From Terrilactibacillus sp. S3-3 (GTDB lineage: Bacteria > Bacillota > Bacilli > Bacillales > Sporolactobacillaceae), in the NCBI GenBank assembly GCA_030437565.1, contig CP129291.1, forward strand, positions 2,356,001 through 2,420,000: a stretch of DNA of 64,000 nt. Reading direction: 5' to 3'. Shown one piece after another: positions 1 to 64,000 of the stretch. The notes beneath the pieces are model-generated. The model did no database searches, was not told where the DNA came from, and saw only the letters and a program-made list of their open reading frames with translations. Made by a program: the position numbers and the translations under genes. The stretch's first letter is position 1. Each line of letters begins with the position of its first letter.

Positions 1-404
1 AGCGGCATATTCAGTTTGAGCGTGCTCATGCTTTCAATGACGCGCTGCTCTCTTTTTCCGCTGAGTTTCATCGTCTGTTCGTTCAAAAAAACAAGTGGAT
101 AGCCTTTCATATTCGACTGTTTTTTTTTTAACACATCAAGTGCGGCTTTCGATAACGGGCTGCTGTAAACAACTTTATTTTGATGCACCACATAAGAACC
201 ATTAAAACTGACAAAAGTATGAATACCTAATTGCTCACGAAGTTCTTTAAACATAAAAGGTGCCCGCCCCGTCGCAATGGCGGTGATAATCCCTTTTTTT
301 TGCAAGGCCGTAATCGCTTTACGGGTTGATTCGGGAACCTTTTTTTTATCTTCATCGTACAGCGTACTGTCAATATCAAAAAAGACAATTTTCGTTTCAG
401 TCAT
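1..404 (-). CDS. Cof-type HAD-superfamily phosphatase (YkrA-like), C-terminus outside window
   Basis: N-terminal 134 residues of a HAD hydrolase; the gene runs off the window start. The nucleophile motif near residues 7-13 reads FFDIDSTLYD, the DxDxT/S aspartate pair of the Cof subfamily, followed by ATGR at about residues 46-49. Such enzymes dephosphorylate small phosphometabolites; the substrate cannot be read from sequence. The ATG at 404 is chosen because GGAGG lies 7 nt upstream; an in-frame ATG at 410 sits too close to it. The run of ten A (coding strand) near 120-129 keeps frame here. In B. subtilis ykrA also neighbours rpoY and rnjA, which supports the family call. Confidence 0.8.
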   Translation of the reverse strand, partial: MTETKIVFFDIDSTLYDEDKKKVPESTRKAITALQKKGIITAIATGRAPFMFKELREQLGIHTFVSFNGSYVVHQNKVVYSSPLSKAALDVLKKKQSNMKGYPLVFLNEQTMKLSGKREQRVIESMSTLKLNMP

Positions 405-539
405 GGACATCCCTCCAAGTATTTTCTCGCTCGCGAAAGCCTTCTATTGTACACCTTTTTACAAATTTCATTATATCAGTACATCATCTTTATCCTAATC
501 GAACAGAATCGGCAACGATTAAATTCTGATGAATTGTCA

Positions 540-664
540 AAACTGGAGATATTCTGATTACATGGTTCCGCCGCAAATGGGAAAACTAATCGTGCCATGG
601 CATTCGGCCATGGGTAACCCTCGTGTATAGCACCACCATAGACAAGGTCCTGGGAGGGAAAATC
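540..664 (+). other. structured intergenic region with a perfect CCATGGC hairpin
   Basis: Between the divergent HAD gene and rpoY, a stem CCATGGC/GCCATGG with loop ATTCG lies near 596-614. The GGGAGG ribosome-binding site of a short ORF follows at about 652. It may be a leader for the small ORF at 665 or an uncharacterised small RNA; I recognise no known riboswitch class. Confidence 0.35.
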
Positions 665-742
665 ATGCTTAAACGATTAAGAAAAAGATGGCGGCGGCGG
701 ATTAGAGGGCTGATCAATCGCCATCGATTAACTCAATTTTAA
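665..742 (+). CDS. candidate 25-aa Arg/Lys-rich small protein
   Basis: A 25-codon ORF starts at an ATG 6-8 nt after a good GGGAGG site and ends in TAA just before a 10-bp hairpin. The product begins MLKRLRKRWRRR and contains about eleven Arg or Lys, so it would be strongly cationic and probably binds nucleic acid or membrane. I do not recognise the family. Support is the ribosome-binding site, the compact layout and the flanking hairpins. Chance remains possible because of the short length. Confidence 0.35.
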   Translation: MLKRLRKRWRRRIRGLINRHRLTQF

Positions 743-749
743 CACAGTA

Positions 750-775
750 CCAACGCTTCCATTGTGAAGCGTTGG
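750..775. terminator. perfect 10-bp stem-loop, possible terminator
   Basis: CCAACGCTTC and GAAGCGTTGG pair perfectly around a CATTGT loop. The following TTAAT is not a classical T-tract, so it could be a weak terminator of the upstream small transcript or an RNA structure in the rpoY leader. Confidence 0.5.
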
Positions 776-856
776 TTAATAATCAATGAAAATCACTTTT
801 ATTTCATATATAATAGCTAATAGAATGATTTTTCATAAGAGAAGGAGAGGTATCAA

Positions 857-1066
857 ATGGTCTTTAAAGTGCTTTATCAAGAAACAAGGACGGAAATCCC
901 GATTCGCGAAAATACAAAAACATTGTATCTCGAAGCGGAAAGCGAACGGGATGTTCGAAAAAAACTAGCGGACAAACCTTATAACGTAGAATTTATCCAG
1001 CCGATCGAGGGTAAGTTTTTAGAGTACGAGGAAGCGTCCCCACAATTTAAATTGGAGAAGATATAG
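857..1066 (+). CDS. rpoY: DNA-directed RNA polymerase epsilon subunit
   Basis: Intact 69-aa protein of the YkzG/RpoY family (DUF1447), the small Firmicute-specific RNA polymerase subunit. It has the family start MVFKVLYQ and the charged block RENTKTLYLEAESERDVR. An AGGAGAGG ribosome-binding site precedes the ATG and a TATAAT-like hexamer lies at 809-814. It stands immediately before rnjA, four nucleotides from that gene's ATG, which is the conserved Bacillales arrangement and implies co-transcription. Length matches the family (about 69-70 aa). Confidence 0.95.
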   Translation: MVFKVLYQETRTEIPIRENTKTLYLEAESERDVRKKLADKPYNVEFIQPIEGKFLEYEEASPQFKLEKI

Positions 1067-1070
1067 ACCT

Positions 1071-2781
1071 ATGAAATTTGTAAAAAAATCATCAGACAGC
1101 CGTATACGCATTGGGCGGATTGGGCGAAATTGGAAAGAATACTTACGCCGTCCAATTTCAAGATGAAATTATTGTGATTGATGCCGGCATTAAATTTCCG
1201 GAAGACGAACTGCTCGGCATTGACTACGTGATTCCGGATTACAGTTATCTAGTCAAGAATGCCGACAAAGTAAAAGGGCTTTTTATCACCCACGGTCATG
1301 AAGACCATATCGGCGGGGTGCCGTATTTTTTAAAAGCGTTGAATGTGCCCATTTATGCCGGCAAACTTGCAGCAGGTTTGATTCGCAACAAGCTGGAAGA
1401 GCACGGTCTCCTGCGCCAAACAGAAATTCATGAAATCAGCGAAGATGATGTGATTAAGTTTCAAAAAACATCGGTCAGCTTTTTTCGCACACGACGCACA
1501 GCATTCCGGATTCATATGGAATTGTTGTCAAAACACCGCCGGGAAACATTGTTCAGACCGGAGATTTTAAGTTTGATTTCACACCGGTCGGGCTTCCGGC
1601 AAATTTGACAAAAATGGCGGAATAGGAAAAGAAGGCGTGCTTTGTTTACTGTCGGACAGCACAAATGCAGAGGTGCCGACTTTTACGATGTCGGAACGAA
1701 AAGTAGGGGAAAATATCAAAGATATTTTCCGCAAAGTGAGCGGCAGGATTATTTTTGCCACTTTCGCCTCAAACATTCACCGGCTGCAGCAAGTTGTCGA
1801 TGCCGCCGTTGCGACCGGCCGAAAGATTGCCGTTTTCGGCCGCAGCATGGAGGCCTCGATTACAATCGGCGAAGAATTAGGCTACATTACAGCACCGAAA
1901 AACACATTTCTCGATCATCAGCAGATCAATCATCTGCCGGATAATGAAGTGACGATACTCTGTACAGGCAGCCAAGGCGAACCGATGGCCGCCCTGTCGC
2001 GAATTGCGAACGGCACGCACCGCCAGATTTCAGTTCAGCCTGGCGACACGGTCGTCTTTTCATCATCGCCGATTCCCGGGAACAGAGTCAGCATCAACCG
2101 CACGATCAACCAATTGTATCGCGCCGGCGCCGAGGTGATTCACGGCAAACTGAGCAATGTCCACACTTCCGGTCACGGCGGTCAAGAGGAAGAGAAATTG
2201 ATGCTTCGGTTAATGAAGCCCAAATTTTTCATGCCGATTCACGGAGAGTACCGGATGCTGAAAACGCATCAGGAAACCGCTTATAATTGCGGGATTCCAT
2301 ACGATCATTCATTTATTATGGACAATGGCGATGTCTTAGCCCTTGATCAGAACAGCGCCGCCGTAACCGGAAAAATACCTTCCGGATCGGTTTACATTGA
2401 CGGCAGCGGCATCGGCGACATCGGCAATATCGTCCTGCGTGATCGCCGCATTCTCTCTGAAGAAGGCCTTGTCATTGTTGTCGTCAGCATCAATATGAAG
2501 GAACACAAAGTGCTGGCAGGGCCAGATATTATCTCACGAGGGTTTGTCTATATGCGCGAATCGGGTGATTTGATCAGCGATGCCCAATCGCTAATCACAA
2601 ACCATCTGCAAGCCATCATGGAACGGAAAACAACGCAATGGTCGGAAATCAAAAAAATGAGATCACCGACACGCTTGCTCCGTTCCTATATGAAAAAACA
2701 AAAAGAAAACCGATGATTCTGCCGATCATTATGGAAGTCAATGGAAACGACTCCCGGCCGTTCAGCGAGAAAAGTATTTGA
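1071..2781 (+). CDS. rnjA: ribonuclease J1 (frame broken by indels)
   Basis: Metallo-beta-lactamase/beta-CASP RNase J1, the 5'-3' exo- and endoribonuclease of the Bacillus degradosome. The zinc motif HGHEDHIGG is intact, and STNAE and the C-terminal [10 protein letters not shown] segment are also visible. About 570 codons against 555 in B. subtilis. Four breaks are inferred: an extra A in the run near 1085, two extra bases near 1488 (CGCACACGACG), a missing base near 1624 (MAEIGKEG interrupted) and a shift in the A run near 2655. After the last one, the family ending [10 protein letters not shown] is read in another frame up to the TGA at 2779. An essential or near-essential gene with four breaks points to sequence errors. 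Confidence 0.92.
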
Positions 2782-2815
2782 ACCGTCGCAATAAGGGATC
2801 GGCAATTCTAAAGTG

Positions 2816-2856
2816 AAAAAAGCGGAAGGAAATTTTGAATTTCCTTCCGCTTTTTT
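2816..2856. terminator. bidirectional terminator between rnjA and cydB
   Basis: Six A, a perfect 13-bp stem (GCGGAAGGAAATT with its complement), a TTG loop and six T. It can stop transcription from both converging genes. Confidence 0.93.
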
Positions 2857-2893
2857 CAGCATTCAACAGTTTCTCCTGTTGCCAACAGTCTTG

Positions 2894-3920
2894 TTATTTA
2901 TTTAAAGCACGTTTGAATTCGTTTCTCCGCCGCAGGAGATAGATCCTGGCGGCTATAATAGCAACCGGAATCAAGACAGAAACGGCCATCACCGCCAGAA
3001 ATAAGACGGCTTTGCTTGGCATGATCGCTAAACCGGCATTGACCTTAACATATGGATACAGGACATACGGAAAATGCGAGATACCATATCCGAAGAAAGC
3101 AAAGAAATATTGGAGGATGACAAAAAGAAAGGACCATTTATAATATCGCCTTAGAAAAACAAAAGTCACGGCAATAAAAAAACAAAGCAGCGATAACAGA
3201 AACATCCAGGATAGATCCAGTACATGGTCGAAATGAACCGGGTTTTTTGTTGCTGCAGCCCTAAAAACACGAGGCCGCTCGCCAATACTGTCGGCATACT
3301 CCAAAACAGCGCCATATTGCGCATGTTTTCACTGGCCGTTGTATTGCCAAAATAATGGGCAAGAAAGGTCAAAAACATGGCGCCTATGTAAAGAACGCTG
3401 ACAATGGCGATCGCCATCACCGACCAAAAATAAAAATTTCCCCACAATTCCCCCCCGAGCAGCCTCACGTTGTGGGCGGAGAGGCGAATATAGCCGCCTT
3501 CACTGACAACCAGTGTCACGCTCAATGCCGCCGGGATCAAAAGGCCGCTAATCCCGCTCACCGTATTGCACCATTTTAAGAAAACATTGTCTTTGCTCAA
3601 AAGCTGGCCAATGGTGTAAAAAGTCCTTTTATGACAATCAGCAGCACGGCGATGACGCCGGGCACAACCAATGAGGTGCCGTAATAATATGACATTTCCG
3701 GAAAGAAACCCAGCACCGTCGCAAAAAAGAAGACAAAGCAAACATTCGTAATTTCGGAAACAGGGGAAAGATAGTCGTTGATTAACAAAGCCAGATCGGC
3801 TTTTCCTTGAATCATTTGGTCATAAAACAAGTAAAAACTTGCTCCAAAATCAACGGAGGCAAGAATCAAGTAGCAATATGTTAATATCCAAAGACCAATG
3901 ACAGCCAGAGACTCAAACAT
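2894..3920 (-). CDS. cytochrome bd-type quinol oxidase subunit II (CydB/YthB family), frame broken
   Basis: About 342 codons of a polytopic membrane protein. The start MFESLAVIGLWILTYCYLIL with SVDFGA, the segment SPVSEITNVCF and the later YGISHFPYVLYPY are typical of subunit II of cytochrome bd/bb' oxidases, which forms the core with heme-bearing subunit I in the plasma membrane. Frame breaks lie near 3615 (five-T run) and 3245 (six-T run); the frames join smoothly across them. No cydA-like subunit I gene is adjacent. The ATG at 3920 overlaps the stop of a 20-codon upstream ORF. It could serve as CydB or as the YthB-type paralogue. Confidence 0.82.
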
Positions 3921-3975
3921 TCAGACACTTCCTCTCGGAGAACACCGGCAACAAACAGTTAACAGGGCTATTCAT
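3913..3975 (-). CDS. candidate 20-aa upstream ORF translationally coupled to cydB
   Basis: This ORF starts at an ATG 7 nt after a GGGAG site and ends in TGA inside the cydB start region (ATGTTTGA), which suits translational coupling. The peptide MNSPVNCLLPVF... has two Cys. cydB itself has only a weaker AGAGGAAG site inside this ORF. It could be a leader, or chance. Confidence 0.35.
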   Translation of the reverse strand: MNSPVNCLLPVFSERKCLNV

Positions 3976-4184
3976 TTTTTACTCCCTTCGCTTATTCATT
4001 ATATCAAAGCACAGAGCGCCAAAACAAATGGGGTTTGTTTCTTCGCCGCAATAATAAAAGAGCGGATCCGTATGGAACAGGCGGCCTTATTCCAGCGATC
4101 ACGGTTTTCTACGCAAAATGGCTAACCTGATGTTTGAGATATGTTCACACAATTGTACCCATTTACTTGGTAATAGCCTTAATC
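3976..4184. other. intergenic region upstream of cydB
   Basis: No convincing gene. On the minus strand near 4128-4152 is a TGTGAA-5-CTCAAACA segment, an imperfect resemblance to Rex or Fnr operators (TTGTGA-N6-TCACAA). Those factors control cyd genes in Bacillales, but two or more mismatches make this weak. Confidence 0.3.
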
Positions 4185-4355
4185 CTTTTACTTTAACGGG
4201 CAGTAAAACTCCCACCTTAAGGCTCATAGGTGGAAAACAACTGCCCGTAAAAGCCCGGTCTTAGGAACACAGACTAAAAGCGCCACATCCTGTGGGCAAG
4301 AGCTAACAATCAGTGGGGATAGAAGAACCCTCCCACTGATTGAAGTTTCACTTTA
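4185..4355 (+). mobile_element. structured repeat copy 1 (IS200/IS605 end / omega-RNA-like), internally deleted
   Basis: First of three related elements in the window. In order: outer stem ACGGGCAGT/ACTGCCCGT enclosing CCACCT/AGGTGG, a short hairpin GCCACA/TGTGGGC, then terminal hairpin ATCAGTGGG/CCCACTGAT and the conserved end TGAAGTTTCACTTTA. Copies at 49982 and 57815 carry the same modules inverted. This copy lacks about 30 bp between two CCACATCCTGTG-like direct repeats and has a shorter apical loop. The imperfect palindrome just before the 3' end resembles right ends of IS200/IS605 elements; family assignment is inference. Confidence 0.7.
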
Positions 4356-5448
4356 TTTCATTAACTGATTCGGATTCGGCAGCACGCTCTGGCCGAAATA
4401 AAAGAATAACCCTAACACGAGTACCAACGCGACATATGCCGATCCGGTGATCCATTTCTCTTTCCGGCTTGTTTTAAAATATTGGCTCATTTGCGCCATC
4501 TCTTTTTTTTTGTCTCAATCATTTGATCGAGCCAGCGAACGCTATTATCCTCTTCATCCAGCCACGTATGGCGAAGCACTTCCCTTTCAATTTCGAAAAT
4601 ATATACACGAAGCCGGTGAAAACGACTGGACAGCCGCCTGTTCGCCTTAAGACGGCTGATGCGATCATCGATCCCTTCCCGGCGCTTCTGGTCGATGAAG
4701 ATTTTTTGATTCTTTTCATAGATATCCTCGCATTCGCTAAAAGCAAGGATCGCTTTTTTTCTCCTTTTCAACCGATTGATAAAAACCTGATCGAGCCGAT
4801 AACGATAAGGCTCGCGGAAATGTGTCATCACTTGGATGACCCCCAAAACAAAAATCAAAAAAAGGATCGGACCCGGGATAAAATACCCCGAAATTCCCAA
4901 GATCACCAGTCCTATAATCCAGATTTTTGGAGAAATAGCCGTGACAATTCGGCCGCCGTCAAGAGGAGTAATGGGAATCAAATTAAACAAATTGAGTATC
5001 GCCCCGATATAGACCGACAGCCCCCACAAAGGCTGATGTGTCCATACATACAGCAAAAAGGCAGCGAACGTTGCGATTGTTCCCAGAAAAGGGCCACCAA
5101 AAGCGATGTAACTTTCATCCTTCGCGTGTTTCGGCATTTCTTTCATGCCGATAGCCGCCCCGACAAAAAGGGATAAAAAACATTGGAGACGTTTTGACAT
5201 GTCTTTGTTTGGCAGCAATCAGATGTCCGGATTCATGGATAATCATGTTGTACATTAAAGCAAAAGCAAATTTCCAGCCGAAAAAGACCGCATAAACCCA
5301 TAGCGAAACAAACAAAGAGATAACAGTCCCGAGCTTAGCAAGTTTTAAAACGGCGACAGCATACTTCGCTTTTGCCAGCAAAAAAAAGCGCCGCAACAGC
5401 TAAAGCACCTTTTTTCTTTTCCTTTTTTTTGTTTTTTTTTTTTGTCAT
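4353..5448 (-). CDS. site-2-protease-type M50 metalloprotease, frame broken
   Basis: Membrane-embedded zinc protease. HESGHLIAAK supplies the HExxH zinc motif and ITPLDGGR the second (LDGG) motif about 80 residues on. Several hydrophobic segments and a Lys-rich N-terminus (MTKKKNKKKEKKKG) are visible, with a long basic, charged cytosolic tail and one last TM helix before the stop. Breaks are inferred near 5380, 5165 and 4505 (T run). The ribosome-binding site at the chosen ATG is poor (GAAGG directly adjoining). The TAA lies in the terminal TTTAT of repeat copy 1, so the element may have redefined the C-terminus. Substrate unknown. Confidence 0.8.
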
Positions 5449-5674
5449 TCCTTCACATCCAACTATCCATTTGCAAGCGCTTCCGAATTTAATTAACAAT
5501 GGGTCATTTCGAAAAAAAATTTTATTCTTAGCCAACATTAAAAGCGTAATGTTTTTTCCCGGCCAAGTCAAATTTAATCCGGCACTTTAGGTGGGTCGAT
5601 CAAAGTCAGCATACAGTTTGAAAAATAAGCCCCTTTGTCTTCTCCCCTAGCCTGCCTTTGCCGCCGTTTCGCTC
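5449..5674. other. intergenic region between M50 protease and ahpA terminator
   Basis: A/T-rich with scattered homopolymers. I find no gene or convincing RNA; it probably holds the protease promoter. Confidence 0.4.
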
Positions 5675-5719
5675 AAAAAAAAGAACCCGGCCGGGACTCA
5701 CCATCCGCCAGGTTCTTTT
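5675..5719 (-). terminator. terminator of ahpA
   Basis: Read on the minus strand, AGAACCTGGC pairs with GCCGGGTTCT and is followed by eight T. Confidence 0.85.
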
Positions 5720-5784
5720 CTTAAAGGGTATGTAACTTCAGCATTTACAGCCGAAGCTTTTGCCCATCATTTATTAGGATTGCC

Positions 5785-6333
5785 TCAAACATTTAATGTT
5801 TCTTCACCCGGATGCCAGTTTGCCGGGCAGAGACCGCCTGTTTGCAGCGCTTGAAGCACGCGCAGCGTTTCGTCAACGTCGCGTCCAATATCGTTATGGT
5901 TGATCACAGAATAGCGTACTTCGCCTTCCGGATTGATAATGAAGAGACCGCGGAGCGCTACCCCTTCTTCTTCAATTAGAACACCATATTTTCTTGCTGT
6001 TTCTTGAGTGTGATCAGCAGCTAAAGCAAAGTTGATTTTGCCAATGCCGCCTTCTTTACGGGATGTTTTTTCCCATGCTTGGTGGGTGTAAATCGTATCC
6101 GTCGAGCAGCCGATGATTTCAGCGTTTAGATTTTTGAACTCGTCATAGCGATCACTGAACGCCGTAATTTCAGTTGGGCAGACAAACGTAAAATCCATTG
6201 GATAAAAGAAGAAGACCGTCCATTTTCCTGCTTTCACATTGTCTTCCAGGCTGACTTTTCCGAAGTCTCCATTTGGGAAAATGGCTTCCAGTTCAAAGCG
6301 AGGGGCTTGTTTAGCGACAAAACGTTCTGGCAT
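5785..6333 (-). CDS. ahpA: typical 2-Cys peroxiredoxin (YkuU/AhpA type)
   Basis: Intact 182-aa thiol peroxidase that reduces hydrogen peroxide and organic hydroperoxides using thioredoxin-like donors. The peroxidatic Cys is in FTFVCPTE (about residues 48-55) and the resolving Cys in GGLCPANW near residue 168. The pattern PMDFTFVCPTEITA...STDTIYTH matches YkuU (AhpA) more closely than AhpC of the ahpCF operon, and no ahpF is nearby. ykuU belongs to the same chromosomal neighbourhood as dapH/dapL in B. subtilis. An AGGAGG site sits 8 nt before the ATG and a clean promoter lies at 6385-6413. Confidence 0.93.
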   Translation of the reverse strand: MPERFVAKQAPRFELEAIFPNGDFGKVSLEDNVKAGKWTVFFFYPMDFTFVCPTEITAFSDRYDEFKNLNAEIIGCSTDTIYTHQAWEKTSRKEGGIGKINFALAADHTQETARKYGVLIEEEGVALRGLFIINPEGEVRYSVINHNDIGRDVDETLRVLQALQTGGLCPANWHPGEETLNV

Positions 6334-6384
6334 GATTCATTACCTCCTGAAAATTAATTTCCCCGTTCCTGCGGGTACAGTGTT

Positions 6385-6413
6385 ATTATAATACGCCTCT
6401 TGTTTTAAGTCAA
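6385..6413 (-). promoter_or_regulatory. sigma-A promoter of ahpA
   Basis: On the minus strand TTGACT, a 17-nt spacer, then TATAAT, about 50 nt before the gene. The region around the -10 shows half of a PerR-like TTATAAT palindrome only. Confidence 0.8.
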
Positions 6414-6549
6414 TTTTAAATAATAATAAATGTAATTTAGTAGAAAGCCAGTTTTTTATTAAGCACTGATTGCTTACAACTATTCAATGAAACTATTATA
6501 TTATCATTTGTCATTTAAAATTATCGCTATTTTCAGTTCGATCCGGCAA

Positions 6550-7533
6550 TTAATGAATCAGCGCCGAAAGCTCTTCCACAACGTAAGGAGGCCTGTCGCC
6601 GCTCAATGCCTTAATTAAGTATCCACAGCTGTTTCTGCCATTCGGTGCCTCGTTTCATCCGTAGCGGAACCGATGTGCGGAGTCAGGACAACATTCGGCA
6701 ATTGCAGAAGCGGGGAATCTGTTTCAAGCGGCTCATTGGTAAACACGTCAAGCCCCGCACCGCGGATAGTCCCCGAATGAAGCGCGTGAATCAGCGCCTG
6801 CTCATCGACTGTTTTTCCGCGGGACACGTTGACAAATATCGCTGTCTTCTTCATCAATTGAAAAGCGTGCTCGTCGATTAAATGATAAGTCTCTGCCGTC
6901 AGCGGAACAAGCAGCAGAATGAAATCACTTTGCTTTAGGAGCTCTTCCATTTCAGCATAGTCGATACCAAATTTTTTTTCAATTTCCAGCCTCGGCCGGC
7001 GATTATGATAAAGAACCTTCATATTAAAACCAAACCTGGCCCGGCGCGCAACCGCTTCACCGATCCGTCCCATGCCGACAATGCCAAGCGTTTTATCATG
7101 AACTTCAACTCCGAAATACATTTTCCACACTCCCCCTCTTCCACTCTCCCTGCCGGATCAGCTGATCACATTCAGCTACCCGGCGTGCAGCAGCCAAAAT
7201 CAGTGCAAATGCTAAATCAGCAACGGAATCATCCAGCACGTAAGGGGTATGTGTCCCGATAACACCGCGCCTTTTCATCGCATCGGTATCAAAGTTATCG
7301 TAACCAACCGAAACTGTGCTGACAACTTTCAACTGCGGCGCCGCTACTAGCAAGTCCTCGTCAATGGCAAATCCGCCCATTAAGAGCAGCCCCGTACAGT
7401 CATGAAGGTGAAGCTTCAGATTTTCACGTGTCCGTGCTTCCTCTTTCCCCCACTTGACGATGTCGCAATGGCGGCTGAGTTGTTCTTCAAGATCCGCCGG
7501 TACTTGCTTTGCCATGAATATTTTCGGTTTCAT
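6550..7533 (-). CDS. D-isomer-specific 2-hydroxyacid dehydrogenase, frame broken
   Basis: About 328 codons. The NAD-binding Rossmann motif [15 protein letters not shown] sits mid-protein, [11 protein letters not shown] carries the substrate-binding Arg, and [13 protein letters not shown] holds the catalytic His. The family reduces 2-oxoacids such as glyoxylate, hydroxypyruvate or 2-ketogluconate with NAD(P)H in the cytosol; the nearest B. subtilis type is YvcT, but substrate is inferred. A GGGGGG ribosome-binding site precedes the ATG at 7533. Breaks near 7118 (GSVENVF joins [11 protein letters not shown]) and 6618 (missing A before [16 protein letters not shown]). Confidence 0.85.
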
Positions 7534-7663
7534 CAATATCCCCCCCTCTCTTTTTTCCATTCTTATCATAGCACGACTCAACGCAAGCGGCATAAAGGAA
7601 TGTCCTGAGTTTATGAACTCTCATCTACCGTCTGTCCGGACTTTCCGGGGTTAGGCTAACCTG

Positions 7664-7699
7664 AAAAAAAGCCATGAAGAGGTTCGTCTCTTCATGGCT
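7664..7699 (-). terminator. terminator of leuA
   Basis: AGCCATGAAGAG/CTCTTCATGGCT perfect 12-bp stem with seven T on the minus strand, just past the leuA stop. Confidence 0.93.
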
Positions 7700-7711
7700 T
7701 GGTTAAAGCTG

Positions 7712-9390
7712 TCAATGCATGGGCACAGCCTTTGTCTGGAGCATTCGATTGGCGGCGCTGACAACGGCCAGCAAAGAAGAGCGGCTGACACTGTTTGCTA
7801 TCCCTGCGCCGTAAAAATCGTCACCTTGGTCATCACGAAGTTGTATATAGGTGATCGCTTTGGAAGTAGAACCAAATTCCATCGCATGTTCGCTGTAATT
7901 CACAATATCTATTTTTTGCTTGAGCAAATTCCCCAGCCCTTGACAGAAAGCATCAATGATACCGTTGCCTGTTCCTTGAATTGAAACTTCCTTGCCTTTA
8001 AAGTCAAGCGTTGCTTCGATCGAAGAACGATGCTCGGGATCAACTTGTTCGACATAGTGCCTGAATGTCAGCGGCTCTTCAAGATTTACATATTCATTCT
8101 TGAATGCCTGATACACCTTCAGGTGTTAACTCTTTATTCGCCTGATCGGAAATTCTTGTAATCGTCGGGCCAAAAAATCTTGCTGCATCGCTTTTGGCAG
8201 CTCCAGACCGTAGCGGCTTTTCAAAATGTAGCTGACGCCGCCTTTGCCGGACTGGCTGTTGATCCGAATGATGGCGTCATAATTGCGGCCGACATCCGTC
8301 GGATCAATCGGCAAATAGGGAACATCCCAATGCGGCTGCTTGTGTTCCTTGATATAAGCCATCCCCTTGTTGATCGCGTCTTGATGGGATCCGGAAAAAG
8401 CGGTGTACACTAAATCGCCGGCATATGGATGGCGAGGGTGCACAGACATTTGCGTCGATTGTTCATATATCTGAATCGCTTCATTGATGTTGCTAAAATC
8501 TAATTTAGGATCCACCCCTTGCGAAAAGAGATTCAAAGCAAAGGTGACAATATCCATATTGCCCGTTCTTTCTCCGTTTCCGAACAATGTGCCTTCAATC
8601 CGGTCCGCTCCGGCCAGGAGCCCTAATTCAGCAGATGCGATCCCTGTTCCCCGGTCATTATGGGTATGCAGGCTGACGATGACATTCTCGCGATTATGAA
8701 GATGGTCGCAGATGTATTCAATCCGGTCTGCGTAGATGTTAGGTGTAGACATTTCGACCGTATTCGGAAGATTGATAATCACTTTCTTCTCTTTTGTCGG
8801 CTGCAGCACATCCAGGACCCTATTACAGATTTCAACAACAAAATCAATTTCAGCTCCTGGAAAACTTTCCGGGCTGTACTCAAAAATAAAGCGATCTTCT
8901 CCGTATTTCTTGGCATAGGCCTTGGCCTGCCTGGCCCCCTCTACCGCCAGTTCAATAATTTCTTCTTTTTGTTTTTGCGAAAAACAACCTGACGCTGGAT
9001 TTTCGAGACCGAATTATACAAATGGACAATCGCTTTTTTTGCCCCCTGTAAACTTTCAAACGTCTGCTTAATAATATGCGGCCGCAATTGTGTTAACACT
9101 TGAATGGCCACATCATCAGGAATGATTTTTTCTTCAATTAATCGTCTTGCAAATAAAAATTCCGTATCCGAAGCAGCAGGAAAGCCGACTTCAATTTCTT
9201 TGAAACCGATCTTAACAAGAAAATTAAAAAATTTCAACTTCTGATCGATGTTCATCGGTGTTTCGAGCGCCTGATTCCCATCCCGTAAGTCCACACTGCA
9301 CCATATCGGCGCTTTCGTAATGGTCACATCCGGCCATTTCCGATCACTCATTTTCATTGGTTCATAAGGTTTGTACTTTTGATAATTCAC
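7712..9390 (-). CDS. leuA: 2-isopropylmalate synthase (long type), frame broken
   Basis: Condenses acetyl-CoA with 2-ketoisovalerate, the first committed step of leucine synthesis. About 560 codons, the length of the actinobacterial-like LeuA class. Catalytic-domain motifs visible are [13 protein letters not shown] (residues about 31-43), [30 protein letters not shown] with the metal-binding His pair, and [14 protein letters not shown]-terminal regulatory domain carrying [14 protein letters not shown] follows. Start is GTG at 9390 behind AAGGTGG. Frame breaks are near 8980 (A/T run) and 8120. A Leu T-box leader precedes the gene. Confidence 0.92.
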
Positions 9391-9470
9391 GGTACTTCCA
9401 CCTTCCTGTCTGTATTTTTTTTTTTACTAACGGCTGGAGCCACCTTTTTATAAGTGACAGATCTATATAT

Positions 9471-9755
9471 AAAAAAAAAAACCTCCCGCCTCTTAAATTT
9501 CAAGAGACGAAAGGTTAACTTCCGTGGTACCACTCTAATTATTCCCGCTCCGAGTCGGCGCAGAGAATCGCTCAGCAGATATCATGTATCCCGTCCGGTA
9601 ATGGCCGACCGCCATCTATGCCTCTTTGTTATTCAGCAAGCCGCTCCAAGGCGAGTTCCATTTCCATAGAATGCTGTTTCACACCGGCCAACAGCTCTCT
9701 TAAATTCATAGGAAACGTACTATTCCTTATCATTGCGTTTTTCTAAAAATTTAAT
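9471..9755 (-). promoter_or_regulatory. T-box leader of leuA, Leu (CTC) specifier
   Basis: Minus-strand leader with the conserved AGAGAGCTG near its 5' end, a specifier-loop context TGGAA-CTC (CTC at 9653-9655, a leucine codon) and the T-box AGAGTGGTACCACGG at about 9521-9536. A terminator stem follows at 9481-9516, running into ten T. Uncharged tRNA-Leu would favour the antiterminator. The specifier agrees with the downstream gene. Confidence 0.9.
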
Positions 9756-9762
9756 TTAATCG

Positions 9763-9791
9763 AGTCTAACATTTGAAATGAAAAAAGTCAA
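9763..9791 (-). promoter_or_regulatory. sigma-A promoter of the leuA T-box transcript
   Basis: TTGACT at 9786-9791, a 17-nt spacer and TAGACT at 9763-9768, read on the minus strand, directly upstream of the T-box leader. Confidence 0.75.
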
Positions 9792-9920
9792 GAGGCCGCC
9801 GCTTTTTTCAATCTGGTTTATGCCCCGAGCGGACGGCTGCAAATCATGCGGAAAACGCAGAGGGGCCGGCCCCTGCCGAGCTCCTGCTCCTTAAAATTCC
9901 TCTTACTGAAAAAAAGTTTT

Positions 9921-11040
9921 CTAAAAGGCCGATCCTTCTCTGATGAATGCTTCGACAACATGGACGCCCTGCTCCAGTGCCCGTTCATCCGGCATGAATC
10001 TGGCCGAATGAAGGCCCTCAGTATGGCCGACACCAAGCCAAAACATAAAGCCCGGAATATCTTTCAGGAAATAACCAAAGTCTTCTCCCGTCATGGCGTC
10101 GCCGCAGATTACATATGGGAACGCCTTAGCTTTGCAAAAGGAGATAAATTGCCGCGCGTATTCAGGACGGTTGTATACTTGATAGTAGTTGGCACCGTAA
10201 TCAATCTCCCCCTTGCAGTGATAAGCGATTTCCGTGGCTTTGACAAGGCGTTCGATATCCTCCTTGATCAGCGCCATCGTCTCTTGATTAAGCGTGCGGA
10301 TCGTGCCTTCTATCCGCGCTTTTTCAGCAATAATATTCTGTTTCGTGCCTCCCGTTATTTTGCCGATCGTCAGCACGGCCGAGTCAAGCGGGTTGACACG
10401 GCGGGCGACAATGCTTTGGGCCTGCATGACAAAACTAGCGGCTGCAACAACCATGTCGTGCGTCAGATGCGGGTACGCCGCATGGCCTCCTTTTCCGGTT
10501 AAATCAATAAAAAGCTCCGATGTATTGGCAAAAAGGATACCCTCTTTGATCGCCGCTGTTCCGGCCGGGAACTCCGGCGAGACATGCTGTGAAAAAATAA
10601 AGTCAGGCTTCCAGGCCTGAAAAGCAGCGCTCGCCATCATCGGGATCGCCCCGCCGGGTCCTTCCTCAGCCGGCTGAAAAAAAAATCATGACAACATCAT
10701 CGGCCGGCGGCTTTTTGGCCAGATTTTCCAGCACACCTAAAGCGATCGTCATGTGAAAATCATGACCGCAGGCATGCATATGGCCTTCATGCCGCGATTT
10801 GAAGGCATAGCCGGTTTCTTCTTTCACGGGCAAACCGTCGATATCCGTGCGATAACCGATCGTTCGCTTTGGCGCATACCCTGACACTTTGACTAAAATG
10901 CCGGTTTTCCATGTCTGTATCTCCAAATTTTCCTGAGGCATCTTTTTTATTTGATCCAATAAAAATGCTTGCGTTTCAAACTCTTGAAACCCTAATTCGG
11001 GAATTTGATGCAAAGCCCGTCTGGTAGCAATATAGTCCAT
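9921..11040 (-). CDS. dapL: N-acetyl-diaminopimelate deacetylase (YkuR type), frame broken
   Basis: M20-family zinc amidohydrolase of about 373 codons that removes acetate from N-acetyl-LL-diaminopimelate in the acetylase branch of lysine/DAP synthesis. Metal-site and catalytic signatures are MHACGHDFH (about residues 92-100), [21 protein letters not shown] and [11 protein letters not shown] break in the A run near 10676 interrupts the PAEEGPGGA segment. dapH lies directly upstream on the same strand, although a terminator-like hairpin separates them. The ATG at 11040 has an AAGGGA site about 11 nt upstream. The family also contains hippurate hydrolases, but the neighbour settles the role. 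Confidence 0.88.
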
Positions 11041-11138
11041 TTTTCTAAGATCCCTTCTTCTTCAACGTCCGCTGCAGCTGGCGAAAAATCACCTTGCCCG
11101 AATACGGACCGCAAAATGTCCAACCTATTTCAACACAA

Positions 11139-11185
11139 CAAAAAAAAAGAAAAGCCAACCGGCCAGTTCCCGGCACAGTTGGCTG
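11139..11185 (-). terminator. terminator or attenuator between dapH and dapL
   Basis: AGCCAAC...GTTGGCT stem with inner G/C pairs followed by a T-rich run on the minus strand. It would reduce, not necessarily abolish, read-through to dapL. Confidence 0.75.
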
Positions 11186-11202
11186 CTTACAAAAGCTCTA
11201 AG

Positions 11203-11914
11203 TTACAGCTGACGAAGTTCCTGCATAATTTCGGTTTTTGAGCGCGTCTTATCGTCAATTGTTTTGATCACGCGAGCCGGAGCACCGGCAACGACTGTAT
11301 TCGCCGGCACATCCTTTGTCACAATCGCACCGGCTGCAACAACGGCACCCTGGCCGACATGAACCCCTTCCAAAACCACGGCATTTCCGCCGACAAGAAC
11401 ATCATCTTCAATAATGACGGGTTTCGCCGATGGCGGTTCGACCACACCGGCAAGAACGGCACCGGCACCGATGTGGCAGTTTTTCCCGACTGTCGCCCGT
11501 CCGCCAAGAACAGCGTTCATATCGATCATCGTACCTTCGCCGACGACGGCGCCGATATTGATCACAGCTCCCATCATGATCACCGCGTTTTTGCCGATTT
11601 CGACTTTTTCACGAATTAAGGCTCCCCGGTTCGATCCGAGCTTCGATATTCTTCAAATCAAGCAGCGGCACCGCAGAGTGGCGGCGATCATTTTCAATTA
11701 CGTAATCTTCAATTTTCTCCTTATTGGCCTCAAGGACTTCACTGATGACCTTCCAATCCCCAAAGATGACACCCGATTTGCCGCCGATAAAGGTTTGCAC
11801 GCCTTCACCAAAGTTAATGGCCTCCAAATCACCTTTTATGTAAACTTTGACCGGTGTCTTTTTTTTACTATTTTGCAAAAATGAAATAATCTCATATGCA
11901 TCCATTTGTCCCAT
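11203..11914 (-). CDS. dapH: tetrahydrodipicolinate N-acetyltransferase (YkuQ type), frame broken
   Basis: About 236 codons of a left-handed beta-helix acetyltransferase. The N-terminal DapH-specific domain ([22 protein letters not shown]) is followed by many hexapeptide repeats such as [20 protein letters not shown] and [18 protein letters not shown]. It transfers acetyl from acetyl-CoA to tetrahydrodipicolinate for DAP, needed for peptidoglycan, lysine and spore dipicolinate. GGAGG lies 7 nt before the ATG at 11914. A single break near 11630 separates RIEPG from [18 protein letters not shown]. The next gene is dapL, the following enzyme of the branch. Confidence 0.92.
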
Positions 11915-11944
11915 TGTTCTTCCTCCTAAAAATGACTGTCACTC

Positions 11945-12828
11945 TTATGGTAACGAATTTTGCGATGGAAGTCTATGATTAACTAAATCAATAAAAGCGC
12001 GGACTTGTTTTAATTGTGTCACTTCATCGTAATATAACATCCAATTGTCCCGCTTCAGCGGGTGTCCCTGTTTATCAACAAGCGGAATTTGATGAACGTG
12101 GTCCTGCTCAGTGAGGCTGATTGACGGCAAAACGGCATAACCAATCCCATGCGTCGCCATCTGTTTGCATGTTTCAATTTGATCGACAATGATCGTTCGG
12201 TTCGGCTGTTTTAAAACTTGCCGATGCCACCATTCCTGAATAACCTGATCATAGGAAGAGTCGCTGCGAAACTGAATATAAGGACGTTCGATATGCTGGA
12301 GAGCATCAAGTGATGTAATTTTGGTATCAACCAGATTGAGCGGATCCTCGAATAGGAAGACTTTTTTCCCGCGCCATTTCATGTTTCCCCTGATAATGGC
12401 CACATGGCAGTCGGAATGATACATATGCTGCAAAATCTCACTTGACCAGCCTGTCACAAGCGAAATTTTGACAAGCGGATACTTCTCGACAAACGTTTTA
12501 AGTACGTTTGGCAGCCAATATTGGCCGTTGATCGATGAAACAGCTAATTTCAATGTTCCGTAAACATCGGAATCCCTTGCCGAAATACGCTGGCGCACCT
12601 CTTCCTCACCGCTCAGCATCTGGGCAAAAATGCGACGATGACCTCCCCGGCTGCCGTTAAGCTGACTCCGCGCTTTGAACGGATAAAAATCGGTACGCCC
12701 CAATCCCGCTCGATGTGCTGCAGTCTCTGGCTTAAAGCGGGCTGTGAAACAAATAAACGTTCTGATGCCCTGCGCATATTGCCTTCTTCAGCAAGAACGG
12801 CAATCACCTGTAAATCTGATTTATTCAT
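11945..12828 (-). CDS. ccpC: LysR-type regulator, CcpC-like, frame broken
   Basis: About 294 codons. The N-terminal winged helix has the LysR signature EEGNMRRASERLFVSQPALSQRL (residues about 14-36), then a linker and a substrate-binding domain. CcpC represses TCA-cycle genes such as citB and citZ in B. subtilis, with citrate as inducer. The identity rests on family and on position: ykuL-ccpC-(ykuNOP)-dapH-dapL is the B. subtilis order, and here ccpC lies beside dapH and near ykuL. One break near 12625 splits the linker. The start ATG at 12828 has an AAGGGTG site. Confidence 0.75.
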
Positions 12829-13006
12829 TTCTTGTCACCCTTCTGGAGCTTGGGATATAGCTTTAACTTACCACGATTTACCCCGCTAATCAATTCGTAA
12901 AAAGGAATCGTATGTGTCAAGTTTTACTCGGGGTCCCATATAGGACAAGGTTTGACAGATTCTCAAAATGTACACTTCTTGGCGGCTACCGCGCTTCGCT
13001 TGCTGG

Positions 13007-13055
13007 CCTTGTCATGGAGTGAGGGGCAAAAAGCGTCCCTCACTCCATGACAAGG
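13007..13055. terminator. 19-bp perfect hairpin inside the insertion sequence
   Basis: CCTTGTCATGGAGTGAGGG pairs with its exact complement across an 11-nt loop. No T-tract follows, but it lies just past the transposase stop and would end or stabilise its transcript, or block outside transcription. Confidence 0.7.
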
Positions 13056-13096
13056 TAAAGGAAACCCTTTCGTCGTTCATAAGGTCAGGATTTTAT

Positions 13097-14484
13097 TCAG
13101 ATGCCCCACGCTGCTCGAGGCAGCAGAGTATAGCCGGCAATGCGACCTAAATGGACGCCGATAGACGGCCGGGTTTGAGAGCGAAGGAGAGTCGCTATAC
13201 GCATCGTTTTCGTCACTCTCCGCATTGCTCTTTCTCCCAGTTCCAGACTGGCTAGATAAGCTGCCTGCAGGGTCCCGTTCTGGCAACCTTGTATTACTTT
13301 CACCATCGCCTCAACTGACCCACCCCAGTGCATTCCGCGTTTTTTCATGCGAAACGTGAGGTGGCGCTGATTGGATTCCATCGCTCCCAGTTTACCTGCA
13401 ATTTTTGGAGCTTGTTTGTCTTTGTCTCGCCAGTCAAATAAGCGGCTCCAGTGGTTCATGAGATACTTTTTGACGTCTGCCACTTTTTGAATCTGTTTGT
13501 CATTCTCAAGTTGACTTTCATACGTATCTAAAATGGTGACAAGCGTCTCCTCCTGCTTGTCTCGAACGGCTTTCTTCGCGGCTTTTAACCAGTCTTTGTC
13601 ACCGTGCAGGGCCCGGGTGAGGGCCTGGGCACACATGGAAATCATCCAGCTGAACGAATAAAGGCTGGCGTGATCCGGAGAAGGCTTCTTTAAAGCGCTC
13701 TTCACCATACCCTGAGCCCCCATCACTATTGGCAACGACTTGCGTGTGGGTCAAATCATAACGGCTTTCCGCTACTGCGGTCGCTTGATCCCAAAAATCA
13801 TTTACATTTTTCGCTGTCATCACCGCGTAAGGGTTCACAAGCCGGCGGCGTTTTCCGTTTTGTTCCCACCCCTCATATGTGATCAGGTGTTTGATTTCTA
13901 TATGAGCTTTCTTTTGCATACCACGGACATATGTCCCGTCTGCCTCTGTCATGAGGTGCGTCACCATACGCCCCTCGCTCATGAGCGTGCCGGCCTTGTC
14001 CTTCTCCACTAAGGCTTCATCCATTTGACCTTGAGCCGCTCCCACTCGGCGGACGCTGGCCATGACCGTGCTGTGACTCATCTTGATCGGTGTCCACGTC
14101 TCCAAGGTTTCCACCACTTGACGATAAGGATATACGGCCAGCAAGCTCCGCCGCCTTTAGCTCAACGTAAGGTGAATACCGGCTCCCCTTCCGCCATTTC
14201 ATCAATCTATCTAAAGGGTAGAGCCGCTGATGGTTCGGGGCGATCATCAACGTATGGGAAAAGGTTACCGGGCCAAATAAAAACTGCAGCCTCCGTTCGT
14301 CTGTCCGCTCAACTTTCCATCCCTCATTCTGTTTCAGCCGAGTCAAAGCGCGGTTCATCTCCGTCAGCATTCGCCCCACGGCCTGACCCATCCACTCATA
14401 CATGACTTGAACCGCACCGGTTTCAAAATCGACAAGATTCCTTTTTCTCTTCCAAATATCGAATAAATCTTTTATAATATCCAT
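13097..14484 (-). CDS. ISLre2-family transposase (UPF0236), frame broken
   Basis: About 462 codons, normal for the family. The N-terminal part (MDIIKDLFDIWKRKRNLVDFE) leads into the central region with MTEADGTYVRGMQKK and SDGGSGYGEERF, characteristic of ISLre2 transposases; the Asp residues there are candidates for the DDE-like catalytic set. The C-terminal part contains ESNQRHLTFRMKKRGMHW. Breaks lie near 14140 (AAELA joins AVYPYRQVVE) and 13620 (VQLDDFHVC joins AQALTRALHGDKDW). Start ATG at 14484 has GGAG upstream. Catalysis of cut-and-paste or copy-paste movement is not established from the sequence. Confidence 0.85.
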
Positions 14485-14543
14485 TGAGAAGGCTCCATTC
14501 TTTATGTACTCGCCTAGTTAGCGTACATTTAGAATACAGAGTC

Positions 14544-14869
14544 TTCTCTTTTTCGTCCAGTAATCTGCTAGAGAGAGGCGCCGATCGGCCTCCTGATTAT
14601 CCCCCGAGAAATATTTTACACAAACAAAGGAATCCTGTCCCTTCAGCTTTAAGACCATTAGGTTAGGCCTCGTTTTAGGACTCCGGGCAGGCGCTCTACC
14701 CGCCGGATGGGGTGATTTTGGTTTACAAGCGGCGGATCGCAGATGGACTGTGCAGCGGCGTTCAAAAAGAGACCGTTTCCAAAAGGATCATTTGCCGACA
14801 GTGAAGGATTTGAAGGTGTTAAAATATAGAAAGGCTGTCATGGCCGAAAACGACTTATGGTACTCATTT
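14544..14869. other. intergenic region between insertion sequence and darB
   Basis: No complete gene. A short plus-strand reading near 14709-14805 (GVILVYKRRIADGLCSGVQK) looks protein-like but has no start or family I recognise, and may be a transposon relic. Confidence 0.3.
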
Positions 14870-15348
14870 TCATTTAAGGAGGCGTGAACCCGCCGTATGC
14901 ATCTGGCCGCGCAAATAGCGGTTTAAATATTTTAACAGTGCACTTCTCGTTAGTATCCCTTTAAAATTCCCCTCCTCATCTTCAATGCACAAGAAAGTAT
15001 TATCGATCGCCAGTTTGACGGCATCCGTCAATCGCTCTGATGCCATTAACACCGGCGGTTTATCATTCATCACCTCGGACACTTTATGTAAACCGAGTTG
15101 TTCAAATTCAATCCTTTCCAATCCAAAAATCGAGTCAAGAATCAGCGTTTTTTGCTGATGATCCCTTTCAATTTAAATGATGCATTTAAAACAGGAACCG
15201 CCGAATAGCCAGTTTTAACCAAAACTAATAAGGCGTGCTCGAGCGGATTGTCTTCCTGAACGAGAGCCACTTTGTCGCTCGGAATCATTAACTCAAGAAT
15301 ATCTTTGTTCAGAACATCTGTTATCGACAGGTATTTCAAATACACCAC
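14870..15348 (-). CDS. darB: CBS-domain protein YkuL (DarB/CbpB type), frame broken
   Basis: About 155 codons with two CBS motifs: DILELMIPSDKVALVQEDN with HALLVLVKTGYSAVPVLN, then VSEVMNDKPP with FKGILTRSALLKYLN. The phrase MIPSDKVA...HALLVLVKTGY closely follows B. subtilis YkuL (DarB), which binds c-di-AMP and acts on Rel and pyruvate carboxylase. Translation could start at GTG 15348, but TTG 15339 has AAGGAG at 8 nt and is more likely. A break near 15135 separates the two CBS halves. Position beside ccpC matches B. subtilis. Confidence 0.83.
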
Positions 15349-16053
15349 TCCTTAGAAGCGCACATTTAAATGAAAGCGCTTTCTCAATAATATTTTATCA
15401 CAATCTATACCTTAAGGGCTGATTGGTGCAGCATAAATAGGTCGAGAACATTCTTCTACAATTTTCAGCAGCTGCGTGTTGAGAAATCAATCCGCACATT
15501 ACATAGTATTCGAAATGAAAGGAGGTTTTTACGGTTTCCAATATAGGAAAAAATTGAGGGTAAAAAAGATCTACGTGCTTCATCCTTTTCGGATGGAGAA
15601 AAACCAGAGCCTCGCCTTCCGGACAATCAGCAGTTAAAACAGCTTCTTATTGACTTGCAATTTGGATGCATTATTAAGTCAGGAGGCCTTTCGATGGGGA
15701 AATCCGATGTTAAATAAAAGGGACAGCCGGCTCCATTTTGCCGCTTGCGACAGTCCGGCGTCCGGCAGACGCAAAACGATGCTCTTGGAACCTGGAGCGG
15801 CCTTTAGCGATTACCTTTCTCCTTTATCCTATGAATGGGTTCATGAATTGCCACTATCCGCTGGGCCGTTCCTATTCGTTCCAACGGTGCGGCCGCTTGC
15901 GGCAGCGAAAAATCGGATAACCGCACCTCAATATATGGTATGATATAATGAAACCGTCTATACAGAAAATTTGCCGGCTGCCAGCTTGCCGAACCGGCAG
16001 ATCTTAGCTCGGCGAACTTTATTTCTTTAAAGTATGATGATAGGAGAACACAA
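15349..16053. other. 700-bp region without a confident gene
   Basis: Between darB and ypcP. An ORF at 15515-15637 (MKGGFYGFQYRKK...) begins inside its own AGGAGG-like run. An AGGAGG at about 15681 precedes an ATG at 15694 that stops after seven codons, although another frame stays open to 15943. Neither has a recognisable family. A broken small gene is possible. Confidence 0.3.
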
Positions 16054-16922
16054 GTGGAAAATAAACCAAAAGTTATGTTGATTGACGGGATGGCGCTCCT
16101 CTTTCGCAGTTTTTACGCCACTTCTTATACCGGGCAGTTTATGCGGACAAGCCGCGGCATTCCGACCAACGCCATATACGGCTTTACAAAGCATCTCTTT
16201 TTAGCCAGAAAAGCTTTTAATCCCGAATATATCGTTTGCTGCTGGGATATGGGGGGAACGACTTTTCGCAATGAGCTCTATCCGCCTTACAAAGCCAATC
16301 GGCCTGATCCACCCTCTGAACTCATCCCGCAATTCAGCCTTGTAAAGGAAGTCGTTCAAGCACTTGACATTCCCAATATCGGCGCCCGTGGTTACGAGGC
16401 CGATGATTGCATCGGCACGCTCGCATCTCAAATCGGCAATCAAGCCGAAACATTGATTGTCACGAGCGATCATGACTACCTGCAGCTGCTCGATGATACA
16501 ACAAAAGTGATTATGCTGAAGAAAGGCTATCGGCATTATCATGTCTATCTTCCGGAAACGCTTTATTCCGAATTAGGGATTACCCCGGAACAAATCATTG
16601 ATCTCAAAGCATTAATGGGGGACGTGCCGACAATTATCCGGGTGTAAAGGGGATCGGCGAAAAAACAGCGCTGAAATTGCTAAAGGCATACCGCTCGGCA
16701 GAAGAAGTCGTTGCCCACATTGATGAACTGCCTAAAGGCATCCGGACAAAAATTGCAGCAAACGTCGAACTGCTGCATCTCTCAAAAAAACTGGCCACAA
16801 TTGATCGTGAAGTACCCGTTGCCTTTTCGCTCCCGGCCGATCAATGGCAGCTAAAAGAAGAAAAAATCACCAGCCGACTGAATGCGCTGGATTTCTCCCA
16901 TCTGCTGAAGCTGATTATTTGA
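16054..16922 (+). CDS. ypcP: 5'-3' exonuclease YpcP, one frame break
   Basis: About 289 codons of a stand-alone flap-type 5'-3' exonuclease, like the N-terminal domain of DNA polymerase I. VMLIDGMALLFRSFYA, YEADDCIGTLA and TSDHDYLQLL carry the metal-binding acidic residues, and the H3TH segment is NYPGVKGIGEKTALKLL. It acts in primer removal and repair. The start is GTG at 16054 behind AGGAGA with 6 nt spacing. One base is missing near 16629 (CCGAC for CCGGAC), which splits GDVPDNYPG. Confidence 0.9.
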
Positions 16923-16960
16923 TAAAGAAAACAGCCCAGCTTTCCCCGCATTATTAAAGT

Positions 16961-17009
16961 AAAAAAAGCCCATGCTGCTAAAAAAAACCGGCAGACATGG
17001 GCTTTTTTC
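16961..17009. terminator. bidirectional terminator between ypcP and pit
   Basis: AAAAAAAGCCCATG and CATGGGCTTTTTT pair around an inner CTGC/GCAG stem; it serves both converging genes. Confidence 0.9.
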
Positions 17010-17011
17010 TT

Positions 17012-18028
17012 TCAGATAAGCCAAGATAATAGTTTATAAATAACGGCGGCCAAAATCGCCGTAATCGGCAGCGTAATCACCCAGGTAATAACGATATTGA
17101 TCGCCATCCCCCAGTTGACATTTTTGACGCGTTCCGCTGAGCCTACCCCCATAATGGAAGACGAAATGACATGGGTCGTGCTGACAGGCAGGTGCAGCGC
17201 CGTGAAAGAGAAGATGATCGCCGCCGAGGACAAATCGGACGCCGCCCCGCTCATCGGCTTGATCTTCATAATCTTACTGCCGACCGTCTTGATAATCCGC
17301 CAGCCGCCTACCGATGTTCCGACCGCCATCGAAACACCGGAAGCGATCCTGACCCACATGGGAATGTCCATTGTCGGGACATAATGAGCGGCGACAAGCG
17401 CCATCGTAATAATGCCCATCGCTTTTTGGGCATCATTCGTACCGTGAGTAAAAGATTGCAAGGCGGCAGTAAAGATCTGAAAATAACGAAAGCCGCGGTT
17501 CGTTTTTTGATAAATTAGAGTTTCTAAAGATCTAAAGATGAGATCAAAAATAGTCATAATGGTAAACCCGACGGCCAAAGCCACAACAGGAGAAATGAGT
17601 AAAGCTTCGATAATTTCGATAAATCCGGTAAAATTAATCGCGCCAAACCCCAATGCCGATATACCCGCTCCGGCAAGCGCCCCTATCACCGCATGGGAGG
17701 AACTGCTCGGGATACCGAAAAACCACGTTATAAGGTTCCAAATAATGGCCGAAATGAGTGCGGCAAGCACAATGACCGATCCAATTGTTTCGTCATGAAT
17801 CGTAAAAGGATCGATCACGCCCTGACCAACCGTTTTTGCTACACCGGTAAAGGTCAAAGCGCCGAAAAAGTTCATTGTTCCCGCAAGCACAATCGCCACT
17901 TTGGGGCTTAATGCGCGCGTTGATACTGACGTTGCAATGGTATTGGCCGTATCATGAAAGCCATTAATAAAGTCAAAAGCCAATGCGCAAAAAACAATCA
18001 GCAACGTCATGATGAGCAAACTGTCCAT
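17012..18028 (-). CDS. pit: low-affinity inorganic phosphate transporter (PiT family)
   Basis: Intact 338-aa, about ten-helix membrane protein. The duplicated PiT signatures GFHDTANTIATSVSTRAL near residues 23-40 and SFTHGTNDAQKAMGII in the second half are present, as are PSSSSHAVIGA and PVSTTHVISS. It moves metal-phosphate with protons into the cell. The ATG at 18028 follows GGGAG and lies about 20 bp after the DUF47 gene, so the two form one transcript as in the ykaA-pit pair of Bacillus. It is one of the few long genes here without a frame break. Confidence 0.95.
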   Translation of the reverse strand: MDSLLIMTLLIVFCALAFDFINGFHDTANTIATSVSTRALSPKVAIVLAGTMNFFGALTFTGVAKTVGQGVIDPFTIHDETIGSVIVLAALISAIIWNLITWFFGIPSSSSHAVIGALAGAGISALGFGAINFTGFIEIIEALLISPVVALAVGFTIMTIFDLIFRSLETLIYQKTNRGFRYFQIFTAALQSFTHGTNDAQKAMGIITMALVAAHYVPTMDIPMWVRIASGVSMAVGTSVGGWRIIKTVGSKIMKIKPMSGAASDLSSAAIIFSFTALHLPVSTTHVISSSIMGVGSAERVKNVNWGMAINIVITWVITLPITAILAAVIYKLLSWLI

Positions 18029-18048
18029 TCGACTAAGACTCCCTTTTT

Positions 18049-18668
18049 TCAGGCATTTCTCATAATGATGGTTTCCAGCGTATCGGCAACATCCTCACAG
18101 CTGTCCGCAACATTTTCCAGCATTCATATAAAGCTCTTTATACTGAATGATTTTGATTGGATCCTTTTCAGATTTAAAAAGGTTGGTGATGCACTCGACC
18201 AGCAGTTCATCGCATTCAGATTCGTAATCATTAATTTTGATCACATGATTACGGATGTTGAGCATTTTTCTCTTATTAAGCAAAGTCGTCGCTTGGGCAA
18301 TCTCCTTAGTTGACTCGAACAGCATGTCCACAAATTTGATCATGTAATCATCGGAATGCGTTAAACCGTAAATGCCAATTCGTGTGGCCCATTCATCAAA
18401 ACCGTCGAGCACGTCGTCCATCTTCATCGCCAGTGCCAAAATATCTTCCCGTTCCAGCGGCGTGATGAACGTCTTATTAAGTGCAACAATCAGTTCATGA
18501 ATGTAGGCGTCGCCTTTTTTTTCATAACGCTTCATGACTTTTGAAAATTCTTTTAGATCATCATGATTTTTAATCTTAAAATCCACAAAATATCTTGCGG
18601 ATTCTTCCAGATTCAACGCAATTGTAAAGCATGCTTAAAAACTTGTCGTGTTTTGGAGCAAATAACAC
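18049..18668 (-). CDS. DUF47/PhoU-like protein YkaA, one frame break
   Basis: About 206 codons, all-helical PhoU-like DUF47 family. The N-terminus MLFAPKHDKFLSMLYN is in one frame and NLEESARYFVDFKIKNHDDLKEF in another, joined at about 18612. It continues with TPLEREDILALAMKMDDVLDG, whose Glu/Asp residues are the usual metal ligands, and ends DVADTLETIIMRNA. Start GTG 18668 lies 5 nt after GAGGTGG. Proteins of this family accompany PiT transporters and are thought to control phosphate import. Confidence 0.87.
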
Positions 18669-18701
18669 AAAATCCACCTCGCAAAAAAATAGTCAAGATC
18701 C

Positions 18702-18731
18702 AAGGGCCGTCTTTTTAAAGCGGCCTTTTTT
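18702..18731. terminator. short GGCCG hairpin with T-tract
   Basis: GGCCG and CGGCC around a T/A-rich loop, then six T; points in the plus direction upstream of marR. Confidence 0.65.
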
Positions 18732-18916
18732 CACAACATGTGATCCGTTTCGCAATTCGGAAAAAATCCGACCTTATTAATTTTAGCAGACCCTGTCGAA
18801 TTTACAATCTATTTTAATATCCTTTACAATATCTTTACAATCGACGTTTTACCTTCTTCAATACATAATATGGCCTTTCTTTTGATTTTCAGTCTGTTCT
18901 CTAATAAGCAAACTGA

Positions 18917-19000
18917 TTGAAAAAAATTTAGTATTGTCATACAATCGGTTCAACATAATCGTTCAACCATTGAATAATTAAACTGTTGACTGAATAATTA
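18917..19000 (+). promoter_or_regulatory. marR-mmpL promoter with repeat operators
   Basis: TTGAAA (18917-18922), 17-nt spacer, TACAAT (18940-18945). Directly downstream are two TTCAAC repeats (18949, 18962) and two TGAATAATTA repeats (18971, 18991), placed as expected for autorepression by the MarR protein. Operator function is inferred. Confidence 0.65.
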
Positions 19001-19032
19001 TAAAGAAAGAACAAAAATTAATGGAGGAATAA

Positions 19033-19490
19033 ATGGACACAAAGGTGTTAGAAACTTTAATTCGTCGCTACGAACAAATAACACTCGATATCAATCTAAA
19101 GATTCACCTGCTCATTCAAAAAGAATTGGCGAAGAACTGACGGGAGATCAGCACATCATTGCCCGCTACATAATGGAACATGATAAATGTACAAATACGG
19201 AACTCGCAAAAGTCTTTTATGTCAAGAAAAGTGCAATCACTGCAATGACCACCCGCCTTTTTAACAAAGGCATGATCAAGCGCCGGCGTGATAACAAGGA
19301 CCGCCGGATCGTTTATTTGTCCCTTACTCAAGAAGGGCGGGAATTCTTGACGACTTGTGATCAAAAAGCGATAGCGATCGTCGCCGAGTTTATTGATCGT
19401 TTCGAAAGTACGGAGATTGAACAATTCTTTCAGACTTACGAGAAGTTAAACAATATTCTAACTCTAAAATTAGGCAAATTGGAGGAGTGA
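19033..19490 (+). CDS. MarR-family regulator (YdgG-like), one frame break
   Basis: About 152 codons, winged helix-turn-helix. TNTELAKVFYVKKSAITAMTTRLFNKGMIKR is the recognition region and RRRDNKDRRIVYLSLTQEGREFL the wing. An AATGGAGGAATAA site precedes the ATG at 19033. One base is missing near 19128, where LIQKELA should continue EELTGDQHIIARYI. It ends six bases before the MmpL gene, the ydgG-ydgH arrangement of B. subtilis, so it probably represses the pump and itself and responds to an amphiphilic ligand. Confidence 0.87.
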
Positions 19491-19496
19491 TTACCA

Positions 19497-22400
19497 ATGC
19501 GCATCATTTTAAAATTCAAATGGGTTGTTCTAGCCGTCTGGATTGCGGCCATTGCTGCGCTTCTCATCACTTCGCCGAACATCACCCAGCTCGTTCATGA
19601 TAAAGGGAAAGCCACCATTCCAAGGATATTTCTTCCACCAAAGCGGATCAGCTTCTCAGTCAGATTGACAAACAAAAAGGCTACAAAAACAGTTCATCCG
19701 TCGCACTTGTTTTCCATCGGAATCATAAGCTGTCGAATGCCGATTACCGCGATATCAGGCAGGGACTCGCCAAATTAAAAGCGAATAAAAAAAAGCTGGG
19801 CATCGACAGCATCATGAACACGTTTGACGATCCGGAACTGAAAAATCAGCTTGTTTCCAAGGACGGACGAACGATGCTGATGGCATTGACCGTCAATAAA
19901 AGCAGCCAAAGCCGAACGCTGACCAATCATCTTTATGACACCTTGAAGGACATTCCCGTCCCGCACTATTACACCAGCAGCTGGATGATCGACGACGATA
20001 TGAACGCGAGCACACAGGCCGGGCTGCATAAAACCGAATGGATAACGGTTATCTTTATTTTAGCGATCCTGCTTGTTGTTTTTCGATCGGTTGTCGCACC
20101 GTTTATCCCGCTGCTGGCCGTCGCACCAGTTTTTCATCACTTCTCAATGCATCGTCGCTTTTCTTGTTAATGATTTTAATTTTCCGATATCCGATTACAC
20201 GCAGATTTTTCTTGTCGCGATCTTGTTTGGTATCGGAACCGACTATTGCATCCTGCTTCTAAGCCGGTTTAAAGAGGAACTGATCCATAATGAATCGGTT
20301 TCCGCCGCCATTATCAACACTTATAAAACAGCAGGACGGACCGTGCTCTTCAGCGGCTTTGCCGTCTTCATCGGCTTCTCGGTGATTGGATTATCGACTT
20401 TCAAAATTTTTCAATCGGCAGTCGGCGTGGCCATCGGGGTGCTCGTGCTTCTGATCGCTCTCGGCACACTTGTCCCTTTCTTCATGGCTGTCCTGGGTCC
20501 CCGGCTGTTTTGGCCGTCTAAGAAGCCGACGGAACACAGACAAAATTGGCTATGGGGAAAAATGGGCCGGTTCGCACTGACCAGAACATTCATCACTTTC
20601 TTAATTATCGCCTGCATCCTGGTGCCGATATTGTTATTTTACAAAGGCAGCCTGTCATTCAATACGCTAAGCGAAATCAGCGACAAATATCCTTCCGTCA
20701 AAGGATTCAACCTGATCAGCCAGGCTTTTGATCCTGGGGAAGCCATGCCGACAAAAATTGTGTTAAAAAATGACGAAAGATTGAATACCCCATCTCTTTT
20801 GCAAACCATTGAAGGCGTAACGCGGGAGGTTGGAAAAGTCTACCATGCCAAAACCGTTAGAAGCGTCACACGGCCGACCGGAAAACCGCTTAAAAACTTT
20901 TTTGTTGCTAATCAGGCCGAAAGCTTGAAAAGCGGGCTGAACAAAGCCAATCGGGCCGTGGCCAAAATCTCTGATGGACTCGGCAGCGCTCACCGCAAAC
21001 TGAACCAATCGGCGCCCAAACTCGCACAAGCGACTGATGGCATGAACAACCTGATTAAAGGAACCAATCAGCTGCAAAACGGTGCGAGTAAACTAAGCAA
21101 GAGTCTCAGCAAGCTAGAAAAAGGAGCGAAAGGCGGAACGGCCGGCATCGGCAAACTGCAAAGCGGCGCTAAACAAATCCAGCAGGGGGCGAAAACGCTT
21201 AGTACTCAGAGCCAAAAATTACAGGCCGGCTATCAGCAAATCCAATCGAATTTGAATACCGTGGTCAAACAATATCAATCTGCTGAAAAAAATCTGTCAA
21301 CTGTGCAAAGCGGGCTAGGCACAAATCTCAATACTTTAGGCAGGGATCATCCTGAACTAAAGAGCGACCCGAACTATCTTGCCGCTGTGAAATACGCTGC
21401 CGGTCTCTCGCAAATCGGGACGGCTCTCAGCCAGCTGAACAGCGGGCTGGCAAAATTAAATACCAGCATGGGAGAAGCTAATTCGGGACTGGCCAAAGCG
21501 GTGAACGGCCAGAAACAGCTGTCAAAATTCTCTTAGCAGCCTATCAACCGGTATGGGGCAGCTGCAAACCGGTCTCTCGCAGCTTGCAAACGGACAGCGG
21601 CAAATAGCCGGCAAGCTCCCGTCTTTTTTACAAAAGGCATTGCCAGCCTGGCGAGCGGGCAGACCCAATTGAGAAACGGGTTTTCACAGATGGACAGTCA
21701 GATGAAGCAGCTGAGGAAAGGACTCGGACAAAGTACGAGCGGACTTAAACAAGTGTCGGGCGGCTTAACTTCCGCCAGCAATTATCTCGCCGATCTTTCA
21801 AGTTCGAATCCTTCTATGGCGGGTTTCTATATCCCGGATGACGCCTTGAAAAATCCTGATTTTACGAAAGCAATGAATACGTACATGTCGCCCGATCGAA
21901 AGATGACGACACTGGACGTGGTTTTTAACATTAACCCTTATGACACGAAAGCGCTTGATCAAATCAAACCGATCAAAGACGCTGTTGAAAGAGCCGTGAA
22001 AGGCACGCGTCTGGAAAATGCCGAAGTCGGTGTCGGCGGCATCACCAGTACGTATGCCGACCTGCGTGACATTTCCGACCAGGACTACAATCGCACGGTA
22101 ACACTCATGCTAATCGGCATCGCCTGATCATGATTGCTTTATTCCGCTCGCTTGTGATTCCGCTCTATATCATTGCTTCATTAATTGCGACTTATTTTTC
22201 TTCGATGTCGCTGTCGGAAATTTTATTTGTTAATATTCTGGGCTATCCGGGCATCAGTTGGGCGGTGCCGTTCTTCGCCTTCGTTGTTCTTGTAACGCTC
22301 GGTGTCGATTACAGTATCTTCCTGATCGATCGATTTAACGAATATCGCGATATTCCAGTCAATGAGGCCATTCTCTCAGCAATGAAAAACATGGGATCCG

Positions 22401-22603
22401 TAATTTTATCAGCGGCCGTCATTCTAAGCGGCACTTTTGCGGCGATGCTCCCTTCCGGCGTGTTGACCCTTGTCGAAGTCGCGACAATTGTGATCATCGG
22501 ACTACTTTTGTACAATGCGATCATGCTGCCGCTGTTTATCCCGATGATGGTGAAAATTTTCGGCACAGCCAATTGGTGGCCCTTTAAGAGGAGTGAACAT
22601 TGA
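19497..22603 (+). CDS. MmpL/RND-type membrane transporter (YdgH-like), frame broken
   Basis: About 1035 codons. N-terminal TM helix (KFKWVVLAVWIAAIAALL), an extracytoplasmic loop, a first TM bundle with FGIGTDYCILLLSRFKEEL and a second with LVTLGVDYSIFLIDRFNEYR, the two MMPL repeats. Between them a long Gln/Ser/Leu-rich helical region (LNKANRAVAKISDGLGS to about 1.6 kb downstream) resembles YhgE-type coiled coils and is typical of Firmicute MMPL proteins. Frame breaks near 19620, 20128, 21528, 21632 and 22124. It likely exports lipids or amphiphilic toxins across the membrane using proton force; substrate unknown. Confidence 0.87.
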
Positions 22604-22604
22604 C

Positions 22605-22647
22605 AACGGCTGTCTCATAGTCTTTTTTTGACCATGAGACAGCCGTT
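22605..22647. terminator. 14-bp hairpin between mmpL and the response regulator
   Basis: AACGGCTGTCTCAT/ATGAGACAGCCGTT perfect stem between converging genes; no T-tract outside, seven T in the loop. Confidence 0.7.
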
Positions 22648-23308
22648 CTAGCTCCTTTTGCCGTGCTTTAGATAATAAATGGCGAGCTGGGTCCGGCCGC
22701 GCAGTTCCAGCTTTTTTCCAGCATCCTCGTAATATAATTTCTGACCGTTCCTTCACTCAAAAAAAAAGTGCGCGGGCGATTTCTTTGTTTGTCTGCCCTT
22801 CGGCGATCAGTTTCAGCACGTCGATTTCCCGACGTGTCAGCACGTCATCGCAAAAAGACGGTTCTTTTCGCTTTTTCTGGCCGCCGTCTATTAAAACAGG
22901 CAGTTTCGTCGCCACCTCTTCGCCTATCACCATGCTGCCGTCAAAAACCGTATGAACGGTCCGGACGATCGCTTTACTCGACTGGCTTTTTAAAAGGTAG
23001 CCGGCCGCTCCATTTTTGATGGCTTCTTTAATATACTCGTCGTCCTTGAACGTGGTCAGCACAATCACTTTCAAATTCGGCCACTTCTGCCGCAGCTTTT
23101 CCGTGCACTTCACACCGTCCATCACCGGCATTCGAATATCCATGAGGACGATATCCGGCGGATCATGTGTCTCGCAAAACCGGCAAGCTTCCGCACCATC
23201 GGCACACGTCCCCACGACATCGATGCCGTCTTCCAGATCCATAATCAGCTTCAAGCTGTCGCGAATCAGCGCATCATCATCAACGATTAGAATGCGCAAA
23301 AATCTCAC
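22648..23308 (-). CDS. NarL/FixJ-type response regulator, LnrK-like, frame broken
   Basis: About 219 codons. The receiver domain starts LRILIVDDDALIRDSLKL, the phosphoacceptor Asp is in DIVLMDIRMP and the signalling Lys in AAGYLLKSQ. The LuxR-type helix-turn-helix LTRREIDVLKLIAEGQTNKEIARALFFSEGTVRNYI follows. The end LELRGRTQLAIYYLKHGKRS is read only after a break in the A/T run near 22765. Start is GTG 23308 or TTG 23299; both overlap the kinase end. It forms the last gene of the transporter/two-component cluster and resembles LnrK (YfiK), the linearmycin-response regulator. Confidence 0.85.
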
Positions 23309-24402
23309 CTTCTTTTCCGGATAGAGGCAGAATGCAGACAATTAAAAATCCTGACCGGCCGTCGATCGACAGGCTGCCGCCCATCTGCGACACCCGCTCT
23401 TTCATCCCGTTCAGGCCGAGTCCGCCATCGACAACCGCCGAACCTCTGCCATTGTCCTTAATATATAAACGGATAAAATGCTGATTCACGGTCAGTGTTA
23501 TTTTGACATCCGTCGCCTGCGAGTGTTTAAACACATTGGTCAGCGCTTCCTTGATATTGGCCGTGACCACCTGCCAATGTGTTCTTGAAATCAACCGCGT
23601 GTCACCTGAATAAGTAAAATCCGTCTTACAATAGGTAAACGAAGCCAGGATGCTTTTAATGTCTTCAACACCGCGAGTGCGCTTCGGGATCATATTATGC
23701 GCCGTATCACGAATAAGCTGCAGTGTGCCGGACAATTCGCCGATTGTTTTGCCGACCAGTCGATCCGCCTTATCCCTGTCTTTTTCTTTTACTTTATCGG
23801 CCGCCTGCAGCTGCATATAAAGACCGGCAATCTTATGGCCGACCGTATCGTGCAGATCGCGGGCGATCCGGTTTCTTTCCTTTAATTCCGTCAAATGAAT
23901 TGTCTCTTCAGCCTGCCGCTGCAACTGCTGCTGCGTTTTCTCGAGCTGATAAATATACCGCCGTTCTTTATCCGTCACTTGTTGGAATTGTCTCTCTTTT
24001 AATTCTAAAGCATAGGATAGTTTGGATAAATAGAGACAAATGCCGATATAAATCAAATAAAGAAGCAGATGCTGCAAATGGAATAAAAAAAAAGAGCAGG
24101 CAGGACAATCAGCGCCGCGGCCGCATCTTCTTCAGCCGCTCCATTCGCAGCACATCGGGCACGATCAGCCCAAATCCAATCGCAAAAACCGGCCGGTAAA
24201 CACTGAACAGAACAAGCAAAAACCATTCGGCCGGGGCCATCAATGTCTTTGGCAAATATTTATTTTTCAACAAATCAAAAATTAACAGCAGCAGACAGCA
24301 CACCATTTCCAAAGGAGCCGGTGTGCCGCCGCCGAGCGTCAGCCCGTATCCGAGCAGACTAAAAATAAGCAGCTGATAAAGAAAAGGATATGGATAGACC
24401 AT
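23280..24402 (-). CDS. sensor histidine kinase, LnrJ-like (HisKA_3), one frame break
   Basis: About 374 codons. Five or so N-terminal TM helices without a sizeable external domain, then a coiled linker rich in Gln (EKTQQQLQRQAEET), the HisKA_3 site ELKERNRIARDLHDTVGHKIAG with the phospho-His, and the ATPase lobe with NIKEALTNVFKHSQA and DNGRG, ending GLGLNGMKERV. It is an intramembrane-sensing type, like LnrJ or DesK. A break near 24095 (A/T run) separates membrane and cytosolic parts. Start ATG 24402 has GGGGAG at 7 nt, right behind the permease stop. Confidence 0.85.
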
Positions 24403-24419
24403 CCGAGTTCTCCCCATCA

Positions 24420-25526
24420 CTAATGTGCAATATCCGTCCGGCGCCACGAGGCAAGCAGAAAGAAAACAGTGGCAAAAAGAACCAAAATGATTAAATCTAT
24501 TATAACATCATTTAAACCATTACCGTAGACCAGCTTGGTCAGTGCTTTCATGCCCCATGCCGTCGGCGTAAAATCCGCTATCTTCTGCATATAAGAAGGC
24601 ATGATCGAGACCGGCCAGAAGGCCGCCCAGCATGGCGACCGGTGTTGTGATCAGCACGCTGATTCCGTTCGCTTGCCGCGAGTTTTTAGCAAAAGAACTG
24701 ACGGCCACCCCAATCGCAATCGCGCCAATCGAGAAAAAGATCAGAACAAGATAGACGCTGAATAGAGACGGTCCGAGCACGGCATGAAAGCCGAACTTCA
24801 GCAACAAAAGCAGCGCCGCGATGGTCACATTGGCGAGACAAAAATAGCTTAATATATTTTGCAGGTTATAGCTTTTGAGGGACAGCGGCGTTGTGAAAAA
24901 GCGGCGATAGAGATTTTTTTTTTTTTCTTTATCCTCCATAATCAGCGCTGATGATACATTAATAATCATGAACAAACCATAAATAATGAATCCAAGTGCG
25001 CTGATCGTTCGTTCTTTTTGTTCGCCCGCATGGCCGATGTTTTTCGCATTCAGACTCAGATCGTTCTTTTGATAATGATCAAAGGCTTGGTAAAATGTAT
25101 GCTCGCTGCCGTTCGCTTGACTGCCATCAGTTGGATATTTTGCAGATATCCGGCGACATATGTCCTTAAACCGGATGACACATTGCTTTCCTCCACATGA
25201 TAGCTTCTTAATTTTATCGGCCGGCCGGCAATCATCGCCGCCGTAAAACCTTTATCAAAAACGAAAACATCATCGACGTCGCCGTTAATCAGCCGATCTT
25301 TTTTATTTTTTTCAGCGACTTTAACGACATTCGCCTGACCTTTAAGCGTTTTAATCATCTGTTTGGTTAGCCGCGTCTGATCATGATCGATAATCGCCAC
25401 ATTCGCTTTCTGAGTGCCGGCACCTAAAAAAGAGATAAAAATAAAGATCAGCGGGATAACCAAAAGCAGGAATAAAGCCATTTTATTTTTCAAAAATCTT
25501 TTTATGTTATTTTGAAAGATAGCCAT
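24420..25526 (-). CDS. ABC-2-type permease, LnrN-like, frame broken
   Basis: About 369 codons. One N-terminal TM helix (KNKMALFLLLVIPLIFIFI), a large extracytoplasmic region and five C-terminal TM helices, as in YhgE/Pip-like ABC-2 permeases. RRFFTTPLSLKSYNL is the coupling-helix region and LNDVIIDLIILVLFATVFFLLASW the last helix. Breaks near 25065 and 24590. Its ATG at 25526 overlaps the end of the preceding permease by about 25 bp, indicating translational coupling. With its neighbour it would form the heterodimeric pore of an exporter. Confidence 0.83.
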
Positions 25527-26678
25527 ATTTTGCCCCTCCTTAGTCCAATGGCAACAAGCAGTAAACCGAGCGCCGCTGCGGCAGCCAGTTTCAGCAGTCC
25601 GCTGACGATGGACAGTCCCTCACGCCATAAATATTCTGGAAAATCAGACTTTGCGCGACGGCATTAGGCAAAAAGCTGCGGATCGCTGCCGTAATTGGGT
25701 TCGTTTCCAAAAAACTGAGCTGGACATAGCCGCCGGCCAGAAAAGTGGCAATCGGAACAATAAAATTCAGCAGTCCATCTGCCGCTTCCATTGAAAAGAA
25801 CAAAGATACCGCCATGCTGAACAGAATCACAATGAAGGCGAGCAGAAAACAGAGCGAAAAGACAAATCCTAGATCGCTGCCGAAGTCTGCACGAAAAATA
25901 AACTTAAAGAAAACAATCAGCACGATAATCTGCAAGAAGACCGTGGCGATATTGCCCAGCGCCGTGCCAACAAAATAGTTGATGGGACGAAAAGGCAGCG
26001 ACTGAATGCGATAGCCAATCGGCGAATGGAGCGATTGATCGACGACTTCATTTCCATAGTGATAGGCATACAAAATAATCATAATCAGCATCGTCACCGC
26101 GTAATAATCGATCGCTTTCGGACTTTTCCTTTGATACTCAGGGCGTGATCCGAAAGCAGCGAGTCCAAACGAGCAGAAGCTGCTGCCTTTGGCGAGGCGC
26201 CCATTTCAGCGGTCGACTGAACCGCGCTCACCCGCTTTAAATAGCTGTCGGCAATGCTTTTGACGACCGTCGCTTCCAGGTCGCCGCTCGTCACAAAATC
26301 GACATGAGCCGGCCGTCCGCTCGCGACCTGATTGGAAAAACCGCCTGGGATCACGATGATCGCATCGAGCTTTTGACCTTTGAGATCGGCTCTCGCTCGT
26401 TTCTCGGTTATGTCATTTTTGCTGCTGACGATTTTCTTGATTTTTTCGCTTTGAAAAAACTGAACCATGCTCTTTGCTGCCGCTCCATGATCATCATTAA
26501 CGATCGCCGCCTTCACATGAAGCGATTCGGCCGCGTGACTTCCCCCCATGACTTTGCCGAGCGCCGTACCAAGAATCAGCGTTAAAACAATCGGGAAAAG
26601 CAGCATCATGATTAAGCTTTTGCGATCGCGCAAGTTTTGCTTGATCGTACTGCAAAAAATATCGGCAATCACTCTCAA
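25502..26678 (-). CDS. ABC-2-type permease, LnrM-like, frame broken
   Basis: About 392 codons with the same plan as its neighbour: N-terminal helix (KSLIMMLLFPIVLTLILGTALG), external domain, then five TM helices including GNIATVFLQIIVLIVFFKFIF. Breaks lie near 26113 (KGKV joins PKAIDYYAVTM) and 25618. The end GLRRGKIWLSFKIT overlaps the next gene. The ATG at 26678 overlaps the ATPase stop by four bases (26675). Function is inferred from the LnrLMN arrangement: export or membrane protection against amphiphilic antibiotics. Confidence 0.83.
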
Positions 26679-27610
26679 TTCGTTTCCTCCCTTAAGGCCC
26701 GGCCAGTAATCGTCAGGAATACATCCTCAAGCGTCGGGGTATTGGCCGATACTCTCGTTATGGCTAAACCCTCTTCTAAAAACAGCTCTAAAATATCGTT
26801 CAACTTCATTTCATTAGAAACAATTCTCACGGTTTGGCCGTCTGCCACTGCATCTTTGACTTGGGGCAGCGCCTTCAGTTTTTCAATAATGGAGTAGCTA
26901 GGTGACTCAATGTCCACAGAGATCACGTTGTCGTCGATTATCAACCCGCTGAGCTCTTCCTTCGTTCCTTTGGCAATGATCCGGCCTTTATCGACAATCG
27001 CGATTTGCGTACAGATCGTCTCAACTTCTTCCATATAATGAGAAATGTAGATAATCGTACAGTTCATTCCATTTAATTTTTTAACAGACTCAAGAATATA
27101 GTTGCGTGATTGCGGATCGATCCCAACAGTCGGTTCATCCATAATAATCAATCTCGGTTTATGGACGATCGCGCAGGCAATATTCAACCGCCGCTTCATC
27201 CCGCCGGAAAATTGAGCCGGCCGCTTGTTTTGCAAATGAACAAGCCCCGTAAACTCTAATGCATCGGCTACGCCCTTGTTGAGTTCCTCTCCAGTCAGTC
27301 CATATAACCTGCCGAACAACCGCACATTTTCCAAAGCCGACAAATTGTCGTAAACCGCGATATCCTGCGGGACAAGGCCGACTTGCCGCTTGATCTCCTT
27401 GTTGTTTTTCCTTAATTCCTTGCCGAATATTTTTATCGTGCCTTGGCTGGCGGACGTTAAACCCAGCAGTGTATTGGTCAATGTTGTTTTTCCGGCGCCG
27501 TTCGGACCAAGCAGTCCGAATATCTCCCCTTCTTTGATTTGCAAATCCATATGATCAATCGCAATCAAATCTGTATATCTTTTGACAAGCTGTGACACTT
27601 CGATGATCAC
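26675..27610 (-). CDS. ABC transporter ATPase, LnrL-like
   Basis: Intact, about 311 aa from GTG 27610 (GGGGAG five nt upstream). Walker A GLLGPNGAGKTTLTN, Q-loop LVPQDIAVYDNLSALEN, signature FSGGMKRRLNIA, Walker B LIIMDEPTVGID and the switch His ISHYMEEVE are all present. A C-terminal DrrA/YfiL-like extension ends with SANTPTLEDVFLTITG, typical of daunorubicin-type exporters. It energises the two ABC-2 permeases that follow without gaps, and the kinase and regulator complete the operon. In B. subtilis the same five genes confer linearmycin resistance (lnrJKLMN), with the regulatory pair first. Confidence 0.9.
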   Translation of the reverse strand: MIIEVSQLVKRYTDLIAIDHMDLQIKEGEIFGLLGPNGAGKTTLTNTLLGLTSASQGTIKIFGKELRKNNKEIKRQVGLVPQDIAVYDNLSALENVRLFGRLYGLTGEELNKGVADALEFTGLVHLQNKRPAQFSGGMKRRLNIACAIVHKPRLIIMDEPTVGIDPQSRNYILESVKKLNGMNCTIIYISHYMEEVETICTQIAIVDKGRIIAKGTKEELSGLIIDDNVISVDIESPSYSIIEKLKALPQVKDAVADGQTVRIVSNEMKLNDILELFLEEGLAITRVSANTPTLEDVFLTITGRALREETN

Positions 27611-27688
27611 GTGTGCTCCCCTTTCGAGTCTATCCATACTATAGCAAGCCGACGGCCCGAAAAATAGTGAAGTTTCGCTATATCGCGT

Positions 27689-27702
27689 ATGACAAATGTC
27701 AT
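27689..27702. promoter_or_regulatory. palindrome ATGACA-AA-TGTCAT, candidate operator of the lnr-like operon
   Basis: A perfect 6+2+6 inverted repeat about 80 bp upstream of the ATPase start. NarL-type regulators of the DesR/LiaR/LnrK group use similar TGAC/GTCA palindromes, so autoregulation by the encoded regulator is plausible. It lies also upstream of the divergent yocS-like gene. Confidence 0.5.
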
Positions 27703-27765
27703 GATCATCGCTTGCCGCGGAAAACAGCGAGAATTAGCTGAATTGCCGCTTTTCTAATTTTTCAA

Positions 27766-27793
27766 TTGAACTTTTTTGTTCAACGTGTATAAT
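27766..27793 (+). promoter_or_regulatory. sigma-A promoter of the yocS-like gene
   Basis: TTGAAC, 16-nt spacer, TATAAT, about 30 nt before the ATG at 27823. Confidence 0.75.
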
Positions 27794-27822
27794 CTTGGAT
27801 ACAGATAGAAGGAGTGATAACT

Positions 27823-28796
27823 ATGCTAGTTTTAGAGAAAGTCAGCCGTTTTATCGGCAACACCTTTGCTTACTGGGTGCTGATATTTGCCGTAGCCGCT
27901 TTTCTTGTTCCGGCAGGATTCACATGGCTGGCCCCTTACATCACACCACTTCTCGGCATTGTGATGTTCGGAATGGGTCTTACTTTATCAATGAATGATT
28001 TTAAAGAAATCGTCAAAAGACCGAAAGATGTCGCGATCGGCGTCATCGCCCACTTTATCATCATGCCGCTTGTCGCTTTCCTACTGACCGTCATTTTTCC
28101 CATTTCTCCTCAAGTGGCCGTCGGCGTGATTCTCGTCGGCTGCTGCCCAAGCGGCACATCTTCGAATGTCATGAGTTTTCTGGCTAAAGGAGACGTTGCT
28201 TTATCCGTGGCAATCACAACCGTTTCAACTCTCCTTGCGCCAATCGTGACGCCGTTTCTTATTTGGGTGCTGGCCAGCAGATGGCTGCACATTTCATTTG
28301 CCGATCTGTTCTTCTCGATCGTCCAAGTCATTCTTGTGCCGATTATTCTCGGTGCGATCGTCAAGCTGGTCCTTGGCAAAAGAATTGAAGCCGGCGTCAA
28401 AGCTTTGCCGATCGTCTCTGTTGTGGCCATCGTTGCGATTGTCGCGCGCGGTTGTTTCTGTCAACCAGAAAATGATTGCAACAAGCGGCTTGCTTATTTT
28501 TGCCATCGTCATTCTTCATAATTGCTGCGGGCTGCTCTTCGGTTATGTGACATCGCGTCTTCTGAAAATGGAAGCGCCGAAGCGAAGAACCATCGCGCTC
28601 GAATGCGGCCTGCCAGAATTCGGGACTCGGAGCGGCGCTTGCCAGTGCCCACTTCTCCCCGCTCGCTGCTGTGCCGAGCGCCATTTTCAGCGTCTGGCAC
28701 AACATCTCCGGAGCGCTTGTCGCGGGCTGGTTTAGAAAACAGGCGGAAAAGAAAACAGCTGCCAATGAACCGCCGGCGAAAGAAAGCGCGCTGTAA
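27823..28796 (+). CDS. bile acid:sodium symporter (BASS) family transporter, YocS-like, frame broken
   Basis: About 324 codons and ten hydrophobic segments. [11 protein letters not shown] near residue 50 and [20 protein letters not shown] near residue 105 are the crossover signatures of BASS proteins. Family members import pantoate, pyruvate or other organic acids with sodium, but the substrate here is open. ATG 27823 has GAAGGAG at 8 nt. Breaks near 28445 (VAIVAIV joins [10 protein letters not shown]) and 28615 (ALE joins [13 protein letters not shown]). Confidence 0.85.
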
Positions 28797-28844
28797 TTTA
28801 AAGGCGAAAATCTGTCTCTCGGCCGGTACCGGCATTCTTGATTG

Positions 28845-29130
28845 AGTAGGAGGCTAATCATTAATTGATTAGCCGACCTCTCCCACCACCGCACGTACGG
28901 TTCCGTATACGGCGGTTCCATAATTTATATGTATGCGCTCATTTTGTGCGAGCCAGTCTTTCAGGCCCCATCATATGAGCGTTTTATTTTGAACAGCCCG
29001 ATGCATCGTTTTCACTGAGCGAGAGTCGCCAATTACCTTTGGGGCTTGCCGCCAGCTTCAATACTTCATCATTTGTCCAGCCGGGTGCTGGTGGATTTTC
29101 TGAATGACACCTTCGCGTTGGAGTGAACAG
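28845..29130 (-). mobile_element. 3' remnant of a group II intron (domains V and VI plus decayed RT C-terminus)
   Basis: On the minus strand, ACCGCCGTATACGG...CCGTACGTGCGGT (28885-28916) folds as a domain V hairpin with the CGC triad common in class C introns. It is followed by a domain VI-like stem GGCTAATC/GATTAGCC at 28850-28875. Upstream the frame VLKLAASPKGNWRLS near 29045 and GLKDWLAQNE near 28950 look like the C-terminal end of an intron-encoded reverse transcriptase. No 5' half or full RT exists here, so it is a truncated, inactive relic. Confidence 0.65.
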
Positions 29131-29170
29131 GATGAGAAACAGGGTTCTAAGATCCACAGTTTTTTGCCGT

Positions 29171-30547
29171 CTATATTTTCGGTAATACAATGGTAGCAAC
29201 AGTTTTATGGTCCTGACTGGTTATCGTTAAGCGCCCGCCGTGAAGCTCAATCAACTTTTTGGCAATCGCCAGTCCGAGGCCCGATCCCTTCCCGCTCGGG
29301 TGAACTTGATAAAAAGAGTCCATTAAATAAGGAAGATATTTTTTATCGACCACTTCGCCTGTGTCCTCAACGTGAATCTTGAAATGACTGCCTGCTTCTT
29401 CAACACGGATATTAATCGCTGTATCGAGATCGGCAAATTTGATCGCATTGTCAAGCAAATTCACAAACACTTGCTGCAGACGATGACAATCACCAACCAC
29501 CATCATCCGTTTCAGTCGTGGAACATTTATTTTGCACATCTTCCGCTCCGCTTTTACCTGCATTGAAGCCGCCGACTCTTTAATGACGGTATCCAGGCGA
29601 ATCGTCCGGCTGCATGCATAAAGTCATCGTATTTTCCTGGAGTTTGGAAAAATCAAGCAGATCTCCGACAAGCAGTCTCAATCTATCCGATTCGTTTTTT
29701 TTTTTATCACTGTCAGTCCCTCTTTTAGTTCACTCCGGTTCATTTTTTTGTCGAGCAGCATCGTCTCACTCCAGCCTTTAATGCTTGTCAGGGGAGTGAG
29801 CAGTTCATGCGAAACGGACGAGATAAATTCATTTTTCAATCTTTCATTTTTTTGAATTTCTGCTGCCATATTATTCAATGTTCTGGACAAGTCCCCCAGT
29901 TCTGCCTTATAGTCTTCCTTCATCCGCAGGCCGAAATTTCCTTCGGCCATTTTTGTTGAAACCTGTATGATTTGCTTTAGCGGATAAACAATGGAGTGAG
30001 CCAGCCTCAGGCTGATCAAGAAAACAAAAAAAGCAATGAAAAGCCCAACGATAACCGCGCCGATATTAATCAGCAGCAGCACGTGATCAACACTGGCCAG
30101 AGATGACAGATAAGAGAGAACGTAAGGCTGCTGATTTACCGTTATCGGAAAATAAACCGCGATCACTTTTTCACCCGTTTGCGGCAGCACTTCCACACGG
30201 GCCATTTTCTCTCTGTTTAAAATACGAGAACCTAATCGAACCGGCTGCTTTTCACTAAAACCGCTCGACGACATCACAACATTCCCCTGCATATCAAGAA
30301 GCTGCAGCGCTGCGTCATGGACTTGAAAACTATCCATGACTTCCACATAAGGGTTCTCCCAGCGATTGATCACCACTTTTTTATTAAATTTTTGGTACAA
30401 GTCATTTGATGTTTCGGCATGGAGCAGCAATGTTTTTTCAATACCATCATAATAATAATGCTGGACGGCGATCGCCAGGGCCGTTTCCCCAAGAGCAAGG
30501 GTAAGAATCACAACGGCCATAAAATACAAAACAACTCGCCGGCTCAT
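29171..30547 (-). CDS. sensor histidine kinase (YclK/YkoH type), frame broken
   Basis: About 459 codons. Two TM helices bracket an extracytoplasmic sensor domain of about 130 residues (residues about 35-165). A HAMP segment follows (YPLKQIIQVSTKMAEGNFGLRM), then the dimerisation/phospho-His box FISSVSHELLTPLTSIKGW and the ATPase lobe QQVFVNLLDNAIKFADL...GSGLGLAIAKKL. Breaks are near 29700 (eleven-T run) and 29608. The ATG overlaps the regulator stop by ATGA, so the two are coupled. The signal is unknown; a lipoprotein gene upstream may be part of it. Confidence 0.88.
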
Positions 30548-31261
30548 GATTCAGCCCCATTCCATATGTATCCTCTTCCCCAGTGCGTCCTAATATATTT
30601 AGGTTTTGAAGGATTCCTCCTCTATCTTTTGCCTCAATCGGCGGATGTTCACATCGACAATTTTCGTATCACCGACAAAGTTCGTGCCCCAAACATCGTC
30701 AAGCAATTCGTCGCGTGTAAGCAGGCAGTCTTTATTTTCCATTAAAGTCTTGACCAAATCAAATTCTGTCGGCGTCAGCTCAATCAGTTGCTCCCCTTTG
30801 AAAAAGCACTCATCTTCAAGAGAAAGTCTAAAAGGGCCCGAAGTCAACATCGTTTTTTTCCGGGACGAAGCGTTTTCAACAGTCATGTGCATTCGCCGCA
30901 ACAGGGATTGTACACGGGCGATCATTTCCACCGGGCTGAATGGTTTGGTTATGTAGTCATCCGCTCCCATTCTCAGCCCGTTCACTTTGTCCGTCTCCAT
31001 CACTCTTGCCGTTAAAAGAATGATCCCGATCGTCAGGTTGGTTTCTCTGATTTTCTTGCACAAGTCAAGCCCGCTGATCCCCGGCAGCATCACATCTAAT
31101 AACAGCAGTTGAATGTCTGTTTCATGCTGCAAGATCGACCATGCTTCTTCACCGGACTCCGCCTCATACACTTCGAAACCGGCATGCTTCAGGTTCAGCA
31201 CAATGAAACTGCGAATCGATTTTTCATCTTCAACGACCATGATTTGAACCAAGCGGCTCAC
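30544..31261 (-). CDS. OmpR/PhoB-type response regulator, one frame break
   Basis: About 238 codons. Receiver domain with IMVVEDEKSIR, phosphoacceptor in LLLLDVMLPGISGLDLC and KPFSPVEM; the winged helix has ELTPTEFDLVKTLMENKDCLLTRDELLDDVWG and VDVNIRRLRQKIE. The final KPKYIRTHWGRGYIWNG is in a second frame because of an extra A near 30603. GTG 31261 is preferred (AAGG about 8 nt upstream); a TTG nine bases on is an alternative. It partners the kinase that follows. Confidence 0.9.
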
Positions 31262-31290
31262 CTCGTCATCCTTCAACTTAATAACAATTA

Positions 31291-32491
31291 CTATTTCATG
31301 ATATGAACAATTCCTGCAACATCTCTAAATTGTTTTGGAACCGCATAAAGATAGCGGACAGTCTCACCTATTTTCACCCAGCCCTGTTTTCCATACGGTT
31401 TTGATTGATCAAGCCAGTAAACACTGAGAAGTGTTTTCCCTGTTTCTGTCGACACAAACTGGACGTGATCGGAAAACGCTTTTTTAATTTTAACGTGTCC
31501 GCGCCAGTCTTGCGGAAAATCGACAAAAAAGTGATGTTCACTATCGATGTAACGTTCTTGAACAGGCAGCGGTTCTGATTGGCGCCGATCTTCCAGCGAA
31601 TAAATCACGCACTTTCCGGGCGCGTCTGAACACTTGCCCTGGATAATGCGAAATGGGCCGAGTCGAACAATAATGGACGCTTGGCCGATAAATCGTTTCC
31701 CTGTTTTCTTGAAAGCGGCATTTTCACAAACTGGCCTTTATTAAAATCATAGCCGCTGATCGGGCTGCCTTTGTCATTCATTGTCCTGACAAACGCCGCT
31801 TTCTGTCCGATTGCGGGTCCTCCGATTTTGATCAGCTTTTGCGTTCCCTGCTCCACAATAAGTTGTCTGCCAATTAAAACCGGCTCGTCACTGTCATTAA
31901 ACTGGTAAACATCAATGTATGCCTTTCCATTTTTGCCTGCCGGGACAATCACCGTCATGTCCGTCCGTGTGTCTTGATTAAGATCACCGATAAGAACATC
32001 TTTATATAAGGTCGTAAATTTTTTTTGGATTTTATCGCCATTTAGAGTATAGACGGATAATTGATTAACAGGGTATTGCATAAATCCTAAGATTAAGCTG
32101 TGATAGTGAGCGGCATCCAAGCGGCTGACCATGATATTGGCGATTTGGCCCTCGACAGCTTCATCATATATTTTCTTCCATTGATGATTTTTTTTTTTTA
32201 GTACGGCAAAATGAACCGACTGAAAAGGCGTGCCATAAAAAAAATCACTTCGGGATCTTTTTCATTATCCAAATGAATCAGATTTACCTTTTCCCTGAAT
32301 GGTGAATGCGCGGCTTCCAATAAAGAAGCGTCTTTCGGCATATTCTTCTTTACCGCGTGAAGAATCTCCTGGTTTTGTTCCGAAAGTTTCGGCTGCTTCA
32401 TTAAAGTAGCCGGTGGCTGGGTCAGATCGCATCCCGCTAAAAGAGAGAGGCATATGCACACACTTATCACCCAAAATGACAGACGAAACAT
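31291..32491 (-). CDS. secreted lipoprotein of unknown function, frame broken
   Basis: About 400 codons. Signal peptide with lipobox LSLLAGC (cleavage before Cys at about residue 21), then a mostly beta-rich region with FG-GAP/VCBS-like phrases such as DVLIGDLNQDTRTDMTVIVP. No known catalytic motif. It ends just upstream of the two-component genes on the same strand, so it may be co-transcribed with them and act as a surface sensor or effector. ATG 32491 has AAGGAG at 8 nt; an ATG two codons earlier is too close. Breaks near 32235, 32195 (ten-T run) and 31607. Confidence 0.65.
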
Positions 32492-32497
32492 TTGCAT

Positions 32498-32980
32498 AAC
32501 TCCTTGTTAACATCATTCATCACAAATCTTCCTCTCGCTAAGCAATCCTGAGAAGAACCTTTTCAAATAAGCCGGCAGCTGTCCTACTAAAGGGCAAAAC
32601 AACAAGTCTTGCACAAGACGGCAGGCTGATTTATCCTTTCATTCTACTTTAAGCTATTCTGAGTATACAAAGGAAGTATAAAATCTATCATCCTTAAAAG
32701 GGTAACAAAAAAGTTACGATCCTGCAAAAAAATGACAAAGTGCTCAACGAACGTGATAATTTTATAAAAAGCGCAACTTTTCACGTCTTTCTTTCGATAA
32801 TCTAGTGAAAATACCCTGACGGGAAGACGCAAATGATTTTAAGGGAAACCGGATTCGGCCGGCAAAATATAAGACGGGGTAAGTCTGTACTTTTATGAAT
32901 ACACGGCGGCTCCTCATTCAGTAAACGAAACAATCGACACCTTAACCGGCTGTGCAAAAAGATCTGAAAGGTTTGAGAAA
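32498..32980. other. 480-bp region between lipoprotein and serine hydrolase
   Basis: A/T-rich, divergent promoters expected. A small GTAAC-A6-GTTAC hairpin lies near 32701-32716. I considered a c-di-nucleotide riboswitch near 32820-32880 but could not fold a known core. No gene seen. Confidence 0.35.
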
Positions 32981-34187
32981 ATGACAAGACCAACACGTAT
33001 CAACAAAAGAAAACGGCATACCGTTTTAATTTTTTTTTTTTTTTTTTTTCATCATCATCATTGCTGCCGCTGCCGGCGGATTCACGATCTATCGTTTCCG
33101 GCAGCCTTTGCAACGGGTAAAAAAAACAGCAGCCGTTCACAAAGCGCTTAATACGGTTCAACTTGGTAATAAGCAGCCGCCAAAACCGAAGGGACATATC
33201 CATGTCCAAAGCTCAAAGCAGCAAGATATTGATCATTATTTGCGCAGCCTGCATTTTACCGGCACGGCGGCTGTCGTCCAAAACGGGCGGATCATTTTGG
33301 ATAAGGGGTACGGGCTCAGCAATCGCCAAACGGGGATCAATAACTCCCCACAAACCGAGTACTATCTCGGATCGATGACTAAGGCCTTTACAGCCGCAGC
33401 CTTTATGCAATTAGAGGAGACGGGAAAGATTCACACGACAGATACTGTGGCCAAATTTTATCCCCATTTTCCGCATGGGCGGTCGATTACGCTTTTTGAC
33501 TTGCTTACCCATACATCCGGGCTGCCGACCCGGTTGGAGCCGGCTGTGCCTATCTCCAGAAAAGCGCTGGTTAATCAAATCGCCGGCCTTTCGCGTCACT
33601 TAGAGTCCAAGCCGGGAACACGCTGGCATTATGCTGATACTAATTACGATTTACTCGGTGCGATCATTGAAAAAGTCACGGAACGATCGGCGCATGAGTC
33701 GCTGCATACGTATATAAAAAAGCATATTTTTGCTCCCGCCGGTATGACGCATTCCGGCTTTGGTTCAGCAATGAAACAGACATCCGCCCCGTCGCAAGGC
33801 TACCTAAAGAATTGGAGGGGTTACTATATCCCGGTGATTCCGGCTTTTTCACAAGTTTTTGCCTGCGGGGACATCTATACGACCGCGCTCGACTTGTATA
33901 AATTTGATCATGCCCTGGCGGCGGGAAACCTAGTGTCTCCCTCAAGCTATGACCGAATCTTTACCCCCCGTCTCGCCCATTACGGGTTTGGCTGGTATAT
34001 CAACCGAAAGGGATGGTCGATCAAACCCGGCAGCTATTCCAGCCATGGAGTATTGCGCGGGTGGAACGGCAGCAACAGCTTTTCTATCGATCGCAGTACC
34101 TATATTGTTCTGCTTTCAAATGTCGGAAACGGTATAGGCAATTATGGTACGGTGAACCGGGCTATCTATACCCGTTTGGAAAAATAA
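32981..34187 (+). CDS. beta-lactamase-fold serine hydrolase (class C/PBP4* family), membrane-anchored, frame break at a 20-T run
   Basis: About 402 codons. Basic start MTRPTRINKRKRHTVLI, one TM helix (IIIIAAAAGGFTIY), then the serine hydrolase domain. The nucleophile motif is SMTK (about residue 135), the YxN equivalent is YADTNYDLLG and the third motif region is SSHGVLRGWNGS. The family includes D-aminopeptidases, esterases and D-Ala-processing enzymes; location before the dlt operon on the same strand fits cell-envelope work, but substrate is unknown. The only break is the run of 20 T at 33030-33049 inside the TM helix. Confidence 0.82.
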
Positions 34188-34280
34188 TACAGAAGAATAT
34201 TTATCAAATCTTGCAACTATTTTAAGTCATCGTTCGTCTTGTCTTTGGAAAATGTGCTAATTAGTTATTGCCGTCATGAT

Positions 34281-34297
34281 TGTAACTTTATTGTAAT
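34281..34297 (+). promoter_or_regulatory. WalR/PhoP-like direct repeat upstream of dlt
   Basis: TGTAAC-TTTAT-TGTAAT, an exact match to the WalR consensus TGTWAH-N5-TGTWAH. The reverse complement resembles PhoP boxes (TTACA repeats). It lies about 60 bp upstream of the candidate -35. Confidence 0.55.
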
Positions 34298-34357
34298 CAA
34301 AGACACAGAAACGTTACAGTGCCTTAGATGAAGCTCATCATGATGTCCATTTCCGCT

Positions 34358-34386
34358 TTGTTTTATTACAATAAAACCCTTATATT
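34358..34386 (+). promoter_or_regulatory. candidate promoter of dltXABCD
   Basis: TTGTTT, 17-nt spacer, TATATT; about 90 nt before the dltX start. Confidence 0.5.
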
Positions 34387-34474
34387 AGAAACAAATGGTC
34401 TTATTGGTTTTATTTGCATTGGCACCATAAGTGCAAACCTTATATTGGTTGACGTATTCACGGAGGCGAACAGA

Positions 34475-34621
34475 ATGAAGATACGGACGAGGTGGTATCA
34501 TCGGCCCCTGCCGCAATGGTTTTTTCGTACGCTTTATTACGTCGTTATCCTCATGGCGCTTGTCGTCATTTATGGGTTTTCGGCAGCTCATACAGGCACA
34601 TTTATTTACAATGAATTTTAA
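34475..34621 (+). CDS. dltX: D-alanyl-lipoteichoic acid biosynthesis small protein DltX
   Basis: Intact 48-aa single-helix membrane protein. Basic N-terminus (MKIRTRWYHRPLPQWFFRTLYY), a TM helix, and the conserved end with FIYNEF, the C-terminal motif that in streptococcal and bacillar DltX is needed for D-alanylation and may accept D-Ala. A GGAGG site lies 8 nt before the ATG. It is first in the operon, 13 bp ahead of dltA, as in other Bacillales. Confidence 0.93.
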   Translation: MKIRTRWYHRPLPQWFFRTLYYVVILMALVVIYGFSAAHTGTFIYNEF

Positions 34622-34634
34622 GGTGTGATCATTT

Positions 34635-36146
34635 ATGGAGATTTTGGAACAAATTGAACGCTGGGGCGTCTCATCGCCCGAAAAACCCTGCTTTATTTGG
34701 CGCAACCGCTCGCTGACTTATGAAGAGCTGGTGAATAAAGCCAATGCTCTTGCCCACTGGATTCTGGAAACGCTCGGAGACGACAGTTCTCCGATCCTCG
34801 TCCACGGATCCATGCATCCGGAAATGCTTGTTTGTTTTTTGGCATCGGTCAAAGCCGGCCATCCATATGTGCCCATTGACTTGTCAATTCCAAAAGAACG
34901 CATTTCCCTTATAGCGGAAAGTTCAAAAACGCGACTGGTTTTTACCATGGAAGAAACATCGCTTCCTCCTCTTTCGGCACTTATTGTTAATCAGCACAAG
35001 CTGCAGGACATTTTCATGATTGACGAAGGAAAAACCGTTCAAAATCGGATAGCCGGCGACGACACATTTTATATCATTTATACTTCCGGAAGCACCGGCC
35101 AGCCGAAAGGGGTACACAGATTCCGTATGACGCCTTAGCTAGTTTTATTAAATGGGCGCGTGCAGATTTCAACCTAGAAGAGGGCCAGGTCTTCCTAAAT
35201 CAGGCCCCTTTCTCATTCGATCTATCCGTGATGGATCTTTATCCGGCATTGACGACAGGAGGCACCATTTGGGCCATTGATAAAGAGATGATCGCCCGGC
35301 CAAAAGAGTTGTTTGCCTCTTTTGCCCAATCGAACATCAATGTGTGGACATCAACGCCTTCCTTTGCTGAGATGTGCTTGATGGAACCGAATTTTTCGCC
35401 AGGTATGCTGCCGGCATTGAACAAGTTTCTATTTTGCGGCGAAACGTTGACTCCCCGTGTGGCGAAACGTTTACTGGAACGCTTTCCGGACGCCGAAGTG
35501 ATTAATTCTTATGGACCGACTGAATCAACGGTCGCCGTCACGCACATTTCAATTGATAATCAGCTTATCGAGCGGTATCCTTCGCTGCCCGTCGGCTTCT
35601 GCAAAAAAGACTGCCCGGATCCTGATTATAAAAGAGGACGGAACCGTGGCAAAAGACGGGGAGAAAGGCGAAATCGTCATTGTCGGACCAAGCGTCAGCA
35701 AGGGCTATCTTGGCAACGCGGAAAAGACAAGAGCGGCATTCACCCTTATTAACGGCGAACGCGCCTATCATACGAAGGATGCTGGTACATTAAAAAACGG
35801 CCTGCTTTTTTATCATGGCCGGATGGATAATCAAATTAAATTACACGGTTACCGAATGGAAATTGAAGAAATCGAGCATCATCTCTCGCTATGCAAATGG
35901 GTGAAATCGGCAGTCGTCTTGCCGATCAAAAGAGACGGCCGCTACGATCATCTTTTATCGGTGATTGTACCGGATGAACCGCCGTTTGAAAAAGACTATC
36001 AACTAACATCAGCAATAAAAAAGGAATTGAGCCGTGTGCTTCCAGCCTATATGATTCCAAGAAAATTTATCTATCAATCTCGCCTTCCCATGACGTCCAA
36101 TGGAAAGGTGGACAAAAAAAAATTGCTGAGTGAGGCTCACTCATGA
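34635..36146 (+). CDS. dltA: D-alanine--D-alanyl carrier protein ligase DltA, frame broken
   Basis: About 504 codons, an AMP-forming adenylation enzyme that loads D-Ala onto DltC. The P-loop motif is [16 protein letters not shown], the A5 region is [14 protein letters not shown], and [25 protein letters not shown] forms the hinge; the catalytic Lys region [11 protein letters not shown] stands near the end. Breaks near 35118 (one base before [17 protein letters not shown]) and 35605 (A run, [10 protein letters not shown]). The stop overlaps the dltB start by ATGA, confirming operon coupling. Confidence 0.95.
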
Positions 36147-37302
36147 TCCCTTATGCGAGTTTCCTATACTTTCTTGTTATCGGCGTGCTGCTCATTCCGA
36201 CGGTTATCGCCGGCCTAAAAAAAGAAAAAAGAATAAGAGCTTATAACGATGTGTGTGAGTGTGATCATGATCGTGATCATTTTCTACAATACACCGTACC
36301 AGCTCTTGTCACTCATTCTGTTCATTTTGTGGCAGTCACTTTTGATCAAAAGCTATTTGTTCCTTCGGCAAAAGAATAACAATGCATCCTATTTTTATAG
36401 TGCTGTTATTTTGGCAATTGTGCCGCTTTTTATCGTAAAACTGGCGCCGCATGTTCCGGAACTGAATATATTTGGATTTCTGGGTATCTCATACGTTTCC
36501 TTTAAATCGATTCAGATGATCATGGATATCCGTGATCATGGTTAAAGAAATCCCTATAGGCCGTCTGCTGAGATTTATCACATTCTTTCCGACCATTTCA
36601 TCGGGGCCGATCGATCGCTACCGCAGGTTTGAAAAGGATTTGAGCGCCGTGCCTTCAGCCGCCGACTACCGCGGCATGCTGTATAAAGGACTGAATAAGA
36701 TCTTTCTCGGTTTCTTGTATAAATTTATCATCGGTTATCTCATCCATAAATACTGGATGCAGTCGCCTGCCTTGCAACCCAACACTGTTTTTAGTATTTG
36801 GATGTATATGTATGCTTACAGCATGTATTTATTTTTCGACTTTGCCGGTTACAGTAACTTTGCCATTGGTGTCAGCTATTTGCTTGGCATCAAAACACCG
36901 GAAAACTTCAATAAACCGTTTCTCAGCCGGAATATTAAAGATTTCTGGAATCGCTGGCACATGACGCTGTCCTTCTGGTTTCGCGATTATATTTATATGC
37001 GGTTCGTCTTCACCGCGATTAAGAATAAATGGATGAAAGATCGTTACCTGATCTCTTATATCGGCCTGTTTCTCAACTTCATGGTCATGGGATTCTGGCA
37101 TGGTTTTTTCATCATATATATTATTTACGGACTGTACCATGCGATCATGTTCGTGTCCTTTGATATTTTCGAACGGATCAATAAAAAATGCAAGTTCTGG
37201 CCTAAAAACAGCTTGACCCATGCTTTCTCGGTTGTCTTGACGTTCCATGTGATTTGTTTCAGCTTTTTGATTTTTTCAGGACGGCTGAACTTTCTTTTAT
37301 AA
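36143..37302 (+). CDS. dltB: MBOAT-family D-alanyl transfer protein DltB, frame broken
   Basis: About 386 codons, polytopic. It takes D-Ala from DltC-D-Ala on the cytosolic side to DltX/DltD for outside transfer. Family hallmarks: [65 protein letters not shown] and MGFWHG with the conserved catalytic-channel His. Breaks near 36249 (AYND joins [12 protein letters not shown]) and 36536. It starts on the dltA stop and is followed by dltC after 37 bp. Confidence 0.95.
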
Positions 37303-37339
37303 ATGATTTTCCATAAAAACATTGAGGAGAATGATAGAA

Positions 37340-37591
37340 ATGGCTGCAATAACGAATGAATTGAGAAATGATGTACTGGATATTCTTGTCGACGTGTGCG
37401 AATCTGAAGATGTAAAAGACAATCCAGATATCAGGCTGTTTGATGAAGGATTGCTCGACTCTTTCGGCACGATTTCACTATTGGTCGAATTTGAAAAACG
37501 TCTCGGTGTGGAAGTGCCTATTTCCGACTTCAACCGTGATGAATGGGCAACACCCAACATGATCGTTCGGCAACTGGCTGAGCGAAAATGA
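37340..37591 (+). CDS. dltC: D-alanyl carrier protein DltC
   Basis: Intact 83-aa acyl-carrier-like protein. The 4'-phosphopantetheine site is the Ser of LLDSFGT near residue 39, and acidic helices surround it ([19 protein letters not shown]). GAGGAG lies 9-10 nt before the ATG at 37340. Its TGA overlaps the dltD ATG (37588). It receives D-Ala from DltA and presents it to DltB. Confidence 0.95.
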
Positions 37592-38774
37592 AGGCGCCGA
37601 CATTCGGCCAATGATTTTGGCCGTCATCATTGTTTTGGGCCTTATTTTCACACCAAACAGCGCGTGGATGACGACCATTACGAAAAACAATGTCAGCCAG
37701 GCTTCGTCCAGTTTGGACCCGCATGTTTTTCAGGGCTTGCTCATGCAGAGAAAAATGCTGGAAGATAAACATTATTTGCCGATATACGGCTCGTCGGAAC
37801 TGCTTCGCTTAGACAAATACCATCCGACCAACTATTTTAAAGTGAACCCCGACGGTTTCACCCCGTTTCTCGTTGGCCGCGGCGGCATGTACTCTCTGGT
37901 TCACTTCTTAAACTTAGCGGCAATGGGCGGCGAGCTTCATAACCGCAAAGTCGTGATGATTCTGTCCCCTCAATGGTTTACTCAAAAGGGACTGGATAAA
38001 CTGCATTTTTCCCCTAACTTTTCTAAGGAACAAGCCTATGACTTTGTCTTTAATAAAGAGCTTGATCCAAAGTTGAAGCAGCGGGCAGCCAAACGATTCC
38101 TGCAGTTTAAATTTATCCGCGATGACGGCAAACTTGCCGGACTATTAAGAGACATCGCCTATCCAAAGCAAGTATCAAAAATAAAATGGCTCGCTGATGA
38201 TCTGGAAGGACATTTCACTTATAAAATATTGACATTGCATGATATATTGGAAGCTCACCATATCCGTCCCGGTTATCATAAAGGGCAGCGCCAGAAACCC
38301 GATCCGGCTTTGAAAAACCTCAGTTGGGCTGGGCTCCGGGCAGCGGCTGACAAGACGGGCAAAAGTCAAACAAGATCCAATCCTTACGGCATCAGTGACA
38401 GTTACTTCGATAAAAAGATTGCGCCAAAAATGGGACACTTGCGCGGCTATCGTTCCAAGGAGCAATACCGCTCTTCACCTGAATATGGCGATTTGCAGCT
38501 TGTACTGGATTTATTGAAAGAGGATCATGCGAAAGTGCTGTTTATTTCGGTTCCTTTTAATGGACGATGGTATGATTTCGCCGGAGTACCGAAAGAAAGA
38601 CGTCAAATCTATTATCGGAAAGTTACGAAACAGATTAGGCAAAACGGCTTTCAAGTTGCCGATTTTTCCGGCCACGAGTACGATAAATATTTTCTGAAAG
38701 ATACCATGCATTTGGGCTGGAAGGGCTGGGTTGATATCGACAAGGCCATCAAAACGTTCTATAACGAAAAATAG
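37588..38774 (+). CDS. dltD: D-alanyl-lipoteichoic acid transfer protein DltD, one frame break
   Basis: About 396 codons, membrane-anchored SGNH-like esterase fold outside the cell. One N-terminal helix ([13 protein letters not shown]), the nucleophile Ser in [11 protein letters not shown] and the Asp/His region [14 protein letters not shown] near the C-terminus. It moves D-Ala onto (lipo)teichoic acid. The true start is the ATG at 37588 (MKAPTFG...), interrupted after eight codons by a missing C near 37611. A bidirectional terminator follows, closing the operon. Confidence 0.94.
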
Positions 38775-38817
38775 CCGAGTATGTGCAAGATACCGAGGCC
38801 CGAACTCTTACTAACTT

Positions 38818-38869
38818 AAAAAACCTGCTTGAGGAGGAAGTTTCCTCTCCCAAGCAGGTTTTTTTTTTC
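38818..38869. terminator. terminator after dltD and yfkAB
   Basis: AAACCTGCTTG/CAAGCAGGTTT outer stem with an inner GAGGA/TCCTC stem and ten T; usable in both directions. Confidence 0.92.
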
Positions 38870-40001
38870 AGTTATGGGCAATTCGAGCGGTTAATTTGGT
38901 GAAATCGGTATCTTTATAATACGTGTTTTTCACGAGTACATTCGGTCCGAGGCATTTTGCCGCTGGACAGTGGCAATTCAGCGATTTTGCTAAATCCGAA
39001 GCCATCCAGCGGTGATAAGCATCAACAAGTCCCGTCGTTTTGATATTGCCGAGCGGCGGCGTATCGCCAAAATCAGTGACAATAATATCACCGTTAAAAA
39101 TGTTAATGTTGAGTCTGGAGCGCCCGTCCGGATCGTTTCGTACCGTCACATTTTTTTCACTGTACAGCCGCTTTAAGAGTGCTAAATCTTCCTCGTTTGC
39201 ACTGCATGGATAAAACGGCAATGTCCCAAACAGCATCCATGTCTTAGCATCATGAACATCAAGCAGACGGTGAATGCCCGAACGAATCTCATCCAGTGAT
39301 GCCACTTGCAGAGCGCTGGCAAAATCGCTTGGATACATGGGATGCACTTCATGCCGCCGGCAGCCCATCTCCACCACTTGCCGATGGATGTCTTCAAGAT
39401 GAGGCAGCGTCCGTTTGTTAATCATCGTTTCCGCCGAGACCATCACGCCGCGTTCCGACAATGCTTTGGCATTGCCAATCATCCGGTTAAAGAACAGTTT
39501 TTGCTGGCTGATGTCCGGCTTTTTCTTCATCATGGCGAAACCCATGTCGGAATAATCTTCAAAGCTTCCATAATTAAAAGAAATATGCAGCACGTCCAAA
39601 TAGGGAATAATATATTCATAGCGTTCAAGATCAAGCGTCAGATTCGAATTGATTTGCGTTCTTAATCCTCGTTCATGCGCATACTTCAATATAGGGGCAA
39701 CATACTCTTTGACCGATCTCAGCGAAAGCATCGGCTCGCCGCCGGTTACACTAAGGGCGTGCAAATGCGGGACCTCATCAAGCCGCTTAAAAATTAAGTC
39801 AAGCGGCAAAGCTTCCGGATCGCGCGTCTGAAGCGTGTAACCGACCGCACAATGTTCGCACCTCATGTTGCAAAGTGTTGTGGTCGTAAGTTCGATGTTT
39901 GTCAAGTCAAGCCGGCCAAAAGTTTCCATGTCCTGATAGGCTTCCCATGGGTCGCTTTCCGGACTAATGGGGTTCGAGTTTGCAACTCTCATGTTCATCA
40001 T
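38868..40001 (-). CDS. yfkAB: radical SAM/CxCxxxxC-motif protein YfkAB
   Basis: Intact, about 377 aa. The radical SAM cluster is TTLCNMRCEHCAVG (CxxxCxxC near residue 46) with a GGEPML motif near residue 88. The C-terminal CHCPAAKCLGPN carries the CxCxxxxC signature after which the YfkAB family is named, probably ligating an auxiliary cluster. It is split into yfkA and yfkB in the B. subtilis 168 annotation, but a single chain elsewhere. Function unknown. ATG 40001 is chosen among several for the AAGG about 8 nt upstream; an upstream ATG at 40028 is possible. Confidence 0.92.
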   Translation of the reverse strand: MMNMRVANSNPISPESDPWEAYQDMETFGRLDLTNIELTTTTLCNMRCEHCAVGYTLQTRDPEALPLDLIFKRLDEVPHLHALSVTGGEPMLSLRSVKEYVAPILKYAHERGLRTQINSNLTLDLERYEYIIPYLDVLHISFNYGSFEDYSDMGFAMMKKKPDISQQKLFFNRMIGNAKALSERGVMVSAETMINKRTLPHLEDIHRQVVEMGCRRHEVHPMYPSDFASALQVASLDEIRSGIHRLLDVHDAKTWMLFGTLPFYPCSANEEDLALLKRLYSEKNVTVRNDPDGRSRLNINIFNGDIIVTDFGDTPPLGNIKTTGLVDAYHRWMASDLAKSLNCHCPAAKCLGPNVLVKNTYYKDTDFTKLTARIAHN

Positions 40002-40129
40002 CTCTTCTACCTTCTTAATAATAGTCATAGATCGAGTATATCACATCCTGCCTGCAATCTTTTGCCTATTCAATAAGATAGTAGTGAATGTTCCTTCATC
40101 TTTCCTTTTTGATCACCAAATCTATTCCG

Positions 40130-40396
40130 TCAGGCGGACAGCACACCGGGGAAATGTTTTGAAATAAACGCTTTCGTTTGATTCACGTGACTGCCTTCAA
40201 TAACAATCAGACATTCTTCGTCATGAGAGAATAGCAGAAAAGAAAGCAGCTCCGACAACCGTTCGATTTTATGTGCTTTGTTTTGCCCATAGACATAAAT
40301 CGTTTGTCCTCGCTTTTCGCAATAACCATAAAAGTCAATGAAATGGACCAGTTTTAATTTTGACGGATTTAACTTAAATGAAACGATGCTTCCCAT
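40130..40396 (-). CDS. small protein with HPr-like fold pattern, no phospho-His
   Basis: Intact 88-aa protein, ATG 40396 preceded by GAGGTGA at 7 nt. The order of segments (MGSIVSFKLNP, then FIDFYGYCEKRGQTIYVYGQN, SELLSFLLFS, ECLIVIEGSH, a C-terminal helix) mimics the beta-alpha-beta-beta-alpha-beta-alpha plan of the phosphocarrier HPr, yet no His or Ser regulatory site is where HPr has them. It may be a degenerate HPr-family protein; low certainty. Not obviously linked to neighbours. Confidence 0.55.
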   Translation of the reverse strand: MGSIVSFKLNPSKLKLVHFIDFYGYCEKRGQTIYVYGQNKAHKIERLSELLSFLLFSHDEECLIVIEGSHVNQTKAFISKHFPGVLSA

Positions 40397-40647
40397 GTTG
40401 TCTTCACCTCTTTTTATTTGACGTTGTGAATGTACTTCTATTGTCACACATTTTTGACTAATGCTGAACGGTTTTTTTTTTTTTTGTCGATGAGCCACTA
40501 ATTTAGGAGAAGTTTATCAGAAAAAATATACTTATTAAAGATAAATGAAAGCGCATACATTTATTGACTGACCTTTTCCATGTAAAATACCAAGTTTAAC
40601 TTGGTCTCTAAACTTGGTTGGTATAGACGATTCCTGTTCATTTGCCT

Positions 40648-40713
40648 TTATCTTGAAAAAATACCACCAACGATAATCAGGAGAATAAACATGACAACGA
40701 TCAGCAGAAACAT
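40648..40713 (-). CDS. YjcZ/SscA-family small hydrophobic protein
   Basis: A 21-aa product, MFLLIVVMFILLIIVGGIFSR, behind a strong GGAGG with 8-nt spacing. The core FxLIVVxFILLIIVG is the hallmark of YjcZ-type miniproteins that Bacillus makes during sporulation and puts in the spore or its membrane. The usual Gly/Tyr-rich N-terminus is missing or lies in the upstream MGGCGY frame. Confidence 0.7.
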   Translation of the reverse strand: MFLLIVVMFILLIIVGGIFSR

Positions 40714-40822
40714 ACCCGCATCCTCCCAAATGTTTTCTACATTATATGCCGATGTTTTAAGGTTTGACCCGGCTTTCCGGCACATCTCATATTGAAAACA
40801 AACGGAAAGAGGCGGTTTAATA

Positions 40823-40850
40823 AAAAAGAGGGCTAAAATCACCCTCTTTT
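40823..40850 (-). terminator. terminator of the phosphoglycerate mutase-like gene
   Basis: AAAGAGGG/CCCTCTTT stem with a nine-base loop and T-run on the minus strand, right after the stop. Confidence 0.85.
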
Positions 40851-40868
40851 CTCAAGTCACGCGGTCTG

Positions 40869-41495
40869 CTATTTCAAATGGCCGGCTACTCGCAAATGTG
40901 ATGTATCGGCATGAAGGGAAACACTTGCCTGGTCAGCACTTAATTCAACAATCGTCAAGCTCCCGCTTTGTATTGCCGGGCCATCCCATAGTTTTTCAAC
41001 AGGTGCATGATCAAAATAGCTTAACAGCACTCGGAGCACCACTTCATGTGTCACAATTAAAATATTTTTGTCGCGATATTCGTCAAATATATGCTTCAGC
41101 CAAGGTAATACCCGTTCTCTGACCTGATAAAAATCTTCGCCGTTTGCGGTTTTATAAAGATGCGGCTGCTCCCAGAAAAGTTTATACAAATCGGGCTCGC
41201 TTTCTTCGATATCTTTCTTTAGCCGTCCATCCCAATGGCCAAAATCAATTTCCAAAAAATGTTCGTCTTGTATGATAGGTATATCCCGTTCATTTCGGAT
41301 AATCTCGGCCGTTTCCAGCGTACGCGGACTTGGACTCGCGATAATTAAATCAATGGGTGCAAATTTCAATCTCTCGGACAATAAGGCCGCCTGGAATCTC
41401 CCCCATTTTGTCAACAGAGAGTTTTTTCTCCCTTGCAGGCGTCCTTCAACGTTCCACTCCGTCTCCCCATGCCTTACTAAATACAGTTTGGACAT
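40869..41495 (-). CDS. histidine phosphatase family protein (phosphoglycerate mutase-like)
   Basis: Intact, about 208 aa. The phosphohistidine motif is YLVRHGETEWN (residues 4-14), Arg in ASPSPRTLETAE and the second His in VTHEVVLRVLL near residue 150, which together form the catalytic pocket. Family members (PhoE, GpmB, CobC types) dephosphorylate diverse small phosphates; I cannot pick one. AGGAGG lies 7 nt before the ATG at 41495. Confidence 0.9.
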   Translation of the reverse strand: MSKLYLVRHGETEWNVEGRLQGRKNSLLTKWGRFQAALLSERLKFAPIDLIIASPSPRTLETAEIIRNERDIPIIQDEHFLEIDFGHWDGRLKKDIEESEPDLYKLFWEQPHLYKTANGEDFYQVRERVLPWLKHIFDEYRDKNILIVTHEVVLRVLLSYFDHAPVEKLWDGPAIQSGSLTIVELSADQASVSLHADTSHLRVAGHLK

Positions 41496-41784
41496 ATAAA
41501 ACCTCCTCGAAAAAAACATGCAACACGTTCTCGGACATTTATTTAGCAAAAAAACCGGTTCACTTTTTGTCCTTCTCACGGTTTCTTTTGCCACTTTACT
41601 CATTCGACGGCGGCAAAGAGAAATTCCTTTTTACCGAAAAAAATTATTTTTTCCGTCAAACTTTAAGTCTTTTTACTAATGAATTGGCTGATTTTTTCAA
41701 AATTACTACAGCTAAATTCACTCAGTTTTGTTCAATTTTCAACAGGTCATCCCGGATACAGGCCGGCAGGATGACAAATTAAAA

Positions 41785-41834
41785 AGCAGAAAATAAAAGA
41801 ACCGAAGTCAATTTCGGTTCCCTATTTTCTGCTA
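41785..41834. terminator. long compound hairpin at the end of the cwlO-like gene
   Basis: GCAGAAAATA/TATTTTCTGC outer stem with GAACCGAA/TTCGGTTC inside. The bases around it are A/T-rich and it could terminate transcription from either side. Confidence 0.7.
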
Positions 41835-41965
41835 ATGCCGGCCTGGACTTTCAGCTGAAACTTTGCAGGCAGATTGATTTTACACAACCCCGAACTTCCG
41901 GCCGGAGCGGATGAAACAGAGGGAGGCACCTTTCATCCGCTTCCCGCCACTTGTCACACACAAAA

Positions 41966-43220
41966 TTAATTCAAGATCCTGCGGGCGACACCTGCGAAAT
42001 GATCATGCCAATAACCGCTGCTCAGATTTGCTATGGCAACGCCCGTGCTTGACTGTGATCCAATGAAGCTGCCGCCGCCGATATAAATGCCAACGTGGCC
42101 GTTTGTTTATAAGTATTGAAAAAGACGAGATCGCCGGGTTTCAGGCTGCCGGCGCTGACGGCCGACCCTTTATGCACCAATGAATCCGTATTCCCGCCTA
42201 GTGAGATGCCGTTGGCGGCAAAAGCGGCGTTGACAAAGCCGGAGCAGTCAAAACTCCCCGATGACGGATTCGAAGCTCCCCATACGTATTTCGAATGGCC
42301 GATAAATTGTTTTCCGTAATTTATAATACCCGAAATGCCGCCGGTTGCGACCGAAGCGGACAACAACGGAGCAGAAGACTGATTGCTGTTAGAGCCCGAA
42401 GAGCCGTCTGATTTATGATTGCTGCTTGACGATGAGGCAAGGGCTGCCGAATGGTGGACGGCTGCTTTCGGCTGACTCGAATTTGGAGAAGCCTGCCCGC
42501 TCGTCTTTGTTTGCGACTGCTCCCCTGCCAGTGTCGATGCTGCGCTCTTAAGGGCAGCCAGTTTCTTGCCGATATTTTTTTGCTTATTGCTGAGCGCCTT
42601 TGCCGCAAACTTTTTTCTTCGACTGCAGCGACTGAACTTCAGCCAGCATCGCTTGCAGATCGCTCATTTTTTTCTGCGCATAGGCAAGCTTTTGTTCGAC
42701 GTTTTGCTTTTTGGTTTTTACGGCGTCTTGATCACGTTTTTGGGCATTAATAATACTTTGATCCTGCTGGGTAATTTCATGCAGAGCCAGCATCCGGTCG
42801 AGGAAATCGCCGAAATCTTTTGAACCGACTAACACATCCAGAAAGTCGACAGAGCCGCCGTTTTCATAGATGGATTTCAATCGATCTTTCAATAAGTCCT
42901 TTCTTTGATCCATACGTTTTTGGATCACTTGGATCTGATCTTGAAGCGCCGCTACTTTGTCTTTAGTCTTATTGACTTCAGCCTGTCTGTTACCAATCTG
43001 ACCGGTTAATTTCAATACCTTTGCGTTAACCTTATCCAGTTCGGCCTGAACCTGTTTTTGCTGCGAAGCGACTTGCGATTTCAAGGATGTCTGAGAAGCC
43101 GCTGCGCTGTCTGTCTATGCTGGCTTTGGACGCTTTTGCGTATGTAATCGATGGTGCAACCGTACTGTATGTTAAGCCGAGACTCAGTGCCAATGTAAAT
43201 GTAAGTTTCGTCTTATTCAT
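41966..43220 (-). CDS. secreted DL-endopeptidase, CwlO-like (coiled coil plus NlpC/P60), frame broken
   Basis: About 418 codons. Signal peptide (MNKTKLTFTLALSLGLTYSTVAPSITYA), then a long coiled coil (residues about 40-210), a Ser/Asn-rich linker and an NlpC/P60 domain. The catalytic Cys is in SFDCSGFVNAAF, the first His in the NGHVGIYIGG region and the second polar residue downstream. It cuts D-Glu/DAP cross-links in peptidoglycan during growth. Breaks near 43095, 42605 and 42110. Start ATG 43220 has GGGAGGA at 8-9 nt. The coiled coil is the region through which CwlO is regulated by FtsEX. Confidence 0.88.
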
Positions 43221-43422
43221 TTTCTTGCTATTCCTCCCCCATGTTCTTCCCGCATTTTTATATGTATGTAAAACAGGCAAAAATCGACATTATTTTCTAT
43301 ATTATCGACTTTTTTTTATTATAGCACTCCCTTTTTTCGAGCAGATATTAAGCTTTTGTTTCGCTTTGTAATATTTTTGCAACATTAAGGGCTTTGATGT
43401 CAATAATTGTCGATTTATTACT

Positions 43423-43439
43423 TGTTACCTATTTGTAAA
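43423..43439 (+). promoter_or_regulatory. WalR-like direct repeat between cwlO-like gene and DUF1453 gene
   Basis: TGTTAC-CTATT-TGTAAA fits the WalR consensus TGTWAH-N5-TGTWAH exactly. It is about 200 bp upstream of the cwlO-like gene but in reverse orientation to it, and about 125 bp before the plus-strand membrane gene. Confidence 0.5.
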
Positions 43440-43562
43440 AATTTGCAAAAATGTGAACAGTGGCTTTGCGGGAAAAAGAGAAGCAGCCGCGGGTTGTAGG
43501 ACAATAGGCAGCTTCATAAGATAAAAAGGCGGGAGAAATACGAGTGAAAAAAGGGTGATAAA

Positions 43563-44216
43563 ATGCACATCATTATTGGAGCGTTTCTTTTATTAGGGAT
43601 CATCGTCAATCAATTGCGCGAAAAGCCGATGACGGGAAAATTATACCGACAACCGCTGCTGCTGTTCTTTTTCGCTTGTGTTGCCGCATCAGAGCTGCCC
43701 GTCGTTTCTATTGGTGATTGGGCGATGATGCTTTCAAGTCTTCTCCTTGCTTTTTGTTTCGGCTTGATTCAAGGCCGTTATACCCGCCTTACCAATCATG
43801 AAGGCGCTTGGTATGTATCTGGCTCAATCATCGCCCTGCTGGTCTGGTTTGTTTCCGTCCCAATTCGATACGGTTTAAAATATCTGTTCATGCACACGGC
43901 CCTTGCGATCCATTTAGATGGTATGTCGAGCTATATCATTTATTTTTTGTCAATTGCCGGGCTCCTGTTCGGGAAATATACGATGCTCCTGATGCGCCAT
44001 CCTTCGCTTGTTAAAAAGGTGGCACAAAATGAGCAGAAAGCTTCAGCGATTGCGCGACGTCCGTTAGCTGACGAGGCTGCCACCGGTCGCTTCTTGACCG
44101 TGAAACAGCCTCTCTCTCTATTTCAATCTCAATATTTTAAAATACAAAGCTCCGGCTGTTCTTTTCTTCGGAACAGCTTTGTTTTCTTCCTTAGGTATTT
44201 ACGATCAATCCAATGA
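43563..44216 (+). CDS. polytopic membrane protein, DUF1453/CcdC-like
   Basis: Four or five TM helices. The phrases LREKPMTGKLYRQP and LAFCFGLIQGRYTRLTNHEG recall the CcdC/DUF1453 family (a cytosol-facing arginine loop between helices). The frame stays open to 44216 but runs through a terminator-like hairpin at 44143, so the last 50 or so residues (after MLLMRHPSLVKK) are probably not the true end; a missed indel near 44020-44080 is likely. Function unknown. The ATG follows an AAGGGTG site. Confidence 0.6.
   Translation: MHIIIGAFLLLGIIVNQLREKPMTGKLYRQPLLLFFFACVAASELPVVSIGDWAMMLSSLLLAFCFGLIQGRYTRLTNHEGAWYVSGSIIALLVWFVSVPIRYGLKYLFMHTALAIHLDGMSSYIIYFLSIAGLLFGKYTMLLMRHPSLVKKVAQNEQKASAIARRPLADEAATGRFLTVKQPLSLFQSQYFKIQSSGCSFLRNSFVFFLRYLRSIQ
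44143..44181. terminator. terminator-like hairpin between converging genes
   Basis: ACAAAGCT/AGCTTTGT outer pairs with an inner CTGTTC/GGAACAG stem and flanking T-rich sequence. Confidence 0.7.
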
Positions 44217-44806
44217 CGTTCAGAATGATCACAACTGCCAGTGTATACGCCAAAGATTTTTTGGAAATTTTTCTGAAAGCAACGATCTGGATCACAACAA
44301 TCCAGACAGAGAAAAGAGAGAGAGATTATTCAAGACTTCTCTCAAAAAAGAACCGGGACGGCTAATAGGAAGAATCATACCCAAGCTAAGCGGCGATACG
44401 GCGGCAGATGTATGGGCAGCCAGCATAAAAAGTGCTGTGATGACAGAATTTATTAAAATAATGACATAGACATATGTCTGAATAACAAAAATCTTTCTGA
44501 ATCCCGAATCACTGAAAAAAATCCAGTAAACAAAGGTCAGCACCAGCACAAAAAGAAAAGGTTCAAATAAACCGCCGATGAAAGCGGCGATCATCCTTCC
44601 GGCAAATGTCCTGAAACATGGATGCTTGTAAATGTATTTTCCCCGTTTGTTTGTGCATGATAAAAGAACATCGTGCAAATGCTATTAACCAGCATCATAA
44701 GAAAAAAGCGCCATTTTAGACCTTCTGTTTTCCATGAAGCGGCCAGCTTCTGAAATTCCTGATTAGGTTTAAAAAGGCCTGCAAACAGTCTGACTGAATG
44801 ATTCAT
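44191..44806 (-). CDS. YIP1-family membrane protein, frame broken
   Basis: About 205 codons and five hydrophobic segments. The start MNHSVRLFAGLFKPNQEFQKLA is the typical cytosolic YIP1 lead, then LKWRFFLMMLVNSICTMFFY. Helices such as FEPFLFVLVLTFVYWIFF and VYVIILINSVITALFMLAA follow, ending LAYTLAVVIILNVIGLIVNT. Breaks near 44610 and 44303. Bacterial YIP1 proteins are uncharacterised. Start 44806 is chosen for the family-like N-terminus; the Shine-Dalgarno there is weak. Confidence 0.7.
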
Positions 44807-44836
44807 TGCCCTCACTTCTTTCCTTAATCGCTTCAT

Positions 44837-45067
44837 GCATAATCTTATTTATAACTGACTATATCATGATAACCTTGTTTTCCATTCATTTTAACTTGAG
44901 CGGATAGCCTGGGGCTGTCTCTTCACCATATAAGCGGACAGGCACTAAAACCTCCTTACCCAGTAATCGATCATCATAGGTTTGAAACATAAAGGATATC
45001 GTTCAAGATTCGATTTGAGTATCGCCAATTTCTTCACTCTAAAGATTTTAAAGCTTATATGGAATAA
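44837..45067. other. intergenic region before the tandem repeat
   Basis: A/T-rich, no gene, no clear RNA; it probably contains the yip1 promoter. Confidence 0.35.
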
Positions 45068-45313
45068 GTACAAGGGCAACTAAGGCTCCGCCGGCGCCTG
45101 AAGCCCCGCCTCGCCAAGTTTTCTTTGCACTTTTCCGGTTTCAATCCTTTTATGTGGAAAGTACAAGGGCAACTAAGGCTCCGCCGGCGCCTGAAGGCTT
45201 GGCCTCGCCAAGTTTTCTTTGCACTTTTCCGGTTTCAATCCTTTTATGTGGAAAGTACAAGGGCAACTAAGGCTCCGCCGGCGCCTGAAGGCTTGGCCTC
45301 GCCAAGTTTTCTT
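45068..45313 (+). repeat. tandem repeat, 93-94-bp unit, about 2.6 copies
   Basis: Units start at 45068, 45161 and 45255 with GTACAAGGGCAACTAAGG. Copies two and three are nearly identical; copy one differs where it has AAGCCCCGCC instead of AAGGCTTGGCC. Each unit has a CTTGGC/GCCAAG hairpin and ends with the ltaS-side CCAAGTTTTCTTTG. It is G/C-rich compared with its surroundings. Confidence 0.9.
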
Positions 45314-45349
45314 TGTCGAAGTTTGGCTTTTTGTGGGTGATATAATTGC

Positions 45350-45377
45350 TTGACTTTTCACCATAAAGAGATAAAAT
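45350..45377 (+). promoter_or_regulatory. sigma-A promoter of ltaS
   Basis: TTGACT, 16-nt spacer, TAAAAT, leaving a leader of about 165 nt before the GTG start. Confidence 0.7.
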
Positions 45378-45447
45378 TGTTTAGGATACAAGGAGTCACT
45401 TCATTATAAGCACCGTTTGTTTGTGCAAATTACATTAAGTTATCAGG

Positions 45448-45490
45448 AACTCTCTTTTTGCCGCTCACATTTAGAGAGTTTATCTATTTT
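45448..45490 (+). promoter_or_regulatory. hairpin in the ltaS leader
   Basis: AACTCTCT/AGAGAGTT stem with a 17-nt loop followed by TATCTATTTTATTT. It may be an attenuator or an mRNA-stability element. Confidence 0.4.
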
Positions 45491-45550
45491 ATTTAAGGGT
45501 GAATTTTTGCCCGCCCGATGCGGCTAGTGTCCTATAGGAGGTATAAAATA

Positions 45551-47572
45551 GTGAAACTGTCATTGCACAAATGCCAGGAACTCTTGAATAAGAAACTCTC
45601 TTTATTTATTATTGCTGTCGTCATGTTTTGGATTAAGACTTATTTTGCCTATCTTACCCAGTTTAATCTTGGCGTGACCAACAGTATGCAGCGTTTTCTG
45701 CTGTTCATCAATCCAATTAGCTCCGCCTTGTTATTTTTGGGTATTGCGGTCATTTTTTTAAAGGGCGGCTGCAGCAAGTGCTGATTATCGTTATCGACGC
45801 GCTGCTTTCGTTTCTCTTATATGCCAACATTGTTTATTACCGCTTTTTTAACGACTTCATTACTCTTCCTGTACTGACGCAATCGAAGAACTTCGGCGAA
45901 TTGGGCGGAAGTACGCAAGCCCTGATGAAACCTTACGATGTGCTGTTTTTCATTGATACGCTGGTTTTAATCGGTCTTGTGCTATTTAAGGTTGTAAAGC
46001 CGCACACCGATCGATTGAACGTGCGGGCCATTCTTACTGTTTTTGTTTCCGCTATCATGATATTTATCGTCAATTTAAGTTTGGCGGAAGCCGACCGGCC
46101 GCAGCTGCTTTCAAGAACATTTGACAGAAATTATTTGGTTAAATATTTAGGTGCCTATAATTACACGATCTATGACATCATTCAAAATACGCGATCATCA
46201 TCAGCACAGCGCGCATTGGCCGACAGCAGCGATCTCACCGATGTTGAAAACTATACGAAGTCAAATTATGCCGATCCTAATCCGGCTTACTTCGGCAAGT
46301 ATAAAGGTATGAATGTGATTTACATATCCTTGGAATCGCTGCAAGACTTTGTCATTAACTTTAAAATGCCGGACGGCCAGGAAGTGACGCCATTTCTAAA
46401 CTCGCTGACCATGGGCGCCAACAACACGGTTTATTTTAATAACTTTTTTCACCAAACCGGACAAGGCAAGACATCCGATGCCGAATTTATGATGGAAAAT
46501 TCGCTGTTCCCGCTTCCGCAAGGTTCTGTTTTTACGATGAAAGCGCAAAACACCTTTGAAGCGTCGCCGGCCATTCTTTCATCGCGCGGCTATGAAACAG
46601 CCGCTTTCCATGGAAACAATAAAACATTCTGGAATCGCGATGAAATGTACAAATCTTTGGGCTATGAGCGTTTCTTTGATTCCAAGTATTATGACATGAG
46701 CCCGGCGAATACGAAAAACTATGGCATGAAAGACAAACCGTTTTTTAAAGAATCGATTCCATACTTAACAAAGCTGAAGCAGCCGTTTTATTCCAAGCTT
46801 ATTCTTTTATCCAATCACTTTCCATTTGGTATGGATAAACAGGATACAACCTTTCCTGTCGGCGACTACGGCGACAGCGTTGTGAATAATTATTTTCAAT
46901 CAGCGAATTACATGGATCAAGCCGTTAAACAATTTTTTGGCGATCTGAAAAAACAGGGGCTGCTGGATCATACGATTGTTGTCATGTACGGCGACCATTA
47001 CGGGATTTCTGAAAACCACAACTCGGCGATGGAAAAAGTGATTGGAAAGCCGATCGATGCATTCGAAAACGCTCAGCTTCAACGCGTGCCGCTCTTCTTT
47101 CATCATATTCCAAAAGTCAAGGGTGCCGCCCATCCGGCCTATGGTACAAATTCGATTTACGGCGGCGATGTTGACGTCAGGCCGACAGTGCTTAATTTGC
47201 TTGGAATTAATACCAAGGACTACATTCAGTTTGGAACCGACTTATTCTCCAAACAACATCGCCAGATCATTCCTTTCCGCAATGGAGACGTTATAACGAA
47301 TCAGTACACGATCACTGATGGCAATGTATTCTCCAATAAAACCGGAAAACCGGTTGACAAGTCTTTGGGCAAGCCTTATGAAGTGATCGGCAAAAAAGAA
47401 CTGGATTTATCGGATAAAGTGGTATACGGAGACTTGCTCCGCTTCTATAAACCAAAAAGGTTTTGTATCCTTTGACAAAAACAAGATTGACTATACAACG
47501 AACCAAAACATTCCCCCGGTAAATGATGAATTAACCAATACACCTGGTAAATCGTCATCGTCTGATAAGTAA
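45551..47572 (+). CDS. ltaS: lipoteichoic acid synthase LtaS, frame broken
   Basis: About 673 codons. Five N-terminal TM helices, then an extracellular sulfatase-fold domain that polymerises glycerol phosphate from phosphatidylglycerol onto the glycolipid anchor. The metal and nucleophile regions are VIYISLESLQDF (Glu of the Mn site), HQTGQGKTSDAEFMMENSLFP with the catalytic Thr, and MYGDHYGISENHN with Asp/His ligands. Start GTG 45551 is behind AGGAGG. Breaks near 45772 (FLKGG to the next frame) and 47455 (PKK/GFVSFDKNK). The end ELTNTPGKSSSSDK is a Ser-rich tail. Confidence 0.93.
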
Positions 47573-47585
47573 AGTGTTATTTTTC

Positions 47586-47620
47586 AGCTCTTCCGCTTTA
47601 AAGACGGAAGAGCTTTTTTT
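47586..47620 (+). terminator. terminator of ltaS
   Basis: AGCTCTTCCG/CGGAAGAGCT stem with seven T. Confidence 0.92.
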
Positions 47621-47843
47621 ACGTGCATGCTTAGGTGCATGACAAAATTGGCAGTGGCAAAACTCATCTGCCCTGGGTCAAACGATTCCACCTCCTGGAT
47701 GCTTCACTGGGCCCAAAACTCAGGGAAGCTCGTCATCCCCTCGCTTAAGAGCATTTGATTTTAAAACTTCTGCCTCCGTTCCTATTTTCATCTGTGCCAT
47801 GCCGGAAATTCCGTCAATAACCAATCTTTTGCTTTGTGCAATA
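47621..47843. other. intergenic region between ltaS and fumC
   Basis: No gene. Minus-strand fragments near 47640-47830 read partly like a protein but have no start and stop often; possibly a relic. Confidence 0.3.
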
Positions 47844-47877
47844 CAAAAATGACAGACCGTCCGGCCTGTCATTTTTT
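47844..47877 (-). terminator. terminator of fumC
   Basis: ATGACAG/CTGTCAT stem flanked by A and T runs; works on both strands. Confidence 0.85.
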
Positions 47878-47915
47878 GTGTATTTCTGATACCTATATAA
47901 GATTGATACGTCGCC

Positions 47916-49311
47916 TCAGGCGTTGGGATGAATCATGTCTTCCGGTCTGACGAATTTATCAAATTCTTCAGCCGTCAATATGCCCGTTTGGATGGCCGCC
48001 TCTTTTAAGCTAAGCCCCTCTTTATGAGCAAACTTGGCGATCTTCGCTGCATTTTCATAACCGATATGAGGATTGAGCGCCGTGACGAGCATCAGCGAAT
48101 TGTTGTGCAAATTGCTGTCGAGTTTTCTCGCGGTTTGGTTCAATCCCGACGGCGCAATTTTTGTTAAACGAACGCATTGAATCGGCCAAAAGGCGCGCAG
48201 ACTGCAAGAAATTGTATCCGATAACTGGTTTGAATACATTCAGTTCAAAGTTTCCCTGGCTGGCTGCAAAGCCGATAGACGCGTCATTGCCCATGACTTG
48301 CACGGCAACCATTGTCACCGCTTCTGCTTGAGTCGGGTTTACTTTACCTGGCATAATAGAACTTCCCGGTTCATTGGCCGGAATGGTAATTTCACCGATT
48401 CCGCAGCGCGGCCCGCTGGCAAGCCAGCGTACATCATTGGCGATTTTCATTAAGTCGGCCGCAAGCCCTTTCAAAACACCGTGAACAGCAACAATTTGGT
48501 CATGGCTTGTCAGTGCATGAAACTTATTTTTCGACGAGCGAAATGATTTCCCCGTCATGCTGCTGATTTCTTCAGCCGCCATTTTTCCAAACTCAGGATG
48601 AGCATTTATTTAAGCCCGTTCCTACGGCCGTTCCGCCGATTGCCAGGTCTTTCAAATATTCGGTTGTCGATTGGAGCAGCGCCTTGGAGCGATCAAGCAT
48701 ATATGCCCAGCCGCTGATCTCTTGTCCAAGTGTAAGCGGCGTAGCATCTTGCAAGTGCGTCCGGCCAATTTTGATGATATCATCAAATGCCTTGGCTTTG
48801 TCGTCGAGCGTTGCTTTTAATTCATCCAGGGCCGGTAAAACGCTTTCTTCAACGGCCAGTACGGAAGCAATATGTAGAGCTGTCGGATAAGTGTCGTTCG
48901 AGCTTTGTGATTTGTTGACATCATCATTCGGGTGAACGTGAGCATCCACACCTTTTTCTTGCAGAATTTGATTGGCACGATTGGCAATCACTTCATTGAC
49001 GTTCATATTTGACTGTGTTCCGCTGCCTGTTTGCCAAACGACCAACGGAAACTCATCATCCCATTTTCCGGCAAGAATTTCATCAGCTGCTTGAACAATG
49101 GCATCCCCTTGGCTTTGTCCAGCTTTCCTAATTTGCCGTTAGCCAGCGCTGCTCCTTTTTTCAGCATGGCGAAAGCCCTTACTATTTCTAAAGGCATTTT
49201 TTCCCAGCCGATTTGGAAGTTCTCCTTGCTCCTTTGCGTTTGCGCAGCCCACAGCCTGTCAGTGGGAACCCTCACTTCGCCAAGTGTATCATGTTCAATT
49301 CTGAATTTCAT
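47916..49311 (-). CDS. fumC: fumarate hydratase class II, frame broken
   Basis: About 465 codons, the class II fumarase of the TCA cycle (fumarate to malate). [35 protein letters not shown] with the active-site His, and the signature [16 protein letters not shown] with the catalytic flexible-loop Ser are visible. Breaks near 49105 (A run), 48605 (GLN joins HPEFG) and 48160. Start is the ATG at 49311 ([13 protein letters not shown]) behind AGGAGGATG; the preceding ATG at 49314 is an alternative. Confidence 0.93.
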
Positions 49312-49431
49312 CATCCATCCTCCTCAACATCTCATTGCATTTTTCTACTGCTAAATTTATTATGTCACGCGGCGGGAGACATATCAACCATACAATAGTG
49401 AATCCGCTTTCTTTTTCATATTAAGTTACAT

Positions 49432-49486
49432 AAAAAAGTTCCTGCCGGCAAATGAAGAGCAGCCTCATTCATTCACCGGCAGGAAC
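49432..49486 (-). terminator. terminator of the YtxH gene
   Basis: GTTCCTGCCGG/CCGGCAGGAAC stem with T-run on the minus strand. Confidence 0.9.
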
Positions 49487-49518
49487 GTTTCAGATAAGAA
49501 CAGCTGTATGATCAGCTA

Positions 49519-49748
49519 TTAGCTGTAAGGTTCATTATCCTTGCCGATAATGCCGCCTGTCAGCTGCTTGGCAATATCCAAAGATTTGTTCAGCACGCCG
49601 CATTCTTCAAATCTTTACGAAATTCTTCGCCGGTTTTCGGAGCAAGCAGCAAAGCGGCTGTTGCACCAACGGCACCGCCGATAATACTGCCAATCACCAA
49701 TTGTGTAGCAGCAAAGCCGCAATTTTTTTCATCATTTTTCGAACTCAC
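49519..49748 (-). CDS. YtxH-domain small general-stress-type protein, one frame break
   Basis: About 76 codons. A single TM glycine-zipper helix TQLVIGSIIGGAVGATAALLLAPKTGEEFRKDLKN is the YtxH signature. The C-terminal VLNKSLDIAKQLTGGIIGKDNEPYS is in a second frame after a missing base near 49600. Start GTG 49748 has GGAGGAATG eight or so nt upstream. Such proteins are stress-induced in Bacillus; the molecular role is unknown. Confidence 0.75.
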
Positions 49749-49815
49749 GATCCATTCCTCCTTAATAAAATGCAATCCTGTTTTGTTATTCGTCCGTTTT
49801 TTCGGATTAGACTTC

Positions 49816-49981
49816 ATTCCCTCGCTTAGTCAGAGATCATTGAGGCAGAAGGAACCCTATATAAGTATACCAATCCCCGCCGCTCACGTCTAATGATCGA
49901 TCGCTCATTTTCGTTAAAATAAGTGTTCTTTCATCATATTCTGAAACGAAACGACAAACTTTCAAGCGACCATGACTATGG
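49816..49981. other. intergenic region before repeat copy 2
   Basis: A/T-rich, no gene seen. Confidence 0.35.
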
Positions 49982-50205
49982 ATAAGGTGAAACTTCAATC
50001 AGTGGTCTTTTTTTCCATCCCACTGATTGTTAGCTCTTCCCACAAGATGTGGGTCACACAGACGTTGCCACAGGATGTGACGCCTTTAGTCTGTGTTCCT
50101 AAGATCGGGCGCTTACGGGCAGTTGTCTCCCACCTATACTTCTTCGAATTTCATTGATGAAACCTGGAGGTGGGAGTCTTACTGCCCGTTAATGCGGGAT
50201 AAAAG
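49982..50205 (-). mobile_element. structured repeat copy 2 (IS200/IS605 end / omega-RNA-like)
   Basis: The fullest copy, on the minus strand, between ytxH and the end of tyrS. It begins TTATCCCGCATTAACGGG, has outer stem ACGGGCAGT/ACTGCCCGT with inner CTCCCACCT/AGGTGGGAG and a long apical loop. Then come the paired CACATCCTGTGG and CCCACATCTTGTGGG hairpins, the terminal hairpin AATCAGTGG/CCACTGATT, and the end TTGAAGTTTCACCTTATC. The plus-strand ORF over it at 49972 is a shadow. Confidence 0.75.
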
Positions 50206-50325
50206 CCCCGAAACGCCCCGTTTTTTTTTTCCTGTCTTGGTTTTAAAAAATATTTAATGGTTACATTTTTTACGTTTGCCCAATTTCGTTTCTCTTTATC
50301 CTTCTTAAAAGATAATGAGCGATTT

Positions 50326-51579
50326 TCAATACTCAATAAGTGTATATTTCTTTTTGCCGCGCCGAATAATGGTAAACTGCCCCTCGATCCGCTCACTATC
50401 TGAAATGATATGGTGCAGATCGGTTTGCCGTACACCGTTAATGTAAATAGCCCCGTTCTGGATATCTTCCCGCGCCTGGCGTTTAGACGGCACGATGCCT
50501 GCCGCTGCGATCAGTTCAATCAATTCTATTGGATCATCCGAAGCAGCCTTGTAAGTCGGCACGTCTTTAAACCCTTGCTTGATTTCTTCGGCAGTTAGCC
50601 GGCTTAATTTCCGCTAAATAGCGCCTCAGATATATGTTTGGCCTGTTCAAGCGCTCTTTCACCATGGACGAGCATTGTCAGTTCGGCCGCCAGTCTTTTT
50701 TTTTTGGGCTGTGCGTTGTTCAGGATGAGCCTTCACTTCTTCAGCCAAAGCTTCAATTTCTTCTTTTGGCAGGAATGTAAAGTACTTTAGATAATTGACG
50801 ACATCATTATCAGCGGCATTGATCCAGAATTGATACCATTCATAGGGTGTTGTTTTTTCCGGATCAAGCCAAATCGCCCCGCCGCTTGATTTTCCGAATT
50901 TCGTGCCGTCGCTTTTGGTAATCAGCGGGAATGTCAATCCGAAAGCAGGTTCTTCATGACCAGTGCGGCGAATCAATTCGAGACCGGCCGTGATATTGCC
51001 CCATTGGTCGCTGCCGCCGATTTCCAGACGACAGCCTTCTTTCTCATAAAGGTTCAGATAGTCAAATGACTGCAGCAGCATGTAGGAAAATTCCGTAAAA
51101 GAAATGCCTGCATCGAGCCTTGACGCCACTGAATCTTTAGTCAGCATATAATTAAGCGGAAAGTGTTTGCCGACATCACGCAAAAACTCAATCATCGACA
51201 GTTTGCCCAGCCAGTCGTAGTTATTGGCCAGCGTCGCTTTGTTGCCTTCAAAATCCAGGAACCTGGATAATTGCCTGCGAATGCTGTCAGCATAGCCTTC
51301 CACAACATCATGTTCATTTAACTGCCGTTCCGTTGAGCGGCCGCTTGGATCGCCGATCAAGCCGGTTCCGCCCCCAACCAGTGCAATCGGATGATGACCC
51401 GCTTTTTGCAAACGCATCATGATCACGATGATCAGTAAGTGGCCGACATGCAGGCTGTCACCGGTCGGATCGAAGCCGCAATAAAATTTAATCGGCTTCT
51501 TCAGCGCTTCACGAAGCCCTTCCTCATCGGTGACTTGATTGATTAAGCCCCGATATTTCAAATCATCAATAATGTCCAT
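50326..51579 (-). CDS. tyrS: tyrosyl-tRNA synthetase, frame broken
   Basis: About 418 codons, class I synthetase. The HIGH-like motif is DSLHVGHLL (residue about 45), the KMSKS-like motif is KFGKSSG, and Tyr-binding YCGFDPT and QSFDYLNL are present. The C-terminal S4 RNA-binding domain reads [22 protein letters not shown]. Breaks near 50697 (T run) and 50610 (ALF/SGN). ATG 51579 follows AGAGG with 9-nt spacing. A Tyr T-box leader controls it. Confidence 0.94.
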
Positions 51580-51648
51580 CTCTGTCATCCTCTCTTCAAA
51601 ACGGCATCCTACGTGCGTGCGGCTGATTTTTTCCAGATTTTTTTTTTC

Positions 51649-51900
51649 AAAAAAAAAAAAAAGCCCTCCTAAAAAAGGAGCGCTATCGCACGGTACCATC
51701 CTTCTGACTGCAGCATTAAAAAATTAAACAGCCGCAGCCTCTTCATTTCGATAACGGCCGGGTTTAGCCGTCCTCTGCTACTCATGTTTCACAAGGGAAG
51801 CTCAGGGAAGTAATTCGCCGCTGTCTTTATGCTGATTCGCACCGTCCATCAGCTCTCTTCAACAGGGAAACAACCGCTACTTGATCCCATCATTGCGTGT
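51649..51900 (-). promoter_or_regulatory. T-box leader of tyrS, Tyr (TAC) specifier
   Basis: Minus strand: AGAGAGC (51852-51858), GAAT-TAC specifier context with TAC at 51811-51813, T-box AGGATGGTACCGTGCG (51687-51702), and terminator GCGCTCCT/AGGAGGGC before a run of T. The specifier codon fits the gene. Confidence 0.9.
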
Positions 51901-52130
51901 TCTTATAAATGATTAAGATCATTTTGTCATGTTTGCGCGAAAATGTCAACTAAATTTAGAGAAATCCCCTTGGATCTCTAACATCCCGGCAATCGACTTA
52001 ACCGCCGGATTAGGCGGTTTACCCGGCGCCGTTTCGACGGACAACCGGCATCTCGGTTTCACGTGATGCGGCGAGCACCTATGATGGATGCTCATTTTCA
52101 ATCAAAAAAAAAGCTCCCCCGTCTCAAGGA
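51901..52130. other. intergenic region between T-box and clpE
   Basis: An AACCGCC/GGCGGTT hairpin near 51998-52018 and a terminator-like GCTCC...GGAGC hairpin near 52112-52134 (AAAAGCTCCCCCGTCTCAAG...) ending clpE on the minus strand. No gene. Confidence 0.5.
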
Positions 52131-52154
52131 GGAGCGTTTTTTAAACAAGATTGA

Positions 52155-54369
52155 TTATTTTGCCAGGACTTTTACGTCATCGCCGACAACGTCGACTGTT
52201 AGTAATTTGACCTTATCATTTTCGAGAAGCAGGTCGGAAATACCGTCTTCTACTTTTTCTTCAAGCACACGGCGCAGCGGGCGGGCACCGAATGCCGGAT
52301 TGTAGCCGAGTTCGGCCAGTTTTTCTTGTGCTTTATCAGTGATTTCAAGCGTTAACCCTTGTTTTGCTGCGGCCGATTTAATGTCTTCGAGCATTAATTT
52401 GACGATGCCGACCAGGTTTTCCTTTGTCAATGCGTTAAATTTAATAATCGCATCAAAACGGTTCAAGAATTCAGGCCGGAAGTAGCCGCTAAGTTGGGCG
52501 AGCAAGTCATCTTGTTGTTCTTTTTGTTCGTTATCACTTTGATTAAATCCAAGCGATGCCGCCTTATTTTGGACACCGGCGTTGCTTGTCATAATGATCA
52601 CCGTATCTTTGAAGCTGACTGTCTGTCCGCCCTTGGCTGTCCGTCAAACGGCCGTCATCCAGGATTTGCAGAAACATATGCATTACATCCGGATGCGCTT
52701 TTTCAATTTCATCCAGCAGGATAATGCTGTATGGTTTGCGGCGAACTTTTTCAGTTAATTGACCGGCTTCTTCATGGCCGACATATCCCGGAGGCGAGCC
52801 GATGAGTTTCGAGACCGAGTGTTTTTCCATATACTCGCTCATGTCGAAGCGAATCATTGCCTCTCTGTCACCGAACATTTCTTCAGCCAGCGTCTTGGCG
52901 AGTTCCGTCTTGCCGACACCTGTCGGTCCGACAAACAGGAACGAACCGATTGGCCGCGTCGATTTGCGGAATCCTGTCCGGTTGCGGCGGATTGCTCTCG
53001 CCACTTTTTCGACGGCTTCTTGTTGGCCGATGACTTTCTGATTCAGCCGTTCAGCCAAATACTTCATCTTATTTTGTTCATCACTTTGCAATTTGCCGAC
53101 CGGAATGCCCGTCCGTGATCAACAATTTGTTGAATCAACGGGACATCAACAACCGGTTCATTTTCTTTCGCAGCTTGTTCAGGCCCATTGGCTTTAATCT
53201 TTTCCAATTGCGCCAGTTGTTTTTTCAAAGCAGCTTCTTCATCGCGAAGTTTAGCCGCTTGTTCATAGTTTTTCTTGTTTCGTCGCTGCCGCTTTGGCTG
53301 CTGAGACTTTTTCCAAACGAGCTTTGACACTTGCCGTATCCACCGGCGTAACATTCAAGTTCACTTTCGAACCGGCTTCATCCATTAAATCGATCGCTTT
53401 GTCAGGGAGAAAACGGTCTTGGATGTAGCGGCTTGACAATTCCACACAGGCCTTGATGGCGTCATCCGTATAGTGAACGTGATGATATTCCTCATATTTA
53501 GGTTGCAGGCCTTTCAGAATATCAATCGCTTCCGTTTGAGTCGGCTCGTTGACAATAATCGGTTGGAAACGGCGTTCAAGAGCTGCATCCTTTTCAATAG
53601 TCCGATATTCTTTCAGCGTCGTCGTCGCGCCGATAATTTGCAGTTCACCGCGGGCAAGCGCCGGTTTCAAAATGTTGCCGGCATCCATTGAGCCTTCCGC
53701 AGATCCCGCACCGACGAGTAAGTGTACTTCATCAATAAAGACAATTACATTTTTTCTTTTTTCCAGTTCAGTCATCAGCTGTTTCATCCGTTGCTCGAAT
53801 TGGCCGCGGATTCCGGTGCCGGCAACCAGAGACGAAACATCAATCAAATAAATTTCTTTGTTCGCCAGTTTGGCCGGCACCTGACCTTCAACAATCTTCA
53901 GCGCCAGGCCTTCGGCAATCGCCGTTTTCCCTACCCCGGGTTCACCGATGAGCACCGGGTTGTTTTTGTTGCGCCGGTTCAAAGTTTCGATGACCAGTTG
54001 TACTTCGCGATCGCGGCCGATAACCGGGTCAATCTTACCTTGGCGTGCAGCTTCAGTCAAATTTTGGCCGAATTGTTCAAGAAAGCCGCCGCGTCGGCCG
54101 CCTTGTCCGCCCATTGCTTGCTGCGGCATACCTTCAGCATTCATGCCGTTTTGCTCAGCTTCATTTGCGCCGAACGAAAAGGACGGTTGCATGAAGCTGT
54201 TGAATAAGTCATCAAATGGCGATCCGCCTGAGAAGAAAGATGGGATTTTCATTTCATTTTTCATTTTATTGTAGCATTCCTTGCATAAGTGCAGATGTTT
54301 TTGTTCTCCATTTACAATAATGTTCATTTCAATCATTGCAGGATTAACATTACAATTGTTGCAGAGCAT
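52155..54369 (-). CDS. clpE: ATP-dependent unfoldase ClpE, frame broken
   Basis: About 735 codons, HSP100 partner of ClpP. The N-terminal zinc finger [16 protein letters not shown]...CKECYNKM (two CxxC) marks ClpE against ClpC. AAA-1 has Walker [13 protein letters not shown] and Walker [10 protein letters not shown]; a UVR-like coiled segment follows ([14 protein letters not shown]); AAA-2 has [12 protein letters not shown] and [12 protein letters not shown]. Breaks near 53275, 53118, 53085 and 52625. Start ATG 54369 or the codon pair just upstream, behind AGGAGGC. Controlled by CtsR (operators at 54432-54485). Confidence 0.93.
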
Positions 54370-54431
54370 TCGCAATGCCTCCTATTTCATTTATTAAATT
54401 GGCCCAAGCAGTCAATCATGTGATTCGTTTG

Positions 54432-54488
54432 ACTTTGACTATCTTTGACCTTGTGACTTTATTATAATCTGACCTTCTTTGACTTTCA
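54432..54488 (-). promoter_or_regulatory. clpE promoter with two CtsR operators
   Basis: On the minus strand TTGAAA (54483-54488), a 17-nt spacer and TATAAT (54460-54465). CtsR heptad repeats flank the -10: AGTCAAA-GAA-GGTCAGA (54468-54484) overlaps the spacer, and AGGTCAAAGATAGTCAAA (54433-54450) lies just downstream. Both match GGTCAAA-NAN-GGTCAAA with one or two changes. Confidence 0.85.
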
Positions 54489-54560
54489 AGTCTTTTTACA
54501 CATTTTTTTTTAAAAAAGCAAAAAAATGTCGAAATAGCTTAGTGGGCTTTTCCGCTAAAT

Positions 54561-54600
54561 AAAAAAAGACCCTTGAAACGAACGAGCCGTTCCAAGAGCC
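54561..54600 (-). terminator. terminator of the universal stress protein gene
   Basis: GGCTCTTGGAACG with CGTTTCAAGGGTC (G-U pairs) and seven T on the minus strand. Confidence 0.75.
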
Positions 54601-54613
54601 AGCTTATTTTCGA

Positions 54614-55060
54614 TTATTTAACGATAACGATAACAACCGGACATTCTGCCAGATGCAGCACCTTGCTGCTGACACTGCCAAGGATCACTTTTCCAAAAGC
54701 ACCCATTCCGCGGTTGCCCATGACGATCATATTGACTTTGGTGTCATCTGCATAATTGACAATTTCCTGTGCAGCAATGCCATAGAGATGTTTGGTTTCC
54801 AGTTTAGCTTTCGTTTTGCCTTCTATCTTCTTTACTAAAGAATTTAAAAGTTCATTGCCTTGTTTTTCTTCCACTTCTTTAACATCCGCATCCAGTGAAG
54901 GACCGACCATTGAATAATATGGAAAATAAATAGGCGAAGGACTGACATAAAGCAAAGTTACAAGAGTATCGGGTCCCTTTCCTTCAGCTAAATCAATCGC
55001 TTCATCTAAGGCGCGTTCAGCGGGTTCAGAGCCATCTACCGGAACTAAAATTTTGTACAT
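54614..55060 (-). CDS. universal stress protein, UspA family
   Basis: Intact, 148 aa. Start MYKILVPVDGSEPAERALDEA, with the nucleotide-binding end MVMGNRGMGAFGKVILGSVSSKVL (GxxG-9-GS motif for ATP), so it belongs to the ATP-binding subgroup. Role in stress or energy limitation, with no defined partner. GAGG lies just ahead of the ATG at 55060. Confidence 0.9.
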   Translation of the reverse strand: MYKILVPVDGSEPAERALDEAIDLAEGKGPDTLVTLLYVSPSPIYFPYYSMVGPSLDADVKEVEEKQGNELLNSLVKKIEGKTKAKLETKHLYGIAAQEIVNYADDTKVNMIVMGNRGMGAFGKVILGSVSSKVLHLAECPVVIVIVK

Positions 55061-55214
55061 CTTCCTCACCATCCTACCCATGCTATGTAATAAAGATAAA
55101 ACCATCTTACACTAATACTATACTTTTTGTAGAAAAGTAGTCCTCTTTTATAAAAAGGATGGCTTGTTTTTTTGGAAATTGTCGAAATAATGGAGAAAAA
55201 CAGGCGGATTTCGT

Positions 55215-55269
55215 AAAAAAAAAAAACAAAAAGCATCCGGCTCCTGATCCAATCATCAGGCTGATGCTT
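55215..55269 (-). terminator. terminator of tagGH
   Basis: AAGCATC...GATGCTT outer stem with an inner CCTGAT/ATCAGG stem and T/A-rich run on the minus strand. Confidence 0.85.
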
Positions 55270-55291
55270 CTTATCTTTATCCGGTTCCATA

Positions 55292-56845
55292 TTATATCGC
55301 CTTTGTCACTATAACAGATTTGACGGCGTGATGATGAAAATCAACTTTGACATCGATTTTCATTTTTCCAACTAAATACACATATTCGCCCCGCTTCTCA
55401 TTAAAAAGAAGCGGCCTGCCGAATTGCTTTAAGAAAGTCTCGGCCCTTGTGCCGATCCCCTTTATCTCAATACTTGAAAGACGGCCATTTCGGCTTGATA
55501 AGGTGAGCTTGTTATTTTCCAATACAGGACGTCCCTCTGCATCCTGACCTTTTTTCAGCTGAGCTTTAATATGGGGCTTAACCTTATCGAGCGGCTTGCC
55601 AAACCATTCCGCCATCGGTGTCATCGAATGGGGCAGCCCGTCGGCTTCGAAAATATTTCGCAGCAGACTCATTTTTTTCTTATGATTGACCTTCATCGTC
55701 CGGATATCGGTGGCATTGAGCCATGCCTTTTGGCCGTTCGGCAGCTTCACTTCCAGCCAATGAAGTGAGAGCCTGGCATCGTCCTTGGACTGCAGGACCT
55801 CGAAAGACTGTCCGTATGACGCTTTAGCCACAACCGGACTGTAAATATCATTGCTTTTTCTTAAATTGATATGATCCTGAGCCACAACGGCCGCCGTGGC
55901 GATTTGCTTCTGCGGCTGCATCCCTAATTGATGATGATCAACCATGTAATACACAGAAAAGAACAGCGCTAAACAGCTGGCAACAATCCAAAAAAGTTGT
56001 CCAAAAAAAGACTTTAACTTATCCTTTCTCTCATCCTTATAATTGATCGCATTGTATGCTTCTTTTTGATGCGTCCGGGCTTCCGCCTGAATGAATATTC
56101 TCTGCTCCTTAGTCAGATGCTTATAATCAAAAAAAAAAGCTTCATACTGAGGCATGACTTCATCAATCGGACCGTATGCCTTTAAGCGGCCATATTCGAG
56201 CCACAATGCTTTCTTACAAAACTTCTTCACCTGCCCGAGTGAATGACTGATAAAGAAAATCGTTTTTCCTTTTGCCTTGAATTCATTCATCTTTGCCAGA
56301 CACTTGTCGGCAAATGTCTGGTCACCGACTGACAGTGCCTCATCGATAACTAAAATATCCGGATCAATATGCACAGAAATGGCAAAGCCCAGCCGCGATT
56401 TCATTCCGCTTGAATATGTCTTGACCGGTTGTCCAATAAACTTGCCAATGTCAGCAAATTCAATGATATCCGGCAGCAGCTTTCGTATCTCCTTCTTGCT
56501 GAAGCCGAGCATTAAGCATTTCAATTCAATATTTTCAAGTCCGGTCAATTGGTTGTTCAAACCGGAAGCAATCGCAATCAGCGAAGCTTGCCCTTTTGTT
56601 TCGACCGTTCCTGCTGTCGGCGGAATGACACCGGAAATAATATTGGATAATGTGGATTTTCCTGAACCGTTGACTCCGACAATACCAATAACGTCTCCCT
56701 CTTCCGCTTCAAAACTAACGTTTTGCAAGGCATAGAAATCCTCGCCGTAACCTTGCAAAGAAAAAATATCCCGTATTTTATCGCTCGTCTTAGCGTACAT
56801 TTTATATTTTTTTGTAATATTGTTTACAATCACTGATTTTGCCAT
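55292..56845 (-). CDS. tagH: teichoic acid export ATPase TagH
   Basis: Intact 517-aa protein. ABC domain: Walker A GIVGVNGSGKSTLSN (residue about 55), signature YSSGMKSRLGFA, Walker B DILVIDEALSVGDQTF. After about residue 250 it has a charged linker, one TM helix (LFWIVASCLALFFSVYYMV) and an extracytoplasmic SH3-like part (HINLRKSNDIYSPVVAKASYGQ). This two-part build is the TagH hallmark in Bacillales. It drives flipping of undecaprenyl-linked wall teichoic acid with TagG, which ends 15 bp upstream. Confidence 0.94.
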   Translation of the reverse strand: MAKSVIVNNITKKYKMYAKTSDKIRDIFSLQGYGEDFYALQNVSFEAEEGDVIGIVGVNGSGKSTLSNIISGVIPPTAGTVETKGQASLIAIASGLNNQLTGLENIELKCLMLGFSKKEIRKLLPDIIEFADIGKFIGQPVKTYSSGMKSRLGFAISVHIDPDILVIDEALSVGDQTFADKCLAKMNEFKAKGKTIFFISHSLGQVKKFCKKALWLEYGRLKAYGPIDEVMPQYEAFFFDYKHLTKEQRIFIQAEARTHQKEAYNAINYKDERKDKLKSFFGQLFWIVASCLALFFSVYYMVDHHQLGMQPQKQIATAAVVAQDHINLRKSNDIYSPVVAKASYGQSFEVLQSKDDARLSLHWLEVKLPNGQKAWLNATDIRTMKVNHKKKMSLLRNIFEADGLPHSMTPMAEWFGKPLDKVKPHIKAQLKKGQDAEGRPVLENNKLTLSSRNGRLSSIEIKGIGTRAETFLKQFGRPLLFNEKRGEYVYLVGKMKIDVKVDFHHHAVKSVIVTKAI

Positions 56846-56859
56846 CGTTTACACATCCA

Positions 56860-57691
56860 TTATAAATAGTCGATAAAGTGATCCCTGAATTTCAAATGCA
56901 CCTTTGCTCCGAACATGAATAGCACAATAACGACAATCCAAAAATAAACCGTATAGCTAAGCTGATTCAAGGCATACCAAGACGTTCCGAGAAGCGCCGA
57001 ACGGTATCCTTCTGCCAAATAGTAAAGCGGATTGAGTGCCATCACTTCTTGGATAAAATGGGGCAAACGATTGGGTGTCCACAAAAATGGTGTCAAATAA
57101 AATCATCACTCGCATGATGATCGACTGACTGCACAATCATTTGAACATCACGAATGATTGTTGAAAGCGTTGACGTAATGAGAGAAATGGATAACAACAG
57201 CGCAAAAGTCGCAAACATATAATAAGGCAGCTGAATGATATAGACCGAGATCGGAAAACCGGTAAATTGTAGAATAATAGTGATAATGACGACGAGCGCC
57301 AAATGCTGATAAAATTTAGCCATAATCACATAGGCGGGAATGGCGCTCATTGGAAAGCTCATTTTGGCAATAAAGCGGATCCTTTGATAAATCGATTTCG
57401 ATCCCTGCAGAATACTCGGGTTGATAAAAAACCAGACAACGATCCCCGCAAGCATCCAAGGAAGAAATTCAACCTGATGGTGGGCGTCCATCGTCACCGG
57501 TGTATTGCGCCGGATTCCATAGCCAAAAACGAACCAATAAATGGTGATTTGAATCATCGGATTGATAACTTCCCAAAGCATTCCAAGATAGTTATTCCTA
57601 TTGGCACTTTTCATCTCATATAAATAAACGCCTGCCTGATTAAATAAAAACTATCAATTTCTTCTTTTAAAACCTTTATCGCAGATTTCAT
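56860..57691 (-). CDS. tagG: teichoic acid export permease TagG, frame broken
   Basis: About 277 codons, six TM helices, ABC-2 polymer export family. Signatures: MKSANRNNYLGMLWEVINPMIQITIYWFVFGYGI, then the amphipathic LPWMLAGIVVWFFINPSILQGSKSIYQR, and the end NPLYYLAEGYRSALLG. Breaks near 57625 (VYLYEMKSANRN needs one more base after GCG) and 57105 (QSV joins the next frame). Start ATG 57691 has an imperfect GGAAGG farther upstream. It forms the exporter with TagH. Confidence 0.92.
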
Positions 57692-57814
57692 CCAGTCAAT
57701 GGTCCTTCCTACAGTAGATAATCAATATTTAAAAAAAAATTAGGGAAAGCGGACTCGTTTTTCTGAAATGCCACAAAGCCATTATAAGCAATCGGTCAAA
57801 TGTTGACAACAACC

Positions 57815-58033
57815 GATAAAGTGAAACTTCAATCAGGGGGGGGGTTCTTCCATCACCACTGATTGTTAGCTCTTGCCCGCAGGATGTGGGGCACACAGAT
57901 GTCGCCACAGGATGTGGCGCCTTTAGTCTGTGTACCTGAGACCAGGCTTTTACGGTCAGTTATCTCTAACCTACCTTCTTCAAATTCATTGAAGCCTTGA
58001 GGTGGAAGTCTTACTGCCCTGCGGGATAATAGG
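57815..58033 (-). mobile_element. structured repeat copy 3 (IS200/IS605 end / omega-RNA-like)
   Basis: Minus strand, between tagF-like and tagG. Same modules as copy 2 with decayed stems (GGGCAGT/ACTGACC; CCACCT/AGGTTAG). It keeps both CCACATCCTG repeats, CAGTGG...CTGATT with a nine-C run, and the end TTGAAGTTTCACTTTATC. A short frame GATSCGDICVPHILRARANNQW before a stop could be a worn TnpB tail. Confidence 0.7.
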
Positions 58034-58037
58034 TTGA

Positions 58038-60213
58038 TCAGTTTTGTTTGTCTTTAAAAAATACCTGATCCACTACTTTTTCAGATGAATGTCCGGTTTC
58101 CAAATAAAAAAAAAATTTATTATAAATCTCTTCAAATGTGTGGCGGCACTTTAAAGCCTGATTTTTCGATATCATGTACCGCTTCAATCACCTCAGTCGT
58201 CGTTTTAACGAGCGGCCCCGGCGCCTTGCTTTCAAAGTCAAAATAAAAACCGCGCAACTTATCGCGATAGCTGTCGATATCATAGACAAAGAAGATCATC
58301 GGCCGCTTCAGATTGGCATAATCAAAGAAAACCGAAGAATAATCCGTAATCAGCAGATCAGCGATCAGGTAGAGTTCACGAATATCTTCATGTTTAGAAA
58401 AATCAAAAGCAAATCCTTTATAAGGTGACAAATCAAAATTTTCCGCGACAAGGTAATGCATCCGCATGACGAGGCAATAGTCGCTGCCCAATTTTTTTCT
58501 TTTAACAGATTCAGATCCAGATCTAAATCAAATTTGTATTTTCCTTTTGCATAAAATTGATCATCACGCCATGTCGGCGCATAAAGAATCACCTTTTTAT
58601 CCAGCGGCAGGCCGCATTTTATTTTCAAACGTTTGATCTCTTCGTCATTATTGGACAGATGCAGGTAATCATTGCGAGGATAGCCGGATTCAATCATTTG
58701 CTTGTTAAATTGAAAGGCTCTGGCAAAAATTTCTGATGAATAAGTGTTTGGCGAAACCAGATAATCCCATTTGCTCGCTTCCTTGCAAAAGTTTGCTTTA
58801 TATTTCTCCGTATTTGTCCCCGGCATATGCACTTCGTCCATATCCGTTGCCAAACGCTTTAAAGGCGTGCCATGCCATGTTTGCAAATAGACGGTATGTT
58901 TCGGCTTGGGGATCCAAAGCGGCAGACGGCTGTTGACCACCCAATAATGCGCCCGCGCCATCAGAAACAGCCAGCGGAGCGAAAAGCGTTTAGCGTAAAC
59001 GATATCCCGGTTTGTAAAATTGTTTTAAAAACCTGCCGTCCGCGCTCCATACCATATTAAACTGCAGATGATGCTCTTTCATATATTCGTAAATGGCTCT
59101 CGGATTACAGCTGTACTGCTTGCCAAGAAAACTTTCGAACACAATTAAATTCTTTTTAACCGGTAAATGGCTGGCCATTAGGAAAAGAACTTTGTAACCC
59201 TTATGCACCCAGCGGTTGCGTTTTACTCTGAAAACGGCTCGTTTGGCCGTTTTCTTCATTTCCTTGATCAAGTGATAATCCTCTGCAGAAAAAACAAGTG
59301 TGTTATTTTTGTCCTGCTTCACTGCTATTTTATTTCTTCGGTCATGGGATTTAATCATGCGCTGCTGTATTTTGAAAGCTTTCGGAACTAATAAAGGCGC
59401 CGATTTTTCCGAATGCAGCAGTCCATTTCTCAAATAAACAATTTGGAGTTCAAAATGAAATGCCGTATCGTCACTTTCCAGTTGTTCATCGTCCAATATA
59501 CTTAAATCAAGCTGTGCAGAAAAGCCGGCCCAATCATAATTTTTGCCGATCTGTTTCGCTATTTCTGTCAAATCGTCTCGCCTGACATTATCAGCTTTAT
59601 ATTCGTGGATCATTTCGTTATTTTGATTCAACAAAAGAAGTTTCTTTTCTTTTCAACCGAGTTCGTTGAGAGAACATCTTCTACAGGAAAAATGGCGTAG
59701 CCTTCAATGTCCAGCACACCGGTTTTTCCCAAATCCACTTTTTCGACTTTGGCAAGAGCTTGAACTTTCTGCACTTTAAAGCCAAGCTGCTTGTTTTTAT
59801 TAAAAAATGGAACAATCATTTTATCGGATAGAGCATGGTAAAAACTGAAAAGAAACAATTCCTGCTTGTTTTCAGTCAGTGGTAGAGCGATTCGTCTGCC
59901 GTCCCGAAACTCTGTTCCCACATAGCATTCCCATTCGTCACCAACGACAAGTTGTGCTGCTAAGTCTTGAAAATCTATGGCTGCTTTTAAACGCGGCTCA
60001 CGGTTTTCGTCAAATGATGATTTAAGGGAATATGTATATTCTTTTTTTGCCGTGCTTTCTCTCAGTATCAGCTTAAAGCTGTCACGCACCATGTTTGATA
60101 CAGTCCTAATGCTTAAAGTCAGAAATAATCTGTCTGTCTTGATCGCATGCATATTGTTGGAGACGTGGTTTTATCGCTCTTGTTGCCCAATCTTTGGTTT
60201 CCACAGTCCTCAC
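58038..60213 (-). CDS. CDP-glycerol:poly(glycerophosphate) glycerophosphotransferase, TagF-like, frame broken
   Basis: About 725 codons. The N-terminal half is a TagF-type domain with beta-rich segments (LILRESTAKKEYTYSLKSSF...). The C-terminal catalytic GT-B half (from about 58970) has VYLQTWHGTPLKRLATDM, with the catalytic-base His, ILYAPTWRDDQF, and LLITDYSSVFFDYANLKRPMIFFVYDIDSY, the family hallmark for CDP-glycerol binding. It polymerises glycerol phosphate on the linkage unit. Breaks near 60120, 59637, 58985, 58490 (T run) and 58110. Start uncertain: GTG 60213 (AAGGGG close by) or GTG 60204. Confidence 0.87.
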
Positions 60214-61442
60214 TTACCCCTTTCAAATCCCTGATTACTGTCGTCATCCTGATGGTTTGCAGTGACAAACTTGTTTTTTTCAATTGAATAAAGACGATTA
60301 CTGATGTACCTAACCACATTTTCGCTGGAATTTCCGAGGGAATATTTATTCCACTTTGCAGAAAAAAATCACTAATTTCATCCATATCGAAAGCGTTTTT
60401 TCCTTGGAGGCAGGCAATCATTTCCTCCGTTGTCCTTACTATCGGCCCGGGTACAAGATTGGCATAATCGCCCCATAATCCTCTTTGATCCTGATATTCT
60501 TCAAGATCATAGGCAAAAAAAATCATCGGGCGATTAAGCAGCGCAAACTCAAAAGGTGTTGAAGAATAGTCGGTCACAAGTACATCGGCCACTAGTAACA
60601 GCTCGTTAATATTCGGCCACGCTGAATAATCAAACACAAAATCCGACTGATCAACTTTTAAAGCTGAATGGACGGCCGGGTGCAGTCTTAATAAAATCAC
60701 AAAATCATTCGAAAGCTTTTCCTTCAATAAAGACAGATTCAGAGGCAGCCGGAAATCATCTAAATGACCATCTCGAAAAGTCGGCGCATAAAGAATTTTT
60801 TTTTGTTTTTAAATTTCCTTTTAAAATCACTGGCGATTCTTTTTCTTTCACGGTTATCATAAAAAAGATCGGTTCGAGGAATACCGGTGCGGAGGATATT
60901 GGCTTCGGATAATCCGAATGCTATTTTAAATATTTCCGCCATGATATCTGAACCGACAGCCACTTTGTCAAATTGTTGATAAACCTTCATAAATCGCTCG
61001 CGCGCCTGCTTCGTTCTTGCCGCTATCGAATGATCCTGGAGACCGAATGTTTTGAATGCGCCGGCAGCATGCCACAATTGAATGCATTCAACCTGCTTCT
61101 TAAAATGAACCGCAGCTAAAAAGCCAAAATAATTATCGACGACCACCACTTTTGATGTTGCCAAATGAAAACAGGCACGGAACATGTAAAAAAGATTCAT
61201 TGTTTCGAACGGAATCGCCTTTCGTCCGCTGTTTTGAAATGTTTTGATACAGTTTCCTCTGCATAGAAAAACAACGTCAGCCTTTAGATGCTCGCGCTGC
61301 ATTTCTTCATAGACATATTTGCTGTTCTCACTATAAGAAACGACAAACGTGATCTTCTCTTTTAATGAAAAAATAGTTGGCATAAACCAAACTGGATCTT
61401 GAATAAAAAAAGGTAGAAATCAACAAGCCATTCCCTGATCAT
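60210..61442 (-). CDS. CDP-glycerol glycerophosphotransferase, TagB-like, frame broken
   Basis: About 410 codons, a single catalytic module. N-terminal amphipathic helix MIREWLVDFYLFLFKIQFG (membrane association), then VECIQLWHAAGAFKTFGLQD with the His base, ILYAPTFRDG and LLVADVLVTDYSSTPFEFALLNRPMIFFAYDLEEY. TagB adds the first glycerol phosphate (primase); the length fits TagB rather than TagF. Breaks near 61390, 60803 (T/A run) and 60345. ATG 61442 has AAGGTG four nt upstream. It lies between tagD and the TagF-like gene, and the stop overlaps the next start. Confidence 0.85.
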
Positions 61443-61445
61443 TTT

Positions 61446-61845
61446 TCACCTTTTTACCGAAAAAAAAAAAGATCGTTTTTAATCTTCGTCGTCGATACAC
61501 CAACTGTACGCGGCAAATAGACGACATCGCAATATTCTTTTAAGAAATCAAATTTTCCTTTCCAGTCGTCGCCCATGACAAAGATATCAATGTCATTATT
61601 TTGCACATCAGCGATTTTTTGTTCCCAGTATTTTCAGGAATCACTTTATCGACATAGCGAATCGCTTCAAGAATCAATTTGCGGTTTTCATAACTATGAT
61701 AGGCTTCTTTATGTTTAAGGGCATTGAATTCATCCGTCGAAAGACCGACAATCAGATAGTCGCCCAATTCCTTTGCGCGTCTTAATAAATTAATATGTCC
61801 ATAGTGCAGCAAGTCAAATGTTCCATATGTTAAAACTTTTTTCAT
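61446..61845 (-). CDS. tagD: glycerol-3-phosphate cytidylyltransferase TagD, frame broken
   Basis: About 133 codons, making CDP-glycerol from CTP and glycerol-3-phosphate. Signatures: MKKVLTYGTFDLLHYGHINLLRRAKELGD with the HxGH motif (residues 14-17), YENRKLILEAIRYVDKVIPE, and the RTVGVSTTKIK pattern (RTxGISTT motif). Breaks near 61622 (missing base, EN joins WEQKIADVQNND) and 61470 (T run), after which the end is ...NDLFFSVKR. GAGGAG precedes the ATG at 61845 by about 8-9 nt. It is first of the cluster tagD-tagB-tagF. Confidence 0.92.
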
Positions 61846-61950
61846 TACAATCGCTCCTCAGTCATTGTCAGACGACATGAAAGGGTGCTTTCAGCCGAAC
61901 CGGCGGTCCTTGCTTTTCAAGTCGTCCATTTTATCCCTTATCTTTATCTT

Positions 61951-61979
61951 TTATCATGTCCATTTTACACGTCTTTCAA
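61951..61979 (-). promoter_or_regulatory. candidate promoter of the tagD operon
   Basis: Minus-strand TTGAAA, 17-nt spacer, TGATAA, about 110 nt before tagD. Confidence 0.5.
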
Positions 61980-62180
61980 AATGCTAAAAAAGTCTGCCTT
62001 TCTATAAAGGACAATATCGAGTTACTTTAATCACCTGATTATTATAAATCCAATGGTTGCAGATTTCAATTACTTCTAATAGAGGGTCCTTAAATTCGTC
62101 ACCTTGTTGTCTCTCCATTCCATGAAGTCGAATCCTCAAAAACTAAAAACAAGGTCTGAGGTCTGTGATTATTTTTTTTT
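61980..62180. other. intergenic region between tagD and the GT-C membrane protein
   Basis: No gene and no clear terminator for the upstream minus-strand gene; A/T-rich. Confidence 0.35.
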
Positions 62181-64000
62181 TTACGATTTTCTCATCATTT
62201 TTCTTTTGGAAACGACAAAATAAATTATAGTATAGAAAAGCAGCATACAAACAGGTATTGAAAAAAGAGTAAAATACATTTTTTGACTTATATAAGGTTT
62301 GTACAACAGACGATAAACTTTAAACTGTAAATCTTCGTTTTTCAATGCTCTTGTATTTCTTATAAAATAGCCGTCCGTATAGAGATCCCGCCATTCATAG
62401 CCTTTTCCATTAAGAGAAAATGTTAACCGCGATCCTGGAGTTCCAGACACTTGTCTAACAGTTATGACATAATCTTTAGCTTTTTTCGGAATACTCTTTT
62501 TCAAGGAAAGAGTTAAATAATGCCTAGGTTTAATATTTTTCGTCCCCACCAATTTTTCAAACACCTTTTTATTTGATCCCAATTCAGAAATTGAAAATTT
62601 GTAAGTTCCATTTCCACTCTTTTTTTTTTTGTATTCCAATTAATATACGATTAAATGCAAATTGTGCCTTAAATGTTTGTTCAATTGAATTTTGCTTATT
62701 CACTGTTACGGTCGCACCGCCGGTTTGATAAAACTGATTCACAGAATATTGTTTATATGCGATTTTAGTTTGAGTGTCCTCCTGATAGCTCAATATTGCG
62801 CACAGTAACACACTGAGCAGTAAACAAATAGAGAGAACAATTCGCGACCATATTTCAACGATAACTTTTGTCTTTCCTGTTCTTCTTAAATCAGCTATCT
62901 TCATTAACTCTTCCAGCCCGAAAACAGCTCCCAGTATCATAAACGGTGTAAAAAGCAATATGTACCTCGGCTCAGCCTCCCAAAAAAAAAAACATAAAAC
63001 ACAAAATTACCGAACAAACAAATTTGAATGAATAAGTTAAGATTAATCGTTCTTGTTCTAAAAAAGTTTATAACTGAAATCATTAAGAAAAAAAATATTG
63101 ACGATATGAAAAATCTGAAATAAACAACATCAATTGCTTTTGGTGAGAAAATAAATATTCATAAATTAACGTACGCGTATTTGAAATGTACGCATACCAA
63201 TAATATCCACGTGTTCCCACGGCCCATGTACGGGCTGTTTTTACTCCCCATAAATAAATTAATCCAGGTCCTTTTTTTTCTTTAATTCTTTTTTCGATTT
63301 CACTAAAATCTGCTTGCTTTTTAGCCTGCTGATTAGGCTGGACTCTCGTTAATGCGTAATCGTAATTATTGTATCCTCCATTTTTGGACAACCCCATCAT
63401 TATCCAGTGAGTACTCGGCATTTTGAACATATTATTTTGAGTAAACCCAAGATGTTTGTAATAAGCATTAGCAGAAAGATTAATGCCCAAAAAAGCGATA
63501 AGAATGATCATTAAATTAAACATCACTTTTTTAAACTTTAAAATAAAACACATATAAATGGCAAGAGCAGGCAAAAACAGTATCAAATTGGGACGGATTT
63601 GACAACCAATTCCCAAAAAGGCACACTCAGAAGTAAAAGATATCTTATCTTTTTTGACTGTTGATATAAATACCAAAAATAGAGGCAAATGACAGGAAAC
63701 ATAAGCGCGATCGTATCGGTGTAAAAATATATGATGTAAAAAAAATAAGGAAAGCAGGTTGCGGTCATCAAAAGAAAAATAATCCCCATTCTCAAATCAA
63801 AAAGTTTGATGACAAGCTTCCAAGAAAAAAAGATGCACACGCTTAATACCGCAGCACAAGTCGTTTTATCAATAAACATATAATTAGAAACGCTGACTAG
63901 TGAAAAGAACCGATAAAGCCAATATCTGAGAATGGTAATTGGAATATTATTCGGATACACTTGAAAATAAATATTGTCCGAACTATGATGGTGTTTTAAC
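62181..64000 (-). CDS. polytopic GT-C-type membrane glycosyltransferase (family 39-like), start outside window, frame broken
   Basis: More than 600 codons. The N-terminal part continues beyond 64000; near the edge it reads NIYFQVYPNNIPITILRYW. About ten TM helices follow, with EPRYILLFTPFMILGAVFG close to 62940. The last part is an extracytoplasmic beta-rich segment of about 110 residues and a final TM helix ending SKRKMMRKS. The combination of many helices with an EPRY motif fits polyprenyl-phosphate-sugar transferases that glycosylate wall polymers or lipids. Breaks near 63715, 63100, 62985 and 62625. Exact substrate unknown. Confidence 0.6.

Follow-up and report, generated by a model that had tools for sequence, protein, structure and literature searches.

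The box ahead of dltX is probably a second operator copy, diverged in sequence, for a putative regulator encoded next to it. This regulator is an OmpR-family response regulator (RR) that shares an operon with a lipoprotein and a histidine kinase (HK); the operon lies upstream of, and divergent from, a beta-lactamase-like (bla-like) gene and dltXABCD. Surface charge, autolysis and the resistance to lysozyme and cationic peptides all depend on teichoic acid D-alanylation; if the assignment is true, the signal that sets wall charge outside B. subtilis becomes directly testable. The first-pass annotation had tied D-alanylation to wall homeostasis or phosphate state via WalR or PhoP; the link to an envelope-sensing two-component system is retained, but the adjoining divergent RR is the better-supported regulator. 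The box is real, its better-supported owner is encoded next door, and a link to dlt is likely.

The box, TGTAACTTTATTGTAAT at 34281-34297 (+), lies in a 287-bp gap between the bla-like gene (beta-lactamase/PBP-like, 33108-34187, +; Pfam PF00144, E 3.9e-53) and dltX (34475-34621, +; Pfam PF12459 and translation). Downstream follow dltA (34635-36146, +), whose first piece matches the NCBIfam DltA models below cut-off because it is partial, dltB (36143-37302, +; TIGR04091 on the 36532-37299 piece), dltC (37322-37591, +; TIGR01688) and dltD (37611-38774, +; TIGR04092). On the minus strand, the divergent operon comprises the lipoprotein gene (31291-32497), present as three frame pieces (32198-32497, 31605-32132 and 31291-31608) that give three separate matches to the lipoprotein of relatives; the RR gene (30599-31276; Pfam Response_reg and Trans_reg_C in frame 30602-31324), with the recognition helix VDVNIRRLRQKIE and an open frame that stops short of the usual C-terminus; and the HK gene (29171-30547) in two frame pieces, the first (29678-30547) with Pfam HAMP and HisKA domains and the second (29171-29623) recognized by eye. 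The sensor system and the box are found in one genome, where the lipoprotein and HK genes are frame-broken. Broken reading frames also affect dltA and dltB (34635-37302) and walR (G000:C1:3555236-3555926), in addition to those at 29171-32497; the completeness of the genome is given as 76%, and the many broken frames look like the product of an indel-rich assembly rather than biology.

A conserved operator, GATCGTAACTTTTTTGTTACCC (32700-32721, -) with the core GTAAC-N6-GTTAC at 32702-32717, separates the lipoprotein-RR-HK operon from the bla-dlt genes. The sensor operon has a -10-like TATACT (32675-32680, -) 21 nt downstream of the operator core (N21), and a second TATACT lies on the same side at N34. 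On the bla side, the N21 layout of a -10 is missing, so control of bla-dlt is less certain than autoregulation; a candidate promoter of the bla-like gene, ATGACA-17-GATAAT (32732-32760, +), is a consensus match only, and its -10 is placed at N37 relative to the operator. In the window, the whole 64-kb stretch of DNA that was analysed, GTWAY-N6-GTWAY occurs only at 32702 and 34282, i.e., in the operator and in the box. With its flanks, the latter reads GATTGTAACTTTATTGTAATCA (34278-34299, +) and has both half-sites and the GATY flank of the operator, as GATTGTAAC-N6-GTAAT. A matrix of five relatives' operators, run over both strands of the window, gives 34.07 bits at 32700, 18.72 bits for the box and 12.07 bits for the next site, and none of 1000 shuffles of the gap reaches the box score. 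With seven relatives' operators, the values are 34.55, 19.46 (rank 2) and 12.19 bits; both matrices were built from relatives only. The divergence of the box, 15 bits under the true operator with the seven-relative matrix, includes the second half-site, GTAAT.

Strong DltA matches identify dlt in 9 of 26 genomes of the family, among which the genus itself is represented by one genome. A bla-like gene precedes dltX at all nine loci, as judged by Pfam scans in the present genome and G016 and by eye in the others. The element GGTAACAAAANNGTTACGATC upstream of the bla-like gene is common to six of these loci, where it sits between bla-dlt and the divergent lipoprotein-RR-HK operon. The pattern GTAACAAAANNGTTACG has one copy in each of seven family genomes out of 26, against two matches in all for the backward control; six of the copies belong to bla-dlt loci, and the seventh, in G006, to a lipoprotein-RR-HK operon with no adjoining bla-dlt. 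The lipoprotein occurs in eight of the 26 genomes, namely these seven and G007, in which its operon is on another contig than bla-dlt and is preceded by GATTGTAACTGTTTTGTTAC. All eight have the RR and HK genes beside the lipoprotein gene (Pfam-scanned in the present genome and G016) and the operator GTAAC-N6-GTTAC in front. Conversely, G014 and G015 have bla-dlt but neither the lipoprotein nor the operator, the best sites in the 7-kb stretches scanned reaching 7.8 and 7.3 bits. Because G006 has the operator without bla-dlt, and G014 and G015 have bla-dlt without the operator, the motif goes with the sensor operon and not with dlt.

The spacing to the promoter is also conserved. A -10-like hexamer (A at position 2, T at position 6 and at least 4/6 matches) is present on the sensor side at N20-22 in all eight genomes, with at least 5/6 matches in seven and four in G010. 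Mononucleotide shuffles often contain a hexamer of this kind at N19-23 (931 of 4000); one case alone therefore says little, and the weight rests on the eight together. The GATY flank is found in seven of the eight operators, that of G006 being different.

The arrangement extends beyond the family. In a sample of 397 genomes of the order, the lipoprotein alignment has matches in 55, four of them in the family; from the 51 non-family genomes, 17 loci were examined. A lipoprotein-RR-HK arrangement with the RR helix VDVNIRR(L/I)R(Q/R/K)KIE is present in 16, and the remaining locus, L189, has the lipoprotein and HK genes with no RR between them. Within 860 nt before the lipoprotein gene, GTWAY-N6-GTWAY occurs at 10 of the 17 loci, at nine of them with a -10 at N21 toward the lipoprotein gene; the tenth, L198, has a -10 only on the other side. 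Among 3400 mononucleotide shuffles of the 860-nt stretches, 120 contain the motif and 14 the motif with the -10. The operator was then predicted for the seven motif-free loci in 1.8-2.2 kb around the start of the first operon gene, where the motif with a -10 at N21 was found in six; the seventh, L209 (genome G206), has no motif around that start. In total, GTWAY-N6-GTWAY with a -10 at N21 precedes 15 of the 17 non-family operons, six of them found by prediction, although closely similar loci (L191/L192, L193/L194, L195/L196 and L203-L205) make the independent cases fewer.

At eight of the 17 loci (L195, L196, L198, L200, L201 and L203-L205), a motif with a -10 at N21 facing away is present too. 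Scans of seven neighbour genes gave Polysacc_deac_1 for six; the product of the seventh combines asparagine synthase and glutamine amidotransferase domains. At L195 and L196 the same operator faces an asparagine-synthetase gene, identified by Pfam scan in L195, whose product may be an AsnB-type enzyme of wall amidation. Probably, a lipoprotein-gated two-component system that is present in many families of the order uses a fixed promoter code, GTWAY-N6-GTWAY-N21-TATAAT, while the envelope-modifying neighbour target is swapped between lineages (a polysaccharide deacetylase, an asparagine-synthetase-like amidotransferase or bla-dltXABCD); the box would then mark a lineage that gave dlt an operator of its own. 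No paper on the lipoprotein-RR-HK system was recognized in the portion of the literature covered by the search, although one may exist; PMC3128592 cites a study that compared RR binding sites across many genomes of low-GC Gram-positives and that may already predict this operator. The accessible parts of PMC7062640 and PMC9973362 contain nothing that bears on the site.

From the observed motif, gene order, co-occurrence and spacing, we infer RR binding, positive autoregulation, control of bla-dlt and a role for the copy in the gap. An envelope signal sensed by the lipoprotein and the kinase would lead to RR phosphorylation, two RR DNA-binding domains would occupy the two GTWAY half-sites 11 bp apart, and the bound RR, with the -10 at N21, would activate its own operon. 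The RR may also adjust bla-dltXABCD, and hence D-alanylation, either through that operator or through a site further upstream; the gap copy would let it act on dltX apart from the bla-like gene.

What the box would do at dltX is less settled, because it has no N21 promoter and a gap copy is otherwise seen only in G007. The G007 copy, GTTAC-N6-GTAAC, scores 15.76 bits, against 8.95 bits for the next site in the 8.3-kb stretch, and likewise has no good -10 at N20-22 (best 3/6). At the other seven family dlt loci, neither the gap nor the 400 nt preceding dltX contains the motif. Gap lengths in these seven are 1-134 bp (G010, 1; G009 and G016, 14 each; G014 and G015, 41 each; G020, 115; G013, 134), with 199 bp in G007. 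In a wider survey of 24 dltX loci, the motif lies within about 780 nt upstream in three, the present one, G007 and G160; the G160 copy is inside the upstream ORF and is not counted as a site. Fisher's test (0.017 with G160, 0.076 without) is given no weight, as the 17 other loci may also have the sensor system. The DltA tree is too weakly supported for the gap copy to be called ancestral or not. At L043 and L044 (f14 genomes), another RR-like frame, on the strand of dltX, stops 14 bp short of that gene on its upstream side.

Since no -10 hexamer was found at N20-22 from the box, a standard activated promoter is the less likely role of the gap copy; it more probably serves the dltX promoters as an upstream or auxiliary site, or else blocks read-through. 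Of the sigma-A-like promoters in the gap, the one first noted downstream of the box, TTGTTT-17-TATATT (34358-34386, +), is present as described, with TTGTTT at 34358-34363, a 17-nt spacer and TATATT at 34381-34386, 83 nt from the end of the box; its -35, however, fits at only 3/6 positions, and the better candidate, TTGGCA-16-TATATT (34419-34446, +; 10/12 consensus), lies further downstream. A near-perfect palindrome, GTTTTATT-AC-AATAAAAC at 34360-34377, occupies the spacer of the TTGTTT-17-TATATT promoter, and the surroundings of its -10, AAACC(C)TTATATT, recur at 34441.

WalR is a less likely alternative owner: it would bind the box, as a predicted site, and tie dlt to wall homeostasis. The box, TGTAAC-N5-TGTAAT on the plus strand, has 0 mismatches to the B. 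subtilis WalR consensus TGTWAH-N5-TGTWAH, as first noted (consensus quoted in the accessible part of PMC9210968), and WalR is encoded in the genome in two frame pieces (G000:C1:3555236-3555926). Six other exact matches (L083, L093, L094, L104 and two at L106) are near NlpC/P60, LysM, PG_binding_1, PcsB-type or SH3_3 genes, the hydrolase-like gene at L093 and L106 being on the opposite strand to the match. A narrower pattern derived from these six sites, TGTWAY-N5-TGTAAW, which the box also fits, has 10 matches in the genome, the dlt box included, against six for the control. In the excerpt of PMC9210968, C. difficile offers a precedent, with a predicted WalR site before dltDABC and dlt about 5-fold lower upon wal knock-down; by contrast, S. 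aureus dlt is unchanged on WalK activation (PMC10746227). In S. aureus, sites upstream of the -35 accompany activation. At L093, the WalR-type box TGTTACCTATTTGTAAA (43423-43439) has a minus-strand gene for a PcsB/NlpC-P60-type hydrolase close by.

Counts of the consensus carry little weight. Exact matches number three in the window, against 0.25 expected, and dinucleotide shuffles of the 287-bp bla-dltX gap give a match on either strand in 33 of 5000; genome-wide, however, there are 31 sites against 35 for the backward control pattern, so the WalR consensus alone is not enriched and proves nothing by itself: TGTWAH-N5-TGTWAH is an insufficient identification of WalR sites. Five TGTAATG-N4-TGTAAY matches cluster in one genome region (L098-L102, G000:C1:3.04-3.11 Mb) and are perhaps sites of another regulator. 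With a matrix of the six hydrolase-gene sites, the box scores 13.07 bits and takes second place behind one of the training sites, but is not separated from others at 12.65 and 12.09; since this matrix fails to separate the box, WalR is kept as a rival and not adopted as the sole owner. The box also has no -10 at N20-22, unlike L083 (TATTAT at N21) and L104 (TAACAT at N22), though L093, L094 and the two L106 sites lack one likewise, and its spacer and GAT flank are better explained by the neighbouring RR. The recognition helices of this RR and WalR are alike, with a common RRLR core; this may account for the resemblance of the operator to a WalR box, and it makes WalR binding or cross-talk at the box possible.

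It is quite unlikely that the box is a chance match without a regulator, with dlt transcribed from the bla promoter, from the sigma-A-like promoters of the gap, or from both. The lack of genome-wide enrichment of the consensus, the absence of a -10 at N20-22 and the presence of a gap motif at just one further family dlt locus out of eight are in line with chance. Against it, the box ranks second among operator sites over 64 kb and exceeds the third by 7 bits, its score is reached by no gap shuffle, and a gap copy recurs in G007.

Equally improbable, though retained as a rival, is ECF control with the box secondary: TGCAAC-N17-CGTC (34212-34238, +) would be recognized by an ECF sigma factor, dlt of the B. 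subtilis group being transcribed with such factors. This candidate has one -35 mismatch to TGAAAC-N16/17-CGTC, which is found at about -60 to -70 of dltX in five of five f43 dltX loci, f43 presumably being the B. subtilis group, and TGNAAC-N16/17-CGTC appears on either strand in 12 of 5000 gap shuffles. The element is, however, 236 bp from dltX, and the ECF pattern is not enriched genome-wide (32 against 49 for the control). Three ECF-type factors, out of 19 PF08281 matches, were compared with NCBIfam: none reaches the SigX or SigV cut-off, one exceeds that of SigW, and the other two, among the models shown, get no further than the cut-off of the general sigma70-ECF superfamily. These scores, and the ECF-like element in the same gap, bear in part on the earlier view that sigma X and V are not involved.

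A PhoP box consists of TTTACA/TTAACA-type repeats 11 bp apart. That PhoP owns the box is highly improbable and was rejected, for the reverse strand, ATTACA-N5-GTTACA, which had been taken to resemble such a box, does so loosely at best: it has only two half-sites, neither of them TTTACA or TTAACA, whereas the likely PhoP sites of the genome are TTTACA repeats. Two other exact matches to the WalR consensus, ahead of a PstS-like gene (L081) and of a PhoU_div gene (L091), have the sequence TTTACA-N5-TTTACA on one of their strands; the repeats at 18823-18839, ahead of the PhoU_div gene and a Pit-like frame named by eye, and those at L081 are likely PhoP boxes.

In Streptococcus agalactiae, the gene module raised by DltRS is dlt. 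DltS activation raises its own operon together with a gene module that lies within or beside it (PMC11502775), much as proposed here; the difference is that the present operon is divergent and places the RR and HK genes behind a lipoprotein gene, while dlt is headed by a bla-like gene. With the WalRK regulon, the present system shares the TGTWAH-N5-TGTWAH half-sites 11 bp apart and a similar helix (VDVTVRRLREKV against VDVNIRRLRQKI), but its RR is a separate protein: compared with the WalR fragment of this genome, the G010 RR is 39% identical over 104 aa and the RR encoded here 44% over 61 aa. In C. difficile, a WalR site is predicted directly ahead of dltDABC, and the available portion of PMC9210968 mentions no adjoining lipoprotein-RR-HK operon. 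In the GraXSR system of Staphylococcus aureus, an OmpR-family RR with an accessory gene activates dlt via an inverted-repeat operator, but the GraR site is ACAAA-TTTGT (PMC3128592, in part) and the operator here is GTWAY-N6-GTWAY. Judged by analogy and from these partial sources, GraR and DltRS are the nearest parallels to the neighbouring RR, the likeness being one of function.
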